Part shown: piece after piece, positions 1 to 64,000 of the stretch
How positions within the stretch are numbered: the stretch's first letter is position 1
How the letters are laid out: every line of letters starts with the position of its first letter
Made by a program: the position numbers and the translations under genes
NCBI GenBank assembly: GCA_020881915.1
Contig: JAJFPB010000005.1
Coordinates: 992,001-1,056,000, forward strand
DNA from: Paramyrothecium sp. XJ0827
Taxonomy: Eukaryota > Ascomycota > Sordariomycetes > Hypocreales > Stachybotryaceae
DNA: 64,000 bases
Direction: 5' to 3'
The notes under the pieces: model-generated
Told to the model about the DNA's origin: nothing
Seen by the model: only the letters and a program-made list of their open reading frames with translations
The model's database searches: none

Positions 1-329
1 AGCTTCTCAGGTGCGGCTTCGTCGGAGGCGTCCCGGTATTCTGTCGATATCTGCTCGTAGTATCCATTACCGGACACTGCTGAGCCGATCATCGTAAAGG
101 TAGCATTCATGCACCTTTGACTGCCGTATGCGTAAATTTTGCGCGCCTCTGGGTAGAGGATCACGACGTTCTTAGGCGTTCCATCCCTGGACATCTCTTT
201 TAGTTTCTCGAATAATTCCTGGCCGTTCGGACCCTCCACCGCGAGGAGGTTGAGGTCAGAAGTCGATCGTTCGGCGGGCGCTGACACGCTTGCCGATTGT
301 CTGGCGTCAACGTTGTCGTGGATGATCAT
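1..329 (-). CDS. Partial hypothetical protein (5' part of the gene; 3' end lies outside the window)
   Basis: Reading leftwards from an ATG at 329 the frame stays open to the window edge, giving about 109 residues. The predicted start is MIIHDNVDARQ, followed by a Ser/Ala-rich stretch and then a more ordered segment (KNVVILYPEARKIYAYGSQR). No signal peptide and no domain I recognise. There is no intron signal in the visible part. The gene is divergent from the phosphatase at 1066. The open frame and plausible composition support it being real; function is unknown. Confidence 0.55.
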   Translation of the reverse strand, partial: MIIHDNVDARQSASVSAPAERSTSDLNLLAVEGPNGQELFEKLKEMSRDGTPKNVVILYPEARKIYAYGSQRCMNATFTMIGSAVSGNGYYEQISTEYRDASDEAAPEK

Positions 330-1065
330 TGTAAAGTATCAGATGAAGCTGGACTGTTGGGGTGACTTGGGGACCTGGCTCATCACGCCGTGGAGATGAA
401 AGGTCAACGATCTGGTTCCTGCAGCTGCGAAGGTTCCGAGACTTAGGTCGGCATGCCTTATGCGCCAGCTGCCAGATATTGCCGCCGCGTGGTGCGCCAG
501 CTGGTCGACGCCCTCTGAATCATGGAGCTCCGCCCCATCACGATGATTCGAGGCCAGTGATTTCCTCAGGAAAATGGGATTTGGGGGTTTTCAAGGCATT
601 CTGCGCTGGATAAATCATTCCACCAATCCTCAAACAGCTCATGAATAGACACAATGACTTGTATCGGCACGTGGAAGAAGCTCATTGAGTTGGGCCCCCA
701 ACAACCCGGTAACCTCCCAAGATGCTAGAGAAAGATTCAACACAGAGAGCGTTGAAAATTTAAAAGAAGCCTGAGGACTGTGCTGGTGGTGGAGGTCCGC
801 GTGCGGTAACAAAATCTCCTTGATGCCACTCACCTGCACTCGACGCCTGGATCTTCGCGCCCTCTATTCCTTTTTAGCAAAGATGATGTAATTGGCTTCA
901 CTCGCACGCTATTTTGACGGCATGTACCTCCAAGGGTGACGGCAGCTGCTTCCCCAATCATCGAGTCACGTTTTCACTGCCGCCAATTCCTGGCGACGGC
1001 CTCAATTGAGGGACAATCGAGCTACTTCACTCACCAACCAAAAGCCTCACCCTCGGAACGCAGCC
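330..1065. other. Intergenic, divergent promoter region
   Basis: No convincing coding sequence. It lies between two genes read away from each other and presumably contains both promoters. I see no clear TATA box or repeat. Confidence 0.5.
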
Positions 1066-1692
1066 ATGGTCTTTGAGTTCCTGTTCAGCCCCGATCCGCC
1101 CGACACGCCCAATCCTCCCGTCTCGCAAGTCGAGCCCGGGCTCTACGTCGGGGGCATCGCCAGCTCCCTCAGCGTCGACGCGCTGGAACGCTACAAGATC
1201 ACGGCGCTCGTCTCCCTCGCCGACCACCCAGCGCCGGGGTGGAGCAGCCCCGGGATCCGCGCCCTCGTGCCCGCCGACCGGCACCTCTTCGTGCACTGCC
1301 GCGACACCTCGGCGCAGGACATCCTCGCGCGGCTGGCCGAGATCTGCGACTTCATCGACAGCATGCGGCACAACGCCAACGGCAGCGTCCTCGTCCACTG
1401 CACCCGGGGCGTCTCGCGGTCGCCGGCCATCGTGGCCGCGTACCTCATGCGCAAGTACCGGCAGCCCGCGGGTCGCGCCATCGCTGCGATCGAGCGGGTG
1501 CGACGCGTCAGGCCCAACCCCAGCTTTGTCGCGCAGCTCAACGTCTGGGACGAGGTGCAGTACGATTGCTGGGAGGGGGGCGACAGATCGAACCCAAAGC
1601 TGCCGTATCTGATGTATATGGAGAAGCGGGCGGGAGCGGCGCAGGCCGAGGGTTCACCAACAGCAGGGGACGCGCCGATCGCTGGCCTCTAG
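1066..1692 (+). CDS. Dual-specificity protein phosphatase (DSP family)
   Basis: A 208-residue single-exon protein. The cysteine phosphatase signature HCTRGVSRSP lies at residues 111-120, with catalytic Cys112 and phosphate-binding Arg118, preceded by a typical DSP segment (CDFIDSM) and followed by AYLMRKY. An Asp near residue 80 (CRD) is a plausible general acid. The opening PGLYVGGIASS is the usual DSP N-terminus. Small DSPs of this type remove phosphate from Tyr and Ser/Thr, often on MAP kinases; the substrate here cannot be told. The start at 1066 is chosen because its context (gcagccATGG) is good; the frame is open 60 bases further up but without an ATG. The 40-residue tail is low complexity. 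Confidence 0.88.
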   Translation: MVFEFLFSPDPPDTPNPPVSQVEPGLYVGGIASSLSVDALERYKITALVSLADHPAPGWSSPGIRALVPADRHLFVHCRDTSAQDILARLAEICDFIDSMRHNANGSVLVHCTRGVSRSPAIVAAYLMRKYRQPAGRAIAAIERVRRVRPNPSFVAQLNVWDEVQYDCWEGGDRSNPKLPYLMYMEKRAGAAQAEGSPTAGDAPIAGL

Positions 1693-2428
1693 ACTAGCGA
1701 ACGCATCTCCCCATCAGGATGGCGCACTAAAAGACTGGGAGACCCTTGGACGAATCTCCATCGCAGGCCTGCCGCCCGTAAAGCTTATTGCGCGGCACCA
1801 GTCACCACATCAGACTCGAGACGGTCACTCTTGAACCTGGCTCGTCTCGAAAAGCTCAGGCTGTGCTCCAGGCTACGCCTCAAAACTTCAGCACAGTCCA
1901 TCTCGTCCCCCTGGCTGCAACCCCAAACGTCAGAACCCCGTCCAGGGCTTGGCGGCTCCAGGGCGCTCCCATTGGCCCCGCGTTCTTGGCGTGCCCCGAT
2001 TCGGCAGCAGCCCGGGGTCGCGCTGAGACGCCCCTTGTGTGATGGCGGTCCGATCGACGCAAAGGCGCGGCAACCCCTTGCGACAGGCGAAGCCGCACCT
2101 GAGGATGGCCTAGGACGAAACTAGCACTTCTTTCGTCCTAACGCTGCTCGGGTTTCAACATTAGATGGGAGGAAAGCCCAACTTTGATGCAGCTGCTGAC
2201 TTCTTTTCCTTTCTTTCCTTTCTTCTTCTTCTTCACTCTCGTCACGAGCGCCTTCATTGCTTCGCTTCGCTTCACCTTCTCTACACTCGCCGGGCGAGAT
2301 TTCCACTCTTTGCTGGTCAAAATTTAATCACCACGATCCGACGACGACTTCAACTGCCGACTTTCCCTTTTTATCTTCTCCTCCGCCAAGTTTAATATCC
2401 ACAACAAGGAACAAGTTCAACCGCAACC
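1693..2428. other. Intergenic with pyrimidine-rich tract upstream of the small membrane protein
   Basis: No gene seen. The plus strand is strongly CT-rich at about 2195-2245, a common feature just upstream of transcription starts in filamentous fungi, here belonging to the gene at 2429. Confidence 0.45.
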
Positions 2429-2698
2429 ATGGGTGCCAACCTCTCCACCTTTGTCATCCCCGACATGTCGGCGGTCGTCCTCAGCGCCCCGGATGCCACC
2501 GCCGACCTGATCCTCGTCGGCATGTGGGGGGGCGTCCTCTACGTGTGCGCCATGATTTTCAGCACCTGCGCCCTGATTGACCGCTGGAGGGGGCCGCTCG
2601 ACAAGATACAAACGGAGCCGAGCAACGTGCTTTCGGCATTCATATTATCGGCTGCTTGGCCGCTCGTCATGCTGTACATCATGATGTCGAGCGGTTAG
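2429..2698 (+). CDS. Small two-pass membrane protein, unknown function
   Basis: An 89-residue protein with an ATG in good context (gcaaccATGG). Two hydrophobic segments are visible, roughly residues 26-50 (around GGVLYVCAMIFSTCALI) and 66-86 (FILSAAWPLVMLYIMM), joined by a short charged stretch (DRWRGPLDKIQTEPSN). No known domain. A CT-rich leader lies upstream, supporting transcription. It could sit in the ER or mitochondria; the sequence does not decide. It converges with the CofD-like gene, with 160 bases between the stop codons. Confidence 0.72.
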   Translation: MGANLSTFVIPDMSAVVLSAPDATADLILVGMWGGVLYVCAMIFSTCALIDRWRGPLDKIQTEPSNVLSAFILSAAWPLVMLYIMMSSG

Positions 2699-2858
2699 TT
2701 GGGTGCCTGTTGGCTGAACAAGATATTTGTAATGAAGGTTGGGATGCGTGGAATTCGGATACTGCTGGCGTTTGGTAACAATGCAAGAAAGGCACTGCAA
2801 CCAGGTTCAATTTACTAAATGCGCTATCATGATGAGTTTGTCTTGCAACACGTGATAC

Positions 2859-4447
2859 CTAACCAACCAGCGTGTTCCGCCGGCTTCTGTCAGGACGAAC
2901 ATCTTTTCGCCCGATGATGGACTCAAGCGCCTGTTGCAGCGCCTTGGCGTCATATCTAACACTGCCTGTTCGCTCATTCTTGGGGCCATAAAGCCTCGTT
3001 GTATCGATGCCGAGCCTGGCGAATGATTGTCTGTCCACCTTTGGCGCGTTTGTGCCCTCCACATAGAGCACGTGCGTGACGTATTGTGAGTATTCCTGTT
3101 TGCTAGGGCGAGGCATGCCGCGGGAATCCGCGCAGGCCTTGGCTATGGCAGCAACGAAATCCAGTCCGGAAAAGGGGTCTGTCGAAGGGCCAGTCTCACG
3201 GTCGAGCGTGCCATTGAGGAGGAGGATCTTGTTTCGTATCGTAGGACTGGCAATGGCATCTCCGACTCCCTTGAGCACGAGATTCGGTATCAACGACGTG
3301 AATAATGAGCCAATACTGTACACCACGTTGTTGGCGTTACGCATCGCTTCGAGGATGCGCGGGTTGGCTGGCAGTCTGATCTCTTGGCCGTATGGGTTGA
3401 TGTACCAGATTCGGTCAATCCGCGCTGGCAGGTCCTCTTCTTCATCTTTGGAGAATGCAATGGCAGGTCGCCTCAACGCAGGCAAGGAGCCAGGCAGGTT
3501 GGCATCTTCGACCTTGTCGTGCTCTTCGGTATCGACTGGTTCCGGCAGGGGCGTATACAGACCCGCGCCCGTCCCGGGCACTGCAGCAGTTGGCACGCTG
3601 GGGTGTGAAATGTCGTTTTGGCCAGTGATGACGGTGCCGTCGGTCAGTCCCGCGGCAATGTGGTGAGCAAAGTTCGTATTCAGGGCAGGCAGCACGGCGA
3701 TGCGGTCCGGGACGGCACAGACGGAGCTCAGCAGATAGATGGCCGCCTCGAAACTGCCCGTGAACAATCGGGCGCCGGTGAGAAACAGATTTCCGATGCT
3801 GGAGCCGGAAAAGTCAAAGCGGCTGCTGGGTCGCATGCGCTTAACGACTTCGAGGTTGAAGCCATTGAAGAACGACCTGATGAGCTCGCGCTTGGGTGAT
3901 GAGATATCGTCCCACAGAGGGTGGGAGGCTTCCAGGATGTCGAACCACTCGGAACGAGCGAGCTCGTAGACTTTGGGCAGCCTGTGGTTGAAGAGGTGCT
4001 TGATGGCTATCGTCTCCGGGTCGCCATTGTCAGGAATGAGACGGACGAGGCGGGACCGCACATCACCAATGCCTGCCAAGGTCAGATCAAAACACCATGT
4101 GCACAGAGCCAATTACCTGGTCCGCCGAAAACCCGAATGATTTCACTGGTGCTACCGCCATTGTCCGAAATGGGTATCACGTAGCTCAAGGAGCAGTGAT
4201 TGGCCTCGCGGACATGCTCAAAGACGTCGACGAGGCTGTTGGCGGCGCTGCCGCCGGAAAAGACAACAATGCCCGCTTGCCTGCCGGGACCGGGGTTGGG
4301 GCTCAAGCTCGGGCTCGGCGCCGGGGTCAGCGAGGGCGGCGCGGCACGGGGAGACACTAACAATCCTGCTCCTTGGCCGCCCGGGTGGCCGGAGTCGCGA
4401 GGCTGCTGCAGGGTCTCATGCTCGTGGCTGGGGTTGCTTTGAGCCAT
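2859..4447 (-). CDS. CofD-like / UPF0052 domain protein
   Basis: Two exons, 4447-4117 and 4072-2859, split by a 44-nt intron (gtaatt...cttggcag, with a CTGAC branch site); 514 residues. Splicing joins RVFGGPG to IGDVRSRLVRL, giving the continuous family motif. Visible CofD/YvcK features are the nucleotide-binding loop FSGGSAANSLV (about 63-73), ISDNGGSTSEI (about 93-103) and GGPGIGDVRSR (about 108-118). The first 55 residues are a Pro/Ser-rich leader outside the fold. Bacterial relatives are the F420-pathway 2-phospholactate transferase CofD and the UDP-sugar-binding regulator YvcK. Fungal copies are uncharacterised, so the reaction is unknown; binding of a nucleotide or nucleotide-sugar is the safest inference. 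Confidence 0.88.
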
Positions 4448-5826
4448 TGCCGTGCAACCAGAGTATGCATTGGTGCAGCAGGCGGGTGGAGCGGGCTTCT
4501 AGCGGAACCTTCTTAATAAACGCGGGCGGTGGTGCGTTGCGGACAGGCTGGCTGATTGGTGCCTTGGTTTGCCGCTACCGTGGCCGTTTGGTGAGACGTG
4601 TGGCCAGATGGATGATCAAGCATCGCAGCAGCACATCAAACTCCGGGAGCTAGTTGGTAGGACGACACCTTGAAAAGTGGATGCATGCGCTCAACGCCTT
4701 GTCGGTAGTTGATCGTCGATGGTTCGAGAGTTTAACTCGAGGATGGAGATTTCTTTCCTCGTTGAACAGTACGCAATTGCCGGTTATGGCAGGCTTGGCA
4801 ATGGCAGGAGCCCACACACCCACTGCCGAAGTGAAGCTGCACCTGCACCAGTCCCCTATGAGTAAGCGGGGCTTTGTGCCTCAAGTCCCTCGTACCCTGT
4901 AATTCCTCTCCTCTGCCTCTCCGTCTCCCGCTCAGTCACATTATTCCCTTCCTGTCCCCGGTTGCCCGCCATCTCGATTCTCCACCTGCAAACCTTTTCT
5001 GTCATGTAACCAACTGACGGGTCGGTGACATAATGCCTCCCGCCGGACCCTGTGAAGTAGTCATGGATTCTGAGCAGTTGCGCGTCAGCCAATCAGCGTC
5101 TCTTCTGAACAAACTCCGGAAGGTTATTATCCCTTGCCGCTTCATCAAGAATTCGATCAAGGTTCATCACACGCAGGCTGTTCCCAATCCAGTAACTCCT
5201 AAACCCGCAATGCCCTCTCGAGTTCCGGGACCCTTTCCGGCCGAGTGTGACCCAATCCCATGTCTTCTCTACAGACGTCCGCGGCACACCAAAGACCGGT
5301 GTCCGCGGACGCAACTGTTGAACGCAATTGTTGGTCCGACGAGAAGGGAGGAGTTATAACGTGCAATGGATTAATCAGCCCGAACCCGAGTTACTGCACG
5401 TCGTTAATGTTCCTGTTCCCGGAAAGATCCCAGTCTTTGGACCAATGCGATCCTCCATTTCGAGAAGAGTGCCAAGGCTCCCACTGAAAATCCCTGTTCA
5501 CGCCGCTCGCCGATGGGCCCCACGCCTCATGGCCTTTACGTCAAGATTGGTGCCGCCAGGGCACCTCATCGGCCCATCGACGTCGTGGCAACGTCGAGTC
5601 CCACTTACAAATCCAGAATTCCTGAGCAACCAACGCTTCAAAGGTAAAGTGCATTGTTCATTGGTAATCAGTGGATAAGCGGGAATTTCCCTTTCTGCTA
5701 TAACGTTTGGGTTGCCGTCTCCTGGGCATAGCGCATTCATATATATGCCAAACGCATTCCCGCACTAACTCCCTCTTGAGCACACTTCTGCAAACTCCCA
5801 CAGCTCACATCTACCTCACCTTCAAA
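4448..5826. other. Intergenic (1.4 kb) between divergent genes
   Basis: Several short open frames occur but none shows coding character or recognisable protein. A TATA-like run (catatatatg) at 5738-5747 lies about 85 bases before the ATG at 5827 and is a plausible core promoter for the oxidoreductase. Otherwise nothing seen. Confidence 0.45.
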
Positions 5827-6991
5827 ATGTCGCAGGAAATCCCCAAGACCACCAAGCAATGGAACGTCGTCGGCAAAGACGGCTTCGATTCGCTTAAGCT
5901 GTCCGAGCAGCCCACTCCTGAGTGCGGTGACAGCCAAGTTCTCGTCAAGAGTAGGTGACGTCGACACCAGTGTTGATACAAGACGCTAACGTGGTTACAG
6001 TGCACGCAGCTTCTCTCAACGTGAGCCTTGACTAGCAAGCATACCGTGGATTGAACAACTACTCACTCTCTGTCTATAGTATCGTGATCTCGTCATTCCC
6101 AAGGGCCAGTACCCTTTCGGCATCATGGACGACGTCATCCCCGGCTCCGATGGTGCAGGCACCGTTCTTGCTGTCGGTAAGGATGTACAGCGCTTCAAGC
6201 CCGGTGACAAGGTTGTCACCGTCTTCCACCAGCATTACATCGGTGGTACCTTGCAAATGGAGTACGCCAACGCCTCGCTCGGCGGCTCCGCCCACGGTAC
6301 CCTCCGCTCCGTTGGCGTCTTCCACGAGAACGGCCTCGTCCACATGCCGTCCTCCCTCAACTTCCGCGAGGCCTCTACTCTGACTTGCGCTGGTGTAACT
6401 GCCTGGAACTCGCTGTTTGGCTTGAGCGACCGAAAGCTTGCTCCTGGCCAATGGGTTCTCACCCAGGGCACCGGCGGTGTCAGCATCTTCGCCGTTCAGC
6501 TCGCCAAGGCCACCGGCGCCAGGGTCATCGCTACCACCTCGTCCAACGAGAAGGCCAAGCTTTTGGAGAAGCTTGGTGCCGACCACATCATCAACTACCG
6601 CGATGAGAAGGAGTGGGGAGCCAAGGCCAAGGAGCTCACTGGCGGCGTTGGCGTCGACCACATCCTCGAGGTCGCCGGCCCCAAGTCCATGAAGCAGAGT
6701 CTGTCTGCCATCCGCCCTGACGGTGTCATCAGCATCATTGGTTTCGTGGGCGGCTTCACCCAGGACCAGCCCGGATTCCTCGACTGCCTCACCCACATGT
6801 GCATCGCCCGTGGTATCTTCGTCGGCAGCCGCGTCCAGATGGAGGACATGGTTCGCGCCATTGACGCCAACCCCGACGCTCTGCGCCCCGTCGTTGACCC
6901 CAAAACCTTCAGTCTGGATCAGCTGAAGGATGCGTACGAGTATCAGTGGTCTGGAAAGCACCAGGCCAAGATTGTTATTGATATTGAGTAA
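5827..6991 (+). CDS. Zinc-independent MDR oxidoreductase (quinone reductase-like)
   Basis: Three exons, 5827-5950, 6001-6020 (only 20 nt) and 6080-6991; introns of 50 and 59 nt; 351 residues. Splicing gives VLVKMHAASLNYRDLVIPKG, the conserved MDR N-terminal block, which confirms the tiny middle exon. The Rossmann motif GTGGVSIFAVQLAKATGA and ATTSSNEKAKLLEKLGADHI are clear, as is GSDGAGTVLAVGKDVQRF. The Cys/His zinc ligands of classic alcohol dehydrogenases and the structural zinc lobe are absent, so a quinone oxidoreductase-type NAD(P)H enzyme is expected. It probably acts in the cytosol on quinones or unsaturated carbonyls; the real substrate is unknown. Confidence 0.9.
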
Positions 6992-7388
6992 TGATTTTTT
7001 TGAGATAGCGAAATGAAAAGCGGTTTGCATTTCTTCATCCTTGGCCAACTTGCTGTGAAGATCATGATGTCTCTCGTACTCCAATATTGATAGCATCGTC
7101 TTGGAATGACTGATTAGCACAAACCTGAATGCATCAATAATATACTCACATGGTCAAAGTCCGGTTCTCGTTCCGGCTGGTACGCTCCGGTTCAAATCAC
7201 TGCTTTGCATTCGACTGACTCGGAAAACGTACACTAGTTACATATGAATTATCCTTACCTCCGGTCGCCGACTAGACAAAGCAAGAAAAGATAAAGGCCG
7301 GAAACCTTCCCCAATAAGAATATATTTCATCAAAAGTACCTAGATTCCACGTCTCACATTGCACACAAACAGAATGACTATCCTCCTC
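6992..7388. other. Convergent 3' intergenic
   Basis: Shared 3' region of two genes read toward each other. No gene or clear RNA seen. A B-box-like string (GGTTCAAATC) near 7193 has no matching tRNA fold. Confidence 0.4.
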
Positions 7389-9503
7389 TTAAATGAGCAA
7401 GGCTGCAGCACCAGCCAGCAAGCCGCCGAAGATGCTCATGAGTGACTGATCCTTGCCAGAAGCGGCATTGACAATAACGTGGCCGCCGGCAGTCGAATTG
7501 CCGCCGAGACGGTTGTTTGCGCCAGCACCAGGGCTGTAGGATCCAGCAGCACCACCTCCAGGGGCGCCAGAAGCACCCTGAGAGCCCTGGCTGCCAGATG
7601 CTCCTTGGGCGCCACCGTACGAGCCTTGGGATCCTTGGGAGGCGCCAGATGGGCCTTGGGATCCTTCAGAGCCACCGAGAGGTCCCTTGGCACCTTCAGA
7701 TCCCTTAGACTCCTTGGACTCACCGGAAGATCCTTTGCTACCTTGAGCTCCATAGGACTCACCAGATTCCTTACCACCCTGAGGTCCATGAGCTCCGTTG
7801 GATTCCTTCGAGCCCTGCGTGCCGTGGGACTCGTGATCCGCACCAGAATTGACCTTGGATCCTTGAGAACCGCTCTCTCCACCATGGTGGCCATGAGAGT
7901 CTTCGGAGTGCTCTGGACCCTCATGCTCCTTGGAAGGCTTGGCGTGCTTGTTCTTCTCGCACTCGTGGCAAGGTGGCTGAGCTGGTGGTTGAACAGGAGG
8001 GTGGACAGGAGGGTGGACAGGAGGGTGGACAGGAGGGTGGACAGGAGGCTCGACGTGTTTAGCCTTCTCGCACTCGTGGCAAGGGGCTGGGTGAGGCTTT
8101 TCAGGGTGTTCAGGATCATGCTCCTCGGTGTGGTGCTCGTCGTGGTGGCCATGATCTTTGCCAGTCTTTTCCTTGACGTCGTGCTCCTCGCCTTCATGCC
8201 CCTCAGCCTTATGTTCCTTGTCTTCATGGCCCTTGCCCTCGTGGTCTTCTTCGGCGTGGTCCTTGCCCTCACCTTCCTCGGCATGTTCTTTGTCCTCCTG
8301 GTCTTTGCCGGCAGGTTTCTTGCCCTCAGCATCCTTGCCATCCTTGCCATCCTGAAATTTACCCTTGCCCTCGTGGTCTTCTTCGGCGTGGTCCTTGCCC
8401 TCACCTTCCTCGGCATGTTCTTTGTCCTCCTGGTCTTTGCCGGCAGGTTTCTTGCCCTCAGCATCCTTGCCATCCTTGCCATCCTGAAATTTACCCTTGC
8501 CTCCCTTGCCTTCTTCCTCGTCGTCGTTTTCCTTGCCACCCTTGCGGCCGCCTCCTTGCTGCTCACCCTCAGGGCCCTTGTCGTCCCCTTCACCCTTTCC
8601 ACCCCATGGACCCCTGCCCTTTCCATTTCCGTCTTCAACCCCGTCTTCGTTCCCGTTCCAAGGACCTTTACTATTGCCGCCTCTGCCGGGTGCTCCGTTC
8701 TCGTCTCCGCCTTCGTTCCCGTTCCAAGGACCTCTGCCATTGCCGCCTCTGCCGGGTGCTCCGTTCTCGTCTCCGCCTTCGTTCCCGTTCCAAGGACCTC
8801 TGCCATTGCCGCCTCTGCCGGGTGCTCCGTTCTCGTCTCCGCCTTCGTTCCCGTTCCAAGGACCTCTGCCATTGCCGCCTCTGCCGGGTGCTCCGTTCTC
8901 GTCTCCGCCTTCGTTCCCGTTCCAAGGACCTCTGCCATTGCCGCCTCTGCCGGGTGCTCCGTTCTCGTCTCCGCCTTCGTTCCCGTTCCAAGGACCTCTG
9001 CCATTGCCGCCTCTGCCGGGTGCTCCGTTCTCGTCTCCGCCTTCGTTCCCGTTCCAAGGACCTCTGCCATTGCCGCCTCTGCCGGGTGCTCCGTTTTCGT
9101 CTCCACCTTCGTTGCCGTTCCAAGGCCCTCTTCCATTGCCACCTCTACCAGGTGTTCTGTTGGGGCCTGGCCTGGTTCTGGTGTCGGCCGGCAGAGGGAA
9201 ACCACCGAAGCCAAAGATGGGCGAATCTGTCGGGTCCCCGCGTCCCTGGCAGACCATGCCCTTGGGGCAGCAGTACTGGCTACCACCACCAGTCGGGGTG
9301 CAGTTGGCGTTGGCAGGGCACCCAAAGTTACCACCGGGGCAGCATGTCCAGTCCAGGTTGATGCAAACGGTGCCGCACTGTTGCTGGCGGCGCGACGCGC
9401 AGTCACTTCCGACCAGCTGACGCTCGTTGAGGGAAGGATTGGCGGCGGCCAGAGTCAGTCTTGCCAGAGCGGCAAGGATTAAGGTGTAGGTGAGCTTGCT
9501 CAT
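7389..9503 (-). CDS. Secreted, GPI-anchored cell-wall repeat protein
   Basis: A 704-residue single-exon protein. Signal peptide at 1-19 (MSKLTYTLILAALARLTLA). A cysteine-rich head follows (about 30-85), containing GTVCINLDWTCCPGG and YCCPKGMVCQG. Next come tandem 22-residue repeats of the type GAPGRGGNGRGPWNGNEGGD (about eight copies), a perfectly duplicated 44-residue Lys/Glu/Asp/Gly block, a His/Glu-rich part, two PCHECEK-type Cys pairs around a (PPVH)n run, and a long Ser/Gly region. The C-terminus SLMSIFGGLLAGAAALLI fits a GPI-anchor signal. The ATG at 9503 is preferred over one at 9683 because it starts the signal peptide. Likely a surface or wall protein; the partner is unknown. No enzyme domain is present. 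Confidence 0.88.
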   Translation of the reverse strand: MSKLTYTLILAALARLTLAAANPSLNERQLVGSDCASRRQQQCGTVCINLDWTCCPGGNFGCPANANCTPTGGGSQYCCPKGMVCQGRGDPTDSPIFGFGGFPLPADTRTRPGPNRTPGRGGNGRGPWNGNEGGDENGAPGRGGNGRGPWNGNEGGDENGAPGRGGNGRGPWNGNEGGDENGAPGRGGNGRGPWNGNEGGDENGAPGRGGNGRGPWNGNEGGDENGAPGRGGNGRGPWNGNEGGDENGAPGRGGNGRGPWNGNEGGDENGAPGRGGNSKGPWNGNEDGVEDGNGKGRGPWGGKGEGDDKGPEGEQQGGGRKGGKENDDEEEGKGGKGKFQDGKDGKDAEGKKPAGKDQEDKEHAEEGEGKDHAEEDHEGKGKFQDGKDGKDAEGKKPAGKDQEDKEHAEEGEGKDHAEEDHEGKGHEDKEHKAEGHEGEEHDVKEKTGKDHGHHDEHHTEEHDPEHPEKPHPAPCHECEKAKHVEPPVHPPVHPPVHPPVHPPVQPPAQPPCHECEKNKHAKPSKEHEGPEHSEDSHGHHGGESGSQGSKVNSGADHESHGTQGSKESNGAHGPQGGKESGESYGAQGSKGSSGESKESKGSEGAKGPLGGSEGSQGPSGASQGSQGSYGGAQGASGSQGSQGASGAPGGGAAGSYSPGAGANNRLGGNSTAGGHVIVNAASGKDQSLMSIFGGLLAGAAALLI
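8231..8494. repeat. 132-bp direct tandem duplication in the GPI-protein gene
   Basis: Bases 8231-8362 are repeated at 8363-8494 with no difference I can find. The unit encodes 44 residues rich in Lys, Glu, Asp and Gly, and a third partial copy begins after 8494. Keeps the reading frame. Confidence 0.92.
8623..9155. repeat. 66-bp tandem repeat inside the GPI-protein gene
   Basis: The plus strand shows the junction ggtgctccgtt at 8689, 8755, 8821, 8887, 8953, 9019 and 9085, an exact 66-bp period. Central copies are identical even at synonymous sites; the first and last copies have drifted. Each copy encodes 22 residues. Identity at silent positions points to recent expansion or gene conversion. 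Confidence 0.95.
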
Positions 9504-10982
9504 GTTGACTATTAGCGATCGTGGTTGTGTGAACGAGTGTAGTAAGAGGCAAATTGCCCAAATGAAATGTGTAACGAGCGAGAGGCTTGGCAAGGGAACA
9601 GCAAGGAGAACTTGGACCGGATGTTGATATTTAACTTGACGCACTGGCGATGGTCCGTCGCGTTGCTTAAGGGCGCGAAACATGTAGCTGGCGGCCTACA
9701 TTCCAACTACACAAGCCACTTGGTTTCGCAGTGCCGTCTCCAAATATTGAGCAAGTCCAGAGGAAAGCAAGACATTTCCTATTCCTACCAAGCAGCCGCC
9801 ACACGCTTGGAACTGGTATGCTCTCGTCGGTGGATGCATCTTTTTTATGCTGCATTGTTGTTTAACTGGCCCTGGGGTTTGTTCCCCTGAGAGGAAGGGC
9901 CGTGAAGCCAGCAATGGGTGCAGTAGACCATATAACAGCCTCGAAGTATCAAGCTGACGCAGTGCTTCTTTACCGCCGAGGCCTGGCGCATGGACTCGTG
10001 TCGCGCGAAACCGAGAGGTAACGTCTAGATGTTTCGCGCGATGTTGTGCAGGCCGCATGCAAAGCATGATGAAGTCGGGGCCCTCATTGGCCACCCCCTC
10101 AACGTGTAGAAGATGGCTTGGCTGTGGATTGGGGCTGGTCTCACATTAGCACAACACGTCTGCGCAAGGTATGGGACTGCGCAGTCTGGAAGGCCGGATG
10201 CGCACGCAGCGGCACAGACTCCGGACGAGCTTGGACATGTGCGGGTGCCCGCCTGACGGCTGCATCCGCTGTGTTCTTCGTTGAATGGCTTTGAATTTGT
10301 GCGGAGGGGGGGGTTGGCGAGGAGTTGGAGTGGAATGGAATGCTGCCTGGCCGGGAGCCGGTCCCCTTCCACAATCAGCGCGTTTGCATTCCGCGGGAAG
10401 GGAAGGTCCAACCAATTCACTTGCATGCGGTGTGCAAGGGATGGGATGCTGGAATCTCCATCTACTGAGCTACACACAATTATCCACCGTTTTCGTGTAA
10501 TTCCCAATTCTTCAACAAGTCGACACTATTGACGCCGCCAACAGTTTGATGCCTCTTCCCCCGCTTACGCTTGTGCTGGGCAAAGCTACTGCAAAGCCAT
10601 CCATCCACATCCGCCTTCACCCACGATACATTCCAGATCTGTAACCTCGGAGCTTGATTTGGTGTCACCGGCTGCAACATCAGGTCATGCAGTGCCACGC
10701 CGCTCCCAGAAAGCTCAGCCAATGGGTTTACCTCTCGCTGGAACCTGGGCGGCTTGCACAAGCAAGGAGTAGGTGTCGCGCATCATTGCAACGGCGCATG
10801 CGGCATGCTCAATCGTTCACGAATGCACTGGGTCAAGAATTGAGGCTTGTTTTCAGTGAACGCCGAAACATTTGACTTGACCATTGCTATTTCTTCGCTG
10901 CAACTTTTCGATACGTGGTCAAGCCTCCTCCACTGAACAAACTAGCAATGCCCGAGTCCGCAGGAGCACATTGCCGTGCCAT
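9504..10982. other. Intergenic (1.5 kb)
   Basis: Upstream region of the GPI-protein gene and downstream region of the small secreted protein. Short open frames only; nothing recognisable. Confidence 0.4.
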
Positions 10983-11381
10983 TTACGCATCGTGTTCGAT
11001 TCTCCACCTTTGCCAGTTACCATCGGTGCAAGCTCCCGCAGGAATCGGAGTGCGCCCCTCGTTGCAAGCATCATCGGTAAACGCGTACACTGGTAGTTCA
11101 TGCATTAGCAAGGCCTCGCCTGCAGGCCGCTGTTTGGCGCGGTCAAACTCACGGGTATAACCATCCACAATGTAGTTGTTGGTAAGGGACTTTACAACGT
11201 TTCCTCTGAAGTCGTTGCAGGCCGCCGTCACACCGCTCTGTGTCACGGTCCAGACACCTTGATTCTGGTCAAGGCACCCGGCTGCACCAAAGAGTCGGAA
11301 GTTTCCAACGTGCGGATCTTGGCGGACAAGCACCGCCGCAGCGGCGACTGTGGCGGACGCAATAATGGCGGACGCATGCAT
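10983..11381 (-). CDS. Small secreted cysteine-containing protein
   Basis: A 132-residue single-exon protein starting MHASAIIASATVAAAAVLV, a good signal peptide. The mature part has four cysteines (36, 55, 106, 118), consistent with two disulphides, and no recognised domain. A TATA box (TATAAAG) sits 127-133 bases upstream of the ATG on the same strand. The segment VYAFTDDACNEG resembles LAIYENDNCNGN of the secreted protein at 17188-17623, and the two promoters look alike, so they may be distant relatives. Effector-like by size and Cys content; function is unknown. Confidence 0.75.
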   Translation of the reverse strand: MHASAIIASATVAAAAVLVRQDPHVGNFRLFGAAGCLDQNQGVWTVTQSGVTAACNDFRGNVVKSLTNNYIVDGYTREFDRAKQRPAGEALLMHELPVYAFTDDACNEGRTPIPAGACTDGNWQRWRIEHDA

Positions 11382-11507
11382 GTCTGTGGTTGGCTGCAGA
11401 TGTGTGTGTGTTATGCAAGTAGGAGGTTACTTAGAGTGAGGAGAAGTATGTTCAAGCTTTGAGCTGATGAGCAACAAGAATTTCTCCAAGCTGGCCGAGC
11501 AGCCTCT

Positions 11508-11514
11508 CTTTATA
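11508..11514 (-). promoter_or_regulatory. TATA box of the small secreted protein gene
   Basis: TATAAAG on the minus strand, 127-133 bases before the ATG at 11381, in the context AAGTATAAAGAGAGGCTGC. Nearly the same context occurs before the gene at 17623. Confidence 0.6.
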
Positions 11515-14236
11515 CTTTGAAGAACCCCCATCTCACCGCTCGTCTTCGTCATTACGCACCATGCAGAGTGAGCCGGTAGTAGCTTGAAGATCAATACGAA
11601 GCATCGACGTACAGCCACTTCCAACGCAGCATCTGCAAGAAAGTACTGCAGCTGCAGTGTAATGGATGACCAGAGTCCGGCATCGCCTTGTGACGGAGAA
11701 GCTGAGATGGCTGCAATGAACCGATTCCAGTGGTATCAATGACCACCTGACTCCCATTGTGAAACTTTCTTCGACTGTACGACACCTGCAAGTGGTACTC
11801 AGCCTTCGTACGCTTCATTAAGAAGACAATTACCAGATTCCCCCGGCCCATTCATTTCTCAGAAACTCATCTGTCACTTTGGACGTTCGTCTTGAGATTG
11901 CGCCTCTTTCAGAGCTGTTCCAATGCTTCCCGACAGTTGTTGTTCAGCTACAAAGCGGCTAGGTTTTTGTTATCCTGCGTCGCGTTACCACTCTTGGCAT
12001 GGCTCGCAATCCGGAAAGGTATCGTCAACACGGTGACCTTTCTGAAGATGTCCAGTCTCCGTGTCGTCTGTTCATGCAACACGGACCCTCCACGCTAGCC
12101 ACAACACACATGCGTGGTCTCATCGCGGTCACAGTTTCGAGGTCTCGCCGCCAATCAATCCTTGAAAGGACAAGAAATACGAGGCCCTGCGACATGCGTT
12201 CGTACTCGGAAAGAGTTTGCATTCGCACCGCAAATTGAGGTCCGTATATGGGACATCGGATCACCAACGGCGTGGCAAATCTGGGCGAGTCTCGGACACT
12301 CGGCGATCGGTAGTCGTTGGCAACGTGTGAGGACAAAACCCTAACGCGTTGTTCCCTCGGATACTCTTTTTACTTTGAGTTTTCTTGATGTCGGTAGCTC
12401 TTTATCTATCCCGGGAACTGTGATGGACTTCAATGGCCGGCTGCGTCTCCGGGTGTCTCGAAGCAAGGCCAGCGACATCCTACACCATTGGTAAGCGATC
12501 GTCACATGATTCAGGTTGCTGTTATAAGTTTTGGGTAGTGAAGTCGTCTCGATTCCGTAGTCTAAGCACCTCAGAACTCAGTAGATCGCCAGTGTAGCTC
12601 TTGGGGTGAACATACCTCAAGGCCACACTCACTTTTGTGATGGCCGCCTTCTTTGATACTCGGATCATAATTGCCTGACCAATCAATTCACCTTCTACAT
12701 CATCCATGAGGGACGATCCTTGTTGGACAGTGGCGGCGCCCGGGATCGTTGCCACGTCTAGCACAGCAACGGTTAGCACGGGTTTGTGTCGCTTCCCACG
12801 TCTGTCGCAGCAAATGTGCTTGCCTCATTGAAGGGAAATGAAAGGTGAAGTACAACTGCTAGTTGTCTCCGTGATATATCTTCTCCCGCGCCAAGCAAGG
12901 CGCAGCTTGTGCTCCACGAGCTGCGCCTCTTGCCTGCAACACAGCAAGAGTGAGCCATCCGCTGAAACTCGGCAACTGATAAATGACAGAAGAAGGGAAA
13001 GGGGAGATTAATACCATGAATGTTTGCACCTCTCTCGGGTATGTAAAGTAAAAACTCACAGAAGAGGTAAGAAAGCTCCTCCAAAAGACTATTAAAAGAC
13101 TGTTAAAAAGCTTATTTGAGTATGCCATCATTAATTTAATTATTGATCTTGAATAAGGATCTTGTACTTACTTCTTCATAAATCAAGCAATAATGATATT
13201 TTGATTCGCACAATCATCGTTTGCTGTATCACCTTTTTTTTTTGTGGGGGTGGGTAAACGCTTGGAAGCCAACTGCTTTGCAAAACATATCCTCGGGCCC
13301 ACGATCAGCCGCCATGCATACCGGATCATGGCTAAGTACGTCAGATGTGCATCCGGACCGGGCGCCCCGGCTGTAGCCTCCCGATTCTGTCAAGATAGAG
13401 GCGTTTATATCGGTCAATTACCGTCCTGCCGTTGGTTGCTGCCTTGCGCAGCATTCAACTTCAACGCCCATCTTACCACAAGCCTGAAGCCACTGCCCGG
13501 CAAAGATCGCAAGCTTGTGTCTTCGTAAATATACCGACAAACAAATTGCAACATGTACTCAGTGGTTCTGCTTGGCGATTCCAGAGTCTGTTCTGGCTTG
13601 GTAGCGGAAGATAGCGGCTCTTTGGACAGCTGCCGTGGTATTCTCCGTGCCAATCGGAGTCATCGCAGGGTGACACGAGATTTAACATCTCATGATGCAT
13701 TCACTCATTCACCAACGTTCTGGCGAAAAGCCCATGCTGTTCATCCGACACGGTAAGGCAACTCGCTGGGAGATAGAGCCGTAGTGCATCAACACTCGAG
13801 ACATTTATGCGGGGTTCCGAAGCCATCAAACTATGCCTCAAGTCGCGTTGCGCAGTGTCGAGGCAGCCTTGATTGCCTTGCCTTTGGACAGCTGGACCCA
13901 CGAGAAGTAAATTATGGAACGAGTCAAAAGGTGACAAGTCATCATCTCATCTTCCCAACGTTTCTTCGGCCACTTCCAAAATGGATGCGGATCTTGACAT
14001 GGCAAAGTGATTGGTTTGGCATGTGGGCGCTGAGTTACACGACTCATGATTGCTTGCGGATGCAGTCAGTGAATGATGGTAAGGTTGATAGCGCAGGCTC
14101 ATAGCCTCATTCACTGAATCACGTCCGATAGAGGCCGAAAGTTATTTTCGGCTTGGTGATCGAGTCGCACGATGATGCATCTGATGCGCGGCCCATTGCT
14201 GAAATTGGCGCATCTCGTTGATGCCACACAGCCAGG
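11515..14236. other. Gene-poor interval (2.7 kb) with AT-rich patch
   Basis: No gene I can support. The stretch 12522-13130 on the minus strand has open frames in more than one frame and splice-like sites but no recognisable protein; it may be a decayed gene. Bases about 13085-13240 are markedly AT-rich, with a T-run followed by a G-rich run near 13230-13256. Confidence 0.35.
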
Positions 14237-14244
14237 TATAAGAG
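14237..14244 (+). promoter_or_regulatory. TATA box of the Cys/His repeat gene
   Basis: TATAAGAG on the plus strand, 130 bases before the ATG at 14367, in the context GGTATAAGAGGGA. Distance and flanks resemble the TATA elements of the two small secreted protein genes nearby. Confidence 0.55.
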
Positions 14245-14366
14245 GGACCGGTTCTGTCACTCCAAATCCTCAAGCACTCTGCACCTCTTATATTGTATCA
14301 GCTTGTACTCAACTTCGAAACACAACACCTTCTGCCAATCACCTGTTTGACTCCAAACTCTTCAAC

Positions 14367-15795
14367 ATGGATCGCTACTGTCAGGCCCATCGTTGCTCTC
14401 ACCGTATTGCTCGTGGCTATGACGGGTATGAGCAGGTCTATTCGCGATGGTGTGAAAGTCGTAAGTTCTTGTTCCCTCGCGAAGGCAGGCCTACCACGAC
14501 GCTGATGCCGTTGAGACATCTGCCGGGCTGGACCCGAGGACTGTGACGAAAGACGCTTGCATCAATCTAGATACTGTGCGCTCCGTAAGTACCGTGATCC
14601 TCCGATGCTTCTTACTCTGAGTCTTTCAGATTCGACGTGCGCACACTGGGGATGTCACGCTCGACCGGAGAGACGTGGAGACAAACGGCCGCCATTCTTC
14701 TGCCCTCAGCGTAAGCACTCCCACGTCCTTTCGATTCATGAGTCGCTCACTGGAACTGCAGACGAATGCTTTGTAAGGGAATGCAGCAGAGAAGTCTCCG
14801 ACAACCGAGGCTTCTGTCTCGAGCACGCCCGGATGGGCCAGCATCGAGCAGAATATCCATCTCGGAGTGCTGTCTGGTGCCAAGCGACTGGGTGCGACGA
14901 GCTTGCTCGCTGGCCATCGTACAATGCCTGCAAGAAACATAGCTGCCACCACACAAAATGCACCCACATCGTCTATGAGGATGGGCATTGTGTACGCCAC
15001 CAGCGGTGCACGATCAGGGGCTGTACAAACTTTAGAGCCTTGCAAGGCAATGTCCTGTATCCATCTTGCCATGAGCACTTCTGGGATCGGGCTTCAAGCG
15101 CCAGCACTGCTCCCCCAAAGTACGCCGCCGAGAACTTGTGTCTTAAAACCGGATGTTTGAACGACAGAGATCAGCGAAGGAGTAGTATCTGGTGTGCCAC
15201 CCGTAAGTGGATATCGAATCGGCGGTGTTCGACGGCAAACTAACGGTATTTAGACTCTTGTAACGACGGCGACTGCCTCTCGGCAACGGACAACGACTGG
15301 CACGAGCATCGATTCAAATACTGCAGTCAGCATACTTGCAACTTGACGGGCTGCTTCACTCACTCTCGCGTTCGCGGCGGCTTCTGCGCGGCCCACGAGT
15401 GCACCCACGGCGACTGTCACCAACGCCACATTGATGGGCACGGCCACAGGCTCTGCAGCGATCACGAATGCCGCGAGCCCCGCTGCAAGGACCAAGCATC
15501 AGTCGCGGGCGGCTACTGTCGAGCCCGGCACGGATGCGCGCAAGACGCGTGCCGGCGTCGCCGTGCCCCCGACGAGGTGCTGTGCCAACACCACAGCCGG
15601 GAAGCCGTCCGCGAGGAGAGACGCATCAGGGGTCTTCGAGAAGGCTGGAGGAACGCGGAGCAGTGGCGACAGTACGAGACGCGGTTGGAGCAGCAGGGGA
15701 TATATCAGCGGTGGTGGGTGGATGAACAGAGATGCCGTTGGGATCAGCGGGATCCGCGAAGGCTGTGGCAGAGAGATCATGGGTGGGCGTCGTAG
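14367..15795 (+). CDS. Cys/His-rich protein of about 12 tandem C-x4-C-xn-C-x2-H units
   Basis: Five exons: 14367-14460, 14516-14584, 14630-14710, 14762-15202, 15254-15795; introns 45-55 nt; 408 residues. All four introns are phase 1 and each splits the His codon (C|AY) that ends a repeat, so exons 2 and 3 are exactly one unit each. The unit is Cys-x4(6)-Cys-x9-15-Cys-x2-His, for example CNLTGCFTHSRVRGGFCAAH and CFVRECSREVSDNRGFCLEH; I count about 12, with a half unit at the start and one variant ending C-x3-H. The tail of about 60 residues is Arg/Glu/Trp-rich with no repeats. No signal peptide. The pattern suggests a zinc-binding array, loosely like the WRKY19-type zinc-finger repeats of plants and oomycetes. 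Binding partner unknown; the zinc role is inference. Confidence 0.85.
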
Positions 15796-17187
15796 AGTGC
15801 GAAGTTTTGGATACCTTCTCTTTCATGATGGCAGTACAGTATTACCTTGGATTAAAAATAAAACTCGAAACAACAAAGAAGGCGCTGGCCACCAACTGCC
15901 TGCACGTGCACGCGCAACACCAAAAGCAAAAGAACTGGTGGTGCTACTTTTTGGATAAAACACCAAAAAAAGAAGGCCATCTCAGTTCTCAGAAACCAGA
16001 GGATCTACGAGTGCTGTAACTATACTTGTAAGTATATTGTAAGTATATTGTAAGGATAGGTCTACGAAGGGGTCTACGATTTTCTCCGATAAGGCCTGCA
16101 CCTTGTCGCCCTGGTTCGCTCGTCAGCTAGCAGGGCTGGACTCGACTCCTCGTTGGCTCGGTTACTTTGCACTCTTGCAGGAATCGAACCGTTGCCGGTT
16201 GGTGGGGGGGATTCCTGTTTGGGAGTGCGAAGCAACCGAACCTCGGAGGGAGAACCGAGGTGTGGCCTTGCCAACTGAGCCAGTGCCGTCTGGTCTCTGG
16301 CTCAGCTGGTGATTGTTGACTGACGGTTTGATATTGGGGATTATCAGGCACAGAAGGGATTTTTGGGTGGGTGGGGCCGGCACTGGTGGCAGCTGCGAGG
16401 GCTGCGGGTGGTGCGCGGTGCGCGACGAGTGACTGACGGGTGACGAGCGGCGGGATGAGGTGGGTGGTGATGCGGCTGGTGGTTGTGGCCAACGGGCAGG
16501 GCGGCGGGTCGTTGGGTACGTACCCGACCGCACAACTGTCAAGCTCTGAGCAATGCCAAACCGTGGGCCAAAATGGCTGCCAGGGGTTTGCCAAGGTACC
16601 GTCTTTCACTAAGGGGAAGACAACTCTTTTAATGCAAAACATTGCATTGCTTATTGACAACACGCCAAGGTCAAGCAAACGCGGTTGGAATAGCATTCCA
16701 TGCACTTACCAGAAACGGTCGGGTGCTTCCAGCTGATTGGAAAAGAAAAGGAAAAGGTTCCTGCGGGGGCGGGCGGCGTTGGTCTTTTAAGATTCCTTGT
16801 CTAGCCCTACCGGCAAGACCCACGCCAATCCTGCCCTACGTGGGTGGAGTCGTGATGACAGAAAAGCGTCCAGGGTAGCCCCTCACCCGTGCACCGGCCC
16901 TGCTACAAGTCCGCCGGGCCTAGCTCAAGTGATTCGTAATGGAGCAATCAGTTTCAGGAGAAGTTATCTGTGAGGGGAAAAAAGTGTTTGTGTCTTGGAG
17001 GCAAGGGGAGGCAGTCAAACACGTCTGAATGCAATTGTTGTGTCAGATCCACTTTCATTGTTCTCTCCACACTAAGGTCGCAGTGAATATCTGATACTTG
17101 TTCTTGATTGCTCCTGCAAAGCAACAGAGCGTAGCGCCTCTAGACCGAAACACCTTCACTGCCTTGCACTACTCGTATCCAACCTAA
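15796..17187. other. Intergenic (1.4 kb) with micro-repeat and hairpin
   Basis: No gene seen. A short direct repeat (ttgtaagtata) recurs three times around 16025-16056. A long imperfect hairpin lies at 16159-16238 and is listed separately. Confidence 0.45.
16159..16238. repeat. Long imperfect inverted repeat (hairpin)
   Basis: Arm 16159-16185 pairs with arm 16210-16238 around a loop of about 24 nt. The inner part is perfect (CAGGAATC against GATTCCTG). The outer part, CGGTTACTTTGCACT, matches the reverse complement of AGTGCGAAGCAACCG except for two transitions, both of the C-to-T/G-to-A kind. A tRNA-like B box (GGTTCGATTCC on the minus strand) lies in it and an A-box-like TGGCTCAGTTGG sits near 16285, but no tRNA cloverleaf forms. 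Could be a hairpin RNA, a decayed tRNA or a MITE-like remnant. Confidence 0.6.
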
Positions 17188-17623
17188 TCAACCACTGCAG
17201 CGAAACTGGCCCCACCGCCTGTTGCCTCTGGTATTGCATGCCGGCCTGTTGACGAATAGCTGGGACACTTGGCCGCCGTCGAGGGCCCTGCAATTGCCCG
17301 AAACAACCATGACCGATCTAGGGAAGAAGTTGGGGTTGCGCCCTTCGCACCTGACCCAGTCATGGCCGCCGTTCCAGAAGAACTGGCAGCGATCCAGCCT
17401 ACCGGGCCCGTCCCAGGGCGCGAACGTGAATTCACCCGTCCCGTCCACGGAATACTAAGCATCAACAGTCAACCACTGAATCAGCCGTGATAAGATTCTG
17501 AAAAAAGTCCAGTCTTACATAACGTGTCGGATTTCCGTTGCAGTTATCGTTCTCGTAGATTGCGAGAGAGAATGCAGTCGCCGACGAGGCCAGCAAAGGG
17601 AGCGAAATCAGAGAAAATTTCAT
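17188..17623 (-). CDS. Small secreted protein with six cysteines
   Basis: Two exons, 17623-17519 and 17454-17188, with a 64-nt phase-0 intron (GTAAGA donor, GTTGAC branch, CTTAG acceptor); 123 residues. Splicing yields NGNPTRY-YSVDGTGEFTF. Signal peptide at about 1-18 (MKFSLISLPLLASSATAFS). Cysteines at 28, 58, 71, 90, 108 and 121 suggest three disulphides. No known domain; effector-like by size and Cys content. TATA box (TATAAAA) about 100 bases upstream. The extra residues upstream in frame lack an ATG, so the start is firm. Confidence 0.8.
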
Positions 17624-17722
17624 GGTGGAATTGCTCTTGCTCAAGAAACAGAAGCTCGAAGAGACTGCTATGCCCGAATCCTGCTTGTCTGATGCTGAGG
17701 AGAAGGAAGGAGGAGTAGCCTC

Positions 17723-17729
17723 TTTTATA
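17723..17729 (-). promoter_or_regulatory. TATA box of the six-cysteine secreted protein gene
   Basis: TATAAAA on the minus strand, 100-106 bases before the ATG at 17623, in the context CAAGTATAAAAGAGGCTAC, very similar to the element before the secreted protein at 11381. Confidence 0.6.
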
Positions 17730-18279
17730 CTTGAGACTCGCTGGTAGATTCTTGCCTGTTAGACGCCATCCAGAGACGCCATCTAAAGACGGCAATGCTT
17801 CCACATCCGCTGGGAGCCAAACGGGGCATACGGCATTCTTCGAGCCCACTGATCCGGTACTCGTCCACGCGTCTCCTCTCATCCAAGGCTGTCAGATGTC
17901 CTGATAATCATTGCTTAGCGGAATGACTAAGCGGATCACAAGTGAGCCGACCGACTGCATACCTTCATGATTCGCATGCTGACTGCTTCGAGATATGGAC
18001 TATCCAATAGTGCGGCGAATAGCTTCGTGTAGGCGTGTGATTGGAACTGATTTCCGCGGCTGGGCAAGCGGGACTCGGACAAATCAAAACTACTATAACA
18101 AGGCAAAACGTGCTTATAATCGAATTGGGCCACCGTCATATGTTGTGCTCCCACTATTCATGTACCCATGTTGTTCATTTATTGCTCATTAAGACTAGTT
18201 ACAAGGCAGAAAAAGCTTGATGCTACTACGGAGCTACTCCGTGCAACCACGACGAGCCCCAGAAATCATCACGCCAATC
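17730..18279. other. Intergenic
   Basis: Upstream region of the six-cysteine secreted protein and downstream region of the beta-glucosidase gene. Nothing recognisable. Confidence 0.4.
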
Positions 18280-21200
18280 CTAAGGCAGTGGTGCGCTCAG
18301 AGGCAGGTTACGTGAGCTGCTTCCAACCCAGACGGTCTTCTGGTGCTCAGTGACGACCCAGTTCTGTGAAACAACGTCCCAGTTGCTGATGTCACGTCTC
18401 GTCAGCTCGGCACGGAACTGAACGCTTTGGCCGGGTGCGATACGCTCGATACGCTCAAAGCCACGCAGGACGCGAACAGGCTCACCCTCACCACCGTGGC
18501 TCAGGTACAGCTGGGGAATTTCGTCTGTCTGGGCTTTGCCAGTGTTGGTGATGGTGGCAGTAACGGTGTAGACGACGTCCCAGAGCTGAGGGTTGCCACC
18601 GGGCTGACCACCGGCAGGGTTCTTTGGCTGAGAATCGCCGTCCTGGGCGCCCTCGGGCAAGTTGGCGGGCTGACCGTAGTTGGTGTCGCCAGAAGCCTCC
18701 TCGGCAGAAGAGTCGGTGCTCAGGTAAGGATAAATGAACTCCTTGATCTTGCGGAAACCAGCGGGGAATGTGTAATCAGAAAGGTCGGTGCTGAAATTGC
18801 CCAGCTCAGGAGCGGCAATGGTGTTGCCGGTGGTAGGCCTGTAGGGGCGGACGTTGCGCTTCTCGATCTGGAGGTTCGAGTACTCGAATGTGCTCCACGA
18901 AAGGCCAAAGCCGAACTCGTAGATGGGAGCGTTCTCGCTTCCTTCGGGAGCAACCTGGTCGAAGTGACGGTAGTCAATGAAAGGACCCTCGGTAAAGTCC
19001 TGCTGAGGAGCACCGTTGCCGTTGTTAGGCTCGTACAGAATGTCAGTGCCGTAACTCTCGCGCGTGGGACCCCACGTGAAAGGAGACCGGCCCGGGCTGG
19101 TCTTGCCGTACAGGATGTCGGTGATGGAGTTGCCAGACTCCTGTCCAGGAACACCAGCCCAAACAATAGCCGTGATGTTGGGGTTATCGTACCAATCAGT
19201 AACCAGAACAGGGCCGACGGTGTGCAGGACGACAATTGTGTTGGGGTTAATAGCAGATACGCTCTTGATGAGCTCATCGCCCTGCTTCCACAGGGTGAGG
19301 TTCTTGCGATCTCCAGCATTGCCATCGACGTCAATGTAACCTTCACCGGAGCCGGCGTTGGCAAAGACAATGGGGATGACACCGGGCTGGCTAGCGAGGC
19401 TGCGGATGCGTTCCCACTGATTGTTGTTCAGGATGCTCTCGTAGCGGGTGCCATCCTTCAGGGCCTGCTGCTGCAGAGCATTGTCGGGAGTGACGAGGTA
19501 GGGGAACTCGGAAGTTCCAGAACCCCAGCCCATGGCAAGGGTGCCGCTCGCGCAGCCGCGGTCGTTGCAGCCGTTGGGGCCGGCAGCGTTCGGGCCGGCA
19601 TCCTCGCCAAGGACAGCAACGAACTTCGGCTTGCTAAGAGGAAGAGCACCTTCGTTCTTGAGGATGACGGTGCCCTTGGCGGCGGACTCGCGGATGTGGC
19701 TGGCATGGTTGTCACGGACATCGACCTGGAAGTTGATCTGCTGAGGGCTCTCCTGCGCAGCCATGTGGAGGAACCCATTGGTGCTGCGGGTCCAAGTAGA
19801 GAAGTTGATGTCAATCTGGTCGGCAACGGTGTTGCCAACCTTGAACCAGGCGGCCATGATGCGCATCGTCATGTCATCAATGCGCCACTCGGGAATGGTG
19901 CCGTTGAGAACGGCGAGAGTCAGGTTGGCTCCCCAGTAGCTGACACCAGAGTTGAACACGGTATCGCCAGGCATGCTCATGTCGAGACCAGAGGTGGCGG
20001 TGTCGACGCCAGCGTGCTGGGCCTGCCAATCGCTCATGATGAAGCCCTGGAAGCCGTATTCGCCCTTGAGCACGCCGTTGTTGAGCCTGGCGTTGTGGCA
20101 ACCGTACGAGTTGTTGACTTGAGTGTAAGAGCACATGACGGCGCCGACACCAGCCTTGACGGCATCTTGGAATGGCCAAGCGTAGACCTCGTGCAGAGTC
20201 TTGTCGTCAATGTTGCTCGACAGCGATTCGCTAATGTTGTAGCCACGACCTTGCGATTCCGGCGCCTGTCGGTGATGTTCTATGGAGTCCGTTAGTGAGG
20301 AGCAGAACAATGGCAGGGTCGGGCTTACCTTGCTCGTTGCCTAGCCAGTGCTTGGCCGTGGCGACGACACCAGCCTGCTGAATACCTCGGATGGTCTGCG
20401 CAAATGAAACACCGGCCATGTAAGGGTCGACGGAGAAGCCTTCCCAGTTTCGGCCACCGGCGGGCATGCGGCCTAGGGGTCCAGCAGCGGGACCAAGAGC
20501 AATGTCGATACCCTTGCCCTTGAATTCAGCTCCCAGCTTGAGACCACGATCCTTCCACAGGTGACGGCTCCAAGAGGCACCAGCGGTGATGCCAGTGGGG
20601 AAAGCACTGTTGTAGTCGGAGAGACGAATTCCGAGAGGGCCGTCCTGCAGGCAGAGGCCGCGGAAGCCGAGACGAGGAACGGAGCCAACGTTACCGACGC
20701 ATCGCTCTGACATCCACCTAGGACTTGTTAATCCACATCCAAGGTCTTCTAGAGCGAAGTACAAACCCAGTTCCGGTGGTGATGTTGACCTTTTCGAGGA
20801 GGGTCAGCTGGGAGACAAAGTCCCTAGCCTTGGCGTATGCGTCCTCCCAGCCGTTGGCCTGGGGGTCCATCCATGGCGAAGGGTACTGGGGAGGGGAGTA
20901 GGCGAGCTCGTCGCGGGCTTGAAGCTGCTGTGTGGGCTGAGCGTCAGCTTCACTCAAGAGTAAAACGATAGTGATGAGTAAACGAGAGACGGAAGCAAAT
21001 GTAAGCTCCATGGTGAGTGGCAACCCGGCTGGGCATCGAGGTGAAGTGAATTGACGAGGATGGCCCGGGCACAAAATTTTGTGTCAGGCACAGGGTCCTT
21101 ATGACGCGGATGCTGCCCGGCAGGCTGGTCGAAAGCAAGACAGGCAGGCACCGAATAAACTTCCACCGCTCGGACGGAAAGGCCAAGGGCAGGCGACGAT

Positions 21201-21313
21201 TCCGGCAACCCAATCTCAACTCAAAAGCAAAACCGAGAGCAACTTACGGGTGTGACAGCAGCTTCGGAGGCCACTGCCAGGAAGGCAGCAGCAACAATGG
21301 CGCCGGTCTTCAT
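18280..21313 (-). CDS. Secreted beta-glucosidase, glycoside hydrolase family 3
   Basis: Four exons: 21313-21248, 20936-20767, 20717-20329, 20279-18280; introns 311, 49 and 49 nt; 874 residues, the usual size of the large fungal GH3 beta-glucosidases. Exon 1 encodes a signal peptide (MKTGAIVAAAFLAVASEAAV). Splicing restores TTGTGWMSERCVGNVGSVPR and KHWLGNEQEHHRQ, both diagnostic. The nucleophile is Asp at about 292 in GFIMSDWQ; the C-terminal part (VTATITNTGK... EIPQLYLSHGGE) is a fibronectin III-like domain. The enzyme cleaves cellobiose and short beta-glucans to glucose outside the cell. A TATA box lies 132 bases before the ATG. Alternative: the ATG at 21011, inside the long first intron, also opens a signal peptide in frame with exon 2. 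Confidence 0.93.
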
Positions 21314-21444
21314 GGCGGGTTGAATCACACGCTTTGTCTTGCTCCGAGGTCAAAGTGAGACACAGTTGTCTCGGGGAGGAAAGAGGACAGTGGCGGCGTA
21401 GGGGAGGCAGCAAAAGCAAGCACTCAACGCGCCACGATGCCTCC

Positions 21445-21452
21445 TTTATATA
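21445..21452 (-). promoter_or_regulatory. TATA box of the GH3 beta-glucosidase gene
   Basis: TATATAAA on the minus strand, 132-139 bases before the ATG at 21313. It supports transcription starting upstream of 21313 and hence the four-exon model. Confidence 0.65.
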
Positions 21453-23679
21453 GACCCAAAGATCTGGGTCGTTGCAAGGACGACCTGCTCCTCGCTCTCG
21501 GACCAGCTGCTGTTGCCCCTCATGCCATGTCAATTGATGCTACCTCGTTCCCAGAGCTGTCCAGAAGCGGGCCTGTTGCAACGCTGATCCCTCGCCCCGT
21601 CGGGCTCGCTCCACGCCTGCGAGGGCTGGTAGGGGCCCGGCAGAGCTGGCCATCGGAGGAGGGGTGTGGAGGACGGCTTTCTGCTGTGATTCACCGTATT
21701 CTGCGCCAACCCGGAAGGAAAGGTTACGATGCTACCTACGTCGTGGTGTGTGGTGGAGAAGGCGAGGCCAATTCATCGAAGCGAGGCTCGACGCTGCATG
21801 CATTCCCCATCATGCTTCTCCGATTTGTCCCAAAGGCGTCCCGTCTGACCAGGGACAAGCTCGAGTCGACCGTGTGAGCTCCATTTGCTCCGTTTGCTCC
21901 CCGACCCACGGCCAAAGCTCCGCAGCCGTGCCATACCGCATGGGGCCAAGAGCTTTCGACCGAAATGAGGGGAAGCGAACAAGCTCAAGGGGAAATGGGG
22001 ACATCCGTTGGAGCTGGAGGGTCGCCTCGTGCCGGCAATGGCTGAATCCTTAATTTTTTTGCGGGGTGAGAGAAGGCACAGTCGATTGAGTTCCCTTGAG
22101 CTTCCCCCACACCAGCACCCACACCGCAGTTGCAGCAAGTTCATTTTCTTGTCTACACCTTGACTTGCCTACCATTACATTACGGCAGGGATGGCATACA
22201 GTGGGTGACGCAAAGAGGGCAGAATAGGGCCGATCGCAACCCGTCCGAAATGGCCATTAGCGTCGCATTGCAGGGACGTTTGCGGAAGCTTTTGCTCGGC
22301 TGGAGGGTTTGTTGTAATTGACTGTTACCTCGCCGACGCCGCATCCAGCGCCAGGTACACGGGCTGTATCCGGACAACAATAGATTGCAGCAGGCCTTCG
22401 GACTGGCACACATCATGAAGCATTTTGTGATGTTGTTAGCGGACCGCAGTCTAGGCTGAATGTCGAATGTCCAGCAGAACGATATTTCCGGCGCGACCAG
22501 ACGAGACGTCGACTCGATCCAAACACCGCAGTCTGGCGTCATTATACCGAACGTCCCACTTTCCCGTCCCACCATCGCAGGGCTAGACAGGGCTCGTTGG
22601 CATATACTTCATTTTCCCGAACGCTGCTCCAAGCTCTTCAAATTATCCGCGCCCTGCCCCTATCCCGAATCCTTGCCATCATACTGGCCACTCTCCGAGC
22701 CAAGGCCCTGGCGCGGGCCAACAAGGTTCGGACGGCGCGACACTGGGCCGGAACTGATGGATGTAAGGAAGTGTTTGGATCAACGTGTGCGGTCCTGCAA
22801 TTCTGGTCTTACTCAGCCTGAAGGAACCGATATAATCTGTGTCATTGATGTATAAGCCAGCCCGCCGGTCCAAATCACAGATAATCACCCTCATGCGCAT
22901 CATGTCATTTAGCCCATGCCATCTTCCGATTGCCGGCTACCATCCTCACGCTGCTATTCCGCCGCTCCATGCAATGTAGTGTCTCCCCCGCAATTCGATC
23001 ACGAACCCCTGCCCTCGACACCTCCGCATCCCCAGGCGCTCTTGTCGCCCGCTACGTCTCTGGCCCTGGGCTTCTCCACTTCTCTGTGCTGTCTTCGGGC
23101 CTTTTATCTGCTGGTCGAGGGGAACAGAGCCGCTGCCGGGGGCCCTTGCCGTTAGTACCAGTAGTTCTTCGCTGCTCCTTGCGCGCGGATGCACCTACGC
23201 TCGGCACATGTGCTGGCGTCAAGCCTCTTTTTCGCATCAGATGACGAGACGCAGCCACAGCCGTCGCCAAGCGAGCAAGGGTAAATCTTCGCCAGATTAC
23301 CTACATCGACACGTCGAGCCACCTCTGTACGCAGGTTGGGCTCATTAAACGTTACATGCATCGCTGCATGTGTCAAATCTCCTCGTGCTACCTTGTGGCT
23401 ACATTGTGAAGTCATGGGCAGGGTTTTATAACTAAGCTATCATAATTGAATTAAAGGTGTAGTCGGGCACGTGGGTGCGTACCACTGCACCTGTGCAACA
23501 GTTCATATTCACGAGTGTACTAATATACATGCTTACTTGGGCTTAGACCATCTAGAGGGTCCGACCCATCGTCTCACCGAGAGCCACTTGTTGATTTATC
23601 CGGAAGACGGCTTGGCCCCTTGGCTCGGCTTCCAGGCCCGGACCCAGGTGGGTCACGACCGTAGCGTCGAGGTGCCCGC
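21453..23679. other. Intergenic (2.2 kb)
   Basis: Only short unsupported open frames on both strands. The part next to 21450 is presumably the beta-glucosidase promoter. Nothing else recognisable. Confidence 0.4.
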
Positions 23680-25245
23680 TTAATAGATTCCGGGGATGAT
23701 TTTCCACCGCACAATCTTCTTGTACTTCTGCCAGTCCTCGCCGTACTTGCGCTGGCACTTGGTGTCGTCGCGTTGCTCTCGGTGAAGGAGGAGAACGCCA
23801 AAGTAAATGACGTAAAAGTACGTGATGGGCACGGCCCAACCCTTCGCAGCACCCTGCACCACGACACGACCGTCGTTCATCACGAGCGCGTCCTCGGCCA
23901 CAGTTCCCGCTGCCAGGATCTGGTAGCCTGCTAATCCAGTGGGGAGACTGTACGGCCAGGACTGGATCCAGTCGCCCAGGTAGTTGATATGGCGCGAAAC
24001 ACCCCACCAGCCAGACGTCAGGAGCCTGCTGCCCTTCTTGGTCTCCATGTACTCCAGGTGGGACACGCTGGGGTGCGATGGGTTCGTCCGGAACGTGTTC
24101 TTCTGGCTGTTGGCGGAACGGAATATGTAGAATCCAAGGCCGATGAGTCCAAGCATGATACCCAGATGCAGCGGGCCTAAGGAAACGGGATGGACCGAGA
24201 GGTAGCGGGTTTGCAGTGTAAACACAAATGGCTCCCAGACAAAGTCGGCAAAGGAAAGCATCATGCCGAAGCCATCCGTGGTTATGTCCATCGTCGTCAG
24301 GATGGCATCCTCGTTCCACCACGAGTCAACCACGTACACCGTCTGCACCGCGGTGATGCAAATAATGCTGTCGGTAATGTAGCCGTAGTTGCGGTACTGC
24401 TTGGCGCACCAAGCACAATTGACAACGATCCAGCCCAGCATTCCGGGACGGAGCTCAAGGAACTCTTTCAGGTCAATCTCGCCAATAACGGGTAGCGTGA
24501 CACGAGGGTTGAGCTCGCGGCCGATGAACCAGTCGTACAGCAAATTTCCAGTCACTCCCCCGGCAGCAAGCTCGCGGTTCTCCTTGTTGCCAGGCTTGAC
24601 GCTAAAGCTCCGGACATACACGAACACAGCAACGGCATAGGAAGTCAGGAGACTGCCGGTGATGAGCTGGATGTAGTTTTCGTCGATGAAGGTCCACACA
24701 GGGAATTCAGCGCCCTGAGCAAATGTACCAGCAGCGAGGGCAGCCAGAATCACAGTGTTGCAGTAGAGAGCTAGGACTATGTTAGCATGAGCGACCTTGA
24801 GGGAACTCATCCGTCCTACTGTTGACCCTGTACTTGAGACGTTCCCCGTTGCTCAGCACAACTCCCTCAACTTCCTCCGCAGGAAGGATTCGATAGAGCA
24901 CCATGCTGAGGAAGGTGTAGCCCCAGACGGCCAGGGTGGCCTTCCAGCTCCCGAGGCCCCAAATGCCATCCTCGGGCCACCCAACCTCGAGCTTGAGCCT
25001 GTCGAGCGACAAAGTTTTGGGCTGAAGCAGCGACGGCGCAGGGCACCCGGAGATGTCGTTGCAGGCGAACGCGAAGAGATAAACAAGTGCGGGTAGCAAG
25101 AAAGAGATGGCGAAAGCCCCAGGGCTGGCATCACGAACGTCAATAACGCGTCTTAAGAACCGAGCATGGATAGATGTTGGAGAACTTACGGTCCGAGGAA
25201 TTCATAGCCATGCGGCTCAGGGCCAGCCTTTACTTTGGGTGCCAT
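23680..25245 (-). CDS. ERG24: Delta(14)-sterol reductase (ERG24 / lamin B receptor family)
   Basis: Three exons, 25245-25190, 25124-24820 and 24770-23680; introns 65 and 49 nt; 483 residues. Splicing gives MAPKVKAGPEPHGYEFLGPPGAF and then CNDISGCPAPSLL, matching the family N-terminus. The C-terminal signature is LLHREQRDDTKCQRKYGEDWQ followed by a tail ending RWKIIPGIY, as in C-14 reductases rather than ERG4. Multiple hydrophobic segments fit a polytopic ER membrane protein. It uses NADPH to reduce the C14-C15 double bond after lanosterol demethylation in ergosterol synthesis and is the target of morpholine fungicides. It is divergent from ATG27 with 597 bases between the start codons. Confidence 0.92.
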
Positions 25246-25842
25246 GGTGAGACTTTTGGCCGTGGTTATCCGCAGCTGTGTTGTGACGCTGGCGATGCGA
25301 TCGTCGAGGTAGAGGAGTTGTCAAACCCCAATGACGCGTTGAAGCGATTAGAGGCACAGCAGACCAAACTAGGGCACATGCAAGAGCTCGGGACCCAGCA
25401 CGGCTATTGGGCTGCCAAGGTGGGGAGCCTCGATTGAGTTGACGGCTACGTCCTCCGTCGATCCACCAATGCCCCGCGGAGGTGACAAGGCCCGGAACAT
25501 ATTTCTTCCATCCCCCAACGCGTACGTAAGTGGTGCAATCCCGTGACTGGAACCTTGATGCTACCCCTGCGGTATGCGCCAATCATGTCGTAGCATACGA
25601 TTGCCAGGATTAGAATGCAAGCTGTATTCAAGATCCTGGAAATAGGGAGGTTTGAGTTTGGTTGATGACAAGCTCTTCAATTCATTCCAGAACCAGCGCC
25701 TTTGCATTTCGGCCAGCAAACACACTCCTTCGCCAGGATCCGAGTCTTTTGCTGTCATTGATGAACAGGCAGGCCTGTCGCATTCGTTAGCCCCTGAGGC
25801 ACACTCCATCGCTTTCCCCAGTGAACCCCTCCAACCGCAATC
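25246..25842. promoter_or_regulatory. Divergent promoter region between ERG24 and ATG27 genes
   Basis: 597 bases between two start codons facing away from each other; both promoters must lie here. No clear TATA box. I cannot identify a sterol-response element with confidence. Confidence 0.55.
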
Positions 25843-26979
25843 ATGCGTCTGGTCGCGTCCCTCGGTCTCTTTGCCCTCGCCGTCTCGGCTACTCCTGTCG
25901 AGGACGACGAGGTGCCGTCTTCCACGACCCATGTGCCCATGTGTACGGCCACCTCGTCGACCGGCACCGGCGCCTTCTTCGACCTCCGCCCGGACATGGC
26001 GATCATCGCCGAGGACGGCAAATCGCACAGAGGCCAGATCATCAAGGACTACTCCGCGAGGGGCCACGACTACGGCAAGAACTTCACCTTGAACATCTGC
26101 GGAGCTGTGGTCGAGCCGGTTCTGGATGTCGTGGGCGTCAACGATACACTATGGGCCAACGTCAGCGCCTACTACACCGACCATGACAAGATCTACTCGA
26201 TAGGGTTTGTAATGTACCGAAGCGTCCTTTCGCATTGTGCTGACCGTCGGCAGATCCGAGTCCCAAGATCTGGTTACCCGCGGACGAAAGCTGGTGCTCC
26301 AATACACCGGCGGCTCTCCTTGCGGACCTGACAAGAAGAGCGACAAAAGGACTCGCGACCTTGTCGATTCATACATGTACGACGATGAAGACGTCGAGCT
26401 TGTGCCTAACATGAAGGACAACGAACCCGAAAAGGACAAGAACGGCGACACGATCCGGCGCAAGTCCACCATCATCTCGTTCCTCTGCGACCGCGATCCC
26501 ACCGCCGCTCAGGCGACTCTCTCTTTCGTCGGCACGGACCCCGACGAGTGCGCCTACTTCTTTGAGGCTCGTTCGTCCCATGCGTGCGCTCACGCCGAGC
26601 CGCACAAACCGGGAAGCGTGGGCCCGGGCAGCATGTTTGGCCTTATCGTCGTGATTGCCATCCTGGTCTACATCCTCGGTGGCGTTTTCTACAACCGCAC
26701 GGTCGCGCACGCGCGTGGCTGGCGCCAACTGCCCAACTACAGTCTCTGGGCCGGCATCTGGAGCTTCATCTGCGTGCGTCCATTCCGCCAAAAGTCGGGT
26801 GTAGCCTTCCACTGACGCAGGCGTGAAAATAGGACATGTTTGTCATTGCCGCCGCGTCGTGCTTGCGGTTCCTGCCGAGCAGGCGAGGCTACAGCCACCT
26901 CAGCTCAAGCCCCCGGAACCGCAACTCGGAGGCGGAGAATCGCTTGATTGATCAGCTGGACGAGGAATGGGATGACTGA
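25843..26979 (+). CDS. ATG27: Autophagy-related protein ATG27
   Basis: Three exons, 25843-26204, 26254-26773 and 26833-26979; introns 49 and 59 nt; 342 residues. Signal peptide at about 1-16 (MRLVASLGLFALAVSA). The lumenal MRH-like domain contains FTLNICGAVV, LWANVSAYY, RGRKLVLQYTGGSPC and STIISFLCDRDP. A membrane span at about 248-268 (MFGLIVVIAILVYILGGVFY) is followed by NRTVAHARGWRQLPNYSLW and a short cytosolic tail ending DQLDEEWDD, recovered only by splicing exon 3. Family role: type I membrane protein cycling among Golgi, endosome and vacuole, needed for Atg9 traffic and efficient autophagy. Several conserved cysteines are kept. Confidence 0.93.
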
Positions 26980-29184
26980 ATGATGAAGTCGACCGTTGTT
27001 TCTCGGTCTTCAGTGTTGCTTTTCACATGGGCATGTCAGGCGTTACATGGTCGGGATGGATCTTCAATTTGGTGTGTACTTGTAGCTGGTCAAAGACGTG
27101 GCAGAGTGCTGCGTCGGCCGGTCATTGGTGGAGGCCACTATGGTCATGAGTGTATTAAGGAAACATTTAGAAGTATATACGAACATCTTCTGGACGACTG
27201 GGTGCGAAGTGCTGTATCTCTGTATGAAGGCTCCGGGTCGAGCACAACCAGGCTGCTCATTTCCTGCACTTTCAGTAGCGTGCGTTTGCCGTTTGCCAAA
27301 CACGTTTGCACCATACATCTACTGACCATTCTTGCTATGAGCCTTCATTCACCGCAGTAGAAAGAAGGCATCACAGTGGGGCATGGACGGAGTGGCTGTA
27401 GCTCATTTTGCTTCTTCACCGCAAGGTTTGCTGCATGGGTGGCCACACTCGGGAATGGCGCCGTTGGTATGGAGTCACCAAGTCAGAAAATTCTGACCTC
27501 AGGGCGATGCAGCCAGCCGGCGCGTCTACCGTTGCAAACAATGCTTGTCAGGTGTCCTGGGAGGTTGTTTGCACAACACTCCGGCTGCTTTTTCGTTCCC
27601 AAAAGAAAGTTCGATTGGAATTATGTTGGATCTTCTTCTTGCTTAACTGAGCATCGAATAGGTCCCGTCGATTGCATGATATGCTGTTGAATATGGATTA
27701 TGCCTTCTCATATCTCGCCTGGTATTCCTCATTCACCTTGGCAAAACCAGCACAACATACACTACTGCGTCATCGCGGACAGTGAGGCCCACACGTTTTT
27801 TTCATAACACAGACTTTGTGTACTAGCTCGCAGACTGTTAGATGATGCTCGGGCGTCCTCCTACCGTTTCGCCATGTGGCGAAAGCTATCCCAATACCGC
27901 TGACCGCCATATGCAAAAACCCAGTGTCTGGAGCACGGGTGGATGAAACTCTGTACGCCGTGTCTCCGTTGCGAAATTGACTGGCGGTGGGTTCCATGCC
28001 CATGGCTACCTTGGTTCGATGGAAATCACCAAGAACACCACGCTGTTGTGGTATCGGCTATTTCATCTTGTGATGGGAATTCTATACATGCAATCGACAG
28101 AGTTGTGTATAGAGTTCCCACCCCTCTACTCCTGATCTGGACGGTCTCCTGGCCTGGCTTAGGAGGCATAAATGCGATGAAAACTCGAATTATTTTGTAC
28201 GCTTGTTCCTCATACGCCGGGGTAGGTTCTAGAAGGTTGGCGGCTCTGCCTATCCGTTGACTCTGGCCCTTTGCCAGTACCTGGACCCCAGAGAGAAAAG
28301 AAAGTACCGCCATGATTGTCCGGGTCTGCGTGGAAGCCGTTGGATCTGACATCATACTCTCGGGTTGTCTTCCTAGTTGCCAGACTGGGCTCGCTATCAT
28401 GACTGGGTTGAGTCTGCGGTGGCGTGAAGTTGCCTGTGGTTACACACGATTCAATGAGTTGGCTGGTTGTTGAGATGCTCAGCTACTGTCCAGACGGAGC
28501 AAGATTTGCCAACCAAATGCCGTGCCATGACGGAATCATGTCGTTGGGTTGAGTCTGGGCAAGGTATGGGAGTAGCCCGCGGCCATGTTGAAGGACGGAT
28601 GCTCGGCTGTGGCTGTTTTGGCAGTTGCCTCCAGGCACTTGCCAGCTACCTTACCTTACGGTACCTTGCCTTGTAGGTTCCGCGACCGCTTGACCCTCCC
28701 TGACGTCAAGTTGCCAAATACCTTACCAGGCATTTCTTTTTTGTTTCTCCCTGTCATTTCTCGCTTCAATCTCCCCATCTTGGTGCGACGTCTCCTAGAC
28801 TTACTCTCGCCACAGCATAGTCTGTTTCAACGCCTACCACAGCAACCGAATCGCTCGCGGGATCCTGCTTGTGCGGCATGCTTTCAACAGCTTAGATCGG
28901 ATCAAAGCGGTGTCGTCCATTCTGAACTTGGGTATGACTGGGTATCAGTGTGCAGAATCTGGCGTCGGGTATGTACAGGCCAAGAAAAGAAAGAAAATGA
29001 TTGCACCAAGCTTATACTTTCTTTGCCAGCATCTCTTCCTTGACGCGTCTCCCAATCTAATTCCTATCTTTACTTCTTTGTCATTTACCACTATCGATTT
29101 ATTTCTGAGGAGTCGTCTTCCTCTCGAGCGGTTGAGATCGGAACAGCCTACCCCGGTCGAAAGGAACCAACACAGTCAACTCGA
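26980..29184. other. Intergenic (2.2 kb)
   Basis: No supported gene. Short repeats of the type taccttac occur around 28645-28675. An open frame at 28026-28400 on the minus strand (124 codons) shows no recognisable features. Confidence 0.4.
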
Positions 29185-29214
29185 ATGACACGGCCGCCTC
29201 CTGCTCCAGCATGA
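29185..29214 (+). promoter_or_regulatory. Short upstream ORF overlapping the start of the Myb-like gene
   Basis: An ATG at 29185 opens a nine-codon frame (MTRPPPAPA) whose TGA at 29212-29214 overlaps the main ATG at 29211 as ATGA. This arrangement could limit translation or allow re-initiation on the main frame. Confidence 0.45.
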
Positions 29215-30539
29215 AGGACACCCGCTCTCGTCCGTTCGAGCCTACCTGCCAGGTTCGTTGAGCACGAATCTTTAGGCGGCACCATCAGCTAACCAGTAAG
29301 TAGGTTCACGAAGGCTTCTTCATAAATGCAGTGTACATCCAGGATGAAGACTATCAGGGGTATCTATCTAAGAGATTGAGCCCCAGTCTCATGGAAGGAT
29401 TTTGCACATGCATTGACCGAAGTCCGGATTTACAGACGTCCAGCGATTGTGACTTGTTCAAGTCTCCTGGCCCGCCGTACGATTTTGAATCAGACCCCGA
29501 CCAAACGAACGAAGCCGTGACAATGTCGACGGATGATGGAGGAACCTGTGCGTTTTGTAAGTCCTTCCGTGCAATCTCAACGCGCCTTTGGATTTTCTAG
29601 ATAGCCTCCAAGGAGACGTCGGATACTCACAACCAGGAAAAGATTCCTGTTATGGTCAGACAGACATTCCCGACCAACGAACACTGACTTTGGCAGGCCC
29701 ATCTGCATCTTCATTTGATGAGGATGGACAATCTCAGCAGGCAATGACCATCTCTCCCAGTCCTTCTGATTCCTCGCCCTCTGAGTATTCAGACACAGAA
29801 GCACCACCGTCTCCAGCCCACGAGGAGATTCTGGGGACACGCTTCTTGCGATCTACGAAGATGAGATCGAAGAAGGCTTCAAATACGGGATCTTTAAGAG
29901 ATCGAGAAGCTCCCAAGGCCCAGGACTCGACCGAAGATCAGAGCGTCAGGAAGAGACTGCCCAGCTGCGGGCCGTCGGAGGTCCCGCCGAAGCGTCGTCG
30001 TCTGCCAAAACTAAAGCCGAAACCGAGAGCAAGAAAACATGGCGGAGGTTCAACGAAGGGTAAAGCCCGAGAGAAGAAAACGCGACAGGTTGGCAGGCCT
30101 GCACCATCTCCAGAGTTTTCTGACTCGGAGGACAATAGTCGTGCCGCCAGGGATAAGTTCCTGGTTGAGAAACGAATGCTGGGCCTTCCTTACTCGGAGA
30201 TAAAGGCATTGGGCAGGTTCAAAGAGGCCAGTCTACTCTGAGAGGGCGGTTCCGGACATTGACGAAAGACAGAGAGGACAGGGTCAGAAAACCTCAATGG
30301 ACCGAAGAGGATGTAGGTAACTTCCTTACATGTGCTCAGCTTCCGGCCACTAACATTCTCAGATCGACTTATTGCCTTCTGCAGTAGACAAAGCCTGCGA
30401 GGGAAAAGATCCCGATCAAGTGCACGTGCCTTGGGAAAAGGTGGCAACGGTCCTGTACGAAAGTGGCGGCTCCTACAAGTTTGGGTCTGGGGCTTGCCAC
30501 AAGATGTGGGATAAGCTGAAGCTGGGAAGAACAGATTAG
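29211..30539 (+). CDS. Myb/SANT-like DNA-binding domain protein, with an apparent one-base frameshift
   Basis: Four exons: 29211-29252, 29304-29556, 29601-30312, 30363-30539; introns 51, 44 and 50 nt. The N-terminal half is acidic and Ser/Pro-rich; the middle is very basic (PPKRRRLPKLKPKPRARK), a likely nuclear signal. The C-terminal half holds the conserved region: GLPYSEIKALGRFKEA, then STLRGRFRTLTKDRED, RVRKPQWTEED, PWEKVATVLYESGGSYKFG and CHKMWDKL, as in Sordariomycete Myb-like proteins. Between FKEA and STLRG the frame shifts: GCC is followed by AG TCT, one base short, and the original frame stops at 30239-30241. All later splice sites and the final stop fit the shifted frame. So this is a recent frameshift, a sequence error, or a truncated protein. 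Predicted role: nuclear DNA binding. Confidence 0.72.
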
Positions 30540-30689
30540 ATATGCATGTGCGGGAAAGTTGTTCATATTCATGCTTGGATAGGATGTTGACTTCTACTGG
30601 GCTTGCAAGCCTGTTCAGGCCATTTCTGGGATGTCTAGCCATAGTCTATTGATCAAACTCGCTAAATTCAACGTGCTGGTGGTTGCCCT

Positions 30690-31865
30690 TCACTCGGTAG
30701 CAGGCTCGTCAAACGCATCCCTTGGTATCCCGATGCCCTTGAGCACATTGAGGAGCCCCGCGGGATCCTTCCTGAGAACTTCCCACTCCAGCTCGTTCTT
30801 GACCAGCGCTGTGCCGGCGAGCAGCGTGCCGTTGAGCGACATGGACCCCAGCACGCCCCCGTCCGGGGCGAGGATCTTGGCGCCCTCTGCGAGCCGCGGG
30901 CAAACGACGAGGGCGCTCTTGGTCATGGCCAGGTTGTAGCTGATCCTGGCCTCGCCGGCCGCCGGAGCCACGTAGGCGGCGGCAGCAGCGGCGGCCTTGG
31001 GATCCTGGGCCGCGTGCGCGGCGACGGCCCGGCAGGCCTTGCGGTACAGGCGCAGGTAGGCCGCGTGAAGCTCGCCGGCCGACATGCCCAGGTTGATGGG
31101 CTCGGCAAACGTTACGAACGGCGCCTCGCCGGCGGTGAGGCGGTTGGCCAGCACGTCCCAGGGGGTGTCGGAGGGCAGGCCGTCCTTCATGGTGGCCACG
31201 GGGAGCAGCTGGATGTGCCTGTGCGGCTGGCTCGCGCCCGAGTGGTCGCCGCAGTTGAAGAAGGCAAACAAGCCCTGCTCACCACCGCCGCCGCCATTCT
31301 CGTCCACGGTTGCTTCTGCTTTTGCTTCTGCTGCTGCTGCTGCTGCTGAGGCCTCGTCCTCGTACGCCCGGATGCAGGCCAGCGTCGCCTCCAGGTCGTC
31401 CCGCTCCAGGACGTGGGTCTGGTGCTTGAAATCCCGGGTCGCGAGGATGAAGTGCTCCGGCACGACGGCGAACTTGTTGAGCACGAGGAAGTGCGCGGGG
31501 CCCAGGTCCGCGACGAACAGGCCCGGCGGCGGCTGGGCGAACGGGTCAAAGGGCTTGTGAGTCTTGGACGGGTCCGGCGGCGGGCCCTTTGGCTTGCTCG
31601 CCAGCGACGGGGAGAAGCGGAGTTGGAACTGGGGAGGAGGGGAGAGGTTAGGTTTCGAAAGGGGGGTTTGCCCTCCCAAACTTCCGATTCGGCTTTGGTT
31701 CAATTTTACTTTTGATTTTCATGAAGGACGTACAGGTATCGAGTTGACGGGGAGGATCGTCACCTGCGTGGGGAAGTAGTGCAGCTCGCTCTCGGCGCGG
31801 GCCTTTGCAAAGGCCTTCCGGACGAGCTCGGGCAGGTTCGCGGGTGCTTTCAGCCGCGCCGCCAT
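30690..31865 (-). CDS. ATP adenylyltransferase (Ap4A phosphorylase, APA1/APA2 type)
   Basis: Two exons, 31865-31734 and 31628-30690; one 105-nt phase-0 intron with a pyrimidine-rich 3' end; 356 residues. Splicing gives VNSIP-FQLRFSPSLASKPKG, conserved in the family. The HIT-like catalytic motif is HSGASQPHRHIQLLP. Other blocks: FVLATRDFK-like FILATRDFKHQT, and the C-terminal half SLNGTLLAGTALVKNELEW. Low-complexity Ala runs interrupt two surface regions. The enzyme splits diadenosine tetraphosphate with phosphate to ATP and ADP in the cytosol. It converges with the Myb-like gene, with 150 bases between the stops. Confidence 0.9.
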
Positions 31866-32289
31866 GGTGAACCCGGCAAAGAAGGACGGGTGCTGGATGT
31901 ACAGAATTGTGCCGTCAACCGCCCTCCCTCTGGGTGGCTTCTCACTATAAGTTGATGGTGTAGCCTGTGATGTAATGCCCGCGAAAGGCAACGGCGTGGG
32001 TTTAGCTCCAGTTGCTGAGAGTGGTCCGTGCGCGGCTTGGCGAGCGTGAGGGCATTCACAGACGCCACGGCCTGCTCGAGTAACGGGCTAGGGACGATGT
32101 ATCCTGTGTTGGCAGACTACCCATGGCGAGATTATTCCTACCCTTTATTGCATTACATGTTCATGTACTTCGGATCTGGACATCAGTTGTCACGGGCATT
32201 CCATGTCACCTAGCACGTCAAAGCTAAGAATGTGATTTATTGATCTATTTATCTTTCCTACAACTTTCAGCTGACCCCCCCATGCAAGT
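31866..32289. other. Intergenic
   Basis: 424 bases upstream of the adenylyltransferase and downstream of the FIT-family gene; no gene or RNA seen. Confidence 0.4.
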
Positions 32290-33355
32290 TTATATTCCCG
32301 GCATCCCGACAACCTGCCGAACGGCGGGCACGAACCGGGGCACGTAGTATACGGCAAACAACGCAACAAGGGCGGTGAGGAGTCCAGTAAACTATCCAGG
32401 TCAGCGAATAAATACATATGAGTGGTTAGACGATGGCAAAACTGACCTTCTCGAACCATGTGTGGAAGTAGATGGCGGTCATCAGCAGCATCCACACGTT
32501 GAGGCCCGCGACCGCGGCCGCGACCTGCCCGCCGATGCCGAACGTGCGCCTGCCTTGGCCCTCGCCCACGGCGGTCTCGGCCTCGACGCTGGCACTCTTC
32601 AGGGCGCCGTCGGTCATGACGACGCAGCGCTCCTCTCTGCTCCAGCCGCTCCACCGCAGCAGGGGCCACCCCACCTCCTGCAGCAGGAAGCCGGTGCCGA
32701 GGACGAGCAGGAAGACGTGGCCCGAGATGTCGTGGCCGCCCTTCCACCGGCCCCCGGCGGCCTTGCACGCGACGGCCGTCACGAAGTCGCCCACGCTCGG
32801 GTCGTCGCCGATGACCACCTCCCGGCGCGCCAGCTCGCAGCGGCCGCCGGTCCAGCGGAAGCCGCGGTCGATGATGGGCGGGCCGAAGAACCACTGGGTG
32901 ACGACGAACCACCAGGCCGTGACGAGGGCCCAGCGCAGGCCGGCGCGCAGCCTGCGCGGCGTGGGGACCAGGCCCGCGGGTCCGACGCTCGGGTGCGTCA
33001 GGAGGAAGAAGGCGGCGGCGAAGGTGGTCCAGCCCCAGCCGCGCTTGACGAAGAAGACGTTGAAGACGTTGGACTTGCGCGCGAAGTAGCTCGGCGCCAG
33101 CTTCGGATCCTGCGAGTGCGACTGCGTGATTGGGTCGTACGGCGAGGCGCGGATCTCGGGCGACAGCACGGAGAAGACGGTGCCGAAGGCGAGCACGACG
33201 GGGAAGACGGCCAGGGCCGCACGCTCGAGCGGCGTGGGCAGGAAGGGCGGCGTCCGCGTGGCCGATGTCGACGCCGAGGCAGCGCGCGAGGCCAGCGCCA
33301 TGTCGGGTGCGTCCTCGGAGGGGTTTGTCTTGAGGCCGCGTCGAGTCGTCACCAT
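32290..33355 (-). CDS. FIT family protein (SCS3/FIT2-like acyl-CoA diphosphatase of the ER)
   Basis: Two exons, 33355-32447 and 32391-32290; 55-nt phase-0 intron (gtcagt...CTGAC...gatag); 336 residues. The intron lies after HTWFEK and exon 2 supplies the last hydrophobic helix (LLTALVALFAVYYVPRFVP). The family hallmark GGHDISGHVFLL is present, as is an upstream Trp/Phe-rich membrane segment (WALVTAWWFVVTQWFF). About six membrane spans. Family role: cleaves fatty acyl-CoA in the ER membrane and supports lipid-droplet budding and phospholipid balance. The ATG at 33355 (MVTTRRGLK) is the start; the longer open frame upstream is Pro/Gln-rich leader without support. Confidence 0.88.
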
Positions 33356-33870
33356 CGTGGCATTGACTCTGGAAAAAGAGGCCGACGGGGGGTGGGGAGG
33401 AGGTAGAGTAGTACGCTGTGTGGCCGGGTGGCGCTTTTCACGATGTTTTGTGCGCGGGAGGGAGGGCTGCGTCTGTGGTGGTGGTGGTTGACGAAGGCGA
33501 GATCTGCAGATGCCGGCAGCTTCCAAAAGGTACATCTGGCTATGACGTCTAACGTTCTTTGGGCGCCCACCCCACCAGACCAGACCAACCCAGACCAGCC
33601 CAACCCAACCTACCTGTAGGCACTCGACGATACGTACTGCGTAAGGTGCCATAGCGTCGTGGCTAGGGAGACGTGGCTCCCAGAGCTGCCTCGGCTCCGT
33701 TCGCCGCCATCGACACTGACATGATGGTGCACTTTGCAATTGAGACTGCAGCTCTCCTGCTTGCGCGTAAAATTGATTATTCGAACGCGCTGTTATCCAC
33801 AGCAGATGTGGCTGAGCAGCACGACGCCTGCTCTGCTTCGCCACTTTACCTAATCTGACATGCCGCCGCT
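33356..33870. other. Intergenic between the FIT-family gene and the ncRNA array
   Basis: Promoter side of the FIT-family gene. No gene seen. Confidence 0.4.
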
Positions 33871-33875
33871 CTCAT

Positions 33876-33881
33876 TATATA
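33876..33881 (+). promoter_or_regulatory. TATA element of ncRNA unit 1
   Basis: TATATA starting 29 bases before the conserved AGCGAAG at 33905. Confidence 0.55.
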
Positions 33882-33904
33882 CCAAAATAAACACCAGGCT
33901 TCTC

Positions 33905-33970
33905 AGCGAAGTAGCTGAAAACACAAAAACAAGCAGGTTTCCCACGAGTCGCAAGACTCCTTCGCTTTTT
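33905..33970 (+). ncRNA. Putative Pol III ncRNA, tandem unit 1
   Basis: Begins AGCGAAGTAGCTGAAAACAC. The first seven bases pair with CTTCGCT at the 3' end to form a 7-bp terminal stem. Just before it is a perfect hairpin GAGTC-GCAA-GACTC (GNRA loop) at 33946-33959. T5 at 33966-33970 follows. A-box-like TAGCTGAAAAC begins at position 8, as in tRNA. A strong B box (GTTCGAATCC) lies at 33984-33993, outside the short transcript, and a second T6 run at 34017-34022 gives an alternative longer end. No coding potential. Identity of the RNA unknown. Confidence 0.62.
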
Positions 33971-34256
33971 GGACAGGACCGCTGTTCGAATCCGTCCGAG
34001 ACGTCGGCCCGCTTTCTTTTTTGCCATTGCAGCCGTGCTCCTACTTAACAAGACATCTTACTGTGGTGACGGATTGGCATCGCCATTTTTATGTGTCTTG
34101 GAGGTTGCAATTTTGAGATTCTCTGCTCCGTGTTTCTTTCCCACTCCGTAGACCAACAGTATCATTCTGATTGTCTTTCCTCAAGACATGCTCTGGTTAC
34201 GTCTGAGCTTTGAGTCACAACCCAAGGCACCCCTGTTCTCTTGCTGCAGCTACCCC

Positions 34257-34262
34257 TTATAA
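34257..34262 (+). promoter_or_regulatory. TATA element of ncRNA unit 2
   Basis: CCCCTTATAAG context; TTATAA starts exactly 30 bases before the conserved AGCGAAG at 34287. Confidence 0.62.
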
Positions 34263-34286
34263 GGCGGAAAAAGGGTTGATAATGTC

Positions 34287-34376
34287 AGCGAAGTAGCTCA
34301 ATAGCACAAATACTCTGCGTAATGCAGAGAGCTCCGGTAGAGTTCATCCACCCTCCTTCGGGAGACTTCGCTTTTT
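34287..34376 (+). ncRNA. Putative Pol III ncRNA, tandem unit 2
   Basis: Begins AGCGAAGTAGCTCAATAGCA and ends ACTTCGCTTTTT. The terminal 7-bp stem AGCGAAG/CTTCGCT is perfect. A central hairpin CTCTGC-GTAAT-GCAGAG spans 34313-34329 and a 3' hairpin CTCC-TTCG-GGAG (UUCG loop) spans 34353-34364. The A box TAGCTCAATAGC starts at position 8. T5 is at 34372-34376; a downstream B-box-like GTTCGACTTT at 34391-34400 and a second T5 at 34414-34418 follow. The fold resembles a tRNA outline without a T-psi-C loop. Confidence 0.65.
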
Positions 34377-34698
34377 GCCGAAGAGCGTTTGTTCGACTTT
34401 GATCTTGGCCTACTTTTTGATTGCCTGCATCCAGACACCAGTGGCGGTTGGACCTGGATCGCAGAAGATGGATTCTTTTGCCCATCCCCTTGCCTGTTTC
34501 ATCCTGGACTAGATAGAGGTGGTAACGTGTATGTACCAAAACTCTAGGGATCTCGAACTTCAGACCCTTTCATTACTGCACCCAAGTGAAGCTTCGTTCT
34601 GATGAAGCGCGGCATCTGCCTCTCCACGCCTCTGTGTAGACGTCCTGTGGTACGACAAGGGACCCTGCACCTCCCGTGTCACAGCCACTCCAAGCCCC

Positions 34699-34704
34699 TT
34701 ATAA
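34699..34704 (+). promoter_or_regulatory. TATA element of ncRNA unit 3
   Basis: CCCCTTATAAG again; TTATAA starts exactly 30 bases before AGCGAAG at 34729. Confidence 0.62.
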
Positions 34705-34728
34705 GACATAACAAACACGACATTCATC

Positions 34729-34803
34729 AGCGAAGTAGCTCAACAGCACAAACTACGCCTTGACTCGTATTACCTTTGTCTTCTCCGGAAGTCTTCGCTT
34801 TTT
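34729..34803 (+). ncRNA. Putative Pol III ncRNA, tandem unit 3
   Basis: Begins AGCGAAGTAGCTCAACAGCA, almost identical to unit 2 for the first 20 bases, then diverges completely. Terminal stem AGCGAAG/CTTCGCT is perfect; 3' hairpin CTTC-TCCG-GAAG at 34780-34791; T5 at 34799-34803. Downstream B box GGTTCGATTTG at 34816-34826 and second T5 at 34840-34844. A box TAGCTCAACAGC at position 8. Confidence 0.65.
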
Positions 34804-35184
34804 GCCAATGTCGACGGTTCGATTTGAGCAGTACCTTTCTTTTTGTCATGCCTGGGCCATCACAAGTCAACGGCACTATTTCTCTACCAACAGCAGCGGT
34901 TGGATTTTTTAACCATCTTGTTTTTACTTTGCCATTCCCTCACAGAAAATAGAAATCTTAAAGCCATATTGAACTTCATTCTCACCTCCTTGTAAAATCC
35001 AACTTGGCTGACGCTCTCGTGAAGACTTCAGGCTCTCGAGGTAGACGGACACAGCAACCTAGCCCCACATCACAATTTCCTCATTAGGCAACTATCCAGG
35101 CTACCACCATCCACCCGCCTCATCCCTGAGTCATCCGGCAAGCAGATCAAACAGGGCATTCTGCAGTAACACGCAAAACTCCCC

Positions 35185-35190
35185 TTTATC
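35185..35190 (+). promoter_or_regulatory. TATA-like element of ncRNA unit 4
   Basis: CCCCTTTATCA; the TTTATC starts exactly 30 bases before AGCGAAG at 35215, and the four C match units 2 and 3. Confidence 0.5.
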
Positions 35191-35214
35191 ATGCAGGATA
35201 ATTCGTCGATATCC

Positions 35215-35300
35215 TAGCGAAGTAGCTGCAACACGCTCTTTTGAATTAAGAATGTGCGTAAGCACTTTCTTGCTATCTGTCTTCGGACGCTTGGCTTTTT
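35215..35300 (+). ncRNA. Putative Pol III ncRNA, tandem unit 4
   Basis: Begins AGCGAAGTAGCTGCAACACG. The terminal stem pairs AGCGAAG with CTTGGCT (one mismatch). Central hairpin GTGC-GTAA-GCAC at 35254-35265 and 3' hairpin GTC-TTCG-GAC at 35279-35288. T5 at 35296-35300, downstream B-box-like TTCGAACCC at 35316-35324, second T6 at 35337-35342. It is the most divergent unit but keeps all elements in the same order. Confidence 0.6.
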
Positions 35301-35342
35301 GTTGCTGGCCATGTTTTCGAACCCAGCCTCGAACTCTTTTTT

Positions 35343-35846
35343 CTTTCACCGGTGCACTGGTACACAAGAAGCACTCTACTCAAATAGTACCAGAAAGCCT
35401 CAAATCCCCGAACCGTCATTCACATGAGGTCGGCATCCTTGGCCGTAGCTTAAGCACATCAATCATACAGCGTATATGAAAATCTGTTCATTTCTATGTC
35501 GAGGCCTGGTCAGGGCATATCTCAAAGTCCCTTTTCAGCTGTCCCTGGTATCCATCCTGATGGCCACTGAACCCTATACATTCAAGAAGACTGCGAAAAA
35601 TGTGCCTCTGTAAAGCCACTTGCATTTCTGGTATATACACATGAAAGGAAAATACTCAATATGTTCAAGGTGAAACGGTAGGGATCACTGTGTCAGTGCC
35701 GCTGCCGACACGAGTGCCGTGCATCCTATGTCTGTCGGGCCCGGGGCCGCTGAGTAGATTTCAACCACGGCTATTTCTGCCTGGTGATGCTCAGTCTCTG
35801 GCTGCGCCTCCCCCTTCAGACTCTTCGGCTCAGCAGGGCCGCTACC
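35343..35846. other. Intergenic
   Basis: Downstream of the ncRNA array and of the GH55 gene stop. No fifth copy of the array unit and no gene seen. Confidence 0.45.
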
Positions 35847-38219
35847 CTATGCCGCCTGGAAGAGCGCGATGGCGCCCGCAAAGTTGTTGCGGTTGTCGGC
35901 GTCGAGGGCGGCTGACTGGCCGTTGAGCCTGACCATGTTCACGGCCGCCTTGGTGCTGATGCCGACGAGATGCACGTTTGAGTTTTCGATGCTGATCATG
36001 TTATCTTGGCAATTGTTGGCCGGCACACACTCCTGATCATAGTTATTGAAGAAGCTGTAGAGGCCACCGCCATAGATGAACACGTCCTTGGAGTCGTTGA
36101 TGCGGAGACCCCAGGTGCGCCTGCACGTGCTGGAGTCGGTGCACTCGGAGAAGTCGGGGTCAAAGTACTTCGCGTTGGGGGTGAAGGGCACCATGGAGTC
36201 CGGGTTGCCCTGGAAGTAGGCCGTCTCGGTTTGGATCAGACTCATGAAGAGGTTGGCAGCGTTTTGGATCTGGTAGTTGACCAGTGTGTTGTGCTCAGAG
36301 GCGCTTCCCCACAGCCAGGTAGGCTTGGTCGTCTCAATGAGCATGCCACGGCCATTGTAGATGTTGATCTGGCCAAAGTCGGGGAGGTCGAGCTCGTGAT
36401 CGGAGACCCAGGCCCAGGTGTTCTCGAGGTAGGCGCTGGCAGACTTGGTGAGGTGAAGCAGCATGAAGGAGCCGATGCAGTCGGGGTTGACCTCGGTGGT
36501 AACATCGGGGGTCTTGGCGCAGCGATCGGACTGGAGCTGGGTGCCGGCCGATCCACCGACGCGGAAGTGCACATCGAACAATGCGGCAGAGCCTTGCGAC
36601 TGGCCCTCGACGTTGAACTCCATCAGAATGGCACCAGCTTGGGGTCCCTGGGTCTCGAACATAAGATCGGCAATCTCAACGTTGCCAACATCTCCTGGCT
36701 GACCGATTTGCCAGACTGGCTTGGGGTTGGCCTGGTCCTTGAAGTTGGAGTTGCCTCCGGCCATGATGAGCGGCCAGATCTCACCAACAACCTTGATGTT
36801 TTTGGGGACGCGAACAGTGTCGGTGATGATGTAGGCACCGTGGTCAAAGTAGACAATCTCATCGGCGGCAACGCTATCGAAGACAGCCTGAATAGCGGCA
36901 GTGTCGTCGGTCTTGCCGTCACCCTTGGCGCCACGGGTCTTGACTGAGATGAACTTGGAAGAGGGAACATCAAGGTACTGGGGCTTGCTGCGGGCAAAGA
37001 CGCGGCCAGATCCCTCCAGCAGACCAGCCGGCTTGGTGATGGCGTCCCGGGAGCCCTGGACAGCGTTGCCGCCATCAGCGCCACTGTAGGCACGCCCTTG
37101 GACCCACGATGCGACGATGGCGTTGCCTGGGAGGATGGTAGCCTGGGTGCCACCGTTCTTGACCGCGATGGGGACGTTGGAGGACATGTCGACGTTGTCG
37201 AGAACAATGGTGCCGTTGGTGCCGGTCTGGCCGGGGTCGTAGAGAGTGAGCACGCCGACGGCAGTGTTGGAGATCTTGCTGTCAAGAACAAGAATGGAGC
37301 CGGCATTCTGGACAACGCCATCACCAGAAGTCATGTCGATGCCGACGTCGCAGTTGTTGATTTCGATGCCGTGGAAGGCCCAGACCCAGTTCCAGTTCAT
37401 GAACATGGCGGTCTTGCAGCCGTTGAACTTGAGGTTGCGGACGGTAAACTGCTGGTTGCCGAAGAAAGCGCCATACTTGCCACCGTTAAAGGTGAGATCA
37501 GTCATGAAGCCACCGGAGCCGTTGTCCATGAAAATGCCTTGCTGAACGTTTGCGTCACTCTTGTCCTCGTGCATGTTGAACTCGATGTTCTGCAGAGAGG
37601 TAGCCTGAGCGACCTGCCAGTGAATGCCGGTACCAGTGGTCATGGGCAGGCCCTTTAGGTCGATCTTGAAGTTGCGGATCTGGCGGAAGAAGTTGTTCTG
37701 GTTGGTGTACCAGTTGGAGCCATCCGGGTTGTATGGGTCGGAGTCGATGACAGCGATGCCCTGAAAGTTACCGGCTGCCTTCAGAACAGGGAGATCGACG
37801 GCATCGCCAACCAGTTGGGTGTAGTAGTATGGGATGATAGGCGTGGAGACGACGTAAGTACCGGGGGGGAAGTAGACGAGGCCAGGGGTGACGGTGGAGG
37901 AATCACAGCCGTTGCCGCAGCGGTTACCGTCGGTGATGGCGGCGTTGATGGCAACCGTGTCATCGGTCGAGCCATCGCCCTTGGCACCGTAATCCTTGAC
38001 ATTGCGGAAGACTTTGTGGTTCGCATCTCCAAAGGCTGCAACGCCTTGACGCTGAATATCGCCGAACCACCAGGGTCCAGCAGCGCCGGGGGCAGGTGCT
38101 GGAGCCGGAGCTGGAGCAGGTTCCTGCGGAAGAGGATTCGGCGAGGGAACAGCCTCGGCGAGGGAGAAGAGGCGCAAGGCCAGAATGGAAGCGGTGAAGA
38201 CGGTCGCGAGACCCATCAT
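35847..38219 (-). CDS. Secreted glycoside hydrolase family 55 exo-beta-1,3-glucanase
   Basis: A 790-residue single-exon protein. The N-terminus MMGLATVFTASILALRLFSLAEA is a signal peptide or signal anchor, followed by a Pro-Ala linker. Two right-handed beta-helix halves each open with the same motif: NVKDYGAKGDGSTDDTVAIN near residue 75 and VKTRGAKGDGKTDDTAAIQ near residue 430, as expected for GH55. Further family blocks: WAFHGIEINNCDVGIDMT and WAWVSDHELDLP. The enzyme releases glucose from beta-1,3-glucan, in the wall or outside the cell. The longer open frame to 38258 lacks an ATG; of the two adjacent ATGs the upstream one is used. Confidence 0.92.
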   Translation of the reverse strand: MMGLATVFTASILALRLFSLAEAVPSPNPLPQEPAPAPAPAPAPGAAGPWWFGDIQRQGVAAFGDANHKVFRNVKDYGAKGDGSTDDTVAINAAITDGNRCGNGCDSSTVTPGLVYFPPGTYVVSTPIIPYYYTQLVGDAVDLPVLKAAGNFQGIAVIDSDPYNPDGSNWYTNQNNFFRQIRNFKIDLKGLPMTTGTGIHWQVAQATSLQNIEFNMHEDKSDANVQQGIFMDNGSGGFMTDLTFNGGKYGAFFGNQQFTVRNLKFNGCKTAMFMNWNWVWAFHGIEINNCDVGIDMTSGDGVVQNAGSILVLDSKISNTAVGVLTLYDPGQTGTNGTIVLDNVDMSSNVPIAVKNGGTQATILPGNAIVASWVQGRAYSGADGGNAVQGSRDAITKPAGLLEGSGRVFARSKPQYLDVPSSKFISVKTRGAKGDGKTDDTAAIQAVFDSVAADEIVYFDHGAYIITDTVRVPKNIKVVGEIWPLIMAGGNSNFKDQANPKPVWQIGQPGDVGNVEIADLMFETQGPQAGAILMEFNVEGQSQGSAALFDVHFRVGGSAGTQLQSDRCAKTPDVTTEVNPDCIGSFMLLHLTKSASAYLENTWAWVSDHELDLPDFGQINIYNGRGMLIETTKPTWLWGSASEHNTLVNYQIQNAANLFMSLIQTETAYFQGNPDSMVPFTPNAKYFDPDFSECTDSSTCRRTWGLRINDSKDVFIYGGGLYSFFNNYDQECVPANNCQDNMISIENSNVHLVGISTKAAVNMVRLNGQSAALDADNRNNFAGAIALFQAA

Positions 38220-41200
38220 GAGATAGTACCAGCTAGCTGGGTTTCTTCGAGTATGCAAGTGTTGCTGTCGACCAAGGAAAGGCTGTGCCGATGCAGGCTA
38301 TAAGAACGGATGCGTCAGTCTCAAGTTGTTACTTTTTCGCGTGGGAAATATGAAATGTCTCGTAGGAAAAAGAAAACAAAGTCCGAGCCAGAGTGGGATA
38401 CTGATGTCAGAAAGATAACAATAACAAGGAGGAATATCAAAACTCAAAAAGCGTACATCAAGAAGCTTTGTTTAGACCGTGGGACTGCCCAGCAGCGTCA
38501 AAGAAGAAGATGCGCGAGAAGTGTACGAAGATGAAGAGTGGTTGGTGAAGCAAACAGTGAGATGACCACAGAAGTGATGTGAGCTTCTTATAAGAATGGG
38601 TGGGTCCAGCAACAGAAAACAATAGCAGGCAAACGAAAGAGAGTGGTCGTGAATGTGGCAAAGCAGTGGCAGCCAGCTGGTGAACAACCATCCAATCCTC
38701 GGTCATGTGTAGGAGTGGCGGCCAGCTGGTTGTGATGTGAGGTGCTGTCTGGTGTTTCCCCACAAAGCGCCAAGTGAATAGTAAAGCCGAGATGAGTTGA
38801 AGAATGGTGTAGCACGCAGCTGCTTTTTTGGGCCAAAGGAGGTGTAAGTTGCAGGGAGGTAACGATACATCGGGGCAGCCTTGGCCCTGGGATGTGTGAT
38901 GGGGTCATGCGAGTGGGAAACTTTCCCCAGCTTTGGATGCGGTCGTGCCGATCGCTAGGCGAGATGAACAGTAGGTCAAGGCAGGGTAGCGATGAGTGCA
39001 CAAAAAGTAAAAGTGGCCGGACGACACGCTCCAGCTCGGAGCAGCCACGATGCGCAGCGTTGCATTGACTTACCACTAGCTGGCACGAGGTGACGTGCGG
39101 GTCTGAATTTCTCCAAAGTTGCCAGTCACAGATTGGCAACGGAGGCGAGTTGAGGGCCTGGGGATGGTTGGGTATCCTTATATGACCGAACTGGGAAAGG
39201 CAGGAGGGATGACGAAAGAACGTGGTATCAGAAGAGAACGCAAAAGAGGAGCATGCTTCGAAGGAAAAGAAGGAGGGAGAAACCGAGACGATCAACGACG
39301 GATAGAGATGAAGAAAGGGAAGACGCAGAGATGACACCAAAACCGCGTGCATGTATGTGCGTGTGAGCGGTGTCTTATATCAAGACAACGAGGTAAGGAT
39401 AAGGCAGTCCCAGGACAAACTTTCCTTGCAAGCTAAAACGGATGGGCCCCAACGGCCAGGGGAACAAGGCACCCCATCCACAGGCTCGCAGACCACGACC
39501 TCACTTACACGCACGCACGCACATAGTCCGAGTCCAGGGCCGAAAAAGTAATCTTGGGCCCACGGTGGTTTGAAACAGCCGGCGGCGGACGTACCTGGCG
39601 GGTGGCAGAGTCGCATTCCTGGGGGATCGCAGTGGCACGCACACGCTGGTGCTGCCCACGGTAGCCGCCATGGGGCTGTGGAACCATGACTTTGGCGTGG
39701 TCGTGGTAAAAAAAGGTGTTTGGGAAACAATTGGCCACCAGGCGAGCGTTCCCTTGTTTCAGACGATCAAAGGGGGCTCAGGCGACGGGACGAAAACAGG
39801 AACAGCGCAGCAGTTGGCGGCTGTTGTCGCCGGCCCCCGCTGAGAGGGGGAACGGCTCCAGCGCGATAGGGTGGTTGTTGCGGGCTACCCGGTTTGCATG
39901 AATGTAGAGACCCTCTTCACTCTGCCTATCCAGGGGTGCGGTTTGTCCAGGATGTATAGAGGAAGTTGGGTCGAAGATGGGCCGATTGTCGTGGTTGGCC
40001 GTGATGTCAGGAGAGGAAAAACTCCTGTTACGTCGCATGCATCGACAACCCTTGTCCCGAGAGCCAAGAAAAGAATAGCCAATAATGGGCCTATAACGGG
40101 TCGGTCTTGATTTTCACTTCAAACCACCACCTGCGACTCGACAGCAAAGCGCACAACTTGGCAGCAGCAGCGGATAGCTCGCACCGGGCAAAAGGCCCCC
40201 AAAGACGTGACGCGACCCAGCTTGCCCACGCCCAGCGGATGGGAGCGCCCGTGACATGTCCGTGGGCACCGATGCCATGAATCAACCGCTGTCGTGGGGT
40301 CAGTTGGGCGTAGTCCTGTTTCGTGCCGAGGGGGTTTTAGCGCGTCCAATGGGCTGTCGCTGTCCGTAGACAGGAGGTGGAGGTGGATCGCAATAGAGTG
40401 GAAGAAGAACAGGAAGCAGAGGCAAAGCGGGCTTTGGTTTGCTCTGGTTGTCTGAAAATAGTGCCCAAGCTAAACCAGAAGCAAGGACGACCGGGTGAAA
40501 TGGTGATCCTGTTGCCTGTTCAGGCCAAGGCCCTTCTGTGCTTCCTCCCTTGTGCCTGGCTATTTTCTTCCGGTTCTAGCGCCGTTTCACATGCACTGCC
40601 GCTGGGGGCCTTCGTTGGCTCAACATCTTCCACGAGCTCCTAGTGCCACAGCCCAACTTATTCTTCAAAGCATGAATTTGACCCGGCCGACTGGCCATGG
40701 AAGCGCCATTCCCTTGACGCCTCCCGAGGGCATCGTCCATCTGCCGCATCTTGCAGGCATGGGTCCATGTCTACAGGTTGTCGGCTTCTGGCCAGTATCC
40801 TTGCCTTGAATCGCTACCAAAACCTCTTCAATGCGCCGACAGTCGAGGGCAGTCCATTTAAACCCTGTGAAAGCCGGCTGTGGACCTTTCAGAGTCCGAC
40901 TTCAGGGGACAATCAAGTTACCCTTGATCAACTTCACCTATTCTCGGATTCCCTTTCAACCTGTTGCGCCTCTCCTTCGCACGGTCCGGAGCAGTATACT
41001 GACAGATATTGTGTCAATGACAAGCTTCGCCGATCTTCATGCACGATATCGACCCTACAACACTTGCACACGGTTTGGCTCTGATGAGCAAAAGCATCTG
41101 CAGACGTGTCTGCCAATTGACATCTGTTTTCCGCCCATTCCGAGACCATTTACTCAGCGCCGCGCAGTAGTTGGCCCCCATCCCTGCGTCGTGTTATGCA

Positions 41201-42793
41201 GCATCGTTTGCCACCCAGCAAATTTCTCGACTGTGCTCTGTATGGCACCGATTCATTCGCGTGCACAGCCAGCAGCTTCTCGCTGGATATGCGCTTGCTT
41301 TTTGCACGGATAGGCTAAAAATGCCTTCTGCTTGCGTGTGATGTTGGCCTCTCCAAGCTTATTTTGAAGATCAACTTGACTCAAGGAATGCAGAGCCCAT
41401 AGTGATCGCCTCCCTATAAAAAAATCCTCCGCCGATCATCCCTCCCACTACGGACATCTCCCGCCGTACTAATATCGATCAAACACCGCCCGCGCATTCT
41501 TCCTCGCGCCGCCCGCTTATAGTCGATAGCCTGCAATTTCCTCCGGGTAGCAGTCGACTATTCCTCCCTCTCCGGCGCATCCTTGTCTCGAAACAGGGGC
41601 CCCCAAAAATTTGCGGAGGCGCACGGCTCTCGAAATCCTTGGCATGCTGTGCCGAAGACGCGCGATGGTCCGGTACCTTGCTCCCCATCTGGACGCCCCG
41701 ATTACCGACGACAGCTTGCAGTTTTTTCCCGTGCTGATCGTTGGGGGCTGCGTCTGCCAGTCCTATGACCTGCAGGGCGGAAGGCACTGCAGAATCACAG
41801 CCGCATGCTCTAGCAGTGAATTTTGATTCATAGTAAGTCCCCAACAAGTCTGATTTATGCCGCGGGTCTTGGCATGTCTACGCCTGACTTGGCTGCTCAT
41901 CGTCAAAAGCTTGTTTGTTAGTTGGTCCCTCATCTTTTTGTACAATTCTGACCAGACTATGCTGACCACCAGCTATCCGGTCACGCCAGCAACTCAGATG
42001 AGCCCTTCCCCGCCATCGCTTCTTGCAAACCCCTGTAGGTCTGCAAGCGAGCCCATCCCCTCATTCACTCCCTGTGTTCTCATGTGATCCGCCGTCCGTC
42101 CTGTCATGCGGATTCACCTTCCCGACTAAGCGCAGTTTGGGGCCTAAAATAACCAGTAAAGCATTAATTAACTCCCTTTCTCGTGCCCCCTGACGAGCAC
42201 ATAGGCTCATGGGTATCACAGGCTGCTATCAGGAGGAACAGTCTCGGTCGATCACAAACGGAGTAACAGGCTGTTCTGGCCACCAAGGGCTAGCTTCATG
42301 AGTTTGATGACGCATGGTAACATCTTCCAAAGTGTCAAAGAAGCCCTGCCGTTCTTGTTGTTAACCCGAGGTATCACAACCTAGCAAAAATCCCTTCCCG
42401 CCGACTCGGTCAAATTTCCCTAGATCGCTTCCAGGCTACGTTACAGAACTGGATCCGTGGTAAGCAACTCGCTCTGATAGGATTTGATTTGTGGGACTGT
42501 ACCAATACACCGAGGTAGCTGAAGGGTGCGTCTGTCCAAAAGAGTTGCCATCGTTGCATGACTAGTATATTCCAATATCTATAGCTCTGTAGCCATCCAA
42601 GAGACTCAATTACACCTGGAAAATATCCAACAGGTTTGGAACGGGGGGGGGGGAACCACTGGTGAACGCCCTTCCCAATATTAATAGAAGACCCAAGTCA
42701 GTGTTGACTGACCATCCCCAACGCCGCTGCGCTCCTAAAGACAAAATCATGAATCATCGAGCTGATTGGGCGGGCACTGGAAAGGAGAAATGC
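38220..42793. other. Gene-poor interval (4.6 kb)
   Basis: No gene I can support on either strand. An uninterrupted 254-codon minus frame at 38588-39352 is rich in Ser, Pro, Leu and His and looks like leader or promoter sequence. A TATA-like CCTATAAAAAAATCC on the plus strand near 41412 precedes a 60-codon frame starting at 41644 (MLCRRRAMVRYLAP), unsupported. A G-run of about 11 lies near 42642. It could hold a long GH55 promoter or a non-coding transcript. Confidence 0.4.
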
Positions 42794-44987
42794 CTAGCAA
42801 ATCAATCTCCGGGTGCCGCTTGGGTCTGGGCTCTCTAGCATCTCAATGCCATCCACCTCGGAACCGAAATCCATTATCAGAATCTTCGGCTCCTGGCCAG
42901 TGCTGACAATACGTCGGTAATCGCTTTTCGCGCTGAGCACCCAGCTGGCATGCCATCGCGGGAAATCGAGCAGCTGGTGTCCTGTCTCCATGTCCCAGAC
43001 TTTGATGTCCCTGTCGTAGCTTCCACTGACCAAGCGCCCACTGACACTGTCGATATGGAGGCTTCGCACCAAGTTCTCGTGAGCACGCATTTCCCTGACA
43101 CACTCACCAGTGTTGGCGTCCCAGATGCGAATGACCTTGTCGTTGCCCGCAGAGGCTACGTAGCGACCGTCCTCTGAGAATTGAGAGCAAGCCAAGCCCT
43201 TGGTGTGCCCGGCGAATTCGCGAATGATTTTGCCAGTATCAATGTTCCACAGTTTGACCAGGAAATCACCTGAGCAGGATACTATGGTGTTGCCACGCAT
43301 CTGCACCGCGTTGACAGGACCAGTGTGACCACGGAGTTGTCGCAACAAAGCGCCCGTCTTTCGGTCCCATACGCAGATACTGACATCCTTGCTGCAAGTC
43401 ACAATATGTTTCTCATCAAACACCAGGTCTAGCACAGCGGCCGTGTGGTGTCGAAGCCGACGGATCGGCTGGTATCCATTCTTGATATCGTACACAATGC
43501 ACGTCGAATCAGAAGACCCGGTTACGAGAATCTCATCATCGTACTGCAAGCACAAGATGGATGCTTTATGATGCTCCGGGAACGAAACTGGGGTAGGCAT
43601 CGACGACGCGGCCTTCTGGTTGTCCGACCCGGAAGCATAGTGCATGGGGTTACCCTCGTCATCCAGGAGCATATCCCCCGAGTGAACGACTTCGGGCGGC
43701 CCGATAATGAGCCGGCACTTCAGGGTGTGCATGTCCCAGATGCGGATGGTCTTATCACGAGAGCCGGTGATGATTTTGTGTCTACAGGAAGTCAGTTTCG
43801 CCACGTCAAATAAAATTCGGGCCTACTCACTCGTCAAATTGGAGGCAGTAGATGCTATCCGTGTGGCCGTGAAGGTAAACAGGTCGTGCCTTTCCAGTCT
43901 TCCAATGATGTATCAACTCCTGCTTTACGCGATAGATCTGTCGCCAATCTTGGTTTGGCAGCACTCGAGGAGTACCTAGGCCGGAACCTGGTTGAATAGG
44001 GGTGCTAGTGGCATACGTGACGCTTGTTTCTCTGAGACACGACTCTCGCCAGATGTGTTGGGTGGCTGCAATCTTGTTCCAGGTGTGCGAAACCAGACAC
44101 ACTTTAGCCAAAGTGGCGCCGTCCAGATACTCCAAGACATGAACGGCAAGCTCGGTTGGGAGCTGCGAAACGAAGTCAATGCGACTAATCCTGGCGCCCT
44201 GGGCCACGACCAAGTTCCCATCGCCGATTTCGATGCCTAGATCAGGGACCGTCACAGTAATGCCGATGCCACTCTCCCGGTCGTTTCCATCCTCGCTCTT
44301 CGAGGGTTGCAGCCACCTATTTTGGAGGCTCTGCCTAGCGAGGAACTCGTTGGAGATGGCTGCCGATGCCTTTGCTGCGGCGCCGGTATGGAATGGGATG
44401 ACAGGTGGCTCACCGCCAAGGCCTGGGATGGCAAGATGGGCAGGATTTGATGTCCGCTGAGCAGGGTTCCGATAGTCGTGTGTGGTATCAAGATCGTAAA
44501 ATGATTTCGATTGTCGGAAGCCCGTAGCATGACGGATACGGTTCAGCGTCGAGTGCGCGGTGGTTGGTCTCAGATTCGAAGGAGATTCATGGATTGTATC
44601 TTCGGCGGCGGTGGACGCACGTCGGTGCACGATGCCTTTCAGGGACACAGAGGCTCGTCGGAAAAGACCCTTAATACTCCCGGTGTGTCCATGGGAATGA
44701 CCGTGGCTTGGCCTGCGTACGTGTTCAATAGACTCTGGGGAGTCATCGATGGCGAGGTCGTTGGCTTGCTGCGAGATGGCTTGCATATCGTCATGCGTAA
44801 AAATGGATGATTTCGGTCGACGCCAGGGGAGCGACAAGCTAAGACTGCGCATACGATGGTTCACTGGCTGATCGGAGGATCCCGAAGGGTGAGGTTGGAA
44901 GGTCTCTGTCGAATACGCCTCCGGTGAAGCAAAGATGGCCTCCTGGGCCGGAGCCCAATCATTGACTGGAAAGATTCTTCGCGGCAT
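42794..44987 (-). CDS. F-box / WD40-repeat protein
   Basis: Two exons, 44987-43831 and 43781-42794; 49-nt intron; 714 residues. Splicing gives LQFDEHKIITGSRDKTIRIWD. The N-terminal 260 residues are disordered, with a His-rich patch (PSHGHSHGHTG) and basic Ser-rich segments. An F-box lies at about 270-315 (SQLPTELAVHVLEYLDGATL ... VSHTWNKIA). At least seven WD40 repeats follow, with clear GSRDKTIRIWD, GSSDSTCIVYD, CSKDVSICVWD, CSGDFLVKLWN, AGNDKVIRIWD and GSYDRDIKVWD blades. Expected role: substrate receptor of an SCF ubiquitin ligase, the F-box binding Skp1 and the propeller the phosphorylated target; the target is unknown. The start is the first ATG (MPRRIFPVNDW); eight more codons are open upstream without an ATG. 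Confidence 0.92.
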
Positions 44988-47900
44988 GACGTGGGACCGG
45001 TAGGACGACACAGTAGCAACAAATGTTATTGTGCTGTTTTGTGGGAAAGGATCGATAGAGGTGCGTGTCTATGATTCGGTTTGGGTGATTGGGGCCGATC
45101 GATGGTGATGGAGTGATGCACAACGCGTGGTGATCACAGCATTCAAAGGCTCTGCCGGGAATTGGGCCAGCTGATGTAGAGGCCAGCGAATGCCAGTGAA
45201 ACCGTGATGACGAAATCGCAGGAAGCGAGTCCCGTAAGGCTCTACGGGAGCCAAGATGGATGATTCGTAAAGCCAGGCGCAGCAATGCAAATCGCGAAGA
45301 CGCAGTCGGTTCGGGCAGCGTCGGTCCGCAGATTCGGCGGGGAATTGTCAATGCACGACAATGAGAGCCAGGAAGCCCAACCAGCGGTAGGAGCACTTGA
45401 ATCAACAAGTCGAAAGAAGGAGAGACTAGAAGAGAAAGGAAAAGCAATCGATCAAACAAAGCCCAGGCAGAAAGGACGTTGGGTGGTAAGGGCGGAAACC
45501 AGTCGAGGTTGGGCCTCTTTGGAGATGGAAGAATAATAATGGATGATAGGGTGTCGTGCAGGACATTCAACGAGGGAACTAGCAGGTTGCTGTGGGGCGC
45601 GGGAAAGCCGAAACCTTAAGGCAATGTGCAAGGGGCGACGTCCATGTACCTTGCCGCCCCCGCAGTGGTGCAGAGAGACCTCTGACAGCACCGCCTACCC
45701 GGCCTAGAAGTTGTCTGTTTTCCATGGTGGCGCGGCGGCGCAGCGCAGGCTTGGCTTGGTCAGGAGTACAAGGCACACACTGGAAGTCATGTCGTCCTTT
45801 TGAACCCATGACGAGTATCAAGGACTCTTCAAGTCGTGCAGACGAAAGTGACAAGATCAAATAGAGAATACGTCTTTTGTTTCCTTCTCTGCATCGCATT
45901 TTGTACCTGTCCAGACCGTGCAACGTAATTCTTATGCCATGATGGCCACCTATGCAGACGTCAGAATGTTGTCAGCCAGGCCGTGTCAGTTCTTAGTTCT
46001 TAGCCAAGTCGTCTGCATATTGTTGACTCGCGTTCGGTCCCCATTTTTCATCCTCCTTTTTCCCTTCAGAATTAAAAGTAGTCAACCCTTGAAATTTAAC
46101 AAGAAAAACTGACTTCATTTTTCACAATTTTTATGGTATGTTTGGCCAAAGAATGCCGAGGAACCGTTCCGAGGAAGCATACCCTACTTAATTAAGTTGA
46201 GGGTAGGTGGACGCTCTGTGGTGGTAAGAGCTGAAGAAAGAAGATTCCCTTTTGAATGCCCATGCAACTCTAATGGAACTTCATCCTTCACAATGCCAAT
46301 TGAAGCCCTTTGAGACCCGCAAGAGCTGCTAGTTCTCTTATTCCTTCCTCCTTGCCGCCCATCAAGCTCGACCGTGAATTGGTAAGTAAAGTCAATCGAC
46401 AACTAGTACAAGGTAACTTGCTTGGACATGACAAAAATGCAACCACGTATTCATCGTCATGCCAACAGTGGAGTTGGTGTGCTTGCTTTCTTTTTCTTGG
46501 CTTCGAGTACCGGTCACCCTTCATTAGGTTCGTAGGCAGGGCCAACGCTCGGCTGGTCTCAACAAAAGCATTGTCTACCAAAGTCGCATGAACTCATTCC
46601 TATACCGTATGTAATTTTGTGCTATATATCTTCATCCAGTGATTTGGCTTATAGCAAGGCCACCATTGGCGACTCAGCCATGTTCACATTCGTTCGATGG
46701 AACATCAGACGACATCTACGACCAAAGGCATTTATCCTAGATCCGCGAAGCCCCAAACAGGTGACTCGCTTACTGCGACTTGAGCGTACGCGACCTAAGA
46801 TTCATCTTTTGCGTGTAATTCCCAACTTCGTGCCAAAAACCACGTTAAGTCTTGTTAAAGACGGCCATGGGGCGTCGTGGCTGCCATCTGTTACAGAAGG
46901 ACCGATTCTCGAAGTCTTCTTCCTCACGGCTTGGTCTTGCCATTTCTTCTCACCCTCCACATTCTTTTCCTGGATTCAGGCAGGAGGTGCTTCAGTGTAG
47001 AAGCTTCATTAAGGCGTACAAGGTATTGCATTCACCGAACTGGGAATGCCCTGCCGGACGTTAGCATGGTTCACCTCTGTTTCACACAAGTCGTTCCCAT
47101 TGATGGGACAAGGCTGCTGTCGCAATAAATCCAGCACATGCACTTAGGGATGATTGATCTGTGTCTCCCATGTGAATGTCCTTACACATACCTTAGAGTC
47201 ATGGATCCATCCTTATGACAACTTGGTTGGGTTGAATACGTCCCTTGCATCGACACCGGTCGTTGCGTCTAGTTCGTGACAAACTTGCTTACTACTTCAA
47301 CCGCCTCGATCAGATGCGCTCGGTTCGAGCGATCTTGGCTGGCATCTTTTGATGATCATACCATTCAGGTATGATCAGGTATGATTATTAGTGCTGATGC
47401 CTGTTACGAAGATGACGGCCCTTCTGAGGGCTCAGAGCCCAACGATGATGACTGCATATCGTGTTGTAAAGAATACCCATCGACTTCGGGTGGCTGCGCC
47501 TGTGTGTCTTCAGATCGTTTTCATGAGGTCACAGCCTACGCTTGTGTATTCGCACAAATATCACACTCCCATCAGTGTCCAAAGGTTAAGACGTCGAGGC
47601 AGTAAGAAATCTATCACCTGCACTTAGCCATGCAGGCTATCGGCCTACATAGATACTGCGAATGGAAGAAATCTTGACGATAAGAGAAATGCGTGTGCCT
47701 GTAACCTCATTTCACTGACAGGTCAATCGCCTCCTTCTCGTACACAAGGCTCTGGGTGACGTTCACCGGTCGGTCTGTTGTCCGCACTAACTGAAATTCC
47801 TGTCAAGTCGGGCACTTGCTACATTTTCACGGGCATGGTGGTTCACCTACCTCTCTGGATTTTCACGTCTAAATTATAATCTAGGTAGCATATTCCTGTT

Positions 47901-48217
47901 CGCAAGGTATATCTATCTAGGGACTGCGGATATGATTTTTGACGGACAGCGACAGGAGCATCCAGGACCTTGCCGATTTCTGAATGACGGCAATGGGAAC
48001 TTTATGGGCTAAGCGACGAACCGACGTCATGCAAGTGGTCGGAAGATTCTTTCGAGACCCACCCACCATCCTAGCATCTAAATTCGGGACCGCAACCCCA
48101 CGGGGTCCTATGACGAAGGTTGAATTTTCGCCGCCTGTTGGGTGGATTTTGAAAACGTTACACTCAATGCTCGAGAGCCTTACCTGACAAAACAACTTGA
48201 CCCCAAGATCTCTGGCT
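44988..48217. other. Intergenic (3.2 kb)
   Basis: Promoter side of the F-box/WD40 gene and of the small membrane protein. Short open frames only. AT-rich near 46060-46200. Nothing recognisable. Confidence 0.4.
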
Positions 48218-48706
48218 ATGGCGCCCACGCAATCACCAAGGCGTTCCGGTTACCAATTGCCTCTGGTATATCGCCTCTTCTTTCTTGGTATCGAGCCTCT
48301 TTCGGCGCTGGTCGGAGCCTTTTATGCGCACCGCCGGCAGGCTCAGTATCTCGAGCTTCTCGATGCTACGTCGGCACCAGGGGATCTCGGCGTTCCGCTG
48401 GGGACGTCTGTCGCATTGTCGCAGCTGGCCAATATGTACTTGTTCTTCGCCCTGAACGAAGCCTTCGTACTTCGATCCACCGGCAATCTTCGTGTTTGGA
48501 AGACACTCCTCGCCGTGCTTCTCATCGCGGACCTGGGTCACTTGTTCGCCCTGAAGGATCTTGGGCCCGACATTTTCTACGACGTGAAAAGTTGGAATGT
48601 GAGCGATTGGGGAAATGTGCCGTGGGTAGTCCTCGGAGCCACTTTGCGGGTTTGCTTTTTGCTCGGAGTCGGGTTAGATGCATCGACGCCAGCGAAAAGA
48701 TCTTGA
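48218..48706 (+). CDS. Small integral membrane protein (DUF7704-like)
   Basis: A 162-residue single-exon protein from the ATG at 48218. About four hydrophobic helices: LPLVYRLFFLGIEPLSALVG, an internal LANMYLFFALNEAF segment, TLLAVLLIADLGHLFAL, and VPWVVLGATLRVCFLLGV. The opening PLVYRLFFLGIEPLSAL is characteristic of a fungal family of unknown function. Location probably the ER or plasma membrane. No neighbours suggest a pathway. Confidence 0.78.
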   Translation: MAPTQSPRRSGYQLPLVYRLFFLGIEPLSALVGAFYAHRRQAQYLELLDATSAPGDLGVPLGTSVALSQLANMYLFFALNEAFVLRSTGNLRVWKTLLAVLLIADLGHLFALKDLGPDIFYDVKSWNVSDWGNVPWVVLGATLRVCFLLGVGLDASTPAKRS

Positions 48707-49516
48707 ACCGAGACAGACCAAAAGACGGGGTTGAACGACGGTGGGCGTGTGGTCGAATCTGGGGCTAAAATAGATATAACTGGAATGGATCTGTTCACGA
48801 GACAGCTCGCCGTGGATTTACCCGACACCCGACATCCGACAGAACCCGTTCGGACCATGTTGAATGTAGAAAATCATCGTGAAACTGAGAGAAAAATCGG
48901 ATCAATCCGTCGGTATTGGGTCGGTATTCGACTCGGGGCGTGCTCGGCCTGCGAATTGTCAAACTCAAACTCTGGGCAAGTGCTCTGCTTTTCAATTCGT
49001 TTTGCTTGAAGAGCGCCTTCAGCCCCCTTGTAGATGATTGAAGTTCTGCTTGGTGGAAAAACCGGCAAATACCGCTCGGATAAACTGCCCCTCACTACCT
49101 AGTCTGGAGAGCCCACCACTGGGGCATGATGGTGGGGTTAAGCTCGGGCGCAGCTGCTTCGAGACTCCTATCGCAGGCGTTTGCGATGGATGTTGGGTGA
49201 ACGGGGGACTCATGCCTGCGCCAACTTGGTCTGGTGGCTCCCAGAGATTGGACAATCCCCCTCAGATTGTAACCCTTGGCCTATTATCATTAGTAGTTAC
49301 CCCTCCTTCCCCGGTCACAGAGGATGGTGGGCTGGTGGGGGGATGGATAGGCATTCGTAGCAACGAGGCTCACGAGAGATGATGAGCGCCGAGGCCCTCT
49401 CGCCTTTTAATTTCTCACTCCCCCTTCATTCTCTTTCCTTTTCCTACTCCATACTCTTCCTCTCCATCCCTCATCCCATCCATTGATACCCAAGCAGACG
49501 TCAGTATCAGTAAAAA
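48707..49516. other. Intergenic
   Basis: CT-rich leader just before 49517 (about 49405-49480), typical of a strongly expressed fungal gene. Otherwise nothing seen. Confidence 0.45.
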
Positions 49517-50654
49517 ATGTCTTACCCCGAGAAGTTCAGCGGCTTCCAGGCGCCCAGCCTGGAGAACTGGCAAGACTTCCAGAAGGGCGAGTGGACTCCT
49601 CGTCCGTTTGGCGACTACGACGTCGACATCAAGATTGAGGCTTGCGGTGTCTGCGCCAGCGACAAGCACACCATTCAGGGTGACTGGGGCGCCTGCCCTT
49701 ACCCGCTCGCCGTCGGACACGAGGTCGTCGGCAAGGTCCTCAAGGTCGGTTCCAAGGTCACTTTGGCCAAAGTCGGCCAGCGCGTCGGTGTTGGTGCCCA
49801 GGTCTGGTCGTGCCTGGACTGCCGCCAGTGCAAGAACAACAACGAGACGTACTGCAAGCAGCAGGTTGACGCCTATGGCGCGCCCTACCCCGGCACCGAT
49901 TTCACCACCCAGGGTGGTTACTCTTCTCACACCCGTATCCACGAATACTGGTGAGTTTCATACGTCTCCTCGGAATGACAAAAGACTGACGGATGCGTGA
50001 CATAGGACGTTCCCCATCCCAGACAACATGGCCAGCTCCGATGCCGCCCCCATGCTGTGCGCCGGTATCACCGTGTACAGCCCTCTGAAGCGCTTCGGCG
50101 CCGGTCCCGGCAAGAAGGTCGGCATCGTCGGCATCGGCGGTCTGGGTCACTATGGTGTTCTGTTCGCCAAGGCCCTCGGCGCCGAGGTCTGGGCCATTTC
50201 TCGCACGCGGTCCAAGGAGGCCGACGCCAAGAAGATGGGCGCTGACGGCTTCCTCGCCACGTCGGAGAAGGGTTGGAACGAGCCTCACAAGATGACCTTC
50301 GACCTCATCATCAACACGGCCACCTCGTTCGATGGCTTTGCCCTGAGCGAGTACATCAGCCTGCTTGACGTCCACGGCAGGTGGAACTCGGTTGGTCTCC
50401 CCGGCGGCGACGGTATCTCCATCCGCAACCAGGACTTCATCTCCAACGGCTCCTTCATCGGCAGCTCCCACTTGGGTAGCCGCAGCGAGATGCTGGAGAT
50501 GTTCCAGCTGGCCAGCGAGAAGGGCATCACGTCGTGGGTCGAGGAGATCCCCCTTTCCAAGGAGGGTCTGCAGCAGGCGATGCAGAAGATCGAGAAGAGC
50601 AGCGTGCGCTACCGATCATGCATGGTCGGCTACGAGGACGTTTTCGGGGCCTAA
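49517..50654 (+). CDS. Zinc-dependent NADP-type alcohol dehydrogenase (cinnamyl-alcohol dehydrogenase/ADH6 family)
   Basis: Two exons, 49517-49950 and 50006-50654; 55-nt intron; 360 residues. Catalytic zinc ligands: Cys46 in ACGVCASD, His68-Glu69 in GHEVVG, and a later Cys in APMLCAGITVY. Structural zinc: Cys99, 102, 105 and 113. Cofactor motif GIVGIGGLGHYGVLFAKALG. The enzyme reduces aldehydes to alcohols (or the reverse) with NADPH in the cytosol; ADH6-type enzymes accept cinnamaldehyde, veratraldehyde and similar aldehydes. A CT-rich 5' leader suggests good expression. Confidence 0.93.
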
Positions 50655-51600
50655 GCGTGTGCTCGAGATGAAATCACGAAGGGAAAAAAAGCGGCATGGG
50701 AGGAGTTGAGGGATGCTTGAATTTACTTGGTAGCTTATATGAAGATTCGATGGGAGCAGGTACCTTGATGGCTGCCCTCCACGGCTTGGATGTCGCGACT
50801 CCGCCATTTTAGCATCATATGACATAATCTACTGTATCACGAATTCCTTGCACAGTTAAGCGAAGCAAGCTCGACGTGCCCTATTTGGCTCTTTGGGTCT
50901 CGCGATGCTGTTTTCACCCCCGTCGCTTCATACCTGCCCGTCACCCCAATGTCTCCAGATCCCACTTAGACTCCAGGTGCGTTGATTTCAATGGCAGGCG
51001 TCGCTGATTCGCCAATTCGTCTTGTTGTCGGACGGCCCCGATCACAGCGCTAAGCCTAGTTTGTCTCGCCGAAGAATCGTCCTGGACGGCGTCCTATCGC
51101 AGACGCAGCCGTTCCAGGTTCAGCAATAGCAACGGTGATGACTCATGCGGTATGCCCTGTCGAAGGGACCACGACAGACTCGCCAAGCAGCTAGCTAAGC
51201 GCGATGCAATGTGAATTGGTAAGCTGCTCGTTCTTGCTGCATGTTGCCCGCAAGGAGGCTATCTCATGCCCTTGAACTGTGCTAGGACGGCGGGCTAAAT
51301 CCCCTGCCGGTGTCGCAATATTGCATCAGCAAAGCTTGTCATCTTGGTAGGATGACTGGGCCTGCGCTCCGACCAGGGAGCAGTGATTAAGCTTAAGATG
51401 TCGTGATGCCCGTGAATCAGTTGTTGTTGTCAAACTACCCATATCAAGCAAACAGGCAAACAGGCAAACCAATCAAGATATATTCAAACGTCCCTTCAAA
51501 CATCTTTCCAAGAGGTTCAGTTACCCAGATCAAAGTCAAATAACCCATCCATACGCTCAAGTTATACAACCACAAGAGCCGACGTTACCCGTTCGACATC
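50655..51600. other. Intergenic
   Basis: Downstream of the dehydrogenase and upstream of the WD40-like gene. A short direct repeat (aaacaggc) occurs around 51449-51466. No gene seen. Confidence 0.4.
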
Positions 51601-52658
51601 ATGTAAGTCCACTCCATCTTACACTACCTGCATACCTGCCTTTGGTATACTTCGAAACTAACAGCAACAGGTCGCCAGCCCCTAGACTCCCCGACGACTG
51701 TATGGCCTCTTTGAGGTTAGAGCTGCGCTACCGCCGCTCCTGCTCTCGGTCGGAAATAACGGCTGTTGGCATCTCAGCAGGCCCCTCGCCCTCCATCTAT
51801 GCCATCTACCCCATGGCACAAACATCCCAGTCGTGGGTTGACATCTTCAAGCTTGAGGACCAGCGCGCTTTGTCCATATTTTCCGGCAGGCATGCCATCT
51901 TTAGTCCACAGGGTGACCGCGTTGCTACTCTCAAGGACTTGACAGTCAAGCTCAGTGGAGGAGTCGAATACCGCCACTCCAGCGTGGTCGTGATCCGAGA
52001 TGTCGCCACAGGCAAGACTGTTTCGGAGCTCAAGGACGCACACGGCGAACCTCTCGCGTGGAGTCGCGATGGCAGAATCCTTGCAGTAAGCGATGCCGCT
52101 GCTACCCCTGGCGCGGGCCGTGTGAGTGTCTGGGATGTGCGTTCAGGCACCAGAACCGGCAGACTCCTGAGCCACATTGACACCGTCACGCACGCTGTCT
52201 TTACACCAGCATCTGAACTGGTGACGGTCTCGCGAGATGGAACGGCTCGCGTCAGCAACAGTGCAGCAGGGAAGACCATCAGCCGGCTTGAGATTGGAAC
52301 TGGAGCCGGTGGCAACCCCCGAACATTGGCAGTCTCACCCGACGGCTCAACAATTGCCTCCGTCTGGGGCTCTTCTGTGCAGCTCTGGCTGCCACGTGCA
52401 AACCACATTACCTCCTATAGTCTTGGAACAGTGCGCGCCACAGAAGGCTGGCCACTCTGCATTTCCCCTGACTGCCACTACATGGCGTGCCGCACGGAGG
52501 ATGGGTTCGATATTATGGACGTAGCTAGCGGCAGCATTATCTGGGAGTACCAGACCGACACCCTGTTTACATCGGGCGCCTTTTCTGTGAACTCCAGGAC
52601 ACTCATCTTGGGTACCATGGATGGAAACGTGGAGGTCTGGGACATTGTCAAGAATTAG
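51601..52658 (+). CDS. WD40-like beta-propeller protein with start codon split by an intron
   Basis: Model: exon 1 supplies only AT (51601-51602), a 68-nt intron (GTAAGT donor, ACTAAC branch, CAACAG acceptor) follows, and exon 2 (51671-52658) supplies the G; 329 residues beginning MSPAPRLPDDC. Without the intron the first ATG is followed directly by TAA. The alternative start is the ATG at 51702 (MASLRLEL). WD-like blades: SSVVVIRDVATGKTV, GRVSVWDVRSGTRTG, DGTARVSNSAAGKT, SSVQLWLP, and a final TMDGNVEVWDIVKN. It is single-domain, with no signal peptide or partner domain. Function is unknown; likely a scaffold. Confidence 0.78.
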
Positions 52659-53395
52659 GTGGAATCACTTTTGAGGGAGAAAGTTCGGAGCATTCAGGAT
52701 GAGCGATCCGTGAATATTCAACACTGGAAGGTTTTCTTCTGTGTCTTTCTATTAGGAGTTGGGCATCTGAGCATCTACGATATGGCGTTTAAGGGAAAGG
52801 AATTCACTGGTTTTCTGTATGCCGTTCAACAGGCAGGGATTTTCGGGCGCTTTTATCAGACAAGAAAAGCATAGGTTCATATTTTCCAGTATTGGTCTTA
52901 GAGATACAAGAATGAATCTGTTTTATTCCGTTGTCATGTTCAGTTGGAATTTATGTTAATACCTGCCTTAGTGGTGATGGTGCAGAAACGAGTTTCACGA
53001 TTTGTACGACAGGGGAAGGGGCACAATACGCTGAATTAAACTTAGAATTATTCTAAATTGGTGCTTAATTTACTCTGAATCTGTTTTAAATTTACTCCAA
53101 TTTTGTTGCAATTTTACTCCAAAAACATGCAAGATTTAGCCGTGGTTTTTTTTATTCGTTTATTTCTAAGCGTGGCTTGCCGATTTCTAATCGGGACCTT
53201 GTCAGTATTTTGATCTCCTTTCTTGCTAATCAAAGAATTACCAAGCATCTAGTTTTATGATTCAAGCATCATTCGCTCCGATAGTCGTAAATTACGCCAG
53301 TGGTCGAAATGGAGCGCCCGTCTATCACATATCCTGGATTCTTAGTAGCAGGGTAGAGGCACAGGGTTGAATGTGTTGAACAATGTTCAGCTCGC
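52659..53395. other. AT-rich intergenic with short degenerate repeats
   Basis: From about 53035 to 53125 the plus strand carries several copies of a motif like tttactccaat separated by A/T runs; the block is much more AT-rich than its surroundings. No gene seen. It may be repeat-induced mutation (RIP) of an old repeat. Confidence 0.45.
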
Positions 53396-55037
53396 TTATC
53401 CGTAGTTTGAGTAACGGTTGGCTTCTTTCCGAATTTCCTCCAACGAAACGGAATGGGCCACTCTGCCGCAGAGCTTGAGCTGCGTGACTGCTTCTGCGTG
53501 ATTCATGATATTTCGAGGCTCAAGTGCGCAGTGCTCTACCCCAAGCTTGATGTTACGCCCCGCGTGGCATTGCGCAATGTTCTGCCATAGTTCGAGGAGG
53601 CTGCCGTGCGCCAGATTCAGCGAGCGCGTGCCTCGCCAGGCGATCGTGGCGGCACCTTGTGTGACACGATATTGGAACACACAAGCAGTGCCCCTCATCC
53701 CCCACCAGATCTCCATCAGGCGAAGGCTGGGCATGCGCTGGGCAGTCAGGCCCGCGTTCACCAACATTGCGAAGATGTCTTCGGGGTTAGACTGGTCTTG
53801 CAGCAGAAGTGACGTCAAGGTTAGAGACTCAAGCCTCGGCCAGGTTCCATGCTTCATCGGTCCACGTGCCGTTGCCAACAGAAAGTCGCGAGCGTCAGCG
53901 AGATAGGATGCAGACAAGGATGTCATCGTGATGCTTCTTAGAGCCAAAGCGATCCCAATGGTGGGGAACGGAGTACGAACAAGTTCCGGGTTGAGAGCCA
54001 GGTCCACGGCATTGTCGTCGTATCGATAGACCCAGTTGAAGTCTTCATTGAAGTCCTCGAACAGTATCAGGGTCTTCAAGGTCTTCGGCAGGCAGCTCGT
54101 AATGAGTGAGCAGTATTCTATAGAGTCAATGTGTTAGTCTCCAGGCAACATGTGCAGCAATTGAAGAGCAAAGCTGCTCTTTCAAGAAGGTAAGACAGCG
54201 TGACAGGAGAGTACCTCTATCCCTCCAATATATCCCACACCTTGCGCGAATGAAGGATCGCCAGGGCTCGAAAAGTAGGGATTCAAGCCTAGGTAGGCTT
54301 TTGATGATGGCTTCAAAGTCGTTCCGTCCAATTATTCGGCGAGTCTGCCGCCTAACAATCAAGGTTCGAACTGCTGGGACTTGGGGAAGTTCGTGGTCCT
54401 CGAACGCCGGGGTAATGGCGTTGAGGAAGAGCGCTTGCAGCGCTGGAAACGAAGGGGCTTCCGACCGTCGGCCGTGAGACCATCCGTGCTTCGGGTTGTG
54501 AGGCTTTGCCATGCTCACTTGAGAGTCCTCCATCTCTTTTTCTAGAAAGTCCTTCGTATCGAGATAGACGTCGGCCTGAAACATGTGTTCTTTGTCGCTG
54601 GGTGAGAAGGCAACGATTCCGAGGAGCAGACCTGCAGCAGTGTCATCCGGCCAAGTGCTTCAAATCTTGAAAAGTAGAAGCATTGTTTCCTTGAAGACGC
54701 GGCCATTCAATTTCTTTTGTATCCGCTGCGGAAAGCTCGCACAGGTCGAACAAATGTATCTCGGCAGTTCGACTCGGAGATGGATTTCCTGGACATAGCT
54801 TCTTCGATACGGCGAGCCGAGTATAATCTTCTGGAACTCGGATAGACACGACCGACTGAGCGTCAAATGCCTCCAAATCTCAGGCTCGAATAGACTCTGC
54901 CATTGTTTGGAGACGAGCGAGTACCTGGTCAAGGGACGGCATCTGGACTTCTGAATGGGCATTGTGTGCCGCTCGGCCGCCACCGCCGCCGCCATCCGAG
55001 CCTTTACATCATATGGTAAGCGCTTCCATTCCATCAT
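53396..55037 (-). pseudogene. F-box-like gene (DUF6546-type) interrupted by an in-frame stop
   Basis: Exon 1 is 55037-54215 and exon 2 is 54117-53396, joined by a 97-nt intron with ACTAAC branch site; 514 codons apart from one internal TGA at 54662-54660. The N-terminus (MMEWKRLPYDVKARM, then YSLVSKQWQSLFEPEIW) is F-box-like. Reading through the stop gives LLLFKI-stop-STWPDDTAAG and then LLLGIVAFSPSDKEHMF, all in one frame, as in the fungal F-box/DUF6546 proteins where this part is continuous. No GT donor allows the stop to be spliced out in frame. Exon 2 contains LFEDFNEDFNWVYRYDD and LADARDFLLATARG. Likely a recently inactivated gene or a sequence error; a truncated N-terminal protein of 125 residues is also possible. 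Confidence 0.7.
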
Positions 55038-55831
55038 TGTTTACTATACCTGCAAAGATCGAATGTTGCTTTGAGAATGGAGAGCCGACGTTGTTGGGCT
55101 CTGCGGTGATTATAATGATGCAAGATCAGAGGATAACTTTTCTTTTCTGCATCATGAGAGCATAAAAAGATAGCTGTATACGGAATTTCATGCAACCACA
55201 AGGTATCAAGCTCCCGCTTCTCGGCTGAACCACCGAAGTAGCGAGTGAACAACACGAGACAACAACGGCAAACACAGAACATCGCCAACTAGCAGCATGG
55301 AACATTTCGGAGTGGGTATTTGATTTGAATGAACTCTCTATTTGCAACATTCTATTATAGTTCGAAGCGGTGGTATTACTGACATCCTCATACGCATATT
55401 CCAGAAGCCTGGTTGACGATCTTTAGCATTTTCACAAGTCTCTTTCCGTAGACAAGACAAACCTTTCCGTAGCAAACACAGTGGGAGAATCATGCCGTTG
55501 AATCATATTTTAAGCTTAGAAGGGCATCACCACAGTAGAAGAATAAAACCATTGTAGTGGGGAAAGGGATAAATAGATTGTCTGCAATTTGACATCTCAA
55601 CATTCCTCTGATCGCATCAATTCGCATTCCAACACCGTGACGCTAAATATGCCAAACATCCGCCGCGCTGCTGTAAATCTCTTTCATCGGGTCTTTGTCC
55701 TGCTAATCTCTACTCCTCCGTCTTGATCTCGTGAAGTGGGCATTCGTTGCCCTCGTTTCTTCCTCTATGCGTGCTTCGAAATCATATGTACCAGAAGCGA
55801 ATTCGAGGCCGGCCCCGTCGAGAGGCGCACT
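55038..55831. other. Intergenic
   Basis: Promoter side of the F-box-like gene and 3' side of the proline-rich gene. Nothing recognisable. Confidence 0.4.
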
Positions 55832-58210
55832 CTAGCCTCCCCATCCCAGCATCTCCAGGGTTCCTCTGGCTTCGGGCCCAGGCATGCTGCTTACGCCCAG
55901 CTTGACAGCCTGGGTGCCGCGGCGCAGGCGTTGAAGCCCGGCGGCCACCTTCCAGCCCTCGGATTCGTCCAAAACCACCACGTATCGCTTTCCTTCTTGG
56001 TCTCGGATCGTGGCACGGAGTACATGCAGGCCCCTATCCTTCCACTCTCCGGTCTGTCCGTTTGAAGAAGGGATATTAGTACCCTTGAAAGTTGAGTTGC
56101 AAAGCCCGAGACGGCAGCAGTTCTTGCAAGCGCGCAGCATGTCGCCGAGGTAAGCGTCGGCCTCCTCGCCCGTGAAGGCTTTGTTGGCGTTGCGGTCTCG
56201 AGCACCGGTTGCTTTCTGAAAATGACTGGGGGAGGGGCCGGAAGAAGCAGCAGAAGCAGACGCAGAAGCAGACGCATTCAAGCAGTGCGGGGGGCACCAT
56301 ACCTCGATTAATTTGAGGGTCCACGCCTTGACGTCCCATTCGCGCTGGGGGACGCCTCGGACATCGTCGTCGATGAAGAGACCCTCGGTGGTGATTCGCA
56401 GGATGAGGCCGTCCGTGACCGGCCCCACCCCGGACATGAGCTGGCTCGCTGGCGTTTTGGAGAACTGGTTCATGAACAGATACACGGCCTGTATGACAAT
56501 CTTATCGGGATCCTTGGTCGTGTAAGGACCCCGTACGGACGGCGGGGGCGATGTTCGAGCGGTCGTGTGCGAGGGTGCCCATGAGGACTCGGATCCGTTG
56601 AAAGAGGAGACTGAAGGCTTGTGTCTGGGTTTCTTGTCGTAAGGTCGGTACGAGTGGCCGTCGTCGTCGGTATTGAGGTACGTCTTGGAAGATGCGCTTT
56701 GCGCCGGTTTCTTTGAGTTTGCCGTGTTTCTCGAAGCTGAGGATGCAGCAGAAGCCGAGGGTGCAGCTGATGGAGCAGCGGACGGGGCGACGGACGGAGC
56801 GGGAGCGGGTGGCCGTCCATTGGGCCACATGCTCGTCCTCTCCCCGACGCCCGAGTAAGCGTAACTTGTCCCTCTTTTGGCTGCATTTGCCGCCTTTTCC
56901 TCCTCTTCTTTTTTCTTCTTGAGCTCTTCCTTCTTCCGTGCTTCTTCCCGCTCCAAGGCTTCCTTCTTCCTTGCTGCTTCTCGTTCTTGAGCTTCCTTTT
57001 TTCTTGCTTCTTCCCGTTCCCGGGCTTCCTTGGCTTCCTTTTCTAGCCTTTCGCGCTCCTTCGTCTCCTTTGCAAGCTTCTCTGCCAAGTCCTTGGCTCT
57101 TTGTTCTGCATCTAGCCGTTCCTTGCGTTCTTGGGCCTCCCTCTCTTTTCGTTCTCTCTCCTTTTCCCTTTCCGCCCGTTCTTTTGCATCTTTGGCTCGC
57201 AATTCGGCCAGTCTCCGCGCAGCATCCTCTCTTCGTTTCTGCTCAGCCTCCTTCACCTTGCGTTCTTCCTCTTTCCTCCTTGTCTCCTCCCGGGCTTTCT
57301 CCCAAGACCCCTTGGCAGCTTCCGCCCTGGCAGTGCCTGCTTGTGGCGTAGCCCGCCATGATGATTTGGGCTTCTCTGGTTGAGGCTGTGGGGGAGGAGG
57401 TTGGGGTTTCGGTTGAGCCTTCGGTTGCGGCTGCGGTTGGGGTTGGGGTTTCGGTTGAGGTTTGGGCTCTGGTGGTGGTGATGGTGCTGCTTGTGGTTGC
57501 GGCTGCGGCTCTGGTGGTTGTTGCCAAGTTGACCGCGGTTTCTCGGGCTCAGGAGGCGGAGGAGCCGGTTGTGGAGGAGGCTCTTGTGGCGGTGGAGGAG
57601 GTGGGGGAGGAGGCGGAGGTGGAGGCGGGGCTTGATATTGCGGAGGAGGTTGATGGGAGTGAGGAGGAGGCTCACTGGGCCGTGAATGAGGACCCGGCTG
57701 AGGAGGAGGGCCACCCGGGGCTGAGTGAGGCGGCGGAGGAGGAGGCGCGTTGCTGGAGGAAGCGTTGCCATGGGGTGGCGGCGGCGGGGGAGCACTCGAG
57801 CTGGACGCACCTCCACTGTGTGCGCGTTCGAATGGACCTCGTGATCCGTGGCCTCTAGGATCTGGGCCGTGGCTGGAAGCCGGAGGCGGGGCGTTCTGCG
57901 TCCTTCCCAGAGCCCAAGCGCCAAAACCGACTCCTATCAGCAACATGGTGATGCCCATATTACCGAGCCCCTGAAAGCTCTCCCACCAAGCGCGAAAGGC
58001 CGGGGCCATGCTCTGGCAAAGCACGACCAAGATCAAGGCCGAGGCGAAGCCAGCCACGAAGCTGTTGATATTCGGCTGCAAGGACGGCAAGTACAGGAAG
58101 CCGGCACCTGCGGAATGCTCTGGGATGACGAAGATGTCGTACTTTCCGGGAGGTAGCCCCGAGGACTTTGGGCCCCCGCCATGAGGCGGAGGCGGCGGCG
58201 GCGTGTCCAT
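55832..58210 (-). CDS. Proline-rich membrane protein with long charged coiled coil, unknown function
   Basis: A 792-residue single-exon protein. Residues 1-50 include GKYDIFVIPEHSAGAGFLYL; two hydrophobic segments lie at about 49-68 (SFVAGFASALILVVLCQSM) and 82-102 (GNMGITMLLIGVGFGAWAL). Then a Pro-rich, low-complexity region of about 190 residues, a highly charged Lys/Glu/Arg/Ala coiled coil of about 150 residues (EEARKKEAQEREAARKK type), a Ser-rich stretch, and a conserved-looking C-terminal domain from about 590 (DKIVIQAVYLFMNQFSKTP ... GLFIDDDVRGVPQREWDV ... HVLRATIRDQEGKRYVVVLD). The last part could be a protein or lipid binding fold. I do not recognise the family. The membrane segments and coiled coil suggest a membrane tether. 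Confidence 0.8.
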   Translation of the reverse strand: MDTPPPPPPHGGGPKSSGLPPGKYDIFVIPEHSAGAGFLYLPSLQPNINSFVAGFASALILVVLCQSMAPAFRAWWESFQGLGNMGITMLLIGVGFGAWALGRTQNAPPPASSHGPDPRGHGSRGPFERAHSGGASSSSAPPPPPPHGNASSSNAPPPPPPHSAPGGPPPQPGPHSRPSEPPPHSHQPPPQYQAPPPPPPPPPPPPPPQEPPPQPAPPPPEPEKPRSTWQQPPEPQPQPQAAPSPPPEPKPQPKPQPQPQPQPKAQPKPQPPPPQPQPEKPKSSWRATPQAGTARAEAAKGSWEKAREETRRKEEERKVKEAEQKRREDAARRLAELRAKDAKERAEREKERERKEREAQERKERLDAEQRAKDLAEKLAKETKERERLEKEAKEAREREEARKKEAQEREAARKKEALEREEARKKEELKKKKEEEEKAANAAKRGTSYAYSGVGERTSMWPNGRPPAPAPSVAPSAAPSAAPSASAASSASRNTANSKKPAQSASSKTYLNTDDDGHSYRPYDKKPRHKPSVSSFNGSESSWAPSHTTARTSPPPSVRGPYTTKDPDKIVIQAVYLFMNQFSKTPASQLMSGVGPVTDGLILRITTEGLFIDDDVRGVPQREWDVKAWTLKLIEVWCPPHCLNASASASASAASSGPSPSHFQKATGARDRNANKAFTGEEADAYLGDMLRACKNCCRLGLCNSTFKGTNIPSSNGQTGEWKDRGLHVLRATIRDQEGKRYVVVLDESEGWKVAAGLQRLRRGTQAVKLGVSSMPGPEARGTLEMLGWGG

Positions 58211-60502
58211 CGAGGCCCCTCCTCAGTTCGAGGCTCTAGAAGGCGGAGATGCAGATGCGGGTGTCGAGGGCAGAACAGCGCTTCGAGCGAGTCTATGAAG
58301 GCTATGGAGACGCCATGAACGGAGTTTCAACCGCAGAAGAGTCGAGGACCTGGCCAGGGTTAGCAGCAACACTCTGCGATTGAACGCACCCACGATGGGA
58401 GGTTAAGATTCGAAAGATGGTCTTACTAGCGTCAAGAGCAGAAGCTGGTGGGAAGCTTGAAGCAAAAGAGACAGAAAAAACCAGGAGGGGGAATCCGCAG
58501 CAAAAACAAGCGCCAGACTCCGAAGCAACAAGGCGGCAAGACGCTCAACAGCAACGTTCGCTATGCAGAAAGGACGGGGTATCGAGGCTGTCACGTCCGA
58601 GTCTAGGTTAGCAGAAGCTGGTCCTCCCAACGGTTGGTCCTGGCGCTGTCGAGATTTGGTGTGGAGGGGAGGCGAGGAAAAAAAAAAGCCGGTGATTGTT
58701 TACTTTCTAAATTGGCCGGAGCTGGAGCTCGAGCATGGCGGCCCGAAAGTTTGATAATTTTGGGGGCGGGAGGGTGGCTGCTGCTCGCTGCGGTGTCCGG
58801 GCGCTAAGTGAACGCCTGGAGCGTTAGGCCCGCAGAGAGAGGGGGGGAGGCCCATCCAGTAAAAGCCACCTGCAATTTGGGAGCCAAGCCTCCCCAGCCG
58901 GGACTCCGCTGTCCTTCTCACGATTCGTCACAGCTTGGCCGATGATCTGGCCCAATTCGTTCGCCACGACGCAATGCGGCCTGCGATTGCTCCGTCGGGG
59001 ACCAGTCAGGCATGCAGCAGTCTATCGTCTGGTCCTTGTCAGAGGAGGCGTGTGACACGACAGTGACAACCAAACAAAGTGCTCCGCGTCTGCCGCTCAT
59101 GAACACTGGGGCATCATCCATTGCTCCCACCGCGGTAACATCTCATTTCCCGGCACAGCGTCATGGCAAATCACTACTAGTACCCTGCCATCCAAAGAAG
59201 AAAACGCTAATCACACCCGTTGTGCGAGGTGGCCGTTCGAATTATTAATGCCTCCTCCTGGACCTTCGAAACAAGCTTCATTGATTCTCGCGTATGCCTC
59301 TCTTAACGAGCTTAGGCCGTTTTGCCATACGCCGCCGCTGGATCGTTCAGGGTCCGCCAAGCATTCTTGTGTAGCGGTCAGTATGGCTCCACCGTGTTCC
59401 TAAGACGGACCATTGTTGCTTGAACCAGGATACTCCTCGTTGCGACGTTTCCAGCCGCCCCCGTTTCCATCAATCAGTCCTACGCTTCATTCTGCCTGTC
59501 GACAGATGCCAGCATGGACAACCATTGTTCAGTGTACGAACATTTCCTATCGTTTAGTCTGAGGTCACAACGTCGTGTCGACCATCTTGTTTGTGATACC
59601 TCTCCTCTTGCCTTGTGGTGGAGCCGCGGCCCGTTGCCTAGCAACGCCGAACTGACTGCATTGCCTGCGCGTCGCTGGGCGTGACGTCGTCTGTCCACCA
59701 GTAAGTTAACGAAACATCCTGCTTGTCGCGCCAATAGCTCCAACGGCTTCGGTCGCCTTCGACCGCCTTCACCCAGTCAGAGCCTAGTGTCATCATTCAC
59801 GCTACCCTGTTGTAAGGAATGTTTATGCAGGCTGCGAACGTAAACTGGAAATCCCTGTTCCACGTGGGGGGTCTGAAGTTCTAGCCTCTTGAGACCTCCC
59901 AAGACGCCAGGCGGTAAATACGCGAACCCGCATGGCTGGGATGGAGCCGTTGAAGACAGCCACACGTGGGAAACAGGGCTGACCGGCCTCTGGGCCAAGA
60001 CAGGTGCACTATACAAGTAAGACTAAGGTTTGTCGTGGCGCAATATCGGATGAGTTTGAAACCACTATGTGAGTGCGCCCATACGTGACATCTAGTAGTT
60101 GCGGTGTCGTACAAATGCTAGGTTCTGGGCAGCGTGCAGTCAAGCATCGGCAAGTCGAGAAGCGCGGATCCGCCCTCGCACTCATTACTATCCTATTCCT
60201 TCCGTTATGCAAGATATTCGCTGGCTTCGCAGTAATTCCATGTAAAGTCGCCAACGCCCAGACCCATCCAATAAGAGGCAGAAACTGTAGGACCCAACCA
60301 AGACTCCGTCCAATACATGACCTGTTACAACTCAGTCTGTCAGTTGAGGCGCGCTTCGTGATTAGCTTGGACGCAGAAAGAAGGTGGTCAATTCTGCGAT
60401 CCAAGCCAGACCATCGTTGACTTGAGCGAAGATCCACAGCCACCAGACAATCACCTCAACCACCCATAATACAGCTCGTACAGCCACCGCAACAGGCACA
60501 AG
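58211..60502. other. Intergenic (2.3 kb)
   Basis: Promoter side of the proline-rich gene and 3' side of the Vam7 gene. Short open frames only, none supported. Confidence 0.4.
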
Positions 60503-61585
60503 TCACATCTTGCGGATCCGGTTGTTGGCCACCTTGACCTTGGCCCCAACCCTCCCAGTGTCCTCGTCCAGCTGCTCGAGCATCTCAATCTGCCGGGCAA
60601 CCTCGTCGTTGATCTGCAGGCCCATCTCCTTTTGTCTTCGGATGATGGCGGCCAACTGCTCGACTTGTGCGTCCTGTGCCTCCATCTCCACCTTCTGCAG
60701 CTGCAGCACGCCCTGGTTGTCGAGCTCTCTCGTTTTGTTCGTTTCCGGTAGCGGTGCACCCAAGACGCGACCGCCGGCGCGTCCGCCGTGCAGGAGCGCC
60801 GCCTTGTCCGATGAGGATGCAATTGCCTGGCCGCCTCCACGGCCGGCAAAGGCCGCAGAGCTAGGTGTGCTGTTCGACAGTTTTTCCAACCCATCTCGCT
60901 CGATACGAGCTGCCGATACCAGGTCGCGGCGTCGCCGCAGTTCGCCTTCGCCCAGCCGTCCGGATTCTTGCATCTTTCGGAGGCCATCGGCGAGCGTGGC
61001 GATTAAGGTTCCCGCCTTGACGAGCGCCCTCTTCGCTGCAGCTCCCGCCTCCGCCACTGCCGTGCTATTGCCACTGTCTATGGCGCCGTCCCGTTTCGAT
61101 AGACACTGTCTCGCATCGTGCAAACACTGCTTCATCTCTCGGTGAATATCGAGCCACGTTCCCGGATCTGCCGCCCCGGCCGCGGCGTTGGCGGTCAACC
61201 CACCAGCCGACACAGCCGAGTTAGTCGTACTAGAGCTGGGCAAGTTGAGGAACGCCCTCCAGGCTGATGTATCCCGCCATCGTCGGTCTGGCGTTTCCGC
61301 AATCGACCGAAGGTATTTTTGAAGCCCGGCTTGCCGCTCGCTCGTCAGCTCCGGCGAGTTAACGGTAGACTTGAGCCAGTGTTTTGCGGGCAACGCCTCG
61401 GGCGGTGCCGCACCGACCTGTTCTATCAGGGTCTTGTGTAGTGTAAGGAAATCTGAGTATCTTTTCTGGACGACAAAGGACCGAAGGGGTAGGCGGAGGG
61501 TGATGTTGTAAAGGGTATACGGCTTGGACGAGCCCTCGTTCGAGACGCTTGTCGAAGGGATTGCAATCTCGGGCGGCGGCGCCAT
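60503..61585 (-). CDS. VAM7: Vam7-like vacuolar SNARE with PX domain
   Basis: A 360-residue single-exon protein. An N-terminal PX domain (about 1-115) contains FVVQKRYSDFLTLHKTL, where RYSDF is the phosphoinositide-binding motif, and ends with RDTSAWRAFLNLP. The middle is helical. The C-terminal Qc-SNARE helix (about 295-355) reads QDAQVEQLAAIIRRQKEMG, then QINDEVARQIEMLEQLDED; the zero-layer Gln is in ARQIEML. No membrane anchor, as in yeast Vam7, which reaches the vacuole through PI3P and the HOPS complex. Role: homotypic vacuole fusion and late endosome and autophagosome fusion. Confidence 0.92.
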   Translation of the reverse strand: MAPPPEIAIPSTSVSNEGSSKPYTLYNITLRLPLRSFVVQKRYSDFLTLHKTLIEQVGAAPPEALPAKHWLKSTVNSPELTSERQAGLQKYLRSIAETPDRRWRDTSAWRAFLNLPSSSTTNSAVSAGGLTANAAAGAADPGTWLDIHREMKQCLHDARQCLSKRDGAIDSGNSTAVAEAGAAAKRALVKAGTLIATLADGLRKMQESGRLGEGELRRRRDLVSAARIERDGLEKLSNSTPSSAAFAGRGGGQAIASSSDKAALLHGGRAGGRVLGAPLPETNKTRELDNQGVLQLQKVEMEAQDAQVEQLAAIIRRQKEMGLQINDEVARQIEMLEQLDEDTGRVGAKVKVANNRIRKM

Positions 61586-62493
61586 GTTGAGGCGTCAGTG
61601 GTATCCAATTGAGGCTGTCGTCTAGTTCAATGCGGATAAGAAGAATATTGCGTGGCTTTTCGAATATGAAGTGAGAGGGATTACAGTCGATGAGGTCGCG
61701 TGTCGAGCTTGGGAAGTGGTCAGCTGTGTAAGGATGATGATGCAACCGGAAAAGCCCAGGTCCAGCAGCCTGAAAGCGGGTCTCGCCAGGTCATTTCTGC
61801 GGCAGGGTCCTTGCACTGGCGTCTTGCGTTGGGCGCTAGACTGCCCCAGCAACAGCGAGGTTAATGCACTGAGGAATGACGACACAGGTATCACCCTCAC
61901 AAGTCACACTCAAAATGGCGTTGAAACAGTGTGATCTACGCTTCAAGACAGCCTCAAATCGCGACCAAAGAAAAAGGAAGATAAAAAACTGCTTCTGATG
62001 CACATCCTCTTTTCGACTGCGAGCTTGGCAGCTAAGCACCAACCATTCCTGGTTCGCAAGTGGACATTTGGGGACTACAGTGTTGGGAAAGCCATATCAT
62101 CATTAATTCGGATGCCTGGCATCCCTGCATTACAACTAGTACGAAGGAGTCTCGTGCTTTACCAAAATTGTTGTTTCGAGATATCAGATTTTCGCCTCCA
62201 GACCACAACTCACTTGACTTACTTCAAACCGAAATAAGTGCGTTGGCAAGGGGTCCTTCAGTCCTTGAATCTATACACGTGTCTCCCTAGGGGATTCCAT
62301 TATTTGTTCTGCCAAGCAGTTACACACCATCCTCGATGCGTCTGGTATTTTTGGACGCCATCGCATGTATTCGTATCTCGTTTCGTTGAAGCCAACATCG
62401 CCCGGTGGCGCTCGGGCTGGCTTAGCTTCATATCATCCCGCCAGTACCAAGCCACCCGTCTACTGCAGTCTGAGACAACCCTCTACGATGGGC
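61586..62493. other. Intergenic
   Basis: Upstream of the Vam7 gene and downstream of the EB1 gene. Nothing recognisable. Confidence 0.4.
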
Positions 62494-63409
62494 TTAGAAG
62501 GTTTCCTGGTCATCTAAGCCATCACCATCTTCGGGAATCTCAAATCCTTCCTCCGTCGTGTATAGGATCGTCTGGATATGCTTGATCAGGCCGTCTTCCT
62601 GCTTCTCAAGTTCAGGATCTTCCTCAACAGCTTGCTGCACCAGCAGCTCGATCTGCCTGAGCTTGTTGAAATAGAAGTCGCGCTCCCGCTCGAGACTGCC
62701 GACGGTCTCCTTCAAGGTGGCGTTCTCCTGCTGCAGGGCGGCGGTAGCCGGGCCAGCGGTCTTTGCTACCCGAGGAGCAGCAGCTGTGGCAGTAGGTCCG
62801 CGGCGGGCTGCCGTGTTGGAAGCGGCTCGTGGTGCAGGGGGTCCCGTCGACCCGATAGGTGCGCCCTTTCTGCGTCCGACGGCGTCGTAATCGTGGTCGG
62901 GGAAATTCAGATCCCAGAACTTCTTGGTCCACTGCAAGAACTCCAGGTTATCCTGCATCTTGCACTTGACGAGCGACTCCACAGGGATGGGCTTGTCGAT
63001 TTGGTGCTTCGCGAAGGTGTCTGCAAACCAGTTAGCTGATGAGGCCAGTTCAGGGGCGTTTGTTTGCGTACTTTGTAGAACCTTGAAGTTTTGAATGTAT
63101 GCGTAATCGCCGGTGGCGTTGAACTTGACTCGGGACATCGGCACATCCATGTAGATGCTGTCAAACACCTGGCAAAGAGCCGCACTGGATCGTCGTTAGC
63201 CAGCCGTCTTGCCAGGGATCACAAACTGAGAACATGGCGGGGGAGGGGTAAAAGCTACTTACCCAGTTCCGCACTGCTCAACCTTGGTGATGTTAAGTTG
63301 AAGAAGACTGTTGAGCCATTGCACGAGCTCCTGCCTGTTGATCCGGATCGGTTAGAGCCGCTGACATCGCAAAGTGTTGTCGTGTCATCACCAACCTTGA
63401 CTCGCCCAT
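62494..63409 (-). CDS. BIM1: EB1/Bim1 microtubule plus-end binding protein
   Basis: Four exons: 63409-63396 (14 nt), 63334-63263, 63184-63072, 63020-62494; introns 61, 78 and 51 nt; 241 residues. Splicing reconstructs MGESRQELVQWLNSLLQLNI and TKVEQCGTGAALCQVFDSIY, the N-terminal calponin-homology domain (to about 110), through NFKVLQNTFAKHQIDKPIPV and KFWDLNFPDHDYD. An Ala/Pro/Arg-rich linker follows, then the dimerising coiled coil with the EBH core (RERDFYFNKLRQIELLVQQ). The acidic tail ends DDQETF, resembling the EEY/F tail read by CAP-Gly proteins. Role: tracks growing microtubule ends, positions nuclei and spindle. Confidence 0.93.
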
Positions 63410-63894
63410 CTTGACGTATTTTGTAGGTAGATTCAAAAGGTGGGATAAAATAAAGAGGCCGAGGCCAACGCTAGGACGAGATCAAAGATCGAAGAAGGAA
63501 AAAATCAGAGAGGGAAGCGGCAGCAGGAGGCGTGAAGGACGGACTGGGTATCGAGAAGCTGAGATATGTCGTGATGCGTGGTGCAATCCAGCTGGGACGG
63601 GCCAGGAGGAAATTAGTGCTATTATTTCGCTGTGATTCTAATGTGGTCGCGAGCAAGATCTCGTCGCCCAATCAACCACAATAGTGGGGTTACTCGGGGA
63701 AACAACGGGTGCCTCCTGGAATGGCGGTGCCTGGCTAAGAAACATTGTTAGGTAAGCAGCATGCCAATCTCTCACCGCCAAAACTTTCCAAGCGGCAGAA
63801 AAAAGTGGCAGGCTTGTGAAAATGGCACTCGAGGTTTGCTTTGCAAGTACCCCACAGACGCCCAATTCCAACAGCGAAGACGAGCACTGTCAAG
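63410..63894. promoter_or_regulatory. Divergent promoter between EB1 and the gene at the right edge
   Basis: 485 bases between two start codons facing away from each other. No TATA box seen; both genes are expected to be housekeeping. Confidence 0.5.
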
Positions 63895-64000
63895 ATGGCT
63901 CCCTCCCAGAAAAGGAAACCGATCGAGGATGAATTCATCCATACAATCTCAGACACAGAGGACCTACCCGTCGAAGACGAAATTGTCCCTTCTCAGCCTC
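63895..64000 (+). CDS. Partial gene leaving the window; N-terminus basic then acidic, nuclear-like
   Basis: An ATG at 63895 (caagATGG context) opens a frame to the window end, 35 codons: MAPSQKRKPIEDEFIHTISD and then a strongly acidic stretch (TEDLPVEDEIVP). A basic KRKP followed by an acidic DE-rich patch resembles the leaders of nucleolar RNA helicases such as Drs1, but this is too short to name. The 3' part lies outside the window. Confidence 0.55.
   Translation, partial: MAPSQKRKPIEDEFIHTISDTEDLPVEDEIVPSQP

Follow-up and report, generated by a model that had tools for sequence, protein, structure and literature searches.

What is encoded by four short, similarly built units that lie within 1.4 kb of each other, all on the plus strand, in a fungal genome of 51.77 Mb and 15 contigs? 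We examined this cluster within a window of 64 kb (C11:992001-1056000), by which we mean the whole stretch of DNA that was analysed. An earlier note on this DNA had read the units as an unrecognised tandem Pol III family with a TATA-like element, an A box, a terminator and a downstream B box; given a box shared with U6, a 3' hairpin and a null result with Rfam, this is still the best reading. The cluster is flanked on its left by a gene for a FIT/SCS3 protein (Pfam E 4.5e-78) and on its right by a gene with a pectate lyase/rhamnogalacturonase-like domain (E 2e-102). Among the best 120 of 1138 relatives of the FIT/SCS3 protein the top identity is 81%, the best named relative is a Stachybotrys chartarum protein at 73%, and the named relatives among the matches listed come mostly from Hypocreales.

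The units share one order of elements (Table 1). A TATA-like element some 30 bases upstream had been described, and TTAT stands at exactly -30 in 4/4 units. The 5' end AGCGAAGTAGCT, likewise described as shared, is identical over 12 nt in all four. An A box starting at base 8 is also present throughout, with 6, 7, 7 and 5 of 8 positions (units 1-4) matching the consensus TRGYNNARNNGG. T5 follows directly behind CTTCGC in three units and behind CTTGGC in unit 4, in agreement with the earlier description. The best B-box match reaches 9, 7, 8 and 7 of 10 positions (units 1-4) against the consensus GGTTCGANTCC, with a gap of 17, 18, 17 and 18 nt from the last C of CTT[CG]GC. This places the B box 12-13 nt past T5 in every unit, a narrower range than the 12-17 nt first proposed. 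From the start of the B box to the second T run there are 34, 24, 24 and 23 nt, such that the 20-25 nt previously given holds for units 2-4 and is too short for unit 1; from the start of the first T run to that of the second, the distances are 51, 42, 41 and 41 nt. Three of the reported starts (33905, 34287 and 34729) are right, and the fourth is 35216 rather than 35215. The A- and B-box scores are modest (5/8 and 7/10 in unit 4). Single elements of this kind are weak: 43 sites in the window match the B box at 8/10 or better, so that only the constancy of its spacing gives the B box any weight.

Table 1. Features of the four units, in positions of the window.
Feature	Position	Strand	Basis or remark
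Unit 1 TATA-like element TTATAT, TTAT at -30	33875..33880	+	sequence
Unit 1 predicted RNA, 61 nt + T5	33905..33970	+	7-bp terminal stem
Unit 1 hairpin GAGUC-GCAA-GACUC	33946-33959	+	predicted
Unit 1 downstream B box TGTTCGAATCC	33983..33993	+	9/10
Unit 1 second T run, T6	34017..34022	+	sequence
Unit 2 TATA element CCCCTTATAAG, TTAT at -30	34253..34263	+	sequence
Unit 2 predicted RNA, 85 nt + T5	34287..34376	+	
Unit 2 hairpin CUCC-UUCG-GGAG	34353-34364	+	predicted
Unit 2 downstream B box TGTTCGACTTT	34390..34400	+	7/10
Unit 2 second T run, T5	34414..34418	+	sequence
Unit 3 TATA element CCCCTTATAAG, TTAT at -30	34695..34705	+	sequence
Unit 3 predicted RNA, 70 nt + T5	34729..34803	+	
Unit 3 hairpin CUUC-UCCG-GAAG	34780-34791	+	predicted
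Unit 3 downstream B box GGTTCGATTTG	34816..34826	+	8/10
Unit 3 second T run, T5	34840..34844	+	sequence
Unit 4 TATA-like element CCCCTTTATCA, TTAT at -30	35181..35191	+	sequence
Unit 4 predicted RNA, 80 nt + T5	35216..35300	+	terminal stem with G.G mismatch (CTTGGC)
Unit 4 hairpin UGUC-UUCG-GACG, outer pair U.G	35278-35289	+	predicted
Unit 4 downstream B box TTTTCGAACCC	35314..35324	+	7/10
Unit 4 second T run, T6	35337..35342	+	sequence

Conservation is confined to these blocks. Anchored on +1 and compared without gaps, the units have a mean identity of 100% over the first 10 bases and 68% over -30 to -21; the 10-base blocks from -150 to -31 are 22-45% identical between units (32-35% for those from -70 to -51). 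None of the 6 pairs of spacers gives a better alignment than 200 mononucleotide shuffles do. In the stretch from T5 to the second T run, the G behind T5 and TTCGA in the B box are almost all that is kept. The shared blocks imply old tandem copies; if the units are such copies, the rest of their sequence has been randomised almost throughout. Downstream of units 2 and 3, the otherwise random spacers show one small exception: they match over 17 nt (82%), at 34436-34452 and 34888-34904. The two stretches are 452 nt apart and may be what is left of a tandem duplication of ~450 bp.

The central sequences had been called unrelated, which is not wholly correct. Units 1-3 have CACAAA in common behind the A box (33922-33927, 34305-34310 and 34747-34752), a stretch that is absent from unit 4 and for which promoter needs do not account.

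We compared the cluster with the U6 gene of the same genome. The Rfam U6 model found no match in the whole genome, nor in any of 14 control genomes, and short U6 patterns were therefore used. The U6 core pattern matched at 2 places and its reversed control at 1. One of the 2 places is U6 by context (C8:3357073, locus L014); a further short pattern gave 0 matches. Read by eye, positions 1418-1623 of this locus are a likely U6 snRNA gene with two introns. Here cmscan returns two pieces of U6 (RF00026) at 27.2 and 22.7 bits, against a gathering score of 44, which cover exon 2 and the 3' exon. The first piece puts the 5' half of the model on the intron and is therefore support for exon 2, not for the 5' end.

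With its 5' end placed by the 5' hairpin and not by mapping, the U6 gene carries CCCCTTATA with TTAT at -30. The same box occupies the same place in units 2 and 3, unit 4 has a variant of it and unit 1 only TTATAT. This shared U6-type box is new here, and its occurrence at the same distance in U6 ties the cluster to Pol III in this genome. In yeast SNR6, too, a TATA box stands at -30 and the B box outside the mature RNA, and there is an A box close to the 5' end. The fungal U6 and the units agree in the TATA position and in a B box outside the mature RNA, but the B box, a perfect GGTTCGATTCC, lies in intron 1 of U6 and downstream of the terminator in the units. The units are not U6 themselves: they have no U6 covariance match, and the U6 gene of this genome is the one at L014.

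Intron 1 of U6 also contains a T5 run, which suggests that Pol III here does not always stop fully at T5 alone. The T5 of the units may accordingly be a leaky stop, and the real RNA could extend to the second T run.

We then considered the RNAs that would end at the first T run. The predicted terminal helix has 7 bp, formed by A1-U and GCGAAG/CUUCGC. In units 1-3 its pairs 2-7 have probabilities of 0.80-1.00 in both the short and the read-through forms, and the A1-U pair has 0.68-0.75. In unit 4, which has the G.G mismatch, the terminal-stem pairs reach 0.20 at most and folding prefers another structure; this unit may be decaying. The end helix is followed by UA and, in units 2 and 3, by a GCU/AGC mini-hairpin. 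Contiguous helices in the units are at most 8 bp long, and the longest interrupted helix is the middle hairpin of unit 4, with 9 pairs and one mismatch. Whole-RNA folding gives z-scores of -2.4, -3.7, -1.0 and -1.5 for units 1-4, on fragments that differ by ~1 base at their ends from those used for the pair probabilities; units 3 and 4 thus do not stand out by folding energy alone.

All four units have a tetraloop hairpin that ends 0-1 nt before the closing strand CTT[CG]GC, with a stem of 4-5 bp and a UNCG or GNRA loop (GCAA, UUCG, UCCG and UUCG in units 1-4). This 3' hairpin is new here and goes beyond the earlier description of the units. The chance of such a hairpin is 0.00055-0.00145 per unit in 20,000 dinucleotide shuffles of each middle, where a stem of at least 4 bp with a UNCG or GNRA loop was required and the loop classes were chosen after the units had been seen. 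Its pairs were read unit by unit in a script because a MAFFT alignment shifted unit 4 by one base. Among the four loop-proximal positions, the bases vary at three while pairing is kept in units 1-4 (AU/CG/CG/UG, GC/UA/UA/GC and UA/CG/UA/UA), and the fourth pair, CG, is constant. The hairpin is a sign of selection acting on the RNA. In unit 4 its probability falls from 0.73-0.90 in the short form to 0.43-0.52 in the read-through form.

We scanned both strands of the window for at least 5/6 closing pairs before T5, combined with a TATA-like tetramer around -30, an A box of at least 5/8 and a B box of at least 7/10. The 4 matches are exactly the units. The same scan over 219,824 bases from 22 control loci of this genome gave 0 matches; the thresholds were set after the units were known, and 2 of the 22 loci had been picked for containing the 12-mer. 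A looser scan (TATA, stem and T5) gave 7 matches in the window (the 4 units, one that overlaps unit 1 and 2 on the opposite strand); in the control loci it gave 3. The 12-mer AGCGAAGTAGCT is not enriched genome-wide, with 11 exact sites versus 32 for the reversed control. Four of the 11 are the units, and the other 7 have no CTT[CG]GC-T5 partner within 160 nt. Genome-wide, the pattern GCGAAGTAGCT N40-70 CTTCGCTTTT occurs at 3 sites, which are units 1-3, versus 0 for its reversed control. The earlier note had named a dispersed repeat as the finding that would count against it; the genome-wide searches with the exact 12-mer and the two-ended pattern reveal no such repeat among exact copies. A DNA search of the genome with each unit found only the unit itself, a weak result as units 2 and 3 missed each other.

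The 11-mer CCCCTTATAAG occurs at 9 sites in the genome versus 16 for its reversed control. We rejected it as a genome-wide Pol III marker: the 7 sites outside the cluster mark no recognisable genes, with no Rfam match at the gathering score and no tRNA. Beyond this genome, a scan with the family pattern gave 4 stretches in bacterial records, where we estimate ~4 by chance, and 0 in viral contigs. The RNA had been described as unrecognised, and a search of the 64 kb window against Rfam release 15 gives no match at or above the gathering score. With E up to 5 allowed, there is a single match over 33700-35500, to a flavivirus stem-loop model (17 bits, E 0.77).

Very probably, then, the cluster is a Pol III gene family of few members that arose by local duplication. 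The anatomy of the genes, the predicted fold and the conservation by blocks within the cluster come from the DNA itself, and the promoter layout argues strongly for transcription by Pol III. The best reading of the predicted folds is that the product would be a structured RNA of 61-85 nt in which the terminal helix is constant and the middle variable. In the mechanism that we propose, the TATA box at -30 would place TFIIIB, and the A box at +8 together with the B box just beyond the terminator would place TFIIIC. Transcription would start at the A of AGCGAAG and stop mainly at the T5 after CUUCGC, the second T run acting as a back-up stop. The ends of the RNA would then close in the 7-bp helix, on whose 3' side the tetraloop hairpin would stack; the middle differs per copy. 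Such an RNA could be the RNA part of a ribonucleoprotein, in which the constant terminal helix, the 5' motif and the 3' hairpin would form a protein-binding frame and the variable middle would contact a target or cargo. This division into frame and cargo is weakly inferred, and we offer it as a tentative possibility.

A variant of the Pol III reading, and compatible with it, is that transcription reads through to the second T run to give RNAs of 116-132 nt. The genes would then be of type 2, their A and B boxes both internal and accompanied by a TATA box, and T5 would be no more than part of the RNA. A second T run is present in 4/4 units, the A and B boxes are 71-96 bp apart, within the range of tRNA genes, and U6 intron 1 has a T5 as well. 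Against these points, the 5' end has its pairing partner immediately upstream of the first T5, the stem persists in the longer folds of units 1-3, and the sequence between T5 and the second T run is little conserved apart from the G and TTCGA mentioned above. We regard read-through as rather unlikely. A milRNA precursor requires a hairpin duplex of ~20 bp, and with helices of at most 8 bp the units were rejected as such precursors. Neurospora, a filamentous ascomycete, is reported to have Pol III milRNA genes that carry TATA-like elements (PMC3547838). It is nonetheless very unlikely that the units are Pol III-transcribed milRNA precursors like milR-1 to milR-4 described there, as they lack a long hairpin (the longest interrupted helix being that of 9 pairs) and are conserved at the ends and not in a duplex.

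Decayed tRNA genes, or a tRNA-derived SINE, with kept A and B boxes would explain the A box at +8, as in tRNA, and the 7-bp end helix, UA and GCU/AGC mini-hairpin (units 2 and 3), which resemble the 5' half of a tRNA. Decay, however, would not be expected to spare the TATA box, the end helix and the tetraloops while the spacers randomise. The rest of the unit accompanies only 4/11 exact 12-mer sites within 160 nt, all in the cluster; the exact searches of the genome gave no dispersed copy, and the unit searches, weak as they are, found only self. ARAGORN (bacterial setting) finds 0 tRNA in the window. A tRNA identity was rejected, as a tetraloop sits at the place of the T loop and no cloverleaf with T loop and anticodon was found. 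An origin from decayed tRNA genes or a SINE is, in our judgement, highly improbable. Least credible of all is chance or a functionless local DNA repeat. Four close copies could be recent duplications, and units 2 and 3 do share the short spacer match, but the spacers are otherwise chance-like while the blocks are identical or still pairing, and 0 comparable layouts occur in the 219,824 control bases.

To our knowledge, few Pol III products of filamentous fungi are described beyond tRNA, 5S, U6, RNase P/MRP and SRP RNA and some milRNAs. Among the matches listed, a literature search gave no such RNA by title or start of abstract, and a text search for the 5' end gave none on a fungal RNA by title. 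The available parts of two fungal structure screens (PMC5640933, PMC8216456) and of a re-analysis of fungal hairpins (PMC9757828) give no description of such an RNA. Closest in plan are the Class I RNAs of dictyostelids, which have a short stem joining the ends, a conserved motif adjacent to the 5' stem and a variable remainder (PMC7919456). Those of D. discoideum are 42-65 nt long, come from several genes with a shared upstream element and have been shown to be expressed, and the paper reports no evidence for Class I RNAs in any other organism (PMC7919456).

Units 1-3 have the predicted short end stem, the 5'-stem motif and the variable rest of these RNAs, whereas unit 4 departs from the stem plan, its stem being mismatched and not favoured. 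Further likenesses to Class I genes are several genes with a shared upstream element, a T run after many of the genes and a similar size. In contrast, the upstream element there is a DUSE at about -60, where the units have TATA at -30, an A box and a downstream B box, with just 32-35% identity among them at -70 to -51; Class I RNAs have a conserved start and a CUGU end, while the units start with AGCG and end with CUUCGC; and the 3' tetraloop hairpin recurs in the units, which belong to a fungus and not an amoeba. Expression was shown for Class I, whereas the fungal units are known here from sequence. With the same plan but other sequences and another promoter, the units are an analogue of Class I and not a member. 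Compared with the Neurospora Pol III milRNAs, the units are likewise small RNA genes of a filamentous ascomycete with TATA-like elements, but have no long hairpin; milR-1 has no predicted A or B box, according to PMC3547838.

Vault and Y RNAs are also small Pol III RNAs whose constant ends pair around a variable centre (for vault RNA, see also PMC8287541), and the three human vault RNA genes are clustered. The B box lies inside vault RNA, unlike that of the units, and the units have no Rfam match. If true, four genes that share a constant frame around an exchangeable middle would give fungi an equivalent of the Class I, Y and vault RNAs. Direct testing is feasible because the genes all lie inside a single 1.4-kb block.

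A bolder extension, which we consider unlikely, is that the units represent a fungal class of tRNA-top-half-like RNAs, handled by a tRNA protein and carrying a separate regulatory cargo per copy. Stacked on each other, the end helix and the tetraloop hairpin on the 3' side would make a rod of 12 layers, with 7+5 bp in unit 1, 8+4 in unit 2 and 7, an unpaired U.U layer and 4 in unit 3; the rod of unit 4 has 11 layers including G.G. In size this rod would equal the acceptor/T-arm minihelix of tRNA, followed by a counterpart of U8-A9 and a D-arm-like hairpin. The constant rod might be taken up by, e.g., RNase P or Z, La or an export factor, and the interchangeable middle would serve as the separate regulatory cargo.

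Finally, a perfect B box also occurs elsewhere in the window. On the minus strand, at 16320-16040, GGTTCGATTCC at 16190 is preceded by the tRNA-like GGCTCAGTTGGCAAGGCC and followed by the repeated TTACAATATAC. A genome search of limited sensitivity finds only this element itself, and Rfam gives no match to it at E up to 1. By its sequence, it looks like a relic of a tRNA-derived element.
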